A stretch of DNA of 42,797 nucleotides, from assembly GCA_021372695.1 (NCBI GenBank), contig JAJFTY010000194.1, positions 1 to 42,797 of the forward strand, written 5' to 3'. The notes beneath the pieces were generated by a model that was not told the DNA's origin, did no database searches, and was given only the letters and a program-made list of their open reading frames with translations. Made by a program: the position numbers and the translations under genes. Each line of letters starts with the position of its first letter. Positions within the stretch are counted from its first letter, which is position 1. This document shows, in pieces, positions 1 to 42,797 of the stretch. This DNA is from Deltaproteobacteria bacterium (GTDB taxonomy: Bacteria; Desulfobacterota; Syntrophia; Syntrophales; UBA5619).

Positions 1-532
1 AGCCGCCGTAGAGAAACATGCAATAACCGAACGTCGATCCCCCGGCATTGAGGTTGATGCCGCCCCAGTCTCCGGCCGCGGGCGCCGAAGCGGCCCCATC
101 GCCGTTGGTGTCCCCGCCGTGGGCGTCATCTTTGACGGAGGTAAAAACGATCGGCACCGCTGCGGTGGCATTCGCATTGATGTTGCCGCTTGTCGCGACC
201 GTCATGGACGCGCCGTGATCGAATTTGACGATCGTGCCCGGTGAAAGGCTGAGCGCGGCCTTGACCGTAATCGATCGGGTCACCCGGTACAGTTTGTCTG
301 CCGTCCAGTTCGTGGGCGTCGCGATGTCGGAGCTGACGGAGACGGTCTGCATCGGACCGGTCTGCTGCCTCGCGCCCGACACCACCTGGAGGATGTAGAT
401 TGCGTCGGCGACGTCGAGGTCGCCGTTGTTGTTCGCATCACCCTGGACCGCGTAGGTCGAAACGGGGTCGATTGAGAGGACAACGAGAGACGCCAGCAAC
501 AGAAACGCGGATGCGGTGCACTTTTTCATCAT
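1..532 (-). CDS. Secreted dockerin-like / parallel beta-helix protein, N-terminal part
   Basis: The gene is open at the left edge of the window, so only the first 177 codons are present. The start is the ATG at 532, with GGGGAG a few bases upstream; a second ATG follows directly. The product begins with MMKK and a hydrophobic stretch typical of a Sec signal peptide. A dockerin-like calcium loop follows (GDANNNGDLDVADAIYIL, about residues 33-50), with Asp/Asn at the alternating ligand positions of an EF-hand. The rest (IVFTSVKDDAHGGDTNGDG, then GDWGGI) looks like the start of a right-handed parallel beta-helix of the kind found in bacterial surface proteins. Only one dockerin half is seen and no cohesin is nearby, so a cellulosome role is not implied. 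The same N-terminal plan recurs in the protein encoded at 11096-12403. Cell-surface or extracellular location is inferred. Confidence 0.75.
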   Translation of the reverse strand, partial: MMKKCTASAFLLLASLVVLSIDPVSTYAVQGDANNNGDLDVADAIYILQVVSGARQQTGPMQTVSVSSDIATPTNWTADKLYRVTRSITVKAALSLSPGTIVKFDHGASMTVATSGNINANATAAVPIVFTSVKDDAHGGDTNGDGAASAPAAGDWGGINLNAGGSTFGYCMFLYGG

Positions 533-619
533 GATCTCCCCTGGGCCACATTTCGAATATCCCCAACTCTTCGTTCACCCTGTACTGCCCCGGGCCGATG
601 CTCATCATACAGGTGAGCC

Positions 620-3600
620 TCAACCCCTTACGTACTCCTCGTCGAGCGTCCGTCTGACCGTTTTGGCCAGTGTGTCCAGCGCGACCGGCTTCATGACGAA
701 TTCCCTGATGCCCAGGGACCTGGCCGTCTGCGGCGTGACCGTTTCGCTGAAACCGGAGCAGAGGATGACCGGCAGGTCCGGGCGAATGGACAACAGCTCC
801 TGCGCCAATTCGACGCCGGTCAGATTCGGCATGGTCAGGTCGGTGATGACCAGATCGAACCGGTCCGGCTGAGCCCGGAAGAGTCTCAGGGCTTCTGCGC
901 TGTCGGTCTGTCCGACGACCTGGTATCCGAGGCTGGTCAGCATCACCTTTCCGAGATTGACCAGCTGTTCCTCGTCATCCACGAAAAGAATGCGCTCTTT
1001 TCCCCGGGCGATCGGCGAAGGAGCCGCTTCGCCCTCCTCTCCAGCGGTGTCGATCAGCAGGGGGAAATAGATCTGGAATTCTGCACCCTTTCCAACTTCG
1101 CTGCGGACGGTAATCGCTCCATGGCAGCTCTGGACGATGCCGTGGACTACGGAGAGCCCCATGCCCGTTCCCTCTCCCGGCTTCTTGGTCGTGAAAAAGG
1201 GATCGAAGATCTTCTCCAGGATTCCGGGATCGATGCCGTGTCCCGTATCGCAGATGGAGAGTCTGATATGCCTGCCCGGTTGCAGGCCGTGGGCTGTCAG
1301 GATGTCTCCCGGCGGGATATCGACGGGCGCCAGACCGATGCTGAGCACCCCTTTTTTGTCTCGCATCGCGTGAGCCGCATTGGTACAGAGGTTCATCACG
1401 ATTTGATGAATCTGGGTGGGGCTTGCCAGTATGGTGTCCGGATCGGCCTGAATGTGATGCCTGACCTCAACGGTCGCCGGAAGGGATGCCCTGAGGAGCT
1501 TCAAGGCCTCTGCGATGATCGGGCTGATTCTGAGCGGCTGCAGCGTCTCTTCTGTCTGGCGGCTGAAGGTGAGGATCTGCTTCACCAGATCCCCCGCCCG
1601 CTTTGCCGCTTGGTATATCTGCTCCAGATACCGATGAAGGCGGTTGTTCTCCCCAGGTTCTCGAAGCGACAGTTCGGTATAGCCGATGATGGCTCCGAGA
1701 ATGTTGTTGAAGTCATGGGCTATCCCCCCCGCAAGCGTGCCGATCGCCTCCATCTTCTGAGCCTGGCGCAGCCGGTATTCCAGGAGCTTGCGCGCCGTGA
1801 TGTCCTGGATCGTCCCCTGGTAGTAGAGGAGCTCCCCCTTGTCGTCCCGGACGGCGCACCCGGTCACGGAAACCCATACCGTGCTCCGGTCCTTCCTGTA
1901 GTAAAGGACCTCCTGTTCCGGATGGGTGCCCTGTTCGTCCATGATCTTGAGGAGTTCCCTCCGGCGCTCGGGCTGTACGTACATCTGCCTGGGCATGTCG
2001 GTCAGCGAGGCCAGGACGTCCTCCGGGGAGTCATAGCCGAGGATGCGGGCGAATGCGGGATTGGCGTTGATGATCCGGCCCCCGGGGGTGGATTGGAATA
2101 TGCCCATGACGGCATTTTCAAAAATGGTCCGGTATCTTTCCTGCGACCGTTTGGACTCGGTGATGTCGCGGATCGATTCGATGGCGCCGACCACATTGCC
2201 CTTCAAATCCTTCAGGACGCTGGCGATGCCGAACAGGTAAGCCTCTCTCCCGCTCAGGTTCGCGATATAGGCTTCGCCCGCCAGCGAAACATCCTTCCGC
2301 TCTAGGGCGGCGTACTTTTTCTCGAAATCAGGGGAGGGTTTCAAGACCAGGTCGATGAGAATAGGCTGCCGTTTCCCCTGAGTTACCCGGGCGTACTCGT
2401 AATCGGATTTGCCCAGCATCTCCGCCGCATCCACCCCCGTCCTCTCCTCGATGGCCCTGTTCCAGGCGATCACCTTTCCCGCCTTGTCGATGACGAAGGT
2501 GGCATCGGGGAGGAAGTCGATGATGTTCGCCAGGCTCTGCCGGGACTCCTCGAGCTCCTTCAGCATGTTCTTCTGTTCGGTGATATCCCGGACCGTCCAG
2601 ATCCTGCCGTAGTATTTTCCATCCTTGCCCAAGACCGGCGACGAATGGCGCTCCACCGTCACGCCGTTTTTCAGCTCGACTTCGTCCCGGCACCTTTCGT
2701 TCGGATGGTCGTAGAGATACCGGACCTTTTCGATGAACTGCTCCGGATTGACGGTCATTTCGGTCGCGTGCTTCAGCAGGAGAGCGTCGTCCCGGTCTTC
2801 GCGGATGTGTGGTGGGACCTCTCTGAAGTCCATATAGTTCTGATTCGCCAGAATCCTCTTGCCCTGGTCGTCGACCACCATGATGCCGTCGGCGGTGGCT
2901 TCCACCAAGGCCTCGAGAAAGGTTGTCTTCCAGAGAATCTCGCGCTCCGCGGCGATCCGTCCGGTGATGTCGCGGACGGAGACGATGCGAACGCTGCCTT
3001 CCTCCGTCTTCAGCAGGCCGGCCGTGGTCTCGACGGGAAACACCGTTCCGTCTTTTCTCCGGTGGAATCCCGCGGGGTCTTGACCGCTCAAGGCCATAAT
3101 CGTTTCGCCAGCTTGTGGGGTCGGGGCGTGGATATCGGTCTCCTTCATGCCGATCAACTCTTCCCGCCCGTAACCGTACATCTGCAGAGCCTTGCCATTG
3201 GCGTCGAGAATCCGGCCGTTTCCTTCATCGACGACTAGGAGGGCGTCGGATGCCACCTGGAAGAGGGTCCTGTACCGCTTCTCGCTTTCCCGGATGGCCT
3301 CTTCGGTTTTGGCTTTCATGATGGACATGCCGATCTGGGCCGCTATGGTTTCGAGGGCATTGCGGCCGCGGAGCGGTATCCTGTCGAGCGCGTGGGACGC
3401 GGCGTTGATGTCCCCGATGATCCGGCCCTGAAAGCCGATCGGGATCACCGCGAGGGCTCTCAACCCCTCTTTCTGCTGCTCGGGAAAGTCGGACACCAAT
3501 GAATCCGACCGCTCCAGGTAAACGGGCTTTCCCAGCATGACGAGCCGGGCTCTGTCGGAATCGGCGGGAATGTGATGAATCGCTCCGCTGAACTCATCGG

Positions 3601-4189
3601 AAAGGCCACTGTGGCAGGCAAGATTCAAATCTCCCGTGCGCGGATCCGTGATGTATATCCCGCCGGAATCGAGCCCGGAGACCCGGATTGCCGTTTCGAG
3701 GCAGAGTTGAAGGGCCTGCTGAAGGGAGATGGCGCCGGTGAGGGCAATCCCCAGGTCGCGCTGCGCCGCCATGACATGCTCCGCCTGCCGGCGATCGGTG
3801 ACGTCTCTCGCGATTCCCTGTATTGCCAGCGGAACGCCGCTCCGTTCGATGACCGAGGCTGCCGTTTCCAGGATCACGTACTCCCCGTCTTTCCGCCTGA
3901 CCCTGAATTCGGTCCGGGTCTTCTGGTTGCCGGTTTCTTTCAGCTCCCGGAGCCGCTCACGCAGCAGAGGGAGCTGATCGGGGCTGACCAGGTCCATCAA
4001 ATTCAAAGAGGGGAGATCGTTTTTCCCATAGCCCATCAAGGTCAAGGCGGCTGGGTTGGCATCTAAACAATTCCCATTAAAATCGTGAATGTATATGATA
4101 TCGTGGGAGCGCTCAAAAAGAGAACGGTACCGTTCGTCAGCCGCTTTGAGCGCATCCTCAGTTTCGCAAGAAGAGGTTCCTTCTGCCAT
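620..4189 (-). CDS. Multi-PAS/GAF hybrid sensor histidine kinase with C-terminal receiver
   Basis: This is a 1189-residue soluble hybrid kinase with no membrane segment. Approximate order: PAS (16-136), GAF (142-295), four further PAS-like domains (305-420, 430-545, 555-680, 685-800), phosphoacceptor helix with GGIAHDFNNILGAI (His near 825), HATPase with the G2-type sequence GTGMGLSVVHGIV, and a receiver from about 1069 to the end. The receiver has the acidic pair FVDDEE, the phosphoacceptor in VITDLTMP and the conserved Lys in FVMKPV. The H-box class is that of kinases sensing redox, ligand or light cues through PAS domains; the signal cannot be told. The ATG at 4189 was chosen because a GGGGGG run lies about 10 bases upstream; an in-frame ATG at 4231 would add 14 residues. 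The gene lies just downstream of the flavoprotein gene on the same strand and may be co-transcribed. No output regulator is adjacent, so its partner is unknown. Confidence 0.93.
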   Translation of the reverse strand: MAEGTSSCETEDALKAADERYRSLFERSHDIIYIHDFNGNCLDANPAALTLMGYGKNDLPSLNLMDLVSPDQLPLLRERLRELKETGNQKTRTEFRVRRKDGEYVILETAASVIERSGVPLAIQGIARDVTDRRQAEHVMAAQRDLGIALTGAISLQQALQLCLETAIRVSGLDSGGIYITDPRTGDLNLACHSGLSDEFSGAIHHIPADSDRARLVMLGKPVYLERSDSLVSDFPEQQKEGLRALAVIPIGFQGRIIGDINAASHALDRIPLRGRNALETIAAQIGMSIMKAKTEEAIRESEKRYRTLFQVASDALLVVDEGNGRILDANGKALQMYGYGREELIGMKETDIHAPTPQAGETIMALSGQDPAGFHRRKDGTVFPVETTAGLLKTEEGSVRIVSVRDITGRIAAEREILWKTTFLEALVEATADGIMVVDDQGKRILANQNYMDFREVPPHIREDRDDALLLKHATEMTVNPEQFIEKVRYLYDHPNERCRDEVELKNGVTVERHSSPVLGKDGKYYGRIWTVRDITEQKNMLKELEESRQSLANIIDFLPDATFVIDKAGKVIAWNRAIEERTGVDAAEMLGKSDYEYARVTQGKRQPILIDLVLKPSPDFEKKYAALERKDVSLAGEAYIANLSGREAYLFGIASVLKDLKGNVVGAIESIRDITESKRSQERYRTIFENAVMGIFQSTPGGRIINANPAFARILGYDSPEDVLASLTDMPRQMYVQPERRRELLKIMDEQGTHPEQEVLYYRKDRSTVWVSVTGCAVRDDKGELLYYQGTIQDITARKLLEYRLRQAQKMEAIGTLAGGIAHDFNNILGAIIGYTELSLREPGENNRLHRYLEQIYQAAKRAGDLVKQILTFSRQTEETLQPLRISPIIAEALKLLRASLPATVEVRHHIQADPDTILASPTQIHQIVMNLCTNAAHAMRDKKGVLSIGLAPVDIPPGDILTAHGLQPGRHIRLSICDTGHGIDPGILEKIFDPFFTTKKPGEGTGMGLSVVHGIVQSCHGAITVRSEVGKGAEFQIYFPLLIDTAGEEGEAAPSPIARGKERILFVDDEEQLVNLGKVMLTSLGYQVVGQTDSAEALRLFRAQPDRFDLVITDLTMPNLTGVELAQELLSIRPDLPVILCSGFSETVTPQTARSLGIREFVMKPVALDTLAKTVRRTLDEEYVRG

Positions 4190-4240
4190 GCAATTGCTGC
4201 CCCCCTGAAGATCGTAGTTCATCGGTCTCAAGCCGTCCGG

Positions 4241-4894
4241 TCAAGTATTGCAGGGCTCCGCGAACCGGACGCCCATATCGAAAGCCTTTCGGCAATCTTC
4301 CGGAAAAACCTCCGCTCTCCGCCGGGCCTTTCTCTGCTCATCGAGTCCCGATGTCTCGAATTTGGAATAGTCATCGAATTGATAGGTATCCGTGACCAGC
4401 AGCGTTTCGGCGGCTCCGAAACATCTCTTGAACGCCATTTCGGTGAGCATCAGCGTCTGCCCATAACCCATGGCCTCCATCCGGCTCTGATCGACGTTCA
4501 TGGTGTAGATCCACCCGGTGGGGATCTTTCTTTTGAACTTGGAAGAATAGGCTGCGTCATAGGTAAGGTACTGGAAGAGAAGCCGCTCGACGAAAGACCT
4601 CATGACGCCCGTGGGCATGCCGAAATAGATGGGCGAGCCCAGAATCAGGGCGCCCGCCTCATGGGCCCTGTCCAGAATCGGCGTGAGCTCATCTCGCACG
4701 GCGCATCGGCCGTAGCTTCGCCCCTCCTCGAGCTTGCAGGCAAAACAGCTGATGCACCCTTTGTAGCTGTAGTCGTAGAGATGGACCAGCTCCGTCTCGG
4801 CGCCCCGGGAGGCTGCGCCATCCAGGGCGTTTTTCAACAATGTCGCTGTATTCCATTTCTTCCGGGGACTTCCGTTCAAAGCAATCACTTTCAT
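4241..4894 (-). CDS. Flavodoxin-like NAD(P)H-dependent reductase / iron-sulfur flavoprotein family
   Basis: This 217-residue protein opens with MKVIALNGSPRKKWNTATL, the phosphate-binding loop of the NADPH-dependent FMN reductase / iron-sulfur flavoprotein fold. A cysteine cluster, CISCFACK (about residues 47-54), plus a further Cys in the GRCAVRDE segment match the compact cysteine motif of iron-sulfur flavoproteins. The segment LILGSPIYFGMPTG contacts FMN in the family. It is expected to be a cytoplasmic FMN-dependent electron-transfer protein. The substrate is not predictable. It precedes the sensor kinase on the same strand, so the flavoprotein might report redox state to the PAS kinase; that link is inference. 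The start is preceded by GGAGGCC a few bases upstream. Confidence 0.85.
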   Translation of the reverse strand: MKVIALNGSPRKKWNTATLLKNALDGAASRGAETELVHLYDYSYKGCISCFACKLEEGRSYGRCAVRDELTPILDRAHEAGALILGSPIYFGMPTGVMRSFVERLLFQYLTYDAAYSSKFKRKIPTGWIYTMNVDQSRMEAMGYGQTLMLTEMAFKRCFGAAETLLVTDTYQFDDYSKFETSGLDEQRKARRRAEVFPEDCRKAFDMGVRFAEPCNT

Positions 4895-5009
4895 CGGGAG
4901 GCCTCCTTACAGACGGGGAAGGGTCCCTTTCGCAAAGCCCTCAGGCGGCGCGAAAGCGTGCGCATCTTACCACATCGGTTCGCCGGCAGAAAATAGTTTT
5001 ACAGGGGTA

Positions 5010-5040
5010 TTGACCCGCCTATGGCTTCATAGTTTATAGT
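5010..5040 (+). promoter_or_regulatory. MerR-type promoter/operator with 19-bp spacer
   Basis: A -35 box TTGACC (5010-5015) and a -10 box TATAGT (5035-5040) are separated by exactly 19 bp. The perfect dyad CTATG-GCTT-CATAG (5019-5032) sits at the centre of the spacer. MerR-family activators bind such over-long spacers and untwist the DNA to align the two boxes. The site is 45 bases upstream of the MerR-family gene and probably serves it together with the following MerB homologue. A 17-bp-spaced reading (TTGACC/TTTATA) is also possible, so the 19-bp assignment rests on the dyad position. Confidence 0.6.
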
Positions 5041-5084
5041 CCGTTTCAACAACGGTCCGGCAGGACCGAAAGGGAAGGGAAATC

Positions 5085-5663
5085 ATGAAAAAGAGCACCA
5101 CGATCTCGAAACTGGGGCGTCTGTTCGGACTCTCCCGGAGCACCCTCCTCTACTACGACCGGATCGGCCTGCTGACCCCGTCGGGAAGAACGCGGGCCGG
5201 ATACCGCTCCTATTCGGAGGCGGACCGCCTGCGGCTCGAACGCATCTGCGGCTTCCGTCGGGCCGGGCTTGCTCTGGACGAGATCCGGGCCATCTGCGCC
5301 TCGGGAACGCCCTCCGCGGCCCTGCTCGAAAAGCGGTTCCACCAGATCGGCGAAGAGATCCGCCTCCTGAAGGTGAAGCAGGGGCTTCTCTCCCGCATGC
5401 TCGCGGGGCTGGCCTCTGCAAAATATCCGGCTGCGGTGAATCGGGAGCTGTGGGTGGAGATGCTGCGGGCGGCGGGGATGGACGACCGGGCCATGGCACG
5501 CTGGCACGCCGAGTTCGAGGAGCGGGCGCCGGAGGCCCATCACGAATTCCTGCTTTCCCTGGGCATCCCGGAAGGGGAAGCCGCAGAGATCCGGAACTGG
5601 TCGCGGCGGGCGGCGGAAGAGCAGCGCGAAAGCCCGGCCGGTCTCGAAGATCCACCCGGCTGA
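5085..5663 (+). CDS. MerR-family transcriptional regulator
   Basis: The 192-residue protein has an N-terminal winged helix (ISKLGRLFGLSRSTLLYYDRIGLL, about residues 7-30, then GYRSYSEADRLRLERI) diagnostic of MerR proteins. A dimerisation helix lies near residues 85-118. The C-terminal part (about 120-192) is acidic and helical and resembles the effector region of non-metal MerR proteins more than a metal-binding loop. The three cysteines that bind Hg(II) in Tn501 MerR (Cys82, Cys117, Cys126) have no counterparts; the only cysteines are near positions 55 and 71. It therefore probably does not sense Hg(II) in the classical way. The gene lies 63 bases upstream of the MerB homologue on the same strand, probably in one transcript. 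The start ATG has GGGAAGGGAA upstream. Confidence 0.9.
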   Translation: MKKSTTISKLGRLFGLSRSTLLYYDRIGLLTPSGRTRAGYRSYSEADRLRLERICGFRRAGLALDEIRAICASGTPSAALLEKRFHQIGEEIRLLKVKQGLLSRMLAGLASAKYPAAVNRELWVEMLRAAGMDDRAMARWHAEFEERAPEAHHEFLLSLGIPEGEAAEIRNWSRRAAEEQRESPAGLEDPPG

Positions 5664-5726
5664 TCCGCCTCACATCATCCGGCCGGAGTGGACCGGCCGC
5701 GGGTACAAGAAGAAAGGAGCGGTTTT

Positions 5727-6473
5727 ATGGAAGAGACGATCCTGATGGCGCACGGCGACCGAATGACCGAGGTTCCCCGGGCGGCGTGGGAGGAGGGGGT
5801 CAAGGCTGCGCCGGCGCATGTGGCGGAAGGCCTCACCTTCATGACGGAGGCCCATCACCGGGTGCGCAACTTCGTCGTCCGGGAGCTGCCCCGGGCCGGG
5901 TCGGCGCTCACGCCGGAATCCATCGCCGGGTCACTGGCGCTGACCGTCCCGGAGGTCCGGGCGATCCTGGACGAGCTGGAGGCGCACATGACCTTCCTGT
6001 TCCGGAACGAAGCGGGCGCAGTCGCCTGGGCTTACCCCGTGACGGTCGATTCCACGCCGCACCGGGTGACGTTCGACACCGGAGAGAGCCTGTACGCCGC
6101 CTGAGCGATCGACGCAATCGCGACGCCCTTCGTGCAAGGGCGCTTACGGGGCGAACCCCTCTCTGTAAAGGTCGAATCCTCCTGCGCCCGATGCGGCGCA
6201 CCCCTGAGACTGAAACTGGACAGCGAGCTTCGGTGCGAACTCCTCGAAGGCGGCCGGGAGCCGATGCTTTTCCATCCCTTCGTGGACTTTGCGACGCTCG
6301 CGGAGCCGAGCATCATCAACGCCTTCTGACACAAGTCCCAGTTCTTCTGTTCAGAAGAACATGCCCGGAGCTACCGCACCGGCCATCAGGTCCCGGACGG
6401 CAGCTTCTACACCCTGGAGCAGGGGGCCTGGTTCGACCGGATCGTCCAGTCCGCGCTCTTTGCCTTTCGGTAG
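5727..6473 (+). CDS. merB: MerB-like organomercurial lyase homologue with two in-frame UGA codons (probable double selenoprotein)
   Basis: The frame from the ATG at 5727 (AAAGGAG 7 bases upstream) runs 248 codons to TAG at 6471 if UGA at 6102 (codon 126) and 6327 (codon 201) are read through. The product aligns with MerB along most of its length: an N-terminal winged-helix-like part, then LYAA-U-AIDAI against MerB LYAW-C96-ALDTL, SSCARCGAPL against SHCAATGAPV, and NAF-U-HKSQFF against QSF-C159-CHVHFF, followed by a matching C-terminal end. Both UGA codons coincide with catalytic cysteines, and catalytic Asp99 is kept (Asp129 here). MerB cleaves the carbon-mercury bond by cysteine attack and aspartate protonation. 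MerB Cys160 is His here. A nonsense-mutated pseudogene is the alternative, but two hits confined to the two catalytic Cys codons, an otherwise intact frame and a hairpin after each UGA argue against it. Confidence in homology is very high; confidence in selenocysteine decoding is good. Confidence 0.85.
6105..6142 (+). promoter_or_regulatory. Candidate bacterial SECIS element 1
   Basis: Directly after the first UGA (6102-6104), a perfect 7-bp stem CGCCCTT/AAGGGCG (6124-6130 and 6136-6142) closes the 5-base loop CGTGC (6131-6135). The loop starts 26 bases after the UGA and has G at its second position. This fits the published bacterial SECIS consensus (apical loop roughly 16-37 bases after UGA, at least one G among its first two bases). 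The sequence is also coding, as expected for bacterial SECIS elements. Confidence 0.6.
6330..6360 (+). promoter_or_regulatory. Candidate bacterial SECIS element 2
   Basis: After the second UGA (6327-6329), 11 bases lead to a perfect 8-bp stem GTTCTTCT/AGAAGAAC (6341-6348 and 6353-6360) with the tetraloop GTTC (6349-6352). The loop begins 19 bases after the UGA and starts with G. The 11-base offset to the stem is close to that of the E. coli fdhF element. The stem is the strongest local fold visible here. Confidence 0.65.
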
Positions 6474-6553
6474 CCGGGCCCGGTTTCGGCAGAAGCCGGG
6501 CGGGCTGCGGCGCGCTCCTCCCTTGCCGGAGGCGTTCGCAGAGATCGGGCAGG

Positions 6554-7786
6554 CTAAGCCCGAGAGTTCTCCTTGCGCTTCTTCAGGGCAAGCGCCTCTT
6601 TCAGCCCCTTCTCGCGGATCACCTTGAACTTCAGGCGGGTCTCGGTCATGCGGTAGAAACGGCTTCCGTACTTCCGAAGCAGGCTCTCGTCGATGGTGAA
6701 GCCGAGGCCGGGCGCGGTGAAGGGCTGGAGGTGCGCGTCCTTGTCCGGGAGGATGGGTGCGATGATCCCCTCGCGGAATTCCGGGATCCAGGAGGGCTCC
6801 TCGATGGGATACTCCAGAGGGAGGCGGTTGTCCGGGTCGGAGAGGACCATGTTCCAGTTGATGTAGAAGCCGATGCCATTGGTCCAGGTGTGGGGGGAAA
6901 AGCCCCGCCCCCTCTTCCGGCAGGCCGCGAGGACCTGCTGCACCTGGGCGATGCCGCCCGCGAAGGTGGCGTCGGGCTGGTAGATGTCGAAGCAGTCCTT
7001 TTCCAGCATGATCTTGATCTCGTCCCAGCCGTAGTTCAGCTCGGCGCCGGAGATGGGGAGATACCCTAGCCTTTTGAGAGCAGCGTTGCCGTCGTAGTCG
7101 CGCGAATCGAGGGGCTCTTCCAGCCAGGAGATGCTGTTGTCCCGGCACGCCCGGGCGAATTCCGCCGCCCGTTCGAGATCCCAGGCCGGAACCTTGTCCA
7201 CGATCGTGACGAGCCATCCCTGGTTCGCGTCCACACCCAGCCGCAGGACGTCGCCCACCCCCTTGCGGACCACCTCGACATGGCGGATGTCATCCTTGAG
7301 TTCCCGGTTTTTCACCCGGAGCTTGGCCGTCTTGAAACCCTTCGCCTTCTGGGCGAGGAGTTCTTCCACCCGTTTTTCCGGCTCGTGCATCTCCCCGGTG
7401 GAGCAGTAGACCTCGACCGGACGGGCCCTCCCGCCGAGAAGCTCGTAGACGGGCTTGCCCGCCTTCTTGCCCAGGATGTCCCAGCAGGCAGGCTCGATCC
7501 AGAAGTTCCGCCATCCCAGAATTCCCGCCTGTTTTAGCAGGCCCTGGACGGAGGCGATATCGGTCGGGTCGGCCCCCATCAGGTAGCCGCCCAGGAGGTC
7601 CCCCAGCCCCTCCCGCTCCTTTCCCATGGCCGAGCCGGCGGAGAACCCCTCGATCCCCTCGTCCGTGACGATCCGGATGAGGGTGAACCGGTTGTGGGTC
7701 TGGGGATAACCGGGGATCCAGGTGGGCCAGAAGGTCTTTTTCAGGGGCACCGATACGTGGTACAGGTCGAAGGCCGTGATCTTCAT
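6554..7786 (-). CDS. Enolase-superfamily enzyme (mandelate racemase / muconate lactonizing type)
   Basis: A 410-residue protein with the N-terminal capping domain and C-terminal barrel of the mandelate racemase/muconate lactonizing group. Visible active-site elements in order: a KxK-like segment AKLRVKN (barrel strand 2), metal ligands in LGVDANQGW (Asp), SWLEEPL (Glu) and ISGAE (Glu), and a catalytic His in FSPHTW. Such enzymes abstract the alpha-proton of a carboxylate with Mg2+; typical members are sugar-acid dehydratases or racemases. The substrate is not predictable. The start was set at ATG 7786, with AAGGAGG five bases before it, instead of the upstream GTG at 7801. It follows the universal stress protein gene by 33 bases on the same strand and is probably co-transcribed. 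It converges with the MerB homologue. Confidence 0.88.
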   Translation of the reverse strand: MKITAFDLYHVSVPLKKTFWPTWIPGYPQTHNRFTLIRIVTDEGIEGFSAGSAMGKEREGLGDLLGGYLMGADPTDIASVQGLLKQAGILGWRNFWIEPACWDILGKKAGKPVYELLGGRARPVEVYCSTGEMHEPEKRVEELLAQKAKGFKTAKLRVKNRELKDDIRHVEVVRKGVGDVLRLGVDANQGWLVTIVDKVPAWDLERAAEFARACRDNSISWLEEPLDSRDYDGNAALKRLGYLPISGAELNYGWDEIKIMLEKDCFDIYQPDATFAGGIAQVQQVLAACRKRGRGFSPHTWTNGIGFYINWNMVLSDPDNRLPLEYPIEEPSWIPEFREGIIAPILPDKDAHLQPFTAPGLGFTIDESLLRKYGSRFYRMTETRLKFKVIREKGLKEALALKKRKENSRA

Positions 7787-7819
7787 CTCTTCCTCCTTCA
7801 CCGGCTTCCCGGGTCTCGA

Positions 7820-8299
7820 TCAGCAGGGGCAGGTCTTGTCTTTGCAGGGGATGACAAAGACGGGGAGGGGGCTGCGCCTGACGACCTTCTCGGCGACGCT
7901 GCCGAGGAAGACATGATCCACCCCCGTTCTTCCGTGCGTACCGAGGATGATGACGTCGACCTTTTCCTTCTGGGCGAATTCGAGGATCTTATCGTCCTCA
8001 CGTCCGGATTCGACGACGATTTTGACTTTGGCCTTATCCCTGACGCGATTCATGTACTTGTCGGTGAACAGCTTCTTGAGGTATTCCCGGTGGTCGGCGT
8101 CGATCTTTTCCAACTGCTCCCCGCTCAGGTAAGCCTCCATCGTATAGACCTGGGCAGGCCGGGGGGGTATGACGTGCAGGATGTAGAGAAGCCCCTCGTC
8201 GCGTTTCGCGATGCCGAAGGCATAGTCGAAGGCACAGTCGGAGATTTCCGAGAAATCGGTACAGAAGAGCACCTTTGTGAATTTTGGAAAATCGATCAT
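7820..8299 (-). CDS. Universal stress protein (UspA family)
   Basis: The 159-residue protein has the single-domain UspA fold: an N-terminal strand VLFCTDFSE and the C-terminal nucleotide-binding signature GTHGRTG...GSVAEKVVRRSPLPV (about residues 122-150). This is the G-2x-G-9x-G-S pattern of ATP-binding Usp proteins. Four residues at the extreme C-terminus (CPC with an upstream Cys in PCKDKTC) give an unusual cysteine cluster that could bind metal or form disulfides; that is speculation. GAAAGGAGG lies just upstream of the start. It is the first gene of a probable two-gene unit with the enolase-superfamily gene. Confidence 0.92.
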   Translation of the reverse strand: MIDFPKFTKVLFCTDFSEISDCAFDYAFGIAKRDEGLLYILHVIPPRPAQVYTMEAYLSGEQLEKIDADHREYLKKLFTDKYMNRVRDKAKVKIVVESGREDDKILEFAQKEKVDVIILGTHGRTGVDHVFLGSVAEKVVRRSPLPVFVIPCKDKTCPC

Positions 8300-8370
8300 G
8301 TCATCCTCCTTTCAGAATAGGTTCAAGGGTCTGAAACGGTTCATTTCCACATGGGACTGATCACTGTCTC

Positions 8371-8397
8371 AAAAGGATGTCCCGTGAGTCTCGGGAC
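8371..8397 (-). terminator. Weak candidate terminator downstream of the DUF2846-like gene
   Basis: Read on the minus strand, a 6-bp stem GTCCCG/CGGGAC with a 7-base loop (8379-8397) is followed by ATCCTTTT. It lies just past the stop of the lipoprotein gene. The stem is short and the T-run is offset, so this is tentative. Confidence 0.35.
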
Positions 8398-8403
8398 GAA
8401 CGG

Positions 8404-8958
8404 CTAATGACCGGCGGCCGTGATTTCGGCGCGCTTCCCCGCCAGAATCAGAGATCTTCCCCTCTGCTGATCGATCCGGAAGATGTTGGTCGGGGGTGCC
8501 GTCATCCCCGATTTCGGGCGGATCTCCAGGTAGTATATCCCGCCCTCCACGGCGTATACCGTCTCCGTGCCTTTGTCCGCACCTGCGGTAAAGGCCACGG
8601 CATGCTTGCCGGGCGGCACCGTCAAGAGGAAATAGGTCCCCCGCGCGAGCTTTCCCTGATCCTGCCCGTCGAGGCTGACCTGGAAGAGGAGCGCCTGTCC
8701 GGCGAATTTGTCCTCCCGGATGACGTAGACGGATGCCATGCCCGGCGGGGGCTGAAAGCGCTTGGCCTCCACATCGGCGCGCTCGGGAGCGACGGGCACC
8801 GTCGGGGGCGAAATCATCTTCGCCGCGGAAACGCACCCGGACAGGACAAGGCAGAGGATAAGGAGCAGCCATCGGCGGCTGCGATTCTGATGAGCTACGC
8901 TCCTGCCGGCGATGAGACTCGCCGGCCCGCACGCCGATTTGCGCCACAGTTCACTCAT
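8404..8958 (-). CDS. Lipoprotein, DUF2846-like
   Basis: The 184-residue protein has a long basic N-terminus, a hydrophobic segment WLLLILCLVL and a lipobox LSGC (Cys near residue 39), so lipid attachment at the inner or outer membrane is expected. The mature part contains ASVYVIRED, VSLDGQ, LARGTYFLLTVPPGKH and GGIYYLEI, which match the beta-sandwich pattern of the DUF2846/PEGA-like family. No enzymatic residues stand out; a structural or envelope role is likely. The ATG at 8958 was chosen with GGAGG eight bases upstream; an in-frame GTG at 8967 is too close to that site. Confidence 0.78.
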   Translation of the reverse strand: MSELWRKSACGPASLIAGRSVAHQNRSRRWLLLILCLVLSGCVSAAKMISPPTVPVAPERADVEAKRFQPPPGMASVYVIREDKFAGQALLFQVSLDGQDQGKLARGTYFLLTVPPGKHAVAFTAGADKGTETVYAVEGGIYYLEIRPKSGMTAPPTNIFRIDQQRGRSLILAGKRAEITAAGH

Positions 8959-8997
8959 GGAAAGCACCTCCAGCAGGAGTTCCCGCCGGAATTTTAA

Positions 8998-9954
8998 TTA
9001 ACGGACGCGCACCATCTTGTGGACGGCCGGATATCCCGCCGGACGCGGCGGAATTTCGGAGTCGGCCGCGAGCTCGCCCACATAGATGTTCCCGTCCGGG
9101 TCGCCCCAGAGGCCGTGCGGAGCGTAGAAGCTGCCGGGCTGCCAAATGTCGTCGGTGCCCCAGCGGGCCAGGAGCTTGCCATCCAGGGTGAGGATGTTGA
9201 ATCGCGGCGGCAACGGATGGGGCACCCGCGGGTTGTCGCATTTGAGCTCGGTCACGAACAGCAGGTCGTCCGGGCCGATGAACATGCCGCAGGGCCGATG
9301 GAAATCGGTCCACTCCTCGATGAAATCGCCGTCCGGCGTGAAGAGTTGGATGCGGTAGTTCTCCCGGTCGGAGACGTAAACCGTTCCGCTCTTGGCAACG
9401 CAGAGGGTGTGCACGATGCTGAACTCGCCCCTGCCCGTTCCGGGCTGGCCCCAGGATTTGATCAGTTTGCCGTCGGGGGTGAACTTGTGGATGCGGGAGT
9501 TGCCGTAGCCGTCGCTGACGTACAGTTCGCCGCCGGGGCCGATGCCGAGGCTCGTCGGCCGGTTGAAGGGGCCCGCTCCCCGTTTGATGCTGTGGTAGTT
9601 CTTGCCGTCGTAGCCCGTGTCGGACGGCTGGTTCCGGGTTCCCAGGGTCATCAGGATCTCGCCGTCGTAGGTGCACTTGCGGACGGTGTGGTCGAAGTCG
9701 TCGATGCAGTAAAAGGATTCGTCCGGGCCGATGAAGGCGTTGTGGGGCCGGGAAAAGACCCCCTCACCCCAGGACTTGATGAAGGTGCCCCCGGCGTCGA
9801 AGATGAGGACCGGATGGGGGGTGCGGGTGAAGACGTGAACCCGGCCCCGGCCGTCGACCGCCCCGCCGGGCACCCCGCCGAATTCATATCCGGCCGGCGG
9901 CCGGCCCCAGTCCGGGATGAACTCGTAAACGAAATCGCCGCTTCCCACGCGCAT
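8998..9954 (-). CDS. NHL-repeat six-bladed beta-propeller protein
   Basis: The 318-residue protein consists of repeated propeller blades: VDGRGRVHVFTR, IGPDESFYCIDD, IGPGGELYVSDGYGNSRIHKF, VAKSGTVYVSDREN, IGPDDLLFVTE and GDPDGNIYVGE. Each carries the NHL-type sequence that ends in a lysine or arginine-rich strand. The arrangement resembles the peptidyl-alpha-hydroxyglycine alpha-amidating-lyase-like propellers of bacteria, whose function is mostly unknown. No signal peptide is seen with the chosen start (ATG 9954, GGGGG about 10 bases upstream). The frame stays open to 10167, but the upstream part is basic and lacks a ribosome site. Sugar-lactone or ligand binding is possible but unsupported. 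Confidence 0.82.
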   Translation of the reverse strand: MRVGSGDFVYEFIPDWGRPPAGYEFGGVPGGAVDGRGRVHVFTRTPHPVLIFDAGGTFIKSWGEGVFSRPHNAFIGPDESFYCIDDFDHTVRKCTYDGEILMTLGTRNQPSDTGYDGKNYHSIKRGAGPFNRPTSLGIGPGGELYVSDGYGNSRIHKFTPDGKLIKSWGQPGTGRGEFSIVHTLCVAKSGTVYVSDRENYRIQLFTPDGDFIEEWTDFHRPCGMFIGPDDLLFVTELKCDNPRVPHPLPPRFNILTLDGKLLARWGTDDIWQPGSFYAPHGLWGDPDGNIYVGELAADSEIPPRPAGYPAVHKMVRVR

Positions 9955-10185
9955 GGATGAAACCCCCTTTCGCACTTCGGTGACTCGGATCTCCGGCAGC
10001 GGCCGGTGCCTCTTCATCCGGCATGGAGAATACGGAAGGCCGTCCGGCAATGTCAAGGAGATTTGTCGGGACCTCCGGAGGTGCCGCTCATGACGGCTCG
10101 ACGTTTTCGGAAAACGGCGGCGCCCGCAGGCGCCCTCGGTGCAGACTTTGCGGAAAGGGCGCTGCACGCGGCCGCCGCCGCAGAC

Positions 10186-10797
10186 TCAGAACGGGTTGTA
10201 GGTCTTGGTCTTGGTGTAGTGCATGTAGCCGATGCTCGCACCGGCGCGCAGACCCACGCCCAGCCGGATCGGCGCGAGGATGATGTCGTCGCGCTGCTGG
10301 TAGTTGATCCCCACTCCGCCGACGAAGTAGAAGCTTCCGTCAACCGCCGGATAGCGCCGGAACAGCAGTTCCGGATCGTTCAGGTGATAGACCAGAACGA
10401 AGACCTTCGCCGCGTCGCCGCCGTAGTCGAAGCCGATGGAGGGGCCGCTCCAGTAGACCCTGGCGGTCTCGCCGTTCTTCTTCACCAACTGACCGTCGCC
10501 GTAACGCAGGCCAACCGCTATGGCGCCGCTCGCCTCCTCGCCCTTGATGTAGGCGTTCGGCCGGCCGTGGTCCTTGAAGGCCTTCTCGATGACCTTGCCC
10601 AGCCCCTCGGCGCTCTTTCCGAAGAATTCGGTCGCATCCCTGAGCACGGAATCCTGATCGTAGGCATCGGCATCCTTGCTCTCGGCGGCGAAAACCGGGG
10701 AGCCTGACATTCCAAGGTTGAATGCCGGCGCGGAAGGCCAGACGGCGATGCCCAGCAGACAGGCGGTGATGAGGATCAGTCGGGTCAAGTGTTTCAT
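10186..10797 (-). CDS. EipA/DUF1134-like envelope protein
   Basis: The 203-residue protein begins MKHLTRLILITACLLGIAVW, a clear Sec signal peptide, with AAESKDADAY near the likely cleavage region. The mature part (GDGQLVKKNG, YWSGPSIGFDYGGDAAKVFVLVYHL, RYPAVDGSFYFVGGVGINYQQ, LAPIRLGVGLRAGASIGYMHYT) matches the DUF1134 family. One member, EipA of Brucella, is a periplasmic protein linked to envelope integrity. ATG 10797 was chosen because AAGGAG lies eight bases upstream; the open frame continues to 10860. The gene stands alone on the minus strand, with 298 bases of non-coding sequence behind it that hold only one short palindrome near 10999-11017. Confidence 0.82.
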   Translation of the reverse strand: MKHLTRLILITACLLGIAVWPSAPAFNLGMSGSPVFAAESKDADAYDQDSVLRDATEFFGKSAEGLGKVIEKAFKDHGRPNAYIKGEEASGAIAVGLRYGDGQLVKKNGETARVYWSGPSIGFDYGGDAAKVFVLVYHLNDPELLFRRYPAVDGSFYFVGGVGINYQQRDDIILAPIRLGVGLRAGASIGYMHYTKTKTYNPF

Positions 10798-11095
10798 TTT
10801 ATCGACTCCTTTTTCTTTAGTGCCATGGTTTGATCTTTGTTGAATTCGCCAGGAATTCACGGGGCTGCACGCTGCAACGAGCGCGGAAGAGGGTTCGAGG
10901 CGGCAGCCACGGCGCAGATTATAGTCGAGGATTCGGGGAAGAAAAATCAGGGTTGAATCGCTGTCAAATCGTAGGCAGAAACTCCCAGGGGCTCACGTCT
11001 CCCGAAGGCGTCGGGAGTGGGCGGACTTCCATGGATTCGGAACTCTCTCATCGGGCCGTTGACGCGGGAGCGGATACCCGCCCGGCGGCGCGGCT

Positions 11096-12403
11096 TCAGA
11101 TCCATTCCATGATCGTATACTGTTTCAACAACCCCGTGGGCCCGTAGACGGAGATCCTGCTCGGCTTTCCGGCTGAATTGTATTCGGTGGTGGTGTATCC
11201 CGTAAGCTGGTCGGCGAAATTGTAGGTCGATGCCTTGGACAGCTTGTTTTCGGCATTGTATTCGTACCGGGTACATCCGGTTTCGTCCCCCGAGAGCTCG
11301 TTCACGGTGGAAACCTTGACGATCTTTCCTGCCGCGTCGTATTCGGTCGTGACGGACTTCTGCAGGAGCCCCGTCGGACCGTAGGTGGAGACGTTGGTCG
11401 TTTTTCCGGCTGCATTGTACTCGGTCGTAGTGTATCCGGTCATCTGGTCGGCGAAATCGTAGTTGGTTTCCCGGGTCGTTTTTCCGGCTTCGTTGTATTC
11501 GTAGATCGTGTATTGCGATACGACCCCGGTGGAGCCGTAGGCGGTGGTTCGAGAGATCTTTCCGGCCGTGTCGTATTGGGTCGTGGTGTAGGAGAGAAGC
11601 ATGTCCCCGGGTCCGTAAACGGAGGACTTGATCACATCTCCGGCTTCATTGTATTGGGTCGTGACGTACGACATGATCTCTCCGGTGATGATGTGGCTGG
11701 AGATCTTGACCGGCTTTCCGGCTGCATTGTATTCGTAGGTCGTGTATTGCGAAATCTCCCCCGTGGCCCCGTAGGTGGTGGCCTTTGCCACCCTGCCGTT
11801 GGCGTCGTATTCGGTCGTGGTGTATCCGATGAGATTTCCCCCGATGCCGTCGTAGATGGAGACCTTGGCGATCTTCCAGCTGACGACGGCCGCCGGTTTT
11901 GCCGATTTCTCGTCCGAGGGCGCGCTCTCTTCGGACCCGCGAACGGCGGTCACGATGTAGTGGTAGGTCGTGCCGTTCACGAGGTCAGCGTGCTTGTAGG
12001 GCGGCGCGGCAACGTCCCGAATCGCCGTCCCGTTGGCCTTGGTGACCCCCGGGGAGGTGGACCAGTAGATATTGTAGGAGGTGGCGCCGGCCACCGCCGA
12101 CCAGTTCAAGGTCACCTGGCCGTTGCCCGCGGTGGCCGAAAGATCCTTCGGCGCTTCCACTGCCGGACGCAGCCCCGCCAGGAACTGGAGGACATGGATG
12201 GCCTCTTCAATGCCGATCAGCCCGTCGCCGTTGACATCCCCTTCGCTGTTGACGGTCGCGGAGATCCCGCTTGCGACCCGGAGGGCCAAAACGGCATCGG
12301 CGAGATCCACCTGTGTATCGGAGTTGATGTTTCCGGGCGTCCCTGCCCAGGCGGGGGTGAAGGCGAGGAGCAGAGAGGCCGCAATCCAAGCGCATATCTT
12401 CAT
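11096..12403 (-). CDS. Secreted dockerin-like / fibronectin III / YD-repeat protein
   Basis: The 435-residue protein has a signal peptide (MKICAWIAASLLLAF, cleavage near AWAG). A two-part dockerin-like module follows (NSDTQVDLADAVLAL, then GDVNGDGLIGIEEAI, about residues 23-75), then a fibronectin type III-like domain (about 82-175). About nine imperfect tandem repeats of 25-27 residues then run to the C-terminus. Each has the core Y(T/V)TT-EYN-AAGK followed by an S/TxYG start, as in YD/RHS repeats. The repeats show as a 75-81-bp DNA periodicity between about 11100 and 11860. There is no RHS core-closing motif or toxin tail, so an intact polymorphic toxin is unlikely. A surface carbohydrate-binding or adhesive role is inferred. 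ATG 12403 has GAAGGAAG upstream. Confidence 0.82.
   Translation of the reverse strand: MKICAWIAASLLLAFTPAWAGTPGNINSDTQVDLADAVLALRVASGISATVNSEGDVNGDGLIGIEEAIHVLQFLAGLRPAVEAPKDLSATAGNGQVTLNWSAVAGATSYNIYWSTSPGVTKANGTAIRDVAAPPYKHADLVNGTTYHYIVTAVRGSEESAPSDEKSAKPAAVVSWKIAKVSIYDGIGGNLIGYTTTEYDANGRVAKATTYGATGEISQYTTYEYNAAGKPVKISSHIITGEIMSYVTTQYNEAGDVIKSSVYGPGDMLLSYTTTQYDTAGKISRTTAYGSTGVVSQYTIYEYNEAGKTTRETNYDFADQMTGYTTTEYNAAGKTTNVSTYGPTGLLQKSVTTEYDAAGKIVKVSTVNELSGDETGCTRYEYNAENKLSKASTYNFADQLTGYTTTEYNSAGKPSRISVYGPTGLLKQYTIMEWI
11100..11860 (-). repeat. Tandem in-gene repeats (about 78 bp, nine imperfect copies)
   Basis: The 3' part of the YD-repeat gene is built of about nine imperfect copies of a 75-81-bp unit. 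Each encodes one YD-type repeat with a recurring TACxxCACCACCGAATACAA-like core. Copies at the codon level differ by substitutions and a few codon-sized length changes; none is identical, so expansion is not recent. Confidence 0.8.
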
Positions 12404-12542
12404 GATCGATCTTCCTTCGCAGCCGAGCCGGGCCGCAAGGGGAGTCCGGATGGGCTTCGGTGATGACGTCGGCTGACCGGACATGCCCTACGCGTGCCGG
12501 CAGTCCCATCGATCCGGAGGATAGGAGGGCCAAACGGGTTTG

Positions 12543-13619
12543 TCAACAGGATTTCCGGACGTGGGACCTCCTGAACCACCATCGGATCAGCGGCGGAAGC
12601 AGCAGGAGGATGGAGAAGAGCCGGAAAAGCTGATAGGCCATGATGAAGGCAACGTCCGCATGGAGGGACAGCGCGACCACGCCCACCTCGGAGAGTCCTC
12701 CGGGGGCCGTGGAGAGGAAGCTCGTGAGCATCGTGGCCGGCACCACGAAGGTCAGGCCATAGGCGACCAGGAACGTGAAGGCCAGGATCGCGGCCCCTCC
12801 CCCGATCGCATAGGGAAACACCCGGCCGAGCTTCCTGATGCTGTCGAAGGTGATGATGATCCCGAAATAGGTTCCGAAGAAGATGAGCGCCGTGTTCATC
12901 ACCAGAGGCGGCACCCGCGGCGCCTCCTGGCCCATGAGCACGGCGGCCGCCGTCGCGAAAATGGGGCCGAGCAGGGTGGGGATCGGCAGCTTCAGGAGGT
13001 TGGCCAACCCCGCCCCCAGGAGCGCAGCCACGATGGCCGGGAGCGCGGCGGTCCAGCCCAGCGCGCCCGCAGCGACGAGCGGCGCGGCTGCTGCGGCGGG
13101 CATCGGGCCGATGCCGTCGGCGATGAATGGCACGCAGAAGACCACGGTGAGGACGCGCATCATCTGCAGAAAGGTCACCACAGTCACATCGGCGTCCTTG
13201 ATCTCCTCGGTGAGGAGGACCATCTGCGCCAGACCTCCGGGGATGCTGCCGAGCATGCCGCTGGAGAAGCTGATGCCCGTCCGGCGATGGGTGAAGTAGC
13301 CCACGGCCACGCAGAAGGACATGGTCAGCAGGGTCACCCCGAACATCGCCGGCAGGTTTGCGAGGATCTGTCCGGCGGTTTCGGGTGTGACGGTCCTCCC
13401 CATGGAGTAGCCGATCACGATCAGCCCCGCGTTCCGCAGTTGGACCGGCCAGACGGCTTTCCCGTGGCTGATGGTATGATAGAAGATCGTGACGGTGAGC
13501 GGCCCCAGCATGCAGGGCAGGGGGAGGTGCAGGAGCTGAAAGAGGAGGCCGCCCACGGCCGCGATCAGAAAGGTCTTGAGGATCTGCAAAATATTCACCG
13601 AAACGGTTCTTCCGTCCAA
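12543..13619 (-). CDS. AbrB-family membrane protein (PF05145 type)
   Basis: The 358-residue protein has about ten hydrophobic helices in two similar halves. Each half contains the conserved glycine-rich segment (MLGPLTV / LLGPIFA) and a helix motif (GSIPGGLAQMV / TAPGGLSEVGVV). This duplicated pattern is that of the AbrB family of integral membrane proteins, not the small DNA-binding AbrB. Members are often annotated as regulators of amoA, but transport is more likely; the substrate is unknown. It lies 196 bases beyond the amidohydrolase gene on the same strand and could belong to the carbamoyl locus as a transporter. That link is inference. Confidence 0.85.
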   Translation of the reverse strand: MDGRTVSVNILQILKTFLIAAVGGLLFQLLHLPLPCMLGPLTVTIFYHTISHGKAVWPVQLRNAGLIVIGYSMGRTVTPETAGQILANLPAMFGVTLLTMSFCVAVGYFTHRRTGISFSSGMLGSIPGGLAQMVLLTEEIKDADVTVVTFLQMMRVLTVVFCVPFIADGIGPMPAAAAAPLVAAGALGWTAALPAIVAALLGAGLANLLKLPIPTLLGPIFATAAAVLMGQEAPRVPPLVMNTALIFFGTYFGIIITFDSIRKLGRVFPYAIGGGAAILAFTFLVAYGLTFVVPATMLTSFLSTAPGGLSEVGVVALSLHADVAFIMAYQLFRLFSILLLLPPLIRWWFRRSHVRKSC

Positions 13620-13815
13620 TCGAATTCGTTTGTCCGGTCACGCCGCTGGCCCGCGGAGCGCCGGCGCGATTCCGGCGGCCTTCATACTCTCCCAGGCGCG
13701 AGAAAGCAACAGGCCCTCTCGGCGGAGTTGCCCCGTCAGATCAAAAGCGAATGGTTTCGAATGATTGTGTGTGAGGCGGGTCTTTCTCCGGACGGCCGGA
13801 AGGGGCCCCGCATTC

Positions 13816-15444
13816 TCAGGTCAGATGATGGCGGATTTTGCCGCCCACGAGCGTCCAGCGGACGGGAATGTGACCGATCTCCCCGGCTGGAACCTGCGTG
13901 ATATCCGCCCCGAGCACGGTGATGTCGGCGAGCTTCCCCACCGCGAGCGACCCCTTCAGGTTTTCCTCGAACGAGGCGTAGGCGGAGCCGAGCGTGTACA
14001 TCCGCAGGGCCTCCATCAGGGTGATGCGCTGGTTCTCCCCCAGGAGCGTCCCATCCTGTCCGCGGCGGGTCACGCAGCTCTGGATGGCCAGGAGCGGTTC
14101 GTAGGGCCCGCAGGGGCTGTCGGTGCTCCCCGCGAGCGCGATGCCGTGATCCAGGAACTCCCGGTGGGCGAAAAGCCGTTTCACCCGCTCGGCGCCGTAG
14201 AAGGTCAGGAGCTTTTCGCCGTGGGCCCAGACGTAGGAGCCGAAGGGGATGGCCAGGAGCTCCATCCGGCGCATCCGGGCGAGGATCCCGTCGGTCACGA
14301 GGCTGCAGTGCTCGATGCGGTGGCGGTGGTTGGCGCGGGGCGATTTGGCGAGCGCCGCCTCGAAGGCCGACAGGGTGATCTCGATCGCCCGGTCGCCGTT
14401 GGCGTGGACGGCCGCCTGGAATCCCGCTTCGTGGACGCGGCGGATCCGTTCCCGGATCTCCTCCGGCGGGAGCAGCAACAGACCCGTCCCCAGCTCGGGG
14501 TCGCCGTAAGGCTCCTTCAGGCAGGCCGTCCGGCCGGCGATGGCGCCGTCGGCAATGAGCTTCACGGCGCCCAGGCGCAGCCATTGGTCGCCGAAGCCCG
14601 TCCGGAGACCGGAGGCCTCGAAGGCGTCCAGGTATTTGTAGGGGACCAGGCCATAGATCCGGAGTGGCAGTTCACCCTCCCGCCGAAGCTGCTGGCAGGC
14701 GGTGAAGAAGGCGGGGGTCGCAAGCGCTTCGCCGACACTGGTCATTCCCGCCTTGAGAAAGCGCTCCCCGACGACACCGATGCCCCGGCGCAGGTCGTCC
14801 GGGGGAAGCGGAGGGATGATCGTCTTGGCGGTGTCCGAGAGGGCCTCCAGACCGTAGCGGAAGGCGGCTTCCTCATAGAGATGGCCGTTGAGCCGATGCG
14901 TCCAAGTGTCGCGGCCCAGCTGCCCGCCCGCCGGATCGGGCGTCTCCTCGGTGATGCCGCCGCGGGCAAGCCCCAGGCTGTTGGTGACGCCCCGGTGCAC
15001 GCTGACATGGGCGATGAAGACTGGGTGATCGGGCGCCGCCGCGTCGAGTTCGGCCCGGGTGATGGGGGTGCCCGCGAGCTTGGTGTCGTCGTATCCGGCG
15101 GCCCTGATCCACGACCCCGCAGGAACACGCCGGGTCTCCTGCCGGATCTTGTCCAGGATTTCCGCGAAGGTGGAGACCGCACCGGGGCTGGCATCGATCT
15201 GAACCGCCATCTCCGCCATGAAGAGCAGATGGAGGTGGGCGTCGATGAAGCCCGGAAGGATGGTTCCGCCGGCGGCGTCGATGCACTCCGTTCCGGGGCC
15301 GCGCCACTCATTCATCTCCCCGGGCGGGCCGACGTGGACGATGCGGTCGCCGCAGAGGGCAACGAAGCCCGTGCGGCCGGCGTCTCCCGGCTCCATGGTC
15401 AGGACCCGGCCGTTGTACAGAATCTTATCCGCCCGCAGTGTCAT
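13816..15444 (-). CDS. Amidohydrolase family 3 (YtcJ-like)
   Basis: The 542-residue enzyme has the small N-terminal beta-sandwich (ADKILYNGRVLTMEP), the metal-binding motif LPGFIDAHLHL (about residues 64-74), an internal HANGD, HRIEHC and a late Asp in STDSPCGP. This set is typical of amidohydrolase family 3 (YtcJ/N-substituted formamide deformylase-like). Such enzymes hydrolyse amide or imide bonds with one or two metal ions in the cytoplasm. It is downstream of the aspartate-transcarbamoylase-like gene by 42 bases on the same strand. Hydrolysis of a cyclic ureide or N-acyl amine feeding the carbamoyl locus is plausible, but family 3 is too broad to name the substrate. It is not in the dihydropyrimidinase/hydantoinase group. 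Confidence 0.88.
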   Translation of the reverse strand: MTLRADKILYNGRVLTMEPGDAGRTGFVALCGDRIVHVGPPGEMNEWRGPGTECIDAAGGTILPGFIDAHLHLLFMAEMAVQIDASPGAVSTFAEILDKIRQETRRVPAGSWIRAAGYDDTKLAGTPITRAELDAAAPDHPVFIAHVSVHRGVTNSLGLARGGITEETPDPAGGQLGRDTWTHRLNGHLYEEAAFRYGLEALSDTAKTIIPPLPPDDLRRGIGVVGERFLKAGMTSVGEALATPAFFTACQQLRREGELPLRIYGLVPYKYLDAFEASGLRTGFGDQWLRLGAVKLIADGAIAGRTACLKEPYGDPELGTGLLLLPPEEIRERIRRVHEAGFQAAVHANGDRAIEITLSAFEAALAKSPRANHRHRIEHCSLVTDGILARMRRMELLAIPFGSYVWAHGEKLLTFYGAERVKRLFAHREFLDHGIALAGSTDSPCGPYEPLLAIQSCVTRRGQDGTLLGENQRITLMEALRMYTLGSAYASFEENLKGSLAVGKLADITVLGADITQVPAGEIGHIPVRWTLVGGKIRHHLT

Positions 15445-15486
15445 GTTCGCTCATCCGTTCGGACCGCGTCTACGGCGGTGCAGGGC

Positions 15487-16584
15487 TCAGACGACGATGT
15501 CCTTCTGTTCCGCGTAGGCGTGGATCATCCCCTCCCGGTTGAAGATCGTGGCGATCAGGGCCACGCGGATCCACATGCCGTTTCGCATCTGGCGCCAGTA
15601 GACGGCCCGCGGGTCGTGGTCCACATCCGTGGAGATCTCGTTCCGGCGGGGCAGCGGATGGAGGAGAACGGCGTCCTTCTTCAGGCGCTTCAGGTCCCGG
15701 CCGTCGAAGGAGTAGTCGCCGATGTCGCGCTTCTTCTTCCCCCCCCCCTCCTCCTTGTCCCACTCGTCCTGGATGCGCGTCATGTAGATGGCGTCGGCCT
15801 TCGGGATGGTGCCCTTGAAGTCGTCGGTGACGCTATATTCGATCTTCTGCTTGTCCAGCATGGCGAGGATGTCGTCGGAGATCTGCAGGTCCTTGGGGGC
15901 GGCGAAGATCTGGCGCACGTCCTTGTAGAGGGTCAGGAGCCAGGAGAGGGAGCGCACCGTCCGGCCGCGGAGCAGGTCGCCGGTGAAGACGATGGTCTTG
16001 CCGTCGATGCCGCCGCGCTCCTCGAAGCTGCGGTGCAGGGTGTAGATGTCCAGGAGCGCCTGCGTCGGATGCTGGTCCTTGCCGGAGCCGGCGTTGATGA
16101 CGGGCATGGGCCGGTCGGAATTGGCCAGGACCCAGGCCGTCCGCTCGGCGAGGCCGCCCACTTCGCTCCGCATGATGATGATGTCGAAATAGGAGCTGAA
16201 GGTCCGGACGGAATCATCCTTCGATTCCCCCTTGAATTCGCTGGAGGTGGAGGTGTCCCGCACCTCACCGATGGAGATGCCCAGGATCTGGCAGGCGGCG
16301 GTGAAGGAGAGGAAGGTGCGGCTGCTGGGCTGGGAGAAGTAGAGCATGACCCGCTTGTGGGAGAGCTGGCTCTGCAGGAACTTCATTCCGTCCTCGGTCT
16401 TGGCGATGCGCCGGATTTTGGTGGCCAGCGTTCCCAGGGCGTCCAGTTGGGCCCGATCGAACTGCTGGGCGATCAGACAGTGGTAGGGACGGCCGTTTTC
16501 CGCAAAATAGGGCGCCCTCTTCATGAGCGGCAGGGCTTCGTACTGTTCCCAGGTGAGTCCCGTCAATGTCGCTTTTTTTGTCAT
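15487..16584 (-). CDS. pyrB: Aspartate carbamoyltransferase-like enzyme
   Basis: The 365-residue protein keeps the carbamoyl-phosphate and catalytic motifs of ATCase: PSSRTFLSF (E. coli ATCase has STRTRLSF), KGES with the catalytic-loop Lys, IIIMRS, QHPTQALLD, GDLLRGRTVRSL, MTRIQ and LLHPLPRRNEI. It is longer than E. coli PyrB (about 311) because of an N-terminal extension of about 40 residues and a charged insert (EEGGGKKKRD). No pyrI regulatory-subunit gene or other pyrimidine gene is adjacent. It lies instead in a minus-strand series with carbamate kinase and ornithine transcarbamoylase. It may serve biosynthesis or work in the reverse, catabolic direction on carbamoyl-aspartate; sequence alone cannot decide. 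Cytoplasmic. Confidence 0.88.
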   Translation of the reverse strand: MTKKATLTGLTWEQYEALPLMKRAPYFAENGRPYHCLIAQQFDRAQLDALGTLATKIRRIAKTEDGMKFLQSQLSHKRVMLYFSQPSSRTFLSFTAACQILGISIGEVRDTSTSSEFKGESKDDSVRTFSSYFDIIIMRSEVGGLAERTAWVLANSDRPMPVINAGSGKDQHPTQALLDIYTLHRSFEERGGIDGKTIVFTGDLLRGRTVRSLSWLLTLYKDVRQIFAAPKDLQISDDILAMLDKQKIEYSVTDDFKGTIPKADAIYMTRIQDEWDKEEGGGKKKRDIGDYSFDGRDLKRLKKDAVLLHPLPRRNEISTDVDHDPRAVYWRQMRNGMWIRVALIATIFNREGMIHAYAEQKDIVV

Positions 16585-16751
16585 TGTGCATCCTCCTTTA
16601 GCGTGCTCTGCTCAAAAAACGCCCATCTGCTCCTGTTTCCCTCACCTCTGCCGTTCGCGCAGCTCTCCGTGCGCTTCCGGGTTCAGAATGGATTCCGCTC
16701 CGCTTCGCGACTCCGCGAATGGGGCCTTGCATCGGGACACTTTCGAACAAC

Positions 16752-16782
16752 CCTGTGAAAGAGCCTTCCCAAGGCAGGCTCT
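16752..16782 (-). terminator. Candidate weak terminator after ornithine transcarbamoylase
   Basis: A 7-bp inverted repeat AGAGCCT/AGGCTCT (16760-16766 and 16776-16782) overlaps the stop codon. On the minus strand it is followed by TTTCACAGG. The short T-run suggests at most partial termination before the ATCase-like gene. Confidence 0.35.
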
Positions 16783-17771
16783 TATGTGAGTGTGGCGACC
16801 ATGACCGCCTTGATGGTATGCATCCTGTTTTCCGCCTGGTCGAAGACGCGGGAAAAGGCGGATTCGAAAACTGCGTCCGTGACCTCCAGGGCGCCGATTT
16901 CCTTGGTCACGGCCGTCTGGTTGTCGTGGAACGCGGGGAGGCAGTGCAGGAAGATCAATTTCCCGCTCTCGGCATTGCCCGTTTTGCGCATCAGGTCCAT
17001 GGTCACCTGGTAGGGCCTGAGGAGTTTGAGCCGCTTGTCGAATTCCGCCTCTTCCCCCATGGAGACCCAGACGTCGGTGTAGATCACATTGGCGCCTAAA
17101 ACGGCCTCCCGGGGATCATGGATGATCCGCACCGTCCCTCCGGTCTTGGCGGCAAACCCCTTTGCCTCGGCCAGCAGGTTCCGGTCCGGGTAGAGCTCCG
17201 GCGGCGTGCAGTTGACGAAATGCATCCCCATCTGGACGCAGCCGATCATCAGCGAACTGGCCACGTTGTTGCGGCCGTCACCCATGTAGACGACGGTCAG
17301 TCCCTTGAGCCGGCCGAAATGCTCCTGGATCGTCAGAAGATCCGCCAGGATTTGCGTCGGGTGGGCGATATCGGTCAGCCCGTTCCAAACCGGGACCCCG
17401 GAGTGGCGGGCCAGCCCCTCGACCGTTTCGTGTCTGAACCCGCGGAAGGCGATGCCGTCGAACATGCGGCCCAGAACGCGCGCCGAATCGGCCAGGGACT
17501 CCTTCTTGCCGAAATGGATGTCGCTCGTGTTGAGATAATCGGGGTGGGCCCCCTCGTCGGCGGCGGCGACCGTGAAGGCGCAGCGGGTGCGCGTGGACGA
17601 TTTCTCGAAGATGAGTGCGATGTTCTTGCGGAGCAGCAGGTTGCCGCGAACGCCGCGTTTCTTCTTGTTCTTCAGCTGCGCGGCCAAGTCGACCAGGTAT
17701 CCGATTTCGGCCGGGGTCAACTGTTTGACCGTGAGGATGCTCTTGCCTTTCAGAGAGGTGTTTTTTTTCAT
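16782..17771 (-). CDS. argF: Ornithine carbamoyltransferase
   Basis: The 329-residue protein has every OTC signature: SSTRTRCAF for carbamoyl phosphate, DIHFGKKESLADSARVL, FRGF, DIAHPTQILADLLT, GDGRNNVASSLM, DVWVSMGE and the ornithine-loop HCLPAFHD. Length is normal. It catalyses carbamoyl phosphate + ornithine to citrulline, or the reverse phosphorolysis in the arginine deiminase pathway (then named arcB). Because carbamate kinase is next to it and no arginine-biosynthesis gene is nearby, a catabolic, ATP-yielding role is favoured. No arginine deiminase gene is seen in the window. Confidence 0.93.
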   Translation of the reverse strand: MKKNTSLKGKSILTVKQLTPAEIGYLVDLAAQLKNKKKRGVRGNLLLRKNIALIFEKSSTRTRCAFTVAAADEGAHPDYLNTSDIHFGKKESLADSARVLGRMFDGIAFRGFRHETVEGLARHSGVPVWNGLTDIAHPTQILADLLTIQEHFGRLKGLTVVYMGDGRNNVASSLMIGCVQMGMHFVNCTPPELYPDRNLLAEAKGFAAKTGGTVRIIHDPREAVLGANVIYTDVWVSMGEEAEFDKRLKLLRPYQVTMDLMRKTGNAESGKLIFLHCLPAFHDNQTAVTKEIGALEVTDAVFESAFSRVFDQAENRMHTIKAVMVATLT

Positions 17772-17966
17772 GAGACAAATCCTTAATGTATGGGGTGGCT
17801 TTTCGGGGGGTCAATGGTCCCCAGGGGGAAGCATCGCCCGCGCAGTCATGACCGCCGCAGGCACCCCGGTCGGGAGAGCTCGGATGCCCGATCTCTCCAT
17901 GACGGCCGGGAATCGGTCCTACCATGCCGCAGCGACCCTTGTCAACAACAAACCCTTGGCCGCGGT

Positions 17967-18941
17967 TCAGATAATCCAGGTTCCCGTCTTCCCGGCAAGG
18001 CCCTGCATCATCGTCTCCGGCAGCGTGATCATGGCCGGCCTGCCGGTGGCCGCCGTGAACTCGATCGCCGCCTCGATCTTGGGCTTCATGCTGCCCGGGG
18101 CAAAATGGCCCTCCGCCAGGTGTTGCCGGGCCTGGGCGACGGTGATCCGGTCGAGGAACCGCTCGTCGGGCTTCTTGAAATTCACGGCCACCCGCTCGAT
18201 GGAGGTCGTGATGATCAGCAGGTCCGCCTTCAGGTCCCGGGCGAGGAGGCTCGTGGCCAGGTCCTTGTCGATCACCGCCTCGACCCCTCTGAGATTCCCC
18301 GCCTCCTCGATCACCGGAATGCCGCCGCCGCCGCAGGCGATCAGCGGAAAGCCCAGATCGACCAGGGTCGCGATGATCGGCTCCTCCATGATTTTGATGG
18401 GGCGCGGCGAGGGGACGACCCGGCGGTAGCCGCGGCCGGCGTCCTCCCGGACAGTCCATTTCTCCTTTTCCACCTTTTCCTTGATCTTTTCCGCGGTAAA
18501 GAACTGGCCGATCGGCTTCGTCGGGTTCTGAAAGGCGGGGTCGTTCCTGTCGACGAGGGTCTGGGTGATGACGGTGGCTGGCGTCAAGTCCATCCCGCGG
18601 CTCTTCAGGGCGTTGTGGAGAACCTGCTGGAGCACATAGCCCATGCCGCCTTCGGTGTGGGCGCCGCAGATATCCAGGGGGAGCGGGTAGATGACGGAAA
18701 TCGCGGCTTCCACCCTGCGGAGAACGTTTCCGACCTGGGGGCCGTTTCCGTGGGTGATGACCACGCGGTAGCCCGCGGCGATCAGGTCGCAGATGTAGTG
18801 CATGCTGGTTTCGGAGTTTTCAAACTGCTCGGGAATATTTCCTTCCTGTTTCTCCCGAGAGATGGCGTTGCCGCCGAGGGCGACGACCGCCAAAGGCAAT
18901 TTTTGGGATGCTTCCGGACCCTTCTTCACCGCTCTTGCCAT
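17967..18941 (-). CDS. arcC: Carbamate kinase
   Basis: The 324-residue protein has the amino-acid-kinase fold: VVALGGNAI near the N-terminus, VITHGNGPQVGN, the ATP region VPSPRP, IACGGGGIPVI and DKDLATSLLA. Carbamate kinase converts carbamoyl phosphate + ADP to ATP, CO2 and NH3 and is the energy-conserving step of carbamoyl catabolism. ATG 18941 is preceded by AGGGGG at six bases; a TTG at 18947 is less likely. It is the first gene of the minus-strand series and is transcribed divergently from the GntR-type regulator. The 195 bases between it and the OTC gene show no further gene. Confidence 0.94.
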   Translation of the reverse strand: MARAVKKGPEASQKLPLAVVALGGNAISREKQEGNIPEQFENSETSMHYICDLIAAGYRVVITHGNGPQVGNVLRRVEAAISVIYPLPLDICGAHTEGGMGYVLQQVLHNALKSRGMDLTPATVITQTLVDRNDPAFQNPTKPIGQFFTAEKIKEKVEKEKWTVREDAGRGYRRVVPSPRPIKIMEEPIIATLVDLGFPLIACGGGGIPVIEEAGNLRGVEAVIDKDLATSLLARDLKADLLIITTSIERVAVNFKKPDERFLDRITVAQARQHLAEGHFAPGSMKPKIEAAIEFTAATGRPAMITLPETMMQGLAGKTGTWII

Positions 18942-19286
18942 GATCAACCCCCTATTGATGATGTCCCCGCTTCCGCCCGAGCCCCGGATGTCGGCAAAGC
19001 ACGGGCCGGCTTTGCCGCGTGCTTCGACATCGATCGGGCGCCAGCCAAGGATTTAAAGAACAGTTTATATGATTTTAGGTCTTATAATCTTCACCGTCCA
19101 CTGTCAATGATTTTTTTCGATCCCCAAGAGCCATTCAAGGGCGCAAGTGCATTATTATAATGGATGGATATTGTTAAAGTAACGCCAAATAGTGTCAATT
19201 GTTCAAAAAAAACCTTGACAAGAAGTTGCGAACACGTATACTGCAAAACAGTTTTTATAATCCTCTGGTTATTTAAGGGTTGATAG
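18942..19286. promoter_or_regulatory. Divergent, AT-rich control region between arcC and the GntR gene
   Basis: These 345 bases hold no gene. From 19040 on they are strikingly AT-rich compared with the GC-rich flanks. Two similar 15-mers occur, AACAGTTTATATGAT (19059-19073) and AACAGTTTTTATAAT (19247-19261). The second overlaps the likely transcription start of the regulator gene, which would suit autorepression. A possible minus-strand -35 box (TTGACA, complement of 19102-19107) with a poorer -10 around 19081-19086 might serve arcC. The 15-mers as operators are a guess. Confidence 0.45.
19215..19242 (+). promoter_or_regulatory. Sigma-70-type promoter of the GntR/FadR gene
   Basis: A consensus -35 TTGACA (19215-19220) is separated by 16 bp from -10 TATACT (19237-19242). 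This places the start of transcription near 19249, some 38 bases before the ATG. The match to consensus is very good for this GC-rich sequence. Confidence 0.65.
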
Positions 19287-20105
19287 ATGGAAACAAACCT
19301 CTTCGAACCCGTCCAAACCACCCGCATTTCGGATCATATTCAAAAGAAGATCAAGGACGCCATCCTGGAAGGGCGGCTCAAATCAGGGGATCGTCTGCCC
19401 ACCGAAAAGAAAATGGCCGAACAGTTCCGGGTCAGCGTGGTCACCCTGCGTGAGGCGTTGAGGTCCCTGGAGAGCATGGGCCTGATCGAAAAGAAGAAGG
19501 GCAAGGGCGGAGGGAACTTCGTCTCGCAGATGGGCGAAGATTCGATCAAGAGCTCCCTGGGGTGCTACCTTTCTTTTCAGCACCTCACCTACCATCATTT
19601 GCTGGAAGTCCGCACGATCATCGAACCCTCGATCATCCGCCTGTTGGCCGAAAAGCTTACCGATGAAAAGATCCAGATTCTGGAGGAGAATGTCGCGTAC
19701 TGCGAAAAAAGGTGCCAGGAAATGCTGCCGTTTCTGACGGACGCCGATTTCTTCGATCTGGATCAAAAATGTGTCGATTTTCATCGTTTGCTGGCCAAGG
19801 TTCCGGCGAACCCCATCCTGAGCCTGACGGTGGACTACGTTTTCGCTTTTCTCTACGACTGTGAAAAGGAGGTCCTCGCTCCGGATGCGGAATTCATCGC
19901 GGAGAACACCAGGGACCACCGCATTATTCTGGACTATCTGAAGCTTCGGGACTGGGACCAGGCCGAAAAGGCCATGGACGAGCACCTGAGGGCCGTCAAC
20001 AAGACCCTTGCGGCAATGGGGCAGAGGAGGCTGAAGATTCCCGAAGTCTCCCCGGCTGTCCGTGACTTTCAGGAAAAGGTCGGCCTCGGCCGACCGCAAG
20101 CGTAG
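19287..20105 (+). CDS. GntR/FadR-family transcriptional regulator
   Basis: The 272-residue protein has the winged helix of GntR proteins near residues 12-80 (IKDAILEGRLKSGDRLPTE, VSVVTLREALRSLESMGLI). A FadR-type C-terminal helical ligand domain follows (EVRTIIEPSIIRLLAEKL, FHRLLA, ENTRDHRIILDYLKLRDWDQAEKAM). FCD domains often bind a metal ion and a small carboxylate. It sits between the divergent arcC series and the plus-strand transcarbamoylase/transport series, so it probably controls one or both in response to the substrate or an intermediate. An 8-bp GC-rich hairpin (20113-20133) follows the stop without a T-run. Confidence 0.92.
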   Translation: METNLFEPVQTTRISDHIQKKIKDAILEGRLKSGDRLPTEKKMAEQFRVSVVTLREALRSLESMGLIEKKKGKGGGNFVSQMGEDSIKSSLGCYLSFQHLTYHHLLEVRTIIEPSIIRLLAEKLTDEKIQILEENVAYCEKRCQEMLPFLTDADFFDLDQKCVDFHRLLAKVPANPILSLTVDYVFAFLYDCEKEVLAPDAEFIAENTRDHRIILDYLKLRDWDQAEKAMDEHLRAVNKTLAAMGQRRLKIPEVSPAVRDFQEKVGLGRPQA

Positions 20106-20112
20106 TCGGAAA

Positions 20113-20133
20113 AGGGCCGGGACTTCCGGCCCT
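20113..20133 (+). terminator. GC-rich hairpin after the regulator gene
   Basis: AGGGCCGG-GACTT-CCGGCCCT forms a perfect 8-bp stem just past the GntR stop. No T-run follows, so it is either a weak terminator or an mRNA-processing/stability hairpin ahead of the transcarbamoylase gene. Confidence 0.35.
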
Positions 20134-20198
20134 CCCGTTCGGAATCGGGTGTGCCCCGATCAAGAGCTATCAATCTTTTAAAATGAGGAGGTTGTACA

Positions 20199-21245
20199 AT
20201 GGAAACGTTATCGTTGAAGGGAAGAGACTATATTGCCGAGTGGGATTTCACCCGCCACGAGATCGAATCGATCGTCGATCTGGGCATCGAGCTGAAGCGC
20301 CAGTATGCCGCCGGCATTCCCCACGAAAACCTGAAGGGCAAGACCTTTTTCATGCTCTTCTACAACAAGTCCCTCCGCACCCGGAACAGCTTCGAGGCGG
20401 GGATCTACCAGCTGGGCGGTAACGGCCACTACCTGACCCCGGACGCGGTTTACATGCCGGCGGTCGAAGGCGACGAAGTGGCCTTCATCACCGAGCGCGT
20501 CAGCGACGTGGCCCGGGTCCTCTCCCGGATGGGCCACGGCATCGGCATCCGCGTATACGGCGACCTGATGGGCTGGGTCTATCCGCGCGGCAGCGAGTAC
20601 ATCCGGGAATTCGCCAAGTGGGCGGACATTCCCGTCATCAACATGGAAGACGACCTCTTCCACCCCTGCCAGGAGATCGCCGACCTGATGACCATGAAGG
20701 AGTTCATCGGGCCGGACCTGAAGCACAAGAAGCTGGTCATGAGCTGGGCCTACTCCCCGAGCGTCAAGAAGCCCATGGCCGTCGCCCACAGCAACGTGAT
20801 CGGCGGCACCATGATGGGGATGGACGTCGTCCTGGCCCACCCGAAGGGATTCGAGCTCGATCCCCGCGTGATCGAAAAGGCCAAGGAGTACTCCGCGATC
20901 TACGGCGGGAGCTTCGACATCACCGACGACATGGAAGCGGCCTTCGAAAATGCCGACGTGGTCTATCCGAAATGCTGGCCCTGCATCGAAAACCTGCCGC
21001 CCGTCACCAAGGAGCCGCTCCACGACAAGACCAAGAAGATGGCCGACGAGCACAAGGACTGGATCTGCGATGAGAAGAAGATGAAGCTCATCAAGAAGAC
21101 GGGCATCTACATGCACTGCCTGCCCTGCGATCGCGGCTACGAGGTCACCAATCCGGTGGCCGACGGTCCTCAGTCCGTCATTTTCCATCAGGCGGAGAAC
21201 CGGCTCCATGGCCAGAAGGCCATCATGAACCTCGTAATGAGATAA
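20199..21245 (+). CDS. Transcarbamoylase of the N-acetylornithine carbamoyltransferase / YgeW group
   Basis: The 348-residue protein has transcarbamoylase motifs in variant form: SLRTRNSF and HPCQEIADL, as in N-acetyl- or N-succinyl-ornithine carbamoyltransferases; WAYSPSVKKPMAVAHSN and MDVVLAHPKGFEL, as in the knotted YgeW-type enzymes; then HCLPCDRGYEVTNPV and a C-terminal AENRLHGQKAIM as in N-acetylornithine carbamoyltransferase. These enzymes share a trefoil knot. The acceptor amine cannot be named. GAGGAGG precedes the start. It is followed five bases later by livG, which ties it to uptake of an amino compound. In this setting phosphorolysis of a carbamoylated amino acid, feeding carbamate kinase, is more likely than arginine synthesis. 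It is the third transcarbamoylase in 6 kb. Confidence 0.87.
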   Translation: METLSLKGRDYIAEWDFTRHEIESIVDLGIELKRQYAAGIPHENLKGKTFFMLFYNKSLRTRNSFEAGIYQLGGNGHYLTPDAVYMPAVEGDEVAFITERVSDVARVLSRMGHGIGIRVYGDLMGWVYPRGSEYIREFAKWADIPVINMEDDLFHPCQEIADLMTMKEFIGPDLKHKKLVMSWAYSPSVKKPMAVAHSNVIGGTMMGMDVVLAHPKGFELDPRVIEKAKEYSAIYGGSFDITDDMEAAFENADVVYPKCWPCIENLPPVTKEPLHDKTKKMADEHKDWICDEKKMKLIKKTGIYMHCLPCDRGYEVTNPVADGPQSVIFHQAENRLHGQKAIMNLVMR

Positions 21246-21250
21246 AGACA

Positions 21251-22000
21251 ATGGCGATTCTGAAGACGGAAAAACTGACGAAGAAGTTCGGGGCCATGGC
21301 GGCGGTCAGCGATGTGGACCTGCAGGTGAAGGAGGGTGAGATTCATTCGATCATCGGACCGAATGGCGCAGGGAAGACCACCCTCTTCAACATGCTGGCA
21401 GGAACATTCCCCTCCACCGCGGGCCGGATCTGGTTCGAGGACAAGGAGATCACGGGCAAGAAGCCCTACGAGATCTCCCAGATCGGGATCGCCCGCTCCT
21501 ATCAGGTCACCAACATTTTTCCGGTGCTCAGCATCAAGGAGAATGTCCGGCTGAGCGCCCAGTCCCGTACGAAACACAATTTTTCTTTTTTCAGAAGGGC
21601 CTCCTCCCTGCGGGAGGTGGAGGAGAAGACGCTCGCGGTGCTGGAGGAGGTCGGTCTGACCGATATTATGCACCACAAGGCCGCCGAGGTTTCCTATGGC
21701 GTCCAGAGGGCGCTGGAGGTGGCGATCGCCATGGCGACGTCACCCCGGCTTCTTCTCCTCGATGAACCGACGAGTGGCATGCCCCACGAAGACTCCTTCA
21801 AAATCATGGATCTGATCAAGAAGATCTCCAAGGGGCTGACCATCGTCCTGATCGAGCACCGCATGCACGTGGTCATGTCCGTTTCCGACGTGATCACGGT
21901 GATGGCCCAGGGGAAGGTGATCGCCGAGGGGCCCCCCGATCAGGTTCGATGCAACGAGGAAGTGATTCGCGCCTACTTGGGCAGTTCCGGAGGAATGTGA
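21251..22000 (+). CDS. livG: Branched-chain amino-acid type ABC transporter, ATP-binding protein LivG-like
   Basis: The 249-residue ATPase has Walker A GPNGAGKTT (residues 36-44), Walker B LLLLDEPTSGM and the His loop VLIEHRM. The C-terminal EVIRAYLG tail is typical of LivG. The signature motif reads VSYGVQRALE where most LivG proteins have LSYGQQRRLE, so the conserved Gln is Val-Gln shifted; activity is probably retained. It is the first of five transporter genes and begins five bases after the transcarbamoylase stop. Confidence 0.93.
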   Translation: MAILKTEKLTKKFGAMAAVSDVDLQVKEGEIHSIIGPNGAGKTTLFNMLAGTFPSTAGRIWFEDKEITGKKPYEISQIGIARSYQVTNIFPVLSIKENVRLSAQSRTKHNFSFFRRASSLREVEEKTLAVLEEVGLTDIMHHKAAEVSYGVQRALEVAIAMATSPRLLLLDEPTSGMPHEDSFKIMDLIKKISKGLTIVLIEHRMHVVMSVSDVITVMAQGKVIAEGPPDQVRCNEEVIRAYLGSSGGM

Positions 22001-22004
22001 TCCT

Positions 22005-22700
22005 ATGCTGAAAGTTCAGGGCATTCAAAGCTACTATGGAGAGAGTCATATCCTCCATGGCGTGGATCTGGAAATTTCGAAGGGGGAGGTGGTCTGTCTG
22101 CTGGGGCGAAACGGTGCCGGCAAAACCACCACCCTGCGCAGTGTGATGGGGTTGACGCCCCCCCGGGCAGGCTCCATTCTCCTGAACGGCGAGAACATTG
22201 CGGGCAAAAAGGCGTATGAGGTCGGGAGAATGGGCGTTGCCTGGGTTCCCGAGGAGCGGCGGATCTTCAAGACATTGACGGTCATGGAGAATCTGCTGAT
22301 CGCCGAGCGCAAGGGCGATGAGGGGAAATGGACGATCGACCGGATCATGGAGATCTTCACCAACCTTGCGCGGCGGCGCCAGAACCGGGGCGATGAGCTC
22401 TCCGGCGGCGAGCAGCAGATGCTGGCCGTGGCCCGGGCGCTGATGCGCAATCCCCAGCTGATCCTCCTCGACGAACCGACGGAGGGGCTGGCACCGATCA
22501 TGGTGGATGCCGTGATGGAGGTGATTGAGCGCATCAAGGAAGAGGGGGTCACCATCTTTCTCGTGGAGCAGAATGTGGACGCCTCCATGAAGGTGGCCCA
22601 TCGCCACTACATCCTGGAACAGGGGAAGGTCGTTGCCCATATCGGCAATGACGAGCTGAAGAGGGATCGATCGCTGCGCGAAAAGTATCTTTCGATCTGA
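22005..22700 (+). CDS. livF: ABC transporter, ATP-binding protein LivF-like
   Basis: The 231-residue ATPase has Walker A GRNGAGKTT (residues 34-42), a canonical signature LSGGEQQMLAVARAL, Walker B LILLDEPTEGLAP and the switch region IFLVEQN. It pairs with LivG in the heterodimeric nucleotide-binding part of Liv-type importers. It begins four bases after the livG stop, indicating translational coupling. Confidence 0.94.
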   Translation: MLKVQGIQSYYGESHILHGVDLEISKGEVVCLLGRNGAGKTTTLRSVMGLTPPRAGSILLNGENIAGKKAYEVGRMGVAWVPEERRIFKTLTVMENLLIAERKGDEGKWTIDRIMEIFTNLARRRQNRGDELSGGEQQMLAVARALMRNPQLILLDEPTEGLAPIMVDAVMEVIERIKEEGVTIFLVEQNVDASMKVAHRHYILEQGKVVAHIGNDELKRDRSLREKYLSI

Positions 22701-22744
22701 GCGGGCATGTATCCTTAAACAAACCAGACAAGGAGGAATTCTGT

Positions 22745-23968
22745 ATGAGAAGCGGAATCAGAATCGGACGGTTGTTGGTCGTCGGGATCGGTCTTGTGGT
22801 CGGCCTCACCCTGATCGGATGGGGGGCGTCGCCGGTGTTGGCGGCTGCGGCCAAGGATGAGATTGTCTTCCTCAATGCAGGTCAGCTCAGCGGCCCCTAT
22901 GCCGAAACGGGACGGGACCAGAGCCGGGGCATCAAGCTCGCCATCGACGAATTCGGCGGCAAACTCCTGGGCAAGAAGATCCGGCTGATCGAGCGGGACG
23001 TGCCCAACCCCAGCGAGGCCGTGCGCAAGGCCAAAGAGGCCGTGGAAAATGAAGGCGCAAAATTCATCATCGTCGGAACCAGCAGCGGCGTTTCGCTCGC
23101 GATGATGGAGTACGTCAAGACCCAGAAGGTCGTTCTCGGCGTCATGGCGGGAGCGGACTCGATCACGGGTTCGGCCTGCAACAAGAACAGCTTCCGGTGG
23201 CAGGTGCCGACCTACGGCGCCATCCGGGAAGTGGTCCCCAAGATGATCGAGAAATTCAACGCCAACACCTTCTACACGATCACCCCGGATTACGTCTTCG
23301 GCCATGACCTGCTCAGGAACACCGAAGAGGTGCTGAAGGAGAAGGGGAAGAAGCTCCTGGGGAACGCTTTCCATCCCATGGGAGAGACCGAGTACAGCCA
23401 GTACATCACCAAGGCCATGGCGGCGAAGCCCGACGTGATCCTGTTCCTCAATTTCGGCGACGACACCGTCAACGCCCTGAAGCAGGCCGTCAGCTTCGGC
23501 GCGAAGCAGCAGAGCAAGATCGGCATCGTCTGGGCGACGGGCCTGACCCAGTTCCGCGCCATCGGCACCAAGGTTCTCGAGGACGTGATCGCCGGGTGCC
23601 AATATGAATGGAACGTGGATACACCCGCGAACAAGCGGCTCAACCAGCTCTACAAGAAGGCCTACAACGAGCTGCCCACCTACACGGCCGCCTCTCCCTA
23701 CCAGGCCGCCATGACCATCCTGACGGCCGCCAAGAAGGCCGGCTCGACCGACCACCTGAAGGTGATCAAGGCGATGGAGAACATGGAATACGACGGGATC
23801 ACGGGTAAGGAGATGTACCGGGCCTGTGACCACCAGTGCATCAAGAATTACTACACCCTGCGGCTTAAGAAGGAGAGCGAGAAGAAATTCGAGGACGACT
23901 TCTCGGAGATCATCGGCTCCTCCAAGAACTTCGTGGACTGTGCGAACACAGGCTGCAAGATGAATTAA
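22745..23968 (+). CDS. ABC transporter substrate-binding protein, LivK-type (Peripla_BP_6)
   Basis: The 407-residue protein has a signal peptide (hydrophobic residues about 9-32, ending VLAAAAKDE). The two-lobed binding fold of Liv-type receptors follows: IVFLNAGQLSGPYAETGRDQSRGIKLAIDEFGG, IIVGTSSGVSLAMMEY and YTITPDYVFGHD. Such receptors bind amino acids, amides, urea or aromatic acids in the periplasm. An AAGGAGG site lies upstream. Three of the four cysteines near the C-terminus (ACDHQC and CANTGC) could form disulfides. The ligand is likely the carbamoylated or amino compound processed by the neighbours; that is inference. Confidence 0.92.
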   Translation: MRSGIRIGRLLVVGIGLVVGLTLIGWGASPVLAAAAKDEIVFLNAGQLSGPYAETGRDQSRGIKLAIDEFGGKLLGKKIRLIERDVPNPSEAVRKAKEAVENEGAKFIIVGTSSGVSLAMMEYVKTQKVVLGVMAGADSITGSACNKNSFRWQVPTYGAIREVVPKMIEKFNANTFYTITPDYVFGHDLLRNTEEVLKEKGKKLLGNAFHPMGETEYSQYITKAMAAKPDVILFLNFGDDTVNALKQAVSFGAKQQSKIGIVWATGLTQFRAIGTKVLEDVIAGCQYEWNVDTPANKRLNQLYKKAYNELPTYTAASPYQAAMTILTAAKKAGSTDHLKVIKAMENMEYDGITGKEMYRACDHQCIKNYYTLRLKKESEKKFEDDFSEIIGSSKNFVDCANTGCKMN

Positions 23969-23976
23969 AGGAGGTC

Positions 23977-24002
23977 GGGGGCGGCCCGGAAAGGCCGCCC
24001 CC
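23977..24002 (+). terminator. Intercistronic GC hairpin between receptor and permease genes
   Basis: A perfect 10-bp stem GGGGGCGGCC/GGCCGCCCCC (23977-23986 and 23993-24002) with loop CGGAAA lies eight bases beyond the receptor stop. The sequence AATCTTAG follows, with no T-run. Such hairpins commonly stabilise the receptor mRNA or partly terminate, so that the receptor exceeds the permeases. Confidence 0.55.
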
Positions 24003-24138
24003 AATCTTAGAAAGGGTTCCCTTCTCTTCCGGGATTTCCCGGCCGGAGAGATGTCCTGACACCCGGCCGTCCCCCATCGCTGCATCGGATCGGGGATAAG
24101 GCGACGACAGACCATGGCTGCTTAGAGGACGACCACCT

Positions 24139-25011
24139 ATGGACATCAACGTCAATTTGATTCTGGTTCAGGTATTCAACGGCATCGTGCTGGGAATGAT
24201 CTATGTCATCCTGGCCATGGGGTTGACGATCGTCTGGGGAATGATGGACATCATCAACTTCTCGCACGGATTCTTTTACACCGTGGGCGCCTATTTCGCC
24301 TATACGTTCGTTCAGCTGACCGGCAACTTCTGGCTCGCCCTGGTCTGTGTGCCGCTGGCGACGGCGCTGGTGGGCATCTGTCTGGAGCGGATTCTCCTCC
24401 GGAAGCTCTACGGGATGAACCTGCTCTATCAGATCCTCATGACGTTCGGGATCGCCCTGATCGGCCGGGAACTGATCCTCCTCACCTACGGGCCGATCGG
24501 CAAATCTTTCTTTCCCCCGAAAATTCTGGAGGGGACGTTCTTTCTGGGATCGCTCTTCTTCCCCAAATACCGGGTCTTTCTCCTGGTTCTGGTCGTGATC
24601 ATCGCGATTGCCATGTACCTCTTCATCGAAAAGACCAAGTTCGGGTCGATCATTCGGGCCGGCACGGAAGACAAGGAGATGGTCAGCTCGCTCGGCATCA
24701 ACATTTCCCTCGTTTTCATGCTGACCTTCGGGCTGGCCATGGCCCTGGCGGGATTGAGCGGCGTGCTCGCCGCCCCCATGCGGGGGATCAATCCCTTCAT
24801 GGACATCAGCATCCTCGGCATCTGCTTCGCCGTCGTGATCATCGGCGGCATGGGGAGCTTTACCGGGGCCATCCTCGGGGGGCTGATCGTGGGCATCGCC
24901 CAGAGCGTCGTGGGACTCTTCTGGCCGCCCGGTTCGATGGTCGTCATCTTCCTCGTCATGATCGCCATCATCCTCATTCGCCCGAGGGGATTGCTGGGGG
25001 TGAGGGACTGA
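24139..25011 (+). CDS. livH: ABC transporter permease LivH-like
   Basis: The 290-residue integral membrane protein has about eight helices. LivH-specific motifs are visible: NGIVLGMIYVILAMGLTIVWGMMDIINFSHG at the N-terminus (only part quoted is conserved in all members: GLTIVWG...NFSHG), the loop LGININ-like SSLGINISLVF, and GGMGSFTGAILGGLIVG near the C-terminus. It forms the channel with LivM in the inner membrane. It starts after a 170-base gap that holds the intercistronic hairpin. Confidence 0.93.
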   Translation: MDINVNLILVQVFNGIVLGMIYVILAMGLTIVWGMMDIINFSHGFFYTVGAYFAYTFVQLTGNFWLALVCVPLATALVGICLERILLRKLYGMNLLYQILMTFGIALIGRELILLTYGPIGKSFFPPKILEGTFFLGSLFFPKYRVFLLVLVVIIAIAMYLFIEKTKFGSIIRAGTEDKEMVSSLGINISLVFMLTFGLAMALAGLSGVLAAPMRGINPFMDISILGICFAVVIIGGMGSFTGAILGGLIVGIAQSVVGLFWPPGSMVVIFLVMIAIILIRPRGLLGVRD

Positions 25012-25012
25012 T

Positions 25013-25972
25013 ATGAATACCATCCTGAAAGACAATCTCAGTTTTGCGGTGCTGGCCGTCGTCTTCGCCGTTCTCCCCTTTGTCCTGCCCTATACCGCGC
25101 TGGCGACGGAGGTGCTGATCTTCGCTCTGGCGGTGATCGCCTTCGATCTCCTCCTGGGCTACACCGGGGTGATGATGTTCTGCCAGGCCTCCTTCTTCGG
25201 GACCTCGGTCTACGTGACGGCCCTCTCCATCATCCACCTGAAGACCTCCCTCATCCCCTCGATGCTTCTGGGGATCGGGATGGCGAGCGTGCTGGCCCTG
25301 ATCTTCGGCTTCTTTGCGACGCTCCGGAAAGGTTCCTATTCGGTGCTCCTGACCCTGGCTTTCAACGAAATGATCTACTTTATCGCCTATCAGTGGAAGT
25401 CGGTCACCGGGGGTGACGACGGCCTGCGGGGGATCACGCGGCCCAATCTGGAGATTCCGGGACTCCCGAGCATCTCCTTCGCTACGGAGCTGAGCTACTA
25501 TTTTCTGGCCCTGTTCTTCTTCCTCCTGGCCTTTCTGATCATCAAGCGGATCATCGATTCGCCCTTCGGCAAGGTCCTCGTGGCCATCCGGGAGAACGAA
25601 TCGCGAGCCGAGGCCATCGGGTACAACACGCGGATCTTCAAGCTGATCTCCTTCGAGATCTGCGGGATTTTCCTGGGGCTCGCCGGGGCGCTCTACGTGA
25701 TGTTCATGAATTTCGCCCATATCAGCAATGTCGCGTTCGACACCTCGGGCAATATCGTCATGATGGAATTGATCGGCGGCATCGGCACGCTTTTCGGCCC
25801 GATCCTGGGCGCTTTTCTGGTCGTCCTCGCTTCGGAAAAGGCGAGCGCCATCTGGGCCCGCTGGCCCCTGATCCTTGGGGTCATCTTCGTTCTCTTCGTG
25901 CTTTTTGCCCGGGGAGGGATTTGGGGATTGATCACATCGTCGATCCAGAAATTCCGCAAATCCCGGGCCTGA
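25013..25972 (+). CDS. livM: ABC transporter permease LivM-like
   Basis: The 319-residue membrane protein has about nine helices and the LivM motifs LLLGYTGVMMFCQASFFG, YQWKSVTGGDDGLRGI, AIRENESRAEAIGYN and GGIGTLFGPILGAFLVV. With LivH it makes up the permease. It starts one base after the livH stop. After its stop, 156 bases lead to the dehydrogenase gene and hold a GC hairpin (26075-26092) and a small reading frame. Confidence 0.93.
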   Translation: MNTILKDNLSFAVLAVVFAVLPFVLPYTALATEVLIFALAVIAFDLLLGYTGVMMFCQASFFGTSVYVTALSIIHLKTSLIPSMLLGIGMASVLALIFGFFATLRKGSYSVLLTLAFNEMIYFIAYQWKSVTGGDDGLRGITRPNLEIPGLPSISFATELSYYFLALFFFLLAFLIIKRIIDSPFGKVLVAIRENESRAEAIGYNTRIFKLISFEICGIFLGLAGALYVMFMNFAHISNVAFDTSGNIVMMELIGGIGTLFGPILGAFLVVLASEKASAIWARWPLILGVIFVLFVLFARGGIWGLITSSIQKFRKSRA

Positions 25973-26074
25973 TGACTTTTTGACCTGGTTTCTCCGGGCT
26001 TCGCGAAGCACGCTCTGCGTCGAGGAGGGTGCGGACGGCCCGATGCGGTGACTCACTGAGGATCTGAAGAGTAG

Positions 26075-26092
26075 CCCGCGGGGAACCGCGGG
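26075..26092 (+). other. GNRA-capped hairpin upstream of the dehydrogenase gene
   Basis: CCCGCGG (26075-26081), loop GGAA and CCGCGGG (26086-26092) form a perfect 7-bp stem with a GNRA tetraloop. It is followed directly by AGGAGTCATG, the ribosome site of a 16-codon reading frame. A structural role in the mRNA leader is possible. Confidence 0.4.
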
Positions 26093-26099
26093 AGGAGTC

Positions 26100-26150
26100 A
26101 TGAACCCAATAGGAATAGGAGAAATGACATGGCAGAACCGAAACGAATGA
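26100..26150 (+). CDS. Possible 16-codon upstream reading frame overlapping the dehydrogenase start
   Basis: An ATG at 26100, preceded by GGGAGGAG, opens a 16-residue frame (MNPIGIGEMTWQNRNE) that ends at 26150. It overlaps the start of the dehydrogenase gene (26129) in another frame. The good ribosome site and overlap suggest translational coupling. It may equally be chance, as the dehydrogenase has its own AGGAG site at 26114-26120. Confidence 0.3.
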   Translation: MNPIGIGEMTWQNRNE

Positions 26151-27649
26151 AATACTGCGTGAACAATGAGTGGCTGACGTCGAAGACGAAGAAATACATG
26201 CCCGTGACCAACAGCAGCACCGGAGAGGTGATCGCCGAAGTGCCCTGCTGTACCGTCGAAGAGGTGGAGAGCGCGATCGCGGCCGCGCAGGCGGCGTTCG
26301 CGGCCTGGTCGGCGACGCCGGTGCAGAACCGCATCGCGGTGATGTTCCGCTTCCGCTCGCTTCTGGAGAGCCACCTGGAGGAGCTGACCCTGTCGGTGGC
26401 CACGGAGCTGGGCAAGAACATGGACGAGGCCCGCGGCGACATCATCAAGACGATGGAGGTCGTCGAGGTCGCCTGCGGAGCGCCCATCCTGATGCAGGGA
26501 GACTCCCTGATGAACGTCTCCACCGGGCACGACACGGTCATGTACCGTGAGCCCGTCGGGGTGTTCGCGGGAATCGTTCCGTTCAACTTCCCGTCGATGG
26601 TTCCGTTCGGCTGGATGATCCCTCTCTGCATTTCGACGGGAAACACCTTCGTGCTGAAGGCGTCGAGCCTGACCCCGCTGACGGGGATGCGGGTGCTGGA
26701 GCTGCTGATCGAAGCCGGCCTTCCCGCGGGCGTCGTGAACCTGGTCACGTGCAGCCGGGTCGAGGCCGAAATCTTCCTGCGGCACCCGGCCGTCCGCGGG
26801 ATCTCCTACGTGGGATCGACGTCGGTCGGCCTCCACATCTACTCTACCGCGGCGGCGAACGGCAAGCGCGTCCAGGCGCTCTGCGAAGCCAAGAACCACG
26901 GACTCGTCCTGCGCGATGCGGCGCTCGAGCGGTCGGCGATCGGGATCATCAACTCGACCTTCGGCTGTGCCGGGATGCGGTGCATGGCTCTGCCCGCCCT
27001 CTGCGTCGAGGAGGCCTGCGCCGACGAGTTCATCGGTTACCTCCTCAAGTATGCCAAGGCCCGGAAGGTGGGCTGCGCCTACGATCCGAAGACGGAGCTG
27101 GGGCCGGTGGTATCGGCCGAGCACAAGCAGTTCGTCATCGACTGGATCAACAAGGGGGTCGAAGAGGGGGCCGAGCTGATCCTCGACGGCCGGAATATCG
27201 TCGTTCCCGGCTTCGAGAACGGCCATTTCGTGGGGCCCACGATCTTCGATCACGTGAAGCCCGGGATGTGCATCGGCGACTGCGAGGTCTTCGGCCCCGT
27301 GACCGCCATCAAAAGGGTCAAGGACTTCGAGGAGGGGCTGGCGATCATGAACGACAACCGCTTCGCCAACGGCTCCTGCATCTTCACCCAGAACGGCTAT
27401 TACGCCCGGGAGTTCGTCCGCCGGACGCATGGCGGTATGGTCGGCGTCAACGTTGGGATTCCCGTGCCGGTGGCCTACTTCCCGTTTGCCGGGCACAAGG
27501 ACTCCTTCTTCGGAGACCTCCACGTGATGGGGAAGGACGGGGTCGCCTTCTACACGGAAGCCAAATGCGTCACCTCGCGCTGGTTCAGCGAGGAGGACAA
27601 GCAGGAAAAACGCGTGAGCACCTGGGAGGGTACGATCACGCGGAAATAG
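26129..27649 (+). CDS. mmsA: CoA-acylating (methyl)malonate-semialdehyde dehydrogenase
   Basis: The 506-residue aldehyde dehydrogenase has hallmarks of the MMSDH subgroup: GVFAGIVPFNFPSMVP, the catalytic Cys285 in CAGMRCMAL (CAGQRCMA in relatives), AKNHGLVL in place of the ELGGK segment with its general-base Glu, and a C-terminal GHKDSFFGDLH...GKDG...FYTE. MMSDH turns malonate or methylmalonate semialdehyde + CoA + NAD+ into acetyl- or propionyl-CoA + CO2 + NADH. The residue before AKNH is Glu (usually Gly), which is unusual. Pairing with the downstream AGXT2-like aminotransferase points to beta-alanine or 3-aminoisobutyrate breakdown. AGGAG lies upstream. Confidence 0.9.
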   Translation: MAEPKRMKYCVNNEWLTSKTKKYMPVTNSSTGEVIAEVPCCTVEEVESAIAAAQAAFAAWSATPVQNRIAVMFRFRSLLESHLEELTLSVATELGKNMDEARGDIIKTMEVVEVACGAPILMQGDSLMNVSTGHDTVMYREPVGVFAGIVPFNFPSMVPFGWMIPLCISTGNTFVLKASSLTPLTGMRVLELLIEAGLPAGVVNLVTCSRVEAEIFLRHPAVRGISYVGSTSVGLHIYSTAAANGKRVQALCEAKNHGLVLRDAALERSAIGIINSTFGCAGMRCMALPALCVEEACADEFIGYLLKYAKARKVGCAYDPKTELGPVVSAEHKQFVIDWINKGVEEGAELILDGRNIVVPGFENGHFVGPTIFDHVKPGMCIGDCEVFGPVTAIKRVKDFEEGLAIMNDNRFANGSCIFTQNGYYAREFVRRTHGGMVGVNVGIPVPVAYFPFAGHKDSFFGDLHVMGKDGVAFYTEAKCVTSRWFSEEDKQEKRVSTWEGTITRK

Positions 27650-27779
27650 GAACACCTTCCTTCGCCCCTCCCCCTCTCCTGTCTCCGTTTTCCGGTCCCC
27701 CGAGGGGCATGGGGAACGGAGCCGGGGGAGATTTTGGCCGGGCCGGGAAGAGATTTGAAAATTCAGAAAGGAGTTTGCC

Positions 27780-29120
27780 ATGAAGGCACCGGAATTGCCG
27801 CCTTACGATTATCAACCGAAACCCTACAAGGGGCCGTCCTATGAGGAGGTCCTGAAACTCAAGAACCGCTACGTGACGCCCACGTCGGTTCCCAATTACA
27901 AGAAACCCCTGATGATCGTCGAGGGTTCCATGCAGTACCTCTTCGACCATACGGGACGGCGCTATCTGGACGTCATCGGCGGGATCGTGACGGTGAGCGT
28001 CGGCCACTGCCATCCCTACGTCGTGCAGAAGGTGAAGGAGCAGAACGAGCGCCTCCAGCACATCACCTCGATCTATCTCCATCCGAACATCGCCCAGTAC
28101 GCCGAGATGCTGGCATCGAAGCTTCCGGGCGACCTGAGCGTCTGCTACTTCGTCAACTCGGGATCGGAGGCCAACGATCTGGCGCTCCTGATCGCCCGGC
28201 TCTACACGGGCAACTATGACGTCGTGGCCCTGCGCAACGCCTATCACGGCGGCAGCGCATCGACGATGCAGCTCACCGCGCACAGCACCTGGAAGTACAA
28301 TTACCCCCACAGCTTCGGCGTCCACCATGCCATCAACCCGGATCCCTACCGCGGCCCGTGGGGCCACGACGATCCGCAGGCCGGCGCGAAATACGCGGCG
28401 GAGATCAAGAACCTGATCGACTATGCCACGCCGGGACGCGTCGCGGGCTTCTTCGCCGAATCGATCCAGGGGGTCGGCGGGTCGGTGGTCTATCCCGAAG
28501 GCTTCCTGAAGGGGGCCTATGAGGTCGTCCGGGCGGCGGGCGGGGTGTGCATCGCCGACGAAGTCCAGACCGGTTTCACCCGGACGGGCACCGACTACTG
28601 GGGATTTCAGAATCACGGGGTCATTCCCGACATCGTCACCATGGCCAAGGGGATCGGTGACGGCGTTCCCCTGGCGGCGGTCGTCACGACGCCCAAGATC
28701 GCAAACGCCCTCACGAGCCGGATCCATTTCAACACCTTCGGCGGAAATCCCGTCTCCTGTGCCGCCGGCATGGCGGTCCTCGAGATCATCGACCGGGAGA
28801 ACATCCAGAAGAACTGCCTGGAGCGGGGCAAAGAGCTGATGGCGGGCTACAAGAAGCTGATGGCCAAGCATGACATCATCGGCGACGTGCGCGGCCGGGG
28901 GCTCATGACGGGGATCGAGCTCGTCAAGGACCGCAAAACGAAGGAGCCGGCGAAGGAAGAGGCTCTGAGGATCTTCGAGCGTTTGAAGGACTTGGGGCTG
29001 CTCACGGGCAAGGGCGGACTCCATGCCAACACGCTCCGGATCAAGCCGCCCATGTGCATCACCAAGGCCGACGTGAAGTTCGTGATCGAAGCTCTCGACA
29101 TCGCCCTGAGCGAAGCGTAG
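27780..29120 (+). CDS. Class III aminotransferase, AGXT2-like (beta-alanine/3-aminoisobutyrate:pyruvate or alanine:glyoxylate)
   Basis: The 446-residue PLP enzyme has the class III motifs: [20 protein letters not shown], the cofactor Asp in [11 protein letters not shown], the Schiff-base Lys290 in [14 protein letters not shown] and [14 protein letters not shown]. The segment GYHP-like [10 protein letters not shown] and [12 protein letters not shown] are typical of the AGXT2 subgroup, which transaminates beta-amino acids with pyruvate or glyoxylate. With MMSDH upstream and alanine dehydrogenase downstream, conversion of beta-alanine + pyruvate to malonate semialdehyde + alanine is the best guess. 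AAAGGAG lies before the start. The 130-base gap upstream shows nothing further. Confidence 0.9.
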
Positions 29121-29211
29121 TGTCCGGCCGCCGCGGCGGCCGGAATTCTGGATTGAGAAATCGAACGACTTTCTTGAGAGGGACAGGTCTGTCCGGAGGA
29201 GGAGAAGAACG

Positions 29212-30324
29212 ATGATCGTAGGAATACTGAAAGAGATCAAAACGCTGGAGAATCGTGCCTGCATGACGCCGTCGGGCGTGGAGGAGATGCGCGGCCATGG
29301 TCACACGGTGCTGGTCGAGAAGGGCGCCGGGGTCGGGAGCGGCTTCGATGACAAGGCCTACCAGGCCGCGGGGGCCCAGATCGTCAAGACGGCGAAGGAG
29401 ATCTACGGCCGGGCCGATATGGTGATGCACGTCAAGGAGCCGCTGCCTGCGGAATATCCTCTGATCCGGAAGGACCAGATCGTTTTCACCTACCTGCATC
29501 TGGCGGCGGACGAGAAGCAGACGAAAGCGCTCATCAAGAGCAAGTGCATCGCGATCGCCTACGAGACAGTGCAGCGTCCGGACCGGTCGCTGCCGCTGCT
29601 GGTGCCGATGAGCGAGGTGGCCGGCCGGATGTCGATCCAGGAGGGGGCGAAGTACCTGGAGAGCCCCACCGGAGGATCGGGGTTGCTTCTGGGCGGCGTG
29701 CCGGGTGTCGACCCGGCCACGGTCCTGGTGATCGGGGCCGGAACGGTCGGGATGCATGCGGCGAAGATGGCCTGCGGCCTGGGGGCGAAGGTGTACATGG
29801 TCGATGCCTATCTGCCGAGGCTGCGCTATCTGAGCGAGGTGATGCCGGCGAACTGTTTCCTCTTGAAGTCCTCCCCGGCGACGATCCGCCGGTTGATCCA
29901 GGAGGCGGACCTCGTCATCGGGTCTGTGCTGGTCCCGGGGGCGAAGGCGCCGAAGATGGTGACCCGCGAGATGATCAAGACCATGAAGAAGGGGTCGGTG
30001 ATGGTGGACGTGGCGATCGACCAGGGGGGATGCTTCGAGACCTCCAAGGCGACGACGCATGCGGACCCGGTCTATACCGTGGACGGGGTCATCCACTACT
30101 GCGTGGCCAACATGCCGGGCGCCGTGGCCCGGACGTCGACCCTGGCCCTGACCAACGCGACCCTGCCGTACGCGCTGGAGATCGCAGACAAGGGCTGGTC
30201 CAAGGCGATGCAGGATAATCCGGACCTCAAGTCCGGGGCGAACGTGATCAAGGGGAAGGTGACCTTCAAGGGGGTGTCGGAGGCTTTCGGTCTTCCCTAT
30301 GTTCCCGTCGAGGAGCTCTGGTAG
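29212..30324 (+). CDS. ald: Alanine dehydrogenase
   Basis: The 370-residue protein matches alanine dehydrogenase throughout: MIVGILKEIKTLENR, the pyruvate-binding Lys in MHVKEPLPAEYP, YLHLAAD with the active-site His, the NAD-binding VLVIGAGTVGMHAAKMA and catalytic Asp in VDVAIDQGGCFET. It deaminates L-alanine to pyruvate, NH3 and NADH, so it would recycle the alanine formed by the upstream aminotransferase. GGAGGAG lies before the start. The operon ends with the strong terminator at 30395. Confidence 0.95.
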   Translation: MIVGILKEIKTLENRACMTPSGVEEMRGHGHTVLVEKGAGVGSGFDDKAYQAAGAQIVKTAKEIYGRADMVMHVKEPLPAEYPLIRKDQIVFTYLHLAADEKQTKALIKSKCIAIAYETVQRPDRSLPLLVPMSEVAGRMSIQEGAKYLESPTGGSGLLLGGVPGVDPATVLVIGAGTVGMHAAKMACGLGAKVYMVDAYLPRLRYLSEVMPANCFLLKSSPATIRRLIQEADLVIGSVLVPGAKAPKMVTREMIKTMKKGSVMVDVAIDQGGCFETSKATTHADPVYTVDGVIHYCVANMPGAVARTSTLALTNATLPYALEIADKGWSKAMQDNPDLKSGANVIKGKVTFKGVSEAFGLPYVPVEELW

Positions 30325-30394
30325 GGTAGATTTTCCCTCCCTGGCGGGAGGGATGAAGGGGAACCGGACAGGTTGCGAGTCCCCCCAAGTGCTG

Positions 30395-30437
30395 AATCGT
30401 CCCTTCGGGCCCGGGCACGAAGGGACGATTCTTTTTT
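30395..30437 (+). terminator. Strong intrinsic terminator of the plus-strand operon
   Basis: A perfect 13-bp stem AATCGTCCCTTCG/CGAAGGGACGATT (30395-30407 and 30418-30430) with a 10-base loop is followed by CTTTTTT. It ends the series from the transcarbamoylase to ald and sits just before the convergent FmdB-like gene. Confidence 0.9.
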
Positions 30438-30440
30438 CGT

Positions 30441-30929
30441 CTACAGGTCGTAGATGGTATCGTCCACGCGGGGCTTAGGTTTCCGGCCGCCCTTTATCCC
30501 CTTTCCCGCGGCGACAAAAGGCTCTTCCCCTTCGAGCAGGTCGCCCATCTCCGCCTCGATCCGGTCGGGGTCTTCCCCCTTCTCCAGGCGGGAGAGCGCC
30601 TCCTCCATTCCGGAGCCCAGGGAGAGGCCGGTTGCATCGGTCAGCTTCCGCATGAGCTGCGCGGCCTGACGCGGGTCGTCCTCGTTCATCTTCTCCGCCT
30701 CCCCGGCAAGCATCGCCATCGCCTTTTCCATCTTCGCCTCGCCGATCGGGGGCATGTCGTCGCCGGCCGGCTCCTCTTTGCCCCGGGAAACTCGTGCGAA
30801 AATCGACATCTGCCGCTTCAAGGGACGACGGCAGCGCGGGCAGGCAGGTATCTTGGTGGTATTCACCCCCGGCGAGAAGAAGCTGAAAACGGTGTTGCAG
30901 CGGTTGCAGTAGAATTCGTAGATGGGCAT
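30441..30929 (-). CDS. FmdB-family zinc-ribbon protein
   Basis: The 162-residue protein starts MPIYEFYCNRC and has a second pair in PACPRC, giving the Cx2C...Cx2C zinc ribbon of the FmdB/regulatory-protein family. The rest is an acidic helical tail (GEAEKMNEDDPRQAAQLMRKL, EEALSRLEKGEDPDRIEAEMGDLL), common in deltaproteobacterial members. Its role is unknown; some relatives are tied to formamidase regulation. The second of two tandem ATG codons (30929) fits family starts and has AGGAG six bases upstream. Confidence 0.85.
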   Translation of the reverse strand: MPIYEFYCNRCNTVFSFFSPGVNTTKIPACPRCRRPLKRQMSIFARVSRGKEEPAGDDMPPIGEAKMEKAMAMLAGEAEKMNEDDPRQAAQLMRKLTDATGLSLGSGMEEALSRLEKGEDPDRIEAEMGDLLEGEEPFVAAGKGIKGGRKPKPRVDDTIYDL

Positions 30930-31035
30930 CATCTTCTCCTGTGTATCGAAGTTCCGCGCTTCTGGATTCACTCCGGACGGAAACGGCGAACATTTTAGTC
31001 CACCGCGCGGTAAACATCAAGCGACGCGGGCGGGC

Positions 31036-32343
31036 TCAGGCCACCTCATCAGCCGGCGCCCCGGTCTGACGGCAGCGGGTCTCCGCGGTGAAGCCGACGA
31101 GCAGCACGGAGAGGACTGAAAAGGCGAGGATCAGAAGAAATCCCGAGCGGTAGGCGGCCAGGTCGTAGATCCGGACGCCGCCGGCCATGGCGCCGTGCCA
31201 GCCAAGATCGAGCGCCCAGCCGATCGTCGGGGGAAGGATCATCGACCCGAGCATCGCGCCCATGTTCTGAACTCCGCTCACCGTGCCGGCAAACCGGATC
31301 GGAACCGATTCCTTCACGAAGGCGAAGCAGATGATCGAACTGCCGCCGCTTAGGCCGGCGGTGATGACCAGGCTGATGAGCAGCCAGAAGGGGAGATTGG
31401 GGATCAGGAGGATGGGAAGCCACGCCAGCAGGGCCGTGATCGCGCCGGCGAGGATCACGGGTTTGCGCTGCCCGATCCGGTCCGACAGCAGGCCGAGCAG
31501 CATGGCGCCGGCCGCAAAGCAGACCAGCATTGTCGAGGTGATGGCAGAGGCGGTCGGTATGGACATCGCGTAGTGGGTGGTGAAGTAGGGGACCCCCCAG
31601 AGCCCCGTGAAGGTGACCACCGGCCCCGTCAGGCCGCACCCGACGAGGAAGAGAAGCCGGACGTTCCGGCAGCGGAACACCGCCATCAGGTCCCGGCGGA
31701 GCGTCGCGGCCGAGACGGCCGCTCGGATCTCAGAAGGGGCGAAGCTGCGGTAACCCCTTTCCGATGGATCGTCCCTGACGATCAACCATATCGCGGCCCC
31801 GATGAGGAACAGAAGAGCCGCTGCCGCGAGCATCACCGCGCGCCAGCCAAAACGGATGACCAGAAAATGGAGGGGAACGCCGGCGGATACTGCGCCCAGA
31901 ACGCCGCAGAGGAGGGCCAGTCCGCTCAACGCCGCATAGAAGCGGGAGTCGAACCAGCATGCCGCCAGCCGGAGGGTGGCGACATAGGAGACCCCGACAG
32001 CGCCGCCGATGAGCAGGCGTCCCAGGTTGGCCGGAACGATCGACGGGGCAGAGGCGAACAGAAGGGTGCCGGCGGCGGTGACGAGCGCCCCGGCGGTCAG
32101 GAGCTTGCGGGGGCCCCAGGTGTCGGCCAGGATGCCGGTCGGGATCTGCATCAAGACGTAGCTGTAGAAGTAGAAGGCGCTCAGATTCCCCAGGGCTGCG
32201 GCCCCGATGTTGAAGTCGGCCATCAGCTGGTTGGTGATGACGGCGGGGGCGACCCGATGGTAGAAGCCGATGAAGTAGAAGGCGGCGCCGAGGCCCCAGA
32301 CAAGCCAGGCGAGCGATGCAGGGGGATATCGTTTTTGATCCAT
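31036..32343 (-). CDS. Major facilitator superfamily transporter
   Basis: The 435-residue protein has about twelve membrane helices. The MFS motif A-like loop GILADTWGPRKLL lies between helices 2 and 3, and SDRIGQRKPVILAG in the second half. It resembles the sugar-acid/organic-anion branch (FYHRVAPAVIT near the N-terminus). The substrate is unknown. ATG 32343 has GAGGAG upstream; the frame stays open another 180 bases without another good start. It is divergent from the decayed MFS copy that follows. Confidence 0.88.
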   Translation of the reverse strand: MDQKRYPPASLAWLVWGLGAAFYFIGFYHRVAPAVITNQLMADFNIGAAALGNLSAFYFYSYVLMQIPTGILADTWGPRKLLTAGALVTAAGTLLFASAPSIVPANLGRLLIGGAVGVSYVATLRLAACWFDSRFYAALSGLALLCGVLGAVSAGVPLHFLVIRFGWRAVMLAAAALLFLIGAAIWLIVRDDPSERGYRSFAPSEIRAAVSAATLRRDLMAVFRCRNVRLLFLVGCGLTGPVVTFTGLWGVPYFTTHYAMSIPTASAITSTMLVCFAAGAMLLGLLSDRIGQRKPVILAGAITALLAWLPILLIPNLPFWLLISLVITAGLSGGSSIICFAFVKESVPIRFAGTVSGVQNMGAMLGSMILPPTIGWALDLGWHGAMAGGVRIYDLAAYRSGFLLILAFSVLSVLLVGFTAETRCRQTGAPADEVA

Positions 32344-32496
32344 CAAGATCTCCTCGGGGCAGGCGATCCGACGCCGCGTTTCTTCGGCGTGTCGCTTAAC
32401 AAATCGGGCCGGTGACAGCAAGGAATAAATGCTGCGGGACGCGTCGGAATACGATTTGACACGGAGGATCCCCATGGATAATCTGGCCGCACCTCT

Positions 32497-33553
32497 GTGA
32501 ATCATCCAAAACACGGAAAAGCGCAAGATGGCAGGTGCAAGTTGATTTCTTCTGCGGGACGGGAAAAGCTCTTCTACGGATGGGTCATCGTTGCCGTTCT
32601 TTTTCTGGCCGGTACCACGATATGGGGAATGCGTCTCTCCTTTGGCGTTTTCTTCAAGTCTCTGGAAGCCGAATTCGGGCTGAGCCGGGCTGCCACCTCA
32701 ACCATATTCTCGGCGTAAGTCATTCTCTCCGCCCTTTTTGCCACCGCCACGGGATGGGCCGTCGACCGTTTCACGCCAAAGCGGGTCGTGTTCCTGATGG
32801 GTTTCCTTACTGGATTGAGCTTGATGCTCACCAGCTTCACCCGCGAGCTGTGGCAGATCTTCATCACCTACAGCCTGTTGCTGTCCATGGGCACCGGGAT
32901 GGTCTATGTCACCGTTGTCTGCCTCACTTCACGGTGGTTTCATCGGAAACTGTGACTGGCGCTGGGCATCGCGGGTTCCGGCTCGGGGTTGGGCATGCTG
33001 TTGATATCGCCGTTGGCGACCTGCCTGATCGCCGAGTATGACTGGCGCACGGCCTACCTGATGATGGGGATCTTGACCTGGGCGATCACCATCTCGATCG
33101 TTGGTTTTGTCAAAACGGATCCTCAAGAGATCGGTTGTTTGCCGGATGGACTGCCCCCAAAAGGTCTCCAACGCCCCGGCGCAGAGAAACGGGAGCCAAC
33201 CCGCGTCTGCCAGGGCTTTCGTTGAAGCAGGTCCTGCGCAGAGGTAGCTTCTGGGCGTTCCATGAGATGTCCTGTGCCTACAGCCAGTTCTTCATCCTTG
33301 CGCATATCGTGCCGCATGCCACGGATGTTGGAATATCGGATGGAGAAGCGGTCTTCTGGAGGCAAGTTGGGGCGTGGGTGCCGCCGTGGGACCGGCAGCA
33401 GGGGGCTGCATATTCGATCTGACAGGAGGCTACGGGGCAGCCTTCCTGACGGCAACGCTGACGATGTTTATCGCAGCCTCAATGCTTCTGCCGGTGAAAC
33501 GTAAATCGGAACAGGCAAGGATGGGACTGGACAGGCGTCCTGATGTGGACTGA
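32497..33553 (+). pseudogene. Decayed MFS transporter gene
   Basis: The first frame begins at ATG 32497 and encodes MFS sequence (YGWVIVAVLFLAGTTIWG, FGVFFKSLEAEFGLSRA). It meets TAA at 32716, continues in frame (WAVDRFTPKRVVFLMGF), meets TGA at 32953, and resumes to about 33220. It then shifts frame (LRRGSFWAFHEMSCAYSQFFIL) and shifts again to VGAAVGPAAGGCIFDLTGGYGAAFL, ending at TGA 33553. About 100 residues expected for helices 7-9 are missing. Two stops, at least two frameshifts and a deletion show loss of function. It is of a different MFS branch (oxalate/monocarboxylate-like) from the intact transporter alongside. Confidence 0.85.
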
Positions 33554-33684
33554 ACGTTGATTTTCACAGGAACCTTCCGGCAATCAGCCCCGAGCAGGTT
33601 GCGGCAGCCGGCCGCCCTGTTCGAGGCCGGAGACCTGACCCCCATAAAATTTACAGATATTCGATAACTTAGGAAGCAAAGGCC

Positions 33685-33713
33685 TTGACAAATTTTCTTT
33701 CCGGGCGTATCCT
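33685..33713 (+). promoter_or_regulatory. Sigma-70-type promoter of the DEAD-box helicase gene
   Basis: A consensus -35 TTGACA (33685-33690), 17-bp spacer and -10 TATCCT (33708-33713) place the start near 33720. This gives a leader of about 100 bases before the ATG, which contains a terminator-like hairpin. Confidence 0.6.
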
Positions 33714-33752
33714 GCCCCCAAAATTCGTGCAGGAAAGCGTTGCATCCCTCCC

Positions 33753-33778
33753 GCCCGGGTATATCACCCGGGCTTTTT
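33753..33778 (+). terminator. Terminator-like hairpin in the helicase leader (possible attenuator)
   Basis: GCCCGGGT (33753-33760), loop ATATC and ACCCGGGC (33766-33773) form a perfect 8-bp stem followed by TTTTT. It lies between the promoter at 33685 and the helicase start. It could be the end of an upstream transcript or, given the promoter position, an attenuator or the end of a roughly 55-base RNA. Confidence 0.7.
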
Positions 33779-33821
33779 AAGGAAGCTCAGCCCCCTGTCC
33801 ATCGAAAAAAAGAGAGGAATC

Positions 33822-35432
33822 ATGCAAGAGGATATCATGGAGAACGGCCACGCGGCCGATCAAGCGTCACCGCCTGAGGAGGAACAGGCCAGCCCGAAGG
33901 TCGACCCGCTGGAGACAGGCGCGGAGCCGGTCGTGGAGCCGGTCGTGGAGCCGGAGAACGCGCTTCCGGAGGTGACCCTCGAGGAGCTTCCCGAACTGCT
34001 CCGGCTGGCATGTGCAAAGGCGGGCTGGGCAAAGCTTCTGCCGGTGCAGGCGAGGGCGATCCCCTACATCATGGCCGGACGGAACCTGATGGTCCAGTCC
34101 CATACGGGAAGCGGCAAGACGGGGGCGTTTCTGTTGCCGATCCTGCAGCGGATCGACCTAATGAAGAAGGGGTGTCAGGCCCTGGTCCTCGTCCCGACGC
34201 GGGAGTTGGCCGCTCAGGTGTCCCGCGAGGCGGAGCTTCTCGGCGGCGAACTCGGGCTCCGAACGGCCGTCGTCTACGGCGGGGTCAAATACGGCCCGCA
34301 ACTGGACGCCTTCCGCGGGGGAGCGCAACTTGTCGTCGGGACGCCGGGGCGCATCCTCGACCATCTGCTGAAGGGCACCCTGGTTCTCGACGACGTGAAG
34401 ATGTTTGTCTTCGACGAAGCGGACCGGATGCTCTCGATGGGGTTCTACCCCGACATGAAGCGAGTCCAGCAGTTCCTGCCCAAGAGGCGTGTCGACGGCT
34501 ACATGTTCTCGGCGACCATTCCCTCCTTCGTCATCCGCCTTGCCGAGGAGTTCCTCCGCAAGCCTGAGTTTCTCAGCCTGAGCCGGGACCACATCCATGT
34601 GACCGGAACGGACCACATCTACTACGTCGTTCCCGGGATGCAGCGGGAGCGCTCGCTCGTCCGGATCATCGAGATGGAGAACCCTCTTTCGGCGATCATC
34701 TTCTGCAACATGCGCTCGACGGTGCACTTCGTGACGGTGGTCCTCAAGCGGTTCGGCTATGACGCCGACGAACTCAGCTCCGACCTTGCCCAAGGGGCGC
34801 GCGAAAAGGTCATGGCCCGGGTGCGCAAGGGGACGCTCCGCTTTCTGGTTGCGACCGACGTGGCCGCACGGGGGATCGACATCCCCGATCTGTCGCACGT
34901 GTTCCAGTACGAGCCGCCGGAGGACCCGGAGCTCTATATCCACCGGGCCGGGAGGACGGGGCGCGTCGGCGCGAGCGGTACGGCCATCACGCTCGTAGCC
35001 GGGATGGAGCAGTTCGCCCTCAAATCGATCGCCCGGAGCTACAACATCACCGACCTGAAGGAGAGGCCGCTTCCCACGGACGAGGATGTCGAGGCGATCG
35101 TCACGCAGCGGGTGGTCGCGGCGCTGGAGGCCGAGCTCCGTTCCCGCGACAGCCTCGAGAAGGAGCGAATGCGGCGCTTCATTCCCCTGGGCCGGAGCCT
35201 GGCCGAGGCCGAGGAGGAGTCGCCGCTGATCGCGATGCTCCTGGACGATTACTACCAGCGCACCCTCCAGGCTGCGCCCCTCTCCCCTTCCGGAGAAGCT
35301 GCCGAGGAGGAGAAGGAGGCGGCGCCCGACGAATCGGCGCCCGCCGGCAGGCCTCCCGGCAGCAAGAAGAAGCGTCCCCGGCGGCGGAGCGGGCGGGACC
35401 GCGAACGCAAAGGCCCGGGACAGCCGGCCTGA
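33822..35432 (+). CDS. DEAD-box ATP-dependent RNA helicase
   Basis: The 536-residue protein has all helicase motifs: SHTGSGKTGAF (I), PTRELAAQ (Ia), TPGR (Ib), DEAD in FDEADRML (II), SATIP (III), a variant of motif IV (IIFCNMRST), VATDVAARGIDIP (V) and HRAGRTGR (VI). An acidic N-terminal extension of about 50 residues includes a short Val-Glu-Pro repeat. The C-terminal tail ends in a basic region (KKKRPRRRSGRDRERK) suited to RNA binding. It probably acts in ribosome assembly or mRNA decay. GAGAGG precedes the ATG. The leader carries a terminator-like hairpin, so attenuation or cold response is possible. Confidence 0.93.
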   Translation: MQEDIMENGHAADQASPPEEEQASPKVDPLETGAEPVVEPVVEPENALPEVTLEELPELLRLACAKAGWAKLLPVQARAIPYIMAGRNLMVQSHTGSGKTGAFLLPILQRIDLMKKGCQALVLVPTRELAAQVSREAELLGGELGLRTAVVYGGVKYGPQLDAFRGGAQLVVGTPGRILDHLLKGTLVLDDVKMFVFDEADRMLSMGFYPDMKRVQQFLPKRRVDGYMFSATIPSFVIRLAEEFLRKPEFLSLSRDHIHVTGTDHIYYVVPGMQRERSLVRIIEMENPLSAIIFCNMRSTVHFVTVVLKRFGYDADELSSDLAQGAREKVMARVRKGTLRFLVATDVAARGIDIPDLSHVFQYEPPEDPELYIHRAGRTGRVGASGTAITLVAGMEQFALKSIARSYNITDLKERPLPTDEDVEAIVTQRVVAALEAELRSRDSLEKERMRRFIPLGRSLAEAEEESPLIAMLLDDYYQRTLQAAPLSPSGEAAEEEKEAAPDESAPAGRPPGSKKKRPRRRSGRDRERKGPGQPA

Positions 35433-35575
35433 TTTCACCGTAAAACTTCCCGTTCCGCGCCGTTTCGCACCGCCTGGGCGGGCAAAACGGCAGAAGGGAC
35501 GGGCTACGCCCGCGTAACGGACAGGGGCGGGCGGCATTTCGAAGCGTTCGAAGAGAAGGATTGGAAAAGAAGAGC

Positions 35576-37399
35576 ATGCGCAAAACGAATATCCGCAATA
35601 TCGCCATCATCTCCCACGTGGATCATGGCAAGACGACCCTCGTGGACGGGATGCTCCGGCAGACGGGAACCTTCAACGACCATCAGGTCATCGAAGACCG
35701 CGTGATGGATTCGATGGATCTCGAAAGAGAGCGCGGCATCACGATCATGGCCAAGAACACGGCCATCCGCTTCGGGGAGATCAAGATCAACATCGTGGAC
35801 ACGCCGGGCCATGCCGATTTCGGCGGCGAGGTCGAACGGAGCCTGAACATGGTGGACGGGGTGATGCTGCTGGTCGACGCGAGCGAAGGCCCACTGCCGC
35901 AGACCCGCTTCGTGCTGAAGAAGGCGCTCGCCAGGAAGATTCCGGTTGTCCTGGTCATCAACAAGATCGATCGCCCCGACGCGCGGATCGAGGAGGTGAT
36001 CAACGAGGTCTACGACCTCTTCATCGACCTCGACGCAACCGAGGAGCAGATCGAGTTCCCGATCCTCTACACGAACGCCAAGCGGGGGATCGCCCACCGG
36101 ACACTCGGGGATGGTTCGACGGATTTCAAGCCGCTCTTTGAGACGATCGTCGCATCGATTCCGGGGCCGGAGGGGGATGATGCCGCGGTGCCGCAATACC
36201 TCGTCACGAACCTCGACTACGACCCGTACGTCGGCCAGCTTGCGATCGGCCGGCTGATGAACGGCGTCCTCGAAATGCGCCAGCCCTACAGCCTCTGCGG
36301 CGAGACGGCGATCACCCCGGGGATCAAGTTCTCTGCCCTCTACACCTTCGTGGGGCTGAAAAAGGTCCCGGTGGAGCGGGTCGAGGCGGGCGACATCGTC
36401 GCCTTCTCTGGTGTGGAGAATCTCCAGATCGGCGACACGATCTCCGCCTTGGAGAACCCGCAGCCACTGCCGAGGATCCGCGTGGACGAACCGACCGTGT
36501 CGATGCTCTTTTTCGTGAACAACGGCCCGATGGCCGGCCGGGAGGGCAAGTTTCTCACCACCCGCCATATCCGGGAGCGGCTGGAGAGGGAGATCCTCCG
36601 GAATGTGTCGCTCCGGGTGAAGCCGACGGAGCGGGCCGACGCCTACGAGGTGTGCGGCCGCGGCGAGCTGCAGATGGCGATCCTGATCGAGACGATGCGC
36701 CGGGAGGGGTACGAATTCATGGTCTCCAAGCCCCACGTGATCACCAGGCTCGAGGGCGAAAAGGTCTTCGAGCCGGTGGAGCGGCTCTTCATCGACGCGC
36801 CCGAGGAGTTCATCGGAATCCTTACGGAGAAGCTCGCGACGCGGAAGGGGCGGCTGGTCAACCTGGTGAACAAGGGGAGCGGCCGGGTGAACCTGGAGTT
36901 CGTCATTCCGGCGCGGGGGCTGATCGGCTTCCGGACCCACTTCCTGACGGACACCAAGGGGTCCGGCGTGATGAACACCCTCTTCGAGGGATACGAACCC
37001 TGGGCGGGGCCGATCCCTCAGCGCGTGACCGGGGCGCTCGTGGCCGACCGGCCGGGGCGGACGACCGCCTACGCCTGCCACGCGATGGCGGACCGCGGCG
37101 AACTCTTCATCTCGCCGGGAACGGAGGTGTACTCCGGGATGGTCGTGGGCGAGCGGAACCGCCCCATCGACATGAACGTGAACATCGTCAAGGAGAAGAA
37201 GCTCACGAACATGCGGAGCTCCACCTCGGACCAGACCGTGATCCTCAGGCCCGCGCGGCCGATGTCGCTCGACCAGTGCATCGAATTCATCGCCGAGGAC
37301 GAACTGGTCGAGGTGACCCCGGGGAGCATCCGCCTGCGGAAGCGCGACCTCGACGCCACGACCCGGATGGCCCGCTACCGGGAAGAGAAATATTCATAA
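35576..37399 (+). CDS. typA: Ribosome-associated GTPase TypA/BipA
   Basis: The 607-residue protein has G1 [11 protein letters not shown], switch [10 protein letters not shown]3 [12 protein letters not shown] and G4 NKIDRPDAR. Translation-factor domains II, III and V and the BipA-specific C-terminal domain ([25 protein letters not shown]) follow. Length is normal. It binds the ribosome in a GTP-dependent way and aids 50S assembly at low temperature or under stress. The start ATG 35576 fits family N-termini ([18 protein letters not shown]). A TTG at 35561 would add five residues. Confidence 0.96.
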
Positions 37400-37535
37400 G
37401 GTCGGAAAGGCCGCGGATTCATTCTGGCTGCCATGATCGATTCATGCCTCCTGGATCGCGGAGAATGACCCTATGCGGCGACGGGAGATCGGACGCGTTG
37501 AAGTTTTCCATTCGAATATGAGAAAGGAGATGACC

Positions 37536-38786
37536 ATGGACAGAATGCTGGAAAAATATTCCTTCGGCGTGGGCGACCGTTTCGCCCACCAGGGCAAGGC
37601 CCAGCTCGAGGCGCTGGTCAAGGCGAAAAGCCTCGGGGTGAACCTCGTTCCCGTGTGGAACAAATCCTTTCGGGAACACACGATCGTCCATACCCATCCC
37701 GACACGGTCCGGACTGAAGCCGACGCCGCGGTCAAGGCCATCGGCTGGAAGGAGTCCTACTACGTGGACGCCGACCACATCAACCTCAAGAACGTGGACC
37801 TCTTCCTCGCCTCGAGCGATTTCTACACCCTCGACGTGGCCGACTTCTCGGGCAGGCCCGCGGACGACGCGAGCATGAAGGCCTTCATGAAGGCTCACGA
37901 AAAATTCATCGGCAAGCTCTCCATCCCGGGCATCGAGGCGCCGATCGAGATTACCGAGGAGACCGTCGCCTCAGCGGCCCGGAAATACCTCCTGGCGATC
38001 CAGGAGGCGGGGAAGATCTACCGCTACGTCGAAGAGAAGAAGGGGAAAGGCAACTTCATCACCGAGGTCTCCATCGACGAGACCGACCTTCCCCAGGTCC
38101 CCGTGGAAATGCTCTTCATCCTCTCGGCCATCGCTCGGGAGGGGATCCCGGCCCAGACCATCGCCCCGAAGTTCACCGGAAGGTTCAACAAGGGATGCGA
38201 CTACGTGGGGGACGTGAAGCAGTTCGAGAAGGAGTTCAACGAGGACCTCTCCGTCATCGCCTTTGCCGTGAAGGAGTTCGGCCTGCCCGCGAACCTGAAG
38301 CTCAGCATCCACTCGGGAAGCGACAAGTTTTCGATCTACGGACCGATCGGCAAGGCGATCCGGAAACACGGCGCCGGCCTCCACCTGAAGACCGCCGGGA
38401 CCACCTGGCTCGAAGAGCTGATCGGCCTCGCCTGCGCGGAAGGCGAAGGGCTCGCCATGGCAAAGGAGATCTACCGGAACGCCTACGGCAGGATCGACGA
38501 ACTCTGCGCTCCTTACGCGGCCATCATCGACATCGACCGGAAGAAGCTCCCCGACCCCAAAGAGGTGGACCGGTGGGACGGGCGGCAGTACGCCGAAACG
38601 CTGCGGCACGTCCAGTCCAATCCTGCTTTCAACCTGAACTTCCGGCAGCTCCTCCATGTGGGGTTCAAGGTGGCCGCGGACCTGGGCGACCGCTACTACC
38701 AGGCCGTGGCGGACAACGAGGAGGTCATCGCCAAAAACGTCTGCGAAAACCTTCTGGAGCGGCACGTCAAACGGGTGTTCGTCTAG
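37536..38786 (+). CDS. uxaE: Tagaturonate/fructuronate epimerase (UxaE family)
   Basis: The 416-residue protein has UxaE-type sequence over its length: LEKYSFGVGDRFAHQGKAQL, VDADHINL, APKFTGRFNKGCDYVGD, LSIHSGSDKFSIY and LHLKTAGTTWLEELIGLA. Conserved His and Asp residues would bind a divalent metal. UxaE interconverts D-tagaturonate and D-fructuronate in hexuronate catabolism. No other uronate gene is nearby. ATG 37536 was chosen with AAAGGAG six bases upstream. A short hairpin (38789-38806) follows the stop. Confidence 0.9.
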   Translation: MDRMLEKYSFGVGDRFAHQGKAQLEALVKAKSLGVNLVPVWNKSFREHTIVHTHPDTVRTEADAAVKAIGWKESYYVDADHINLKNVDLFLASSDFYTLDVADFSGRPADDASMKAFMKAHEKFIGKLSIPGIEAPIEITEETVASAARKYLLAIQEAGKIYRYVEEKKGKGNFITEVSIDETDLPQVPVEMLFILSAIAREGIPAQTIAPKFTGRFNKGCDYVGDVKQFEKEFNEDLSVIAFAVKEFGLPANLKLSIHSGSDKFSIYGPIGKAIRKHGAGLHLKTAGTTWLEELIGLACAEGEGLAMAKEIYRNAYGRIDELCAPYAAIIDIDRKKLPDPKEVDRWDGRQYAETLRHVQSNPAFNLNFRQLLHVGFKVAADLGDRYYQAVADNEEVIAKNVCENLLERHVKRVFV

Positions 38787-38834
38787 GCTTCCCGCGACTG
38801 CGGGAAAAGCCGCCCGGAGCTGACATCCCTTTTT

Positions 38835-38877
38835 ATCCGCAGAATCCCCTCCCGCCAGGGGAGGGGATTCTGCGGAT
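38835..38877. repeat. Perfect 19-bp inverted repeat, REP-like
   Basis: ATCCGCAGAATCCCCTCCC and its complement (38835-38853 and 38859-38877) flank the loop GCCAG. There is no T-run after the stem in either direction; the TTTTT lies before it on the plus strand. It shares the core CCCTCCC(C)TGGCGGGAGGG with the hairpin at 30335-30352, so it may be a dispersed extragenic palindrome. Confidence 0.65.
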
Positions 38878-38891
38878 CGGGCAGCCGGGCG

Positions 38892-39065
38892 GTGACTCAG
38901 TTTCAATCGCAAAGACCAGCCTCGACTTGCGCTCAGCTATTTTTCGACCCTGCAACGTCTTGCGCAGCTGCAACGGCAAAATTAGCTGCGCTTCGCCGGC
39001 AGAGGTACCCCGAAAAATCTTTAAATCGCGCTGCGCGAGGCGTCTCTGCAACCAAAGTGAGCCAC
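38892..39065. repeat. 174-base imperfect palindrome (MITE-like or structured RNA)
   Basis: The outer 60 bases form an imperfect terminal inverted repeat: GTGACTCAGTTT at the left matches GTGGCTCACTTT (complement of the right end). Further in, GCCTCG, GCGC and ATTTTTCG recur on both arms. The centre folds as GCGCAGCT/AGCTGCGC around a 14-base loop (GCAACGGCAAAATT). No reading frame is convincing. The layout fits a miniature inverted-repeat element or a large single RNA hairpin. Confidence 0.55.
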
Positions 39066-39108
39066 TACCGGCAGCCGCCGGGAATTTGCTTTTTCGACCG
39101 GGTGTGCT

Positions 39109-40440
39109 ATGGTGCCGGCCATGGAACCCCGCATCGTTCCCCGCGCGGAACACCGCATATCCCGAAGGCAGGTGAGCCAGAATGCACTGCGCACGCTCTA
39201 CCGGCTCCATGAGAACGGCTTCATCGCCTATCTGGTGGGGGGGTGCGTCCGTGACCTGCTCCTGGAGAGAACGCCCAAGGATTTCGACATCGCGACCGAC
39301 GCGGTGCCCGGCCAGATCAAGCGGCTCTTTCGCAACTGCCGTCTCGTAGGCCGCCGTTTCCGGCTGGCCCATCTCCACTTTCAGGACGAGGTCCTGGAGG
39401 TCTCCACCTTCCGGGCGGCCGTCCCGGCCAACGAACCGGACACGGAGGAGGCGGACCGCGACGAGCGTCCGCCCCGCCACCTCAAGGACGAGGATGGAAT
39501 GGTCCTGAGGGACAACATCTTCGGCACCCCCGAGGAGGACGCCCTCCGCCGCGACTTCACCATCAACGCGCTGGCCTACAATATCGCAGACGCCTCGGTG
39601 ATCGACTACTGCAACGGCCTGAGCGACTTGGAGCAACGCCTCATCCGGCCGATCGGCGACCCGCTGGTCCGGTTTACGGAAGATCCCGTGCGCATGGTCC
39701 GCGCCGTTCGCTTCGCCGCATCGCACAACCTCACCATCGAACCCGCAACCTGGGAGACGCTCTGCGAACTTGCCCCCACGATCTCCCGCGCTGCACCGGC
39801 CAGACTCTACGAAGAGATGCTGAAGCTCTTTTTGCTGGGATCCAGCCAGCCGGTTTTCACCCTGCTCGACAAGAGCGGGCTTCTGGCCGCGCTCTTCCCG
39901 GGACTCAGGCGATGGCTGGAAGGCAATGACGATCGGCGGGCGATCCTTCACACCAACATGGAATGCCTCGACCGGCTGCATCGGAGTGGCCTGCCCGCAT
40001 CTCCGGCGCTCTTTCTGGCCGCGCTCTTCGGCCCCTGCCTGGAGGAGGAGACCCTTGCCCGGAACCGTGACGGCATCCCGCACGTGCAGGCGCTCCATAA
40101 CGCGTGTGCCGTTTTCATGGAGGAGTTCTGCAAGACGGTCACCGTCCCGGGACGGGTGAGCGGGCAACTGCGGGGGATTCTCGCGTTGCAGCCATCGCTG
40201 CACCGGATGCCGCCGCGCCGTCCCGCCTCCCTGGTCGGCCGGCCCGATTTTGCAGACGCCATGTCCTACCTCTGCCTCATCGCGAAGACCCGGGAAGAGA
40301 ACAAAGCCACCCGGGAGTGGTGGCAAAACTTCCTACAGACCACCGCCGCAGGCGGTGCCGCGCCGGCGGCCGATGAACTCCCTGCCAGGCGGCGAAAGAG
40401 GAAACGCCGCAGACGCCGCCCCGCCCCCGCCGCCGGTTGA
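39109..40440 (+). CDS. pcnB: Poly(A) polymerase / polynucleotide adenylyltransferase PcnB
   Basis: The 443-residue protein has the nucleotidyltransferase signature LVGGCVRDLLLERTPKDFDIATDA with the catalytic Asp pair. RRRFRLAH-like GRRFRLAH, RDFTINALAYN and the RNA-binding RFTEDPVRMVRAVRFA follow. The IFGTPEEDALRRDFT segment and the very basic C-terminal tail (RRRKRKRRRRRP) mark it as PcnB and not a CCA-adding enzyme. It adds 3' tails to RNAs for decay. The start is either 39109 or the ATG at 39121; no clear ribosome site decides. It begins after the palindromic non-coding stretch. Confidence 0.92.
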   Translation: MVPAMEPRIVPRAEHRISRRQVSQNALRTLYRLHENGFIAYLVGGCVRDLLLERTPKDFDIATDAVPGQIKRLFRNCRLVGRRFRLAHLHFQDEVLEVSTFRAAVPANEPDTEEADRDERPPRHLKDEDGMVLRDNIFGTPEEDALRRDFTINALAYNIADASVIDYCNGLSDLEQRLIRPIGDPLVRFTEDPVRMVRAVRFAASHNLTIEPATWETLCELAPTISRAAPARLYEEMLKLFLLGSSQPVFTLLDKSGLLAALFPGLRRWLEGNDDRRAILHTNMECLDRLHRSGLPASPALFLAALFGPCLEEETLARNRDGIPHVQALHNACAVFMEEFCKTVTVPGRVSGQLRGILALQPSLHRMPPRRPASLVGRPDFADAMSYLCLIAKTREENKATREWWQNFLQTTAAGGAAPAADELPARRRKRKRRRRRPAPAAG

Positions 40441-40477
40441 ACAAAGATCGCTTTCGCGCAATGGGGTATGCCTCCCA

Positions 40478-40506
40478 TTGACACAGTCCGCCGCGATCAA
40501 TACCGT
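40478..40506 (+). promoter_or_regulatory. Candidate promoter of the cytochrome b/molybdoenzyme pair
   Basis: TTGACA (40478-40483), a 17-bp spacer and TACCGT (40501-40506) form a fair sigma-70-type promoter 50 bases before the cytochrome gene. The -35 box is perfect; the -10 box is weak. Confidence 0.4.
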
Positions 40507-40555
40507 ATGTGCATCGGTTGTGAAATCGTGACGGCGACCGACGGGGACGGGATCC

Positions 40556-41575
40556 ATGAACGAAGAATCCGGCGGCGGGCTGAGACAGGCGATGGCAGGC
40601 CTGCGGCGCGCCGTTTCAACCGCATCAGTCCATTTCAGGCGCCTCTGGTCCGTCGGCATCGTGCGCCTGCACGATGCCGCTCTGTTTGCCGCACTTTTCG
40701 GGAAGCGCTTCATCGGAACCATCCGTGGCAAGCTGCGGGAATTTTCGATCAGCGCCCCGGGGGGGTATCCCTATTACCGGCACCCCCTGCCCGTACGAAT
40801 CATGCACTGGTGCAATGTCGTTTTTCTGGCCATCCTCCTGATGAGCGGCCTCGACATCTTCAACGCTCATCCGGCGCTCTACTGGGGTAAGCAGTCCTAC
40901 GGCGGCTCTGTCAAACTGCTAGAAATGCGGGGCGGGATAAACGACCGGGGAGAGGCGAGCGGCGTCACCCGCATCCGGGGCCATGAGTTCGATACCACCG
41001 GATTCCTCGGCGCCTCCCGTGACCCGGCCGGAGAATGGGCCGTCCGCGGCTTCCCTGCCTGGCTGACCATTCCCGACTGGCAATGGCTTGCCATGGCACG
41101 GCGCTGGCACCTGCTCTTCGCCTGGCTCCTCGTGGCGAACGGCCTCGCCTTTGTGGTCTATGCGTTTGGGAGCAGGCATCTGCGCCATGATCTCGTGCCC
41201 ACGGGGCGGGATTGGCGGTCGATCGGCCGGACCGTGATCGACCACCTGCGTTTCCGGCACCCCCGGGGCGAGGCGTCCAAGCGCTACAACGTTCTCCAGA
41301 AATGCGCCTATCTGGCGGTGATCTTTTTCCTTCTCCCCGGGATCATCCTGATGGGATTCGGCATGTCGCCCGGCCTCAATGCACTGTTCCCGGGCTGGGT
41401 GGACCTCTTCTCCGGCCGGCAGTCGGTCCGGACCATCCACTTCGTTCTCGCCTGGACGGTGGTGCTCTTCGCGATCGTCCATGTGTTCATGGTCATCGTC
41501 AGCGGCTTCTGGAACAACCTCCGCTCGATGGTCACGGGCTACTACCGGGTCGAATCGGAGGCGGACCATGAGTGA
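40556..41575 (+). CDS. Membrane cytochrome b (b561/Ni-hydrogenase type)
   Basis: The 339-residue protein has about four to five membrane helices with haem-ligand candidates: His in RIMHWCNVVFLAIL, in ARRWHLLFAWLL, in RTIHFVLAWTVV and in IVHVFMVIVSG. This is the PF01292-type cytochrome b561 pattern. The soluble N-terminal part (about 75 residues) is not typical. It overlaps the molybdoenzyme gene by eight bases, so the two proteins probably form a membrane-anchored redox pair, like MsrP-MsrQ or formate/thiosulfate-type reductases. The electron donor is presumably a quinol. Confidence 0.88.
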   Translation: MNEESGGGLRQAMAGLRRAVSTASVHFRRLWSVGIVRLHDAALFAALFGKRFIGTIRGKLREFSISAPGGYPYYRHPLPVRIMHWCNVVFLAILLMSGLDIFNAHPALYWGKQSYGGSVKLLEMRGGINDRGEASGVTRIRGHEFDTTGFLGASRDPAGEWAVRGFPAWLTIPDWQWLAMARRWHLLFAWLLVANGLAFVVYAFGSRHLRHDLVPTGRDWRSIGRTVIDHLRFRHPRGEASKRYNVLQKCAYLAVIFFLLPGIILMGFGMSPGLNALFPGWVDLFSGRQSVRTIHFVLAWTVVLFAIVHVFMVIVSGFWNNLRSMVTGYYRVESEADHE

Positions 41576-42344
41576 TCAGGGAAAGCTCTCCCGGCGCGGC
41601 CTGATGGCCCGCCTTCTGGCCGGTGCGGGAGTGCTCGCACTCGGCGGCTGCGAAAAACTTTCGGAGACCACCTGGTTTCCCAAGGTACTGGGTTTCGGGG
41701 AGAAGGTCACGTACAAGGTCCAGCGGCTGGTCCTGCCGCGCAAGGCCATGGCGCAGGAGTTCACCGCAGCCGACCTCTCTGCCCAGTTCCGCAGCAACGG
41801 GACCTTCGTGCCGCAAAATCCGTCCTACATGGCGCTCGCGGCCGACGGGTTCATGAACTATCGCCTCGAGGTCGGCGGACTGGTCGAACGGCCTGTGGCC
41901 TTTTCGCTCGCCGACATCCGCAAGCTTCCCCACCGCTCCCAGATCACCCGCCACGATTGCGTCGAGGGGTGGAGTGCGATCGGCCAGTGGAAGGGGGCGC
42001 GCCTGGGCGCGCTGCTCGAAGCGGTCCACCTGAAGCCCCGTGCCCGCTACGTTGTTTTCCACTGCGCGGACCCGATGGAAGAGGACGGCAGCTCCCCCTA
42101 CTACGAGAGCATCGACCTGGAGGATGCCTTCCACCCTCAGACGATCCTCGCCTATGAGCTCAACGGGAAACCCCTGCCGGTCCAGAACGGCGCCCCGCTT
42201 CGCCTGAGGCTGGAGCGGCAACTCGGCTACAAGATGGCGAAGTACGTGATGCGCCTTGAAATTGTCGAAGATCTTTCCGAAATCGGCAAGGGAAAAGGAG
42301 GATACTGGGAGGATCAGGGATACGAGTGGTATGCCGGCATCTGA
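41568..42344 (+). CDS. Molybdopterin-dependent oxidoreductase, sulfite-oxidase/MsrP-like, Tat lipoprotein
   Basis: The 258-residue protein has a twin-arginine signal (SRRGLM, then LLAGAGVLALGGC) with a lipobox Cys near residue 28, so it is probably exported folded and lipid-anchored. The molybdopterin part of the sulfite-oxidase family follows: the Mo-ligand Cys in ITRHDCVEGW, WKGARLGALL, and FHCADPM; GAPLRLRLERQLGYKMAKYVMRLE ends the fold. The ATG at 41568 overlaps the cytochrome stop (ATGAGTGA), indicating translational coupling. The substrate is unknown; methionine sulfoxide, sulfite or other oxides are possible. Confidence 0.9.
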   Translation: MSDQGKLSRRGLMARLLAGAGVLALGGCEKLSETTWFPKVLGFGEKVTYKVQRLVLPRKAMAQEFTAADLSAQFRSNGTFVPQNPSYMALAADGFMNYRLEVGGLVERPVAFSLADIRKLPHRSQITRHDCVEGWSAIGQWKGARLGALLEAVHLKPRARYVVFHCADPMEEDGSSPYYESIDLEDAFHPQTILAYELNGKPLPVQNGAPLRLRLERQLGYKMAKYVMRLEIVEDLSEIGKGKGGYWEDQGYEWYAGI

Positions 42345-42375
42345 TCAGCCGGCCCGCGAACCGTTGTTTCGGGAT

Positions 42376-42735
42376 CTACTCCTTGATCAGCGCGACGATC
42401 CGCGCCCAGGCTCCGCCGGCGCGGCGGATCTTCACGGGAAAGGCACAGACCTCAAACCCGAAGGGAGGCAGAAGCTCCAGGTTGGTGAGCCATTCCAGGA
42501 GGCACATCCCCCTCTCTCCGGGCGCGTCGAAGTGGGTCCCGGTGTGCGTGTTCAGGGCGTCGATCTCTTCCATGGCGTTGGCCCGGCCCTGGATCTCTTC
42601 GATGTTTATCCCGAAATTTTCCGCGATCCCCCGGGCGCGGCCCCCATGGTCGATGTACCTGATCCGGGCCGGTTTGGTAAAACCGCCGCCGTCCTGGAGC
42701 GGCAGACTCAAGTCGATCAAGCGATACCCTTCCAT
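42376..42735 (-). pseudogene. Cyclase-family (kynurenine-formamidase-like) gene with large internal deletion
   Basis: The 119-residue frame starts MEGYRLIDLSLPLQDGGG and has the metal motif HTGTHFDAP (about residues 64-72), as in cyclase/kynurenine formamidase-like proteins of about 210-240 residues. It then jumps to WLTNLELLPPFGFEVCAFPVKI, which belongs near the C-terminus of the family. About 100 central residues, including further metal ligands, are absent although the frame is intact. An in-frame deletion remnant is the likeliest reading; a novel short form cannot be excluded. It converges with the molybdoenzyme gene. The last 62 bases of the window hold no gene that can be recognised. 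Confidence 0.7.
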
Positions 42736-42797
42736 GGCTGTCGAGTTCCTCCCTCCCGCAAGGCGGGTTTCTTCTTCGGACCGATGATCGACAGATA

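Follow-up and report, generated by a model that had tools for sequence, protein, structure and literature searches.

A MerB-Fold Protein with Predicted Selenocysteine at Both Catalytic Cysteine Positions as a Putative Organomercurial Lyase

The window analyzed here, a 42,797-nt stretch of a Deltaproteobacteria contig (NCBI: JAJFTY010000194.1), carries a MerB-like gene directly downstream of a MerR-type regulator gene (Table 1). As the first-pass annotation had stated, and as translation of 5727-6473 confirmed, the only in-frame stops of the MerB-like gene before its TAG are TGA, at codons 126 and 201. The encoded protein has the MerB fold, matching the Pfam MerB domain (PF03243) with an E value of 6.8e-16 and a score of 58.8 against a gathering cut-off of 27. 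A phmmer alignment to MerB in the Protein Data Bank, along which residue correspondences were counted by hand, agrees with the annotation's placement of the two UGAs on Cys96 and Cys159 and sets Asp129 on Asp99. Compared with the canonical MerB triad Cys96/Asp99/Cys159, the window gene keeps the Asp but has UGA in place of both Cys, and no mer operon was seen. The residue immediately before the second UGA is Phe. Identity to MerB of R831b (PDB 3f0o) and to MerB2 (PDB 5c17) is approximately 20%, and about 20 N-terminal residues of the window protein fall outside the structural match. The upstream regulator scores 34.2 on the curated mercury MerR model (cut-off 150.85) and by this score is not a mercury MerR. 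A perfect 7-bp inverted repeat, CGGCCGG/CCGGCCG (positions 5680-5699), separates the two genes and is a candidate operator or terminator stem.

Table 1. Features of the MerB-like locus, in window coordinates.
Feature	Coordinates	Strand	Details
MerR-type regulator gene	5085..5663	+	192 aa; directly upstream; PF13411, E 2.3e-14
Shine-Dalgarno-like AAAGGAG	5713..5719	+	7 nt 5' of ATG; by reading the sequence
MerB-like gene, predicted double selenoprotein	5727..6473	+	248 residues; TAG stop at 6471-6473
UGA codon 126 (MerB Cys96 position)	6102..6104	+	phmmer alignment; TGA in 37/37 genes
Asp129 codon (MerB Asp99 position)	6111..6113	+	phmmer alignment to PDB MerB
Hairpin 1, SECIS-like, behind first UGA	6124..6142	+	7 pairs, loop CGUGC
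Cys153 codon (MerB Cys117 position)	6183..6185	+	phmmer alignment to PDB MerB
UGA codon 201 (MerB Cys159 position)	6327..6329	+	phmmer alignment; TGA in 37/37 genes
Hairpin 2, SECIS-like, behind second UGA	6341..6360	+	8 pairs, loop GUUC

A scan of genome contigs returned three relatives, L001, L002, and L003, with 68% (Deltaproteobacteria record), 47% (Acidobacteria), and 47% (Dehalococcoidia) identity to the window protein, all with TGA at both columns. A profile of these three and the window protein (profile A1) was searched, with stops read through, against samples of 395, 400, and 396 whole genomes from the three phyla concerned and 155 from the class of L001's genome. Strong matches spanning both columns numbered 15, 4, and 8, with 9 new ones from the class sample, for a total of 36 genes from 35 genomes. 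The window gene brings the set to 37, each with TGA in both columns and without any further stop within the match, at a mean pairwise identity of 48% (range 25-96%, 666 pairs). The UGA/UGA arrangement recurs in genes of several distant bacterial groups. Random nonsense codons in relatives, which the first-pass annotation regarded as contrary evidence, were absent from these strong matches, and the window gene does not look broken. Among the 37, L088 is truncated by a contig end and is missing its start. Outside the set, G1223 has both TGAs and a frame break upstream, and G960 and G1059 are cut by contig ends such that the second TGA is seen and the first column is not covered. Weaker matches (15, 9, and 4 rows in the 395-, 400-, and 396-genome samples), including fragments of 40-90 residues, were excluded from these counts; the 12 with columns read comprise six Cys/Cys, four Cys/UGA, and two UGA/UGA.

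Purifying selection extends past both UGAs. Between the window gene and L001, the dN/dS pairs are 0.26/0.88 before, 0.18/0.87 between, and 0.14/0.32 behind the UGAs. Wherever dS was computable among the 17 pairs shown, dN was below it, with dN/dS <1 behind both UGAs (Nei-Gojobori script; dS is saturated in several pairs). Synonymous codon choice was compared at 87 columns in 28 genes, where the 12 hairpin columns, picked after the hairpin search, have a mean conservation z of 8.4 and the other 75 a mean of 0.7. Individual codons are frozen, including Pro134 (CCC, 27/27), Gly138 (GGG, 27/28), and Glu210 (GAA, 28/28), and outliers outside the hairpins fall at columns 166 (z 10.3), 165 (5.8), and 241 (5.5).

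The hairpins themselves were located by permitting loops solely 14-37 nt behind a UGA, and both are called SECIS-like on the spacing and loop rules of bacterial SECIS elements. Hairpin 2, with a GGUC or GUUC loop 19 nt on, is the best hairpin in 26/29 genes, while a loop 26 nt on (hairpin 1) is the best fold in 19/28 genes, the other nine picking a different local fold. Across the 28-gene alignments, 95.4% of cells are paired in hairpin 1 and 90.6% in hairpin 2, versus 30-63% and 51-66%, respectively, when the partners are slid; shuffles reach 93.3% and 88.8% because most pairs are invariant. The covariation score of hairpin 2 lies above 500/500 shuffles, and that of hairpin 1 is matched or exceeded by 38/500. 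In 5/28 genes, the closing pair of hairpin 2 changes from UA to CG through Arg208 CGG accompanied by Ser209 TCG replacing TCA, a joint codon change that appears best explained by RNA-level pairing. Support for hairpin 1 is weaker than for hairpin 2; for the window taken alone, hairpin 1 is only weakly better than shuffles (z -1.58, 15/200 as good), compared with z -3.85 for hairpin 2. Rfam at gathering thresholds gave no match in the window, and the SECIS case therefore rests on our own hairpin work.

The first-pass annotation proposed a check of the genome for sel genes, and among genomes carrying relatives of the MerB-like gene these were largely found. Scores over the selA cut-off were obtained for 27/28 carriers versus 17/22 non-carriers (Fisher p 0.07), and the frequency in non-carriers indicates that these phyla are Sec-rich anyway. 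All three carriers tested for selB (G001, G002, G003) were over the cut-off. ARAGORN detected tRNA-Sec in 20/26 carriers (19/23, plus G002), including G900, in which selA was not found. It was not found in the other six: in G001 and G003, the loci of the best matches are tRNA-Ser, and G050, G080, G119, and G121 gave none among 117 candidates scored per genome. selD was seen in G999, where the MerB-like gene precedes, in the same orientation, a 99-residue ORF, selA, and selD (L087:4235-7982, minus strand); the SelD of this genome bears a C-terminal AhpD domain.

A database search found 136 relatives, of which 120 were listed and classed; these are known as proteins, their ends standing in for stop codons not read from DNA. 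Among the 120, 81 end at column 125 (none with PF03243 in its listing), 7 end at column 200, 25 carry Trp in both columns, and the remaining 7 are of other kinds. Asp at position 129 is present in 4/4 rows of profile A1 and in 32/32 aligned rows among the listed relatives, and Cys at 153 likewise in 32/32. Six of the seven ending at column 200 carry Cys at 126. On the tree, these six rows are scattered among the UGA genes (six changes for six rows), and Cys and Sec seem to have exchanged several times at the first column. The 37 genes and six Cys forms separate from 18 other MerB-like rows with support of 100/100, on a tree in which several outer rows with long branches are uncertainly placed and rows L027, L028, and L048-L051 are labeled CC from a stop-free match rather than from their columns. 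The first-pass annotation asked whether Cys and UGA alternate at the two columns; no Cys/Cys member was seen within the UGA/UGA clade among the 37 genes and 120 listed relatives. Cys homologues, a usual mark of selenoproteins, are supplied by the six Cys-126 relatives and by the 6/12 distant MerB relatives that are Cys/Cys. An RR-type, Tat-like N-terminal motif occurs in 18/120 listed relatives (e.g., P0047 and P0051), some with PF10518, so that some family members may be exported.

Because the UGA columns are kept across the family and a conserved, SECIS-placed hairpin lies behind each, both UGAs are almost certainly read as selenocysteine. The original proposal of two catalytic Sec residues therefore gains support from the invariant UGAs, the hairpins, the Cys forms, purifying selection, and the sel genes of carriers. 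That the UGAs instead reflect gene decay, assembly error, or decoding as Trp is very improbable. Decoding as Trp is the reading that the 25/120 listed Trp/Trp relatives would favor; however, all 25 (22 from JGI) lie on contigs <1.7 kb, and we infer that they are code 4 gene calls, which would give W at a UGA. TGG appears at either catalytic column in 0/37 genes, and a second lineage, described below, includes a protein whose residues at the two columns are C and W, respectively. Decay and assembly error are opposed by the same UGA pair in 37 genes, together with the selection, hairpins, and tRNA-Sec described above. On these grounds, all three were rejected.

By domain and fold, the window protein is placed in the MerB superfamily, and by score it lies outside the NCBI MerB and SaoL families. 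It reaches 56.4 and 51.4 on the canonical MerB models NF009710 and NF033555, below their respective cut-offs of 193 and 200, and no NCBIfam 20.0 model was matched over its cut-off. Selenium in this superfamily has precedent: a Sec-containing MerB-like protein appears in the list of a 2022 review (PMC9312934), and a 2026 review describes SaoL as MerB-like with a single Sec, paired as Cys-Sec (PMC13188914). SaoL (NF040728), the organometallic lyase of the SAO system, resembles the window protein in that both are related to MerB and have Sec at the Cys159 column, as seen for SaoL in L025, a Cys/UGA relative that passes the SaoL cut-off of 140. It differs in that the UGA/UGA family would have two Sec and has no Cys beside the second. 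On the SaoL model, the window protein scores 48.9, and L002 has no SaoL listing. When the surroundings were compared for an SAO operon, the nearest neighbors of the window gene were the MerR-type, FMN reductase, and enolase-family genes. MbdU (NF045648) and the UxxU metal-binding protein (NF041115) likewise have two Sec and, by name, a metal role, but the 2026 table gives no MerB domain for either (PMC13188914), and neither model matched the window protein at E up to 1. One-Sec MerB-like selenoproteins are thus already known, whereas the two-Sec form was found neither in NCBIfam 20.0 nor in the 2026 table, which by its own count spans 119 families or subfamilies (PMC13188914).

The MerB-like gene occurs either by itself or next to a regulator of the MerR or MarR type, and not in a mer operon. 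MerR-type genes adjoin it in five loci (the window, L001, L069, L073, and L075), a MarR-type group is upstream in four (L066, L067, L071, and L072; Pfam was run on two), and another MarR gene is downstream in L002. No neighbor is common to every locus, with neighbors taken by a longest-ORF rule rather than a gene finder and the opposite-strand ORF clusters 1 and 2 inside the gene excluded as overlaps. ORFs near the window gene encode PAS histidine kinase, FMN reductase, enolase-superfamily, and universal stress proteins, and none of the 20 other window ORFs scanned matched a mer family. MerA was over the cut-off in 1/28 carriers and 0/22 non-carriers, from up to 25 scored candidates in each genome.

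A link with mercury methylation was considered and dropped as functional evidence. HgcA was over the cut-off in 12/28 carriers versus 2/22 non-carriers, the latter being the first-listed genomes without a match rather than a random draw. Within one phylum sample, it was found in 10/15 carriers versus 107/380 other genomes at E 1e-60 (Fisher p 0.003) and in 9/15 versus 105/380 over the curated cut-off (p 0.016). The association fades within one class (7/10 carriers versus 40/68 non-carriers), and we set it aside because shared ancestry or habitat suffices as an explanation. One HgcA match over the cut-off, G999:C102:948-1898, contains a single in-frame TGA; Sec-containing HgcA is in the list of the 2026 review (PMC13188914).

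We think that the window protein works like MerB, in which Asp99 is required for carbon protonation. By analogy, the active site would comprise two selenolates and Asp129. One selenolate would take the metal of R-Hg+ and the second would join, Asp129 would protonate the carbon, and Hg(II), held between the two selenolates, would be passed to cellular thiols or selenide. Compared with thiolates, selenolates have a higher affinity for soft metals and are ionized at neutral pH, so cleavage should speed up and release should slow down. Tighter mercury binding and action on other organometals, both raised by the first-pass annotation, are plausible. The protein is most likely a bis-selenolate lyase of organomercurials, or of another organometal, acting outside a mer operon. 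Given two Sec residues, we lean toward an organomercurial as the main substrate. The rarity of MerA among carriers and the lack of mer genes among the window ORFs scanned count against this reading. Among the questions raised by a 2021 mer survey is how MerB turns over without MerA (PMC8261052), a question that is sharper for selenolates.

The same observations feed an alternative in which the MerB-fold double selenoprotein serves another substrate, either cleaving or binding a different organometal or metalloid (methylated arsenic, tin, tellurium, or selenium) or sequestering metal ions between its two selenolates. The missing mer operon, the regulator's score, the single MerA-positive carrier, the low scores on curated MerB models, and the hgcA link that fades within a class all fit such a role. 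Retention of both the MerB fold and the Asp99 position does not favor it, and we regard it as unlikely, if still a serious contender. Far less probable is a redox or peroxidase-like enzyme that reuses the MerB fold, with the two nearby Sec forming a diselenide. A redox function is assumed for most known selenoproteins (PMC13188914), but such a role offers no obvious reason to conserve the Asp99 position, and the nearest folds are lyases. Taken as a whole, the evidence is probably best explained by a MerB-fold double selenoprotein that is a putative organomercurial lyase.

Related arrangements extend beyond the family. A second, divergent MerB-like lineage (L092:5001-5498 and L093:5001-5510, both plus strand) has TGA at both catalytic columns and Glu in place of Asp99. 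A GGUC hairpin follows the second TGA, and hgcA is present in both genomes. Its 85 database relatives include 44 Trp/Trp proteins and 37 with Cys that then end. This second UGA/UGA lineage may point to more than one origin of the double replacement. L026:1501-2085 (plus strand), at 93.1 bits against the cut-off of 193, is closer to canonical MerB; its first catalytic column is Cys and its Cys159 column is TGA.

In UGA/UGA MerB-like genes, gene finders may stop at a UGA and predict a protein that is too short. Surveys of merB would miss such a family because gene callers truncate it at residue 125 and lose most of the MerB domain. It is quite possible, though we offer it tentatively, that bis-selenolate organomercurial lyases in several phyla, without MerA, outside mer operons, and with a double replacement of more than one origin, provide a hidden pathway by which selenoprotein-making bacteria degrade methylmercury.

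MerB is textbook thiol chemistry on mercury. A MerB in which both mercury-binding thiols are selenolates would offer a direct test of what selenium gains in carbon-metal cleavage, and of how an enzyme that grips mercury even more tightly releases the metal. If these proteins do demethylate methylmercury, merB surveys would undercount demethylators, given that 81/120 listed relatives end at column 125.
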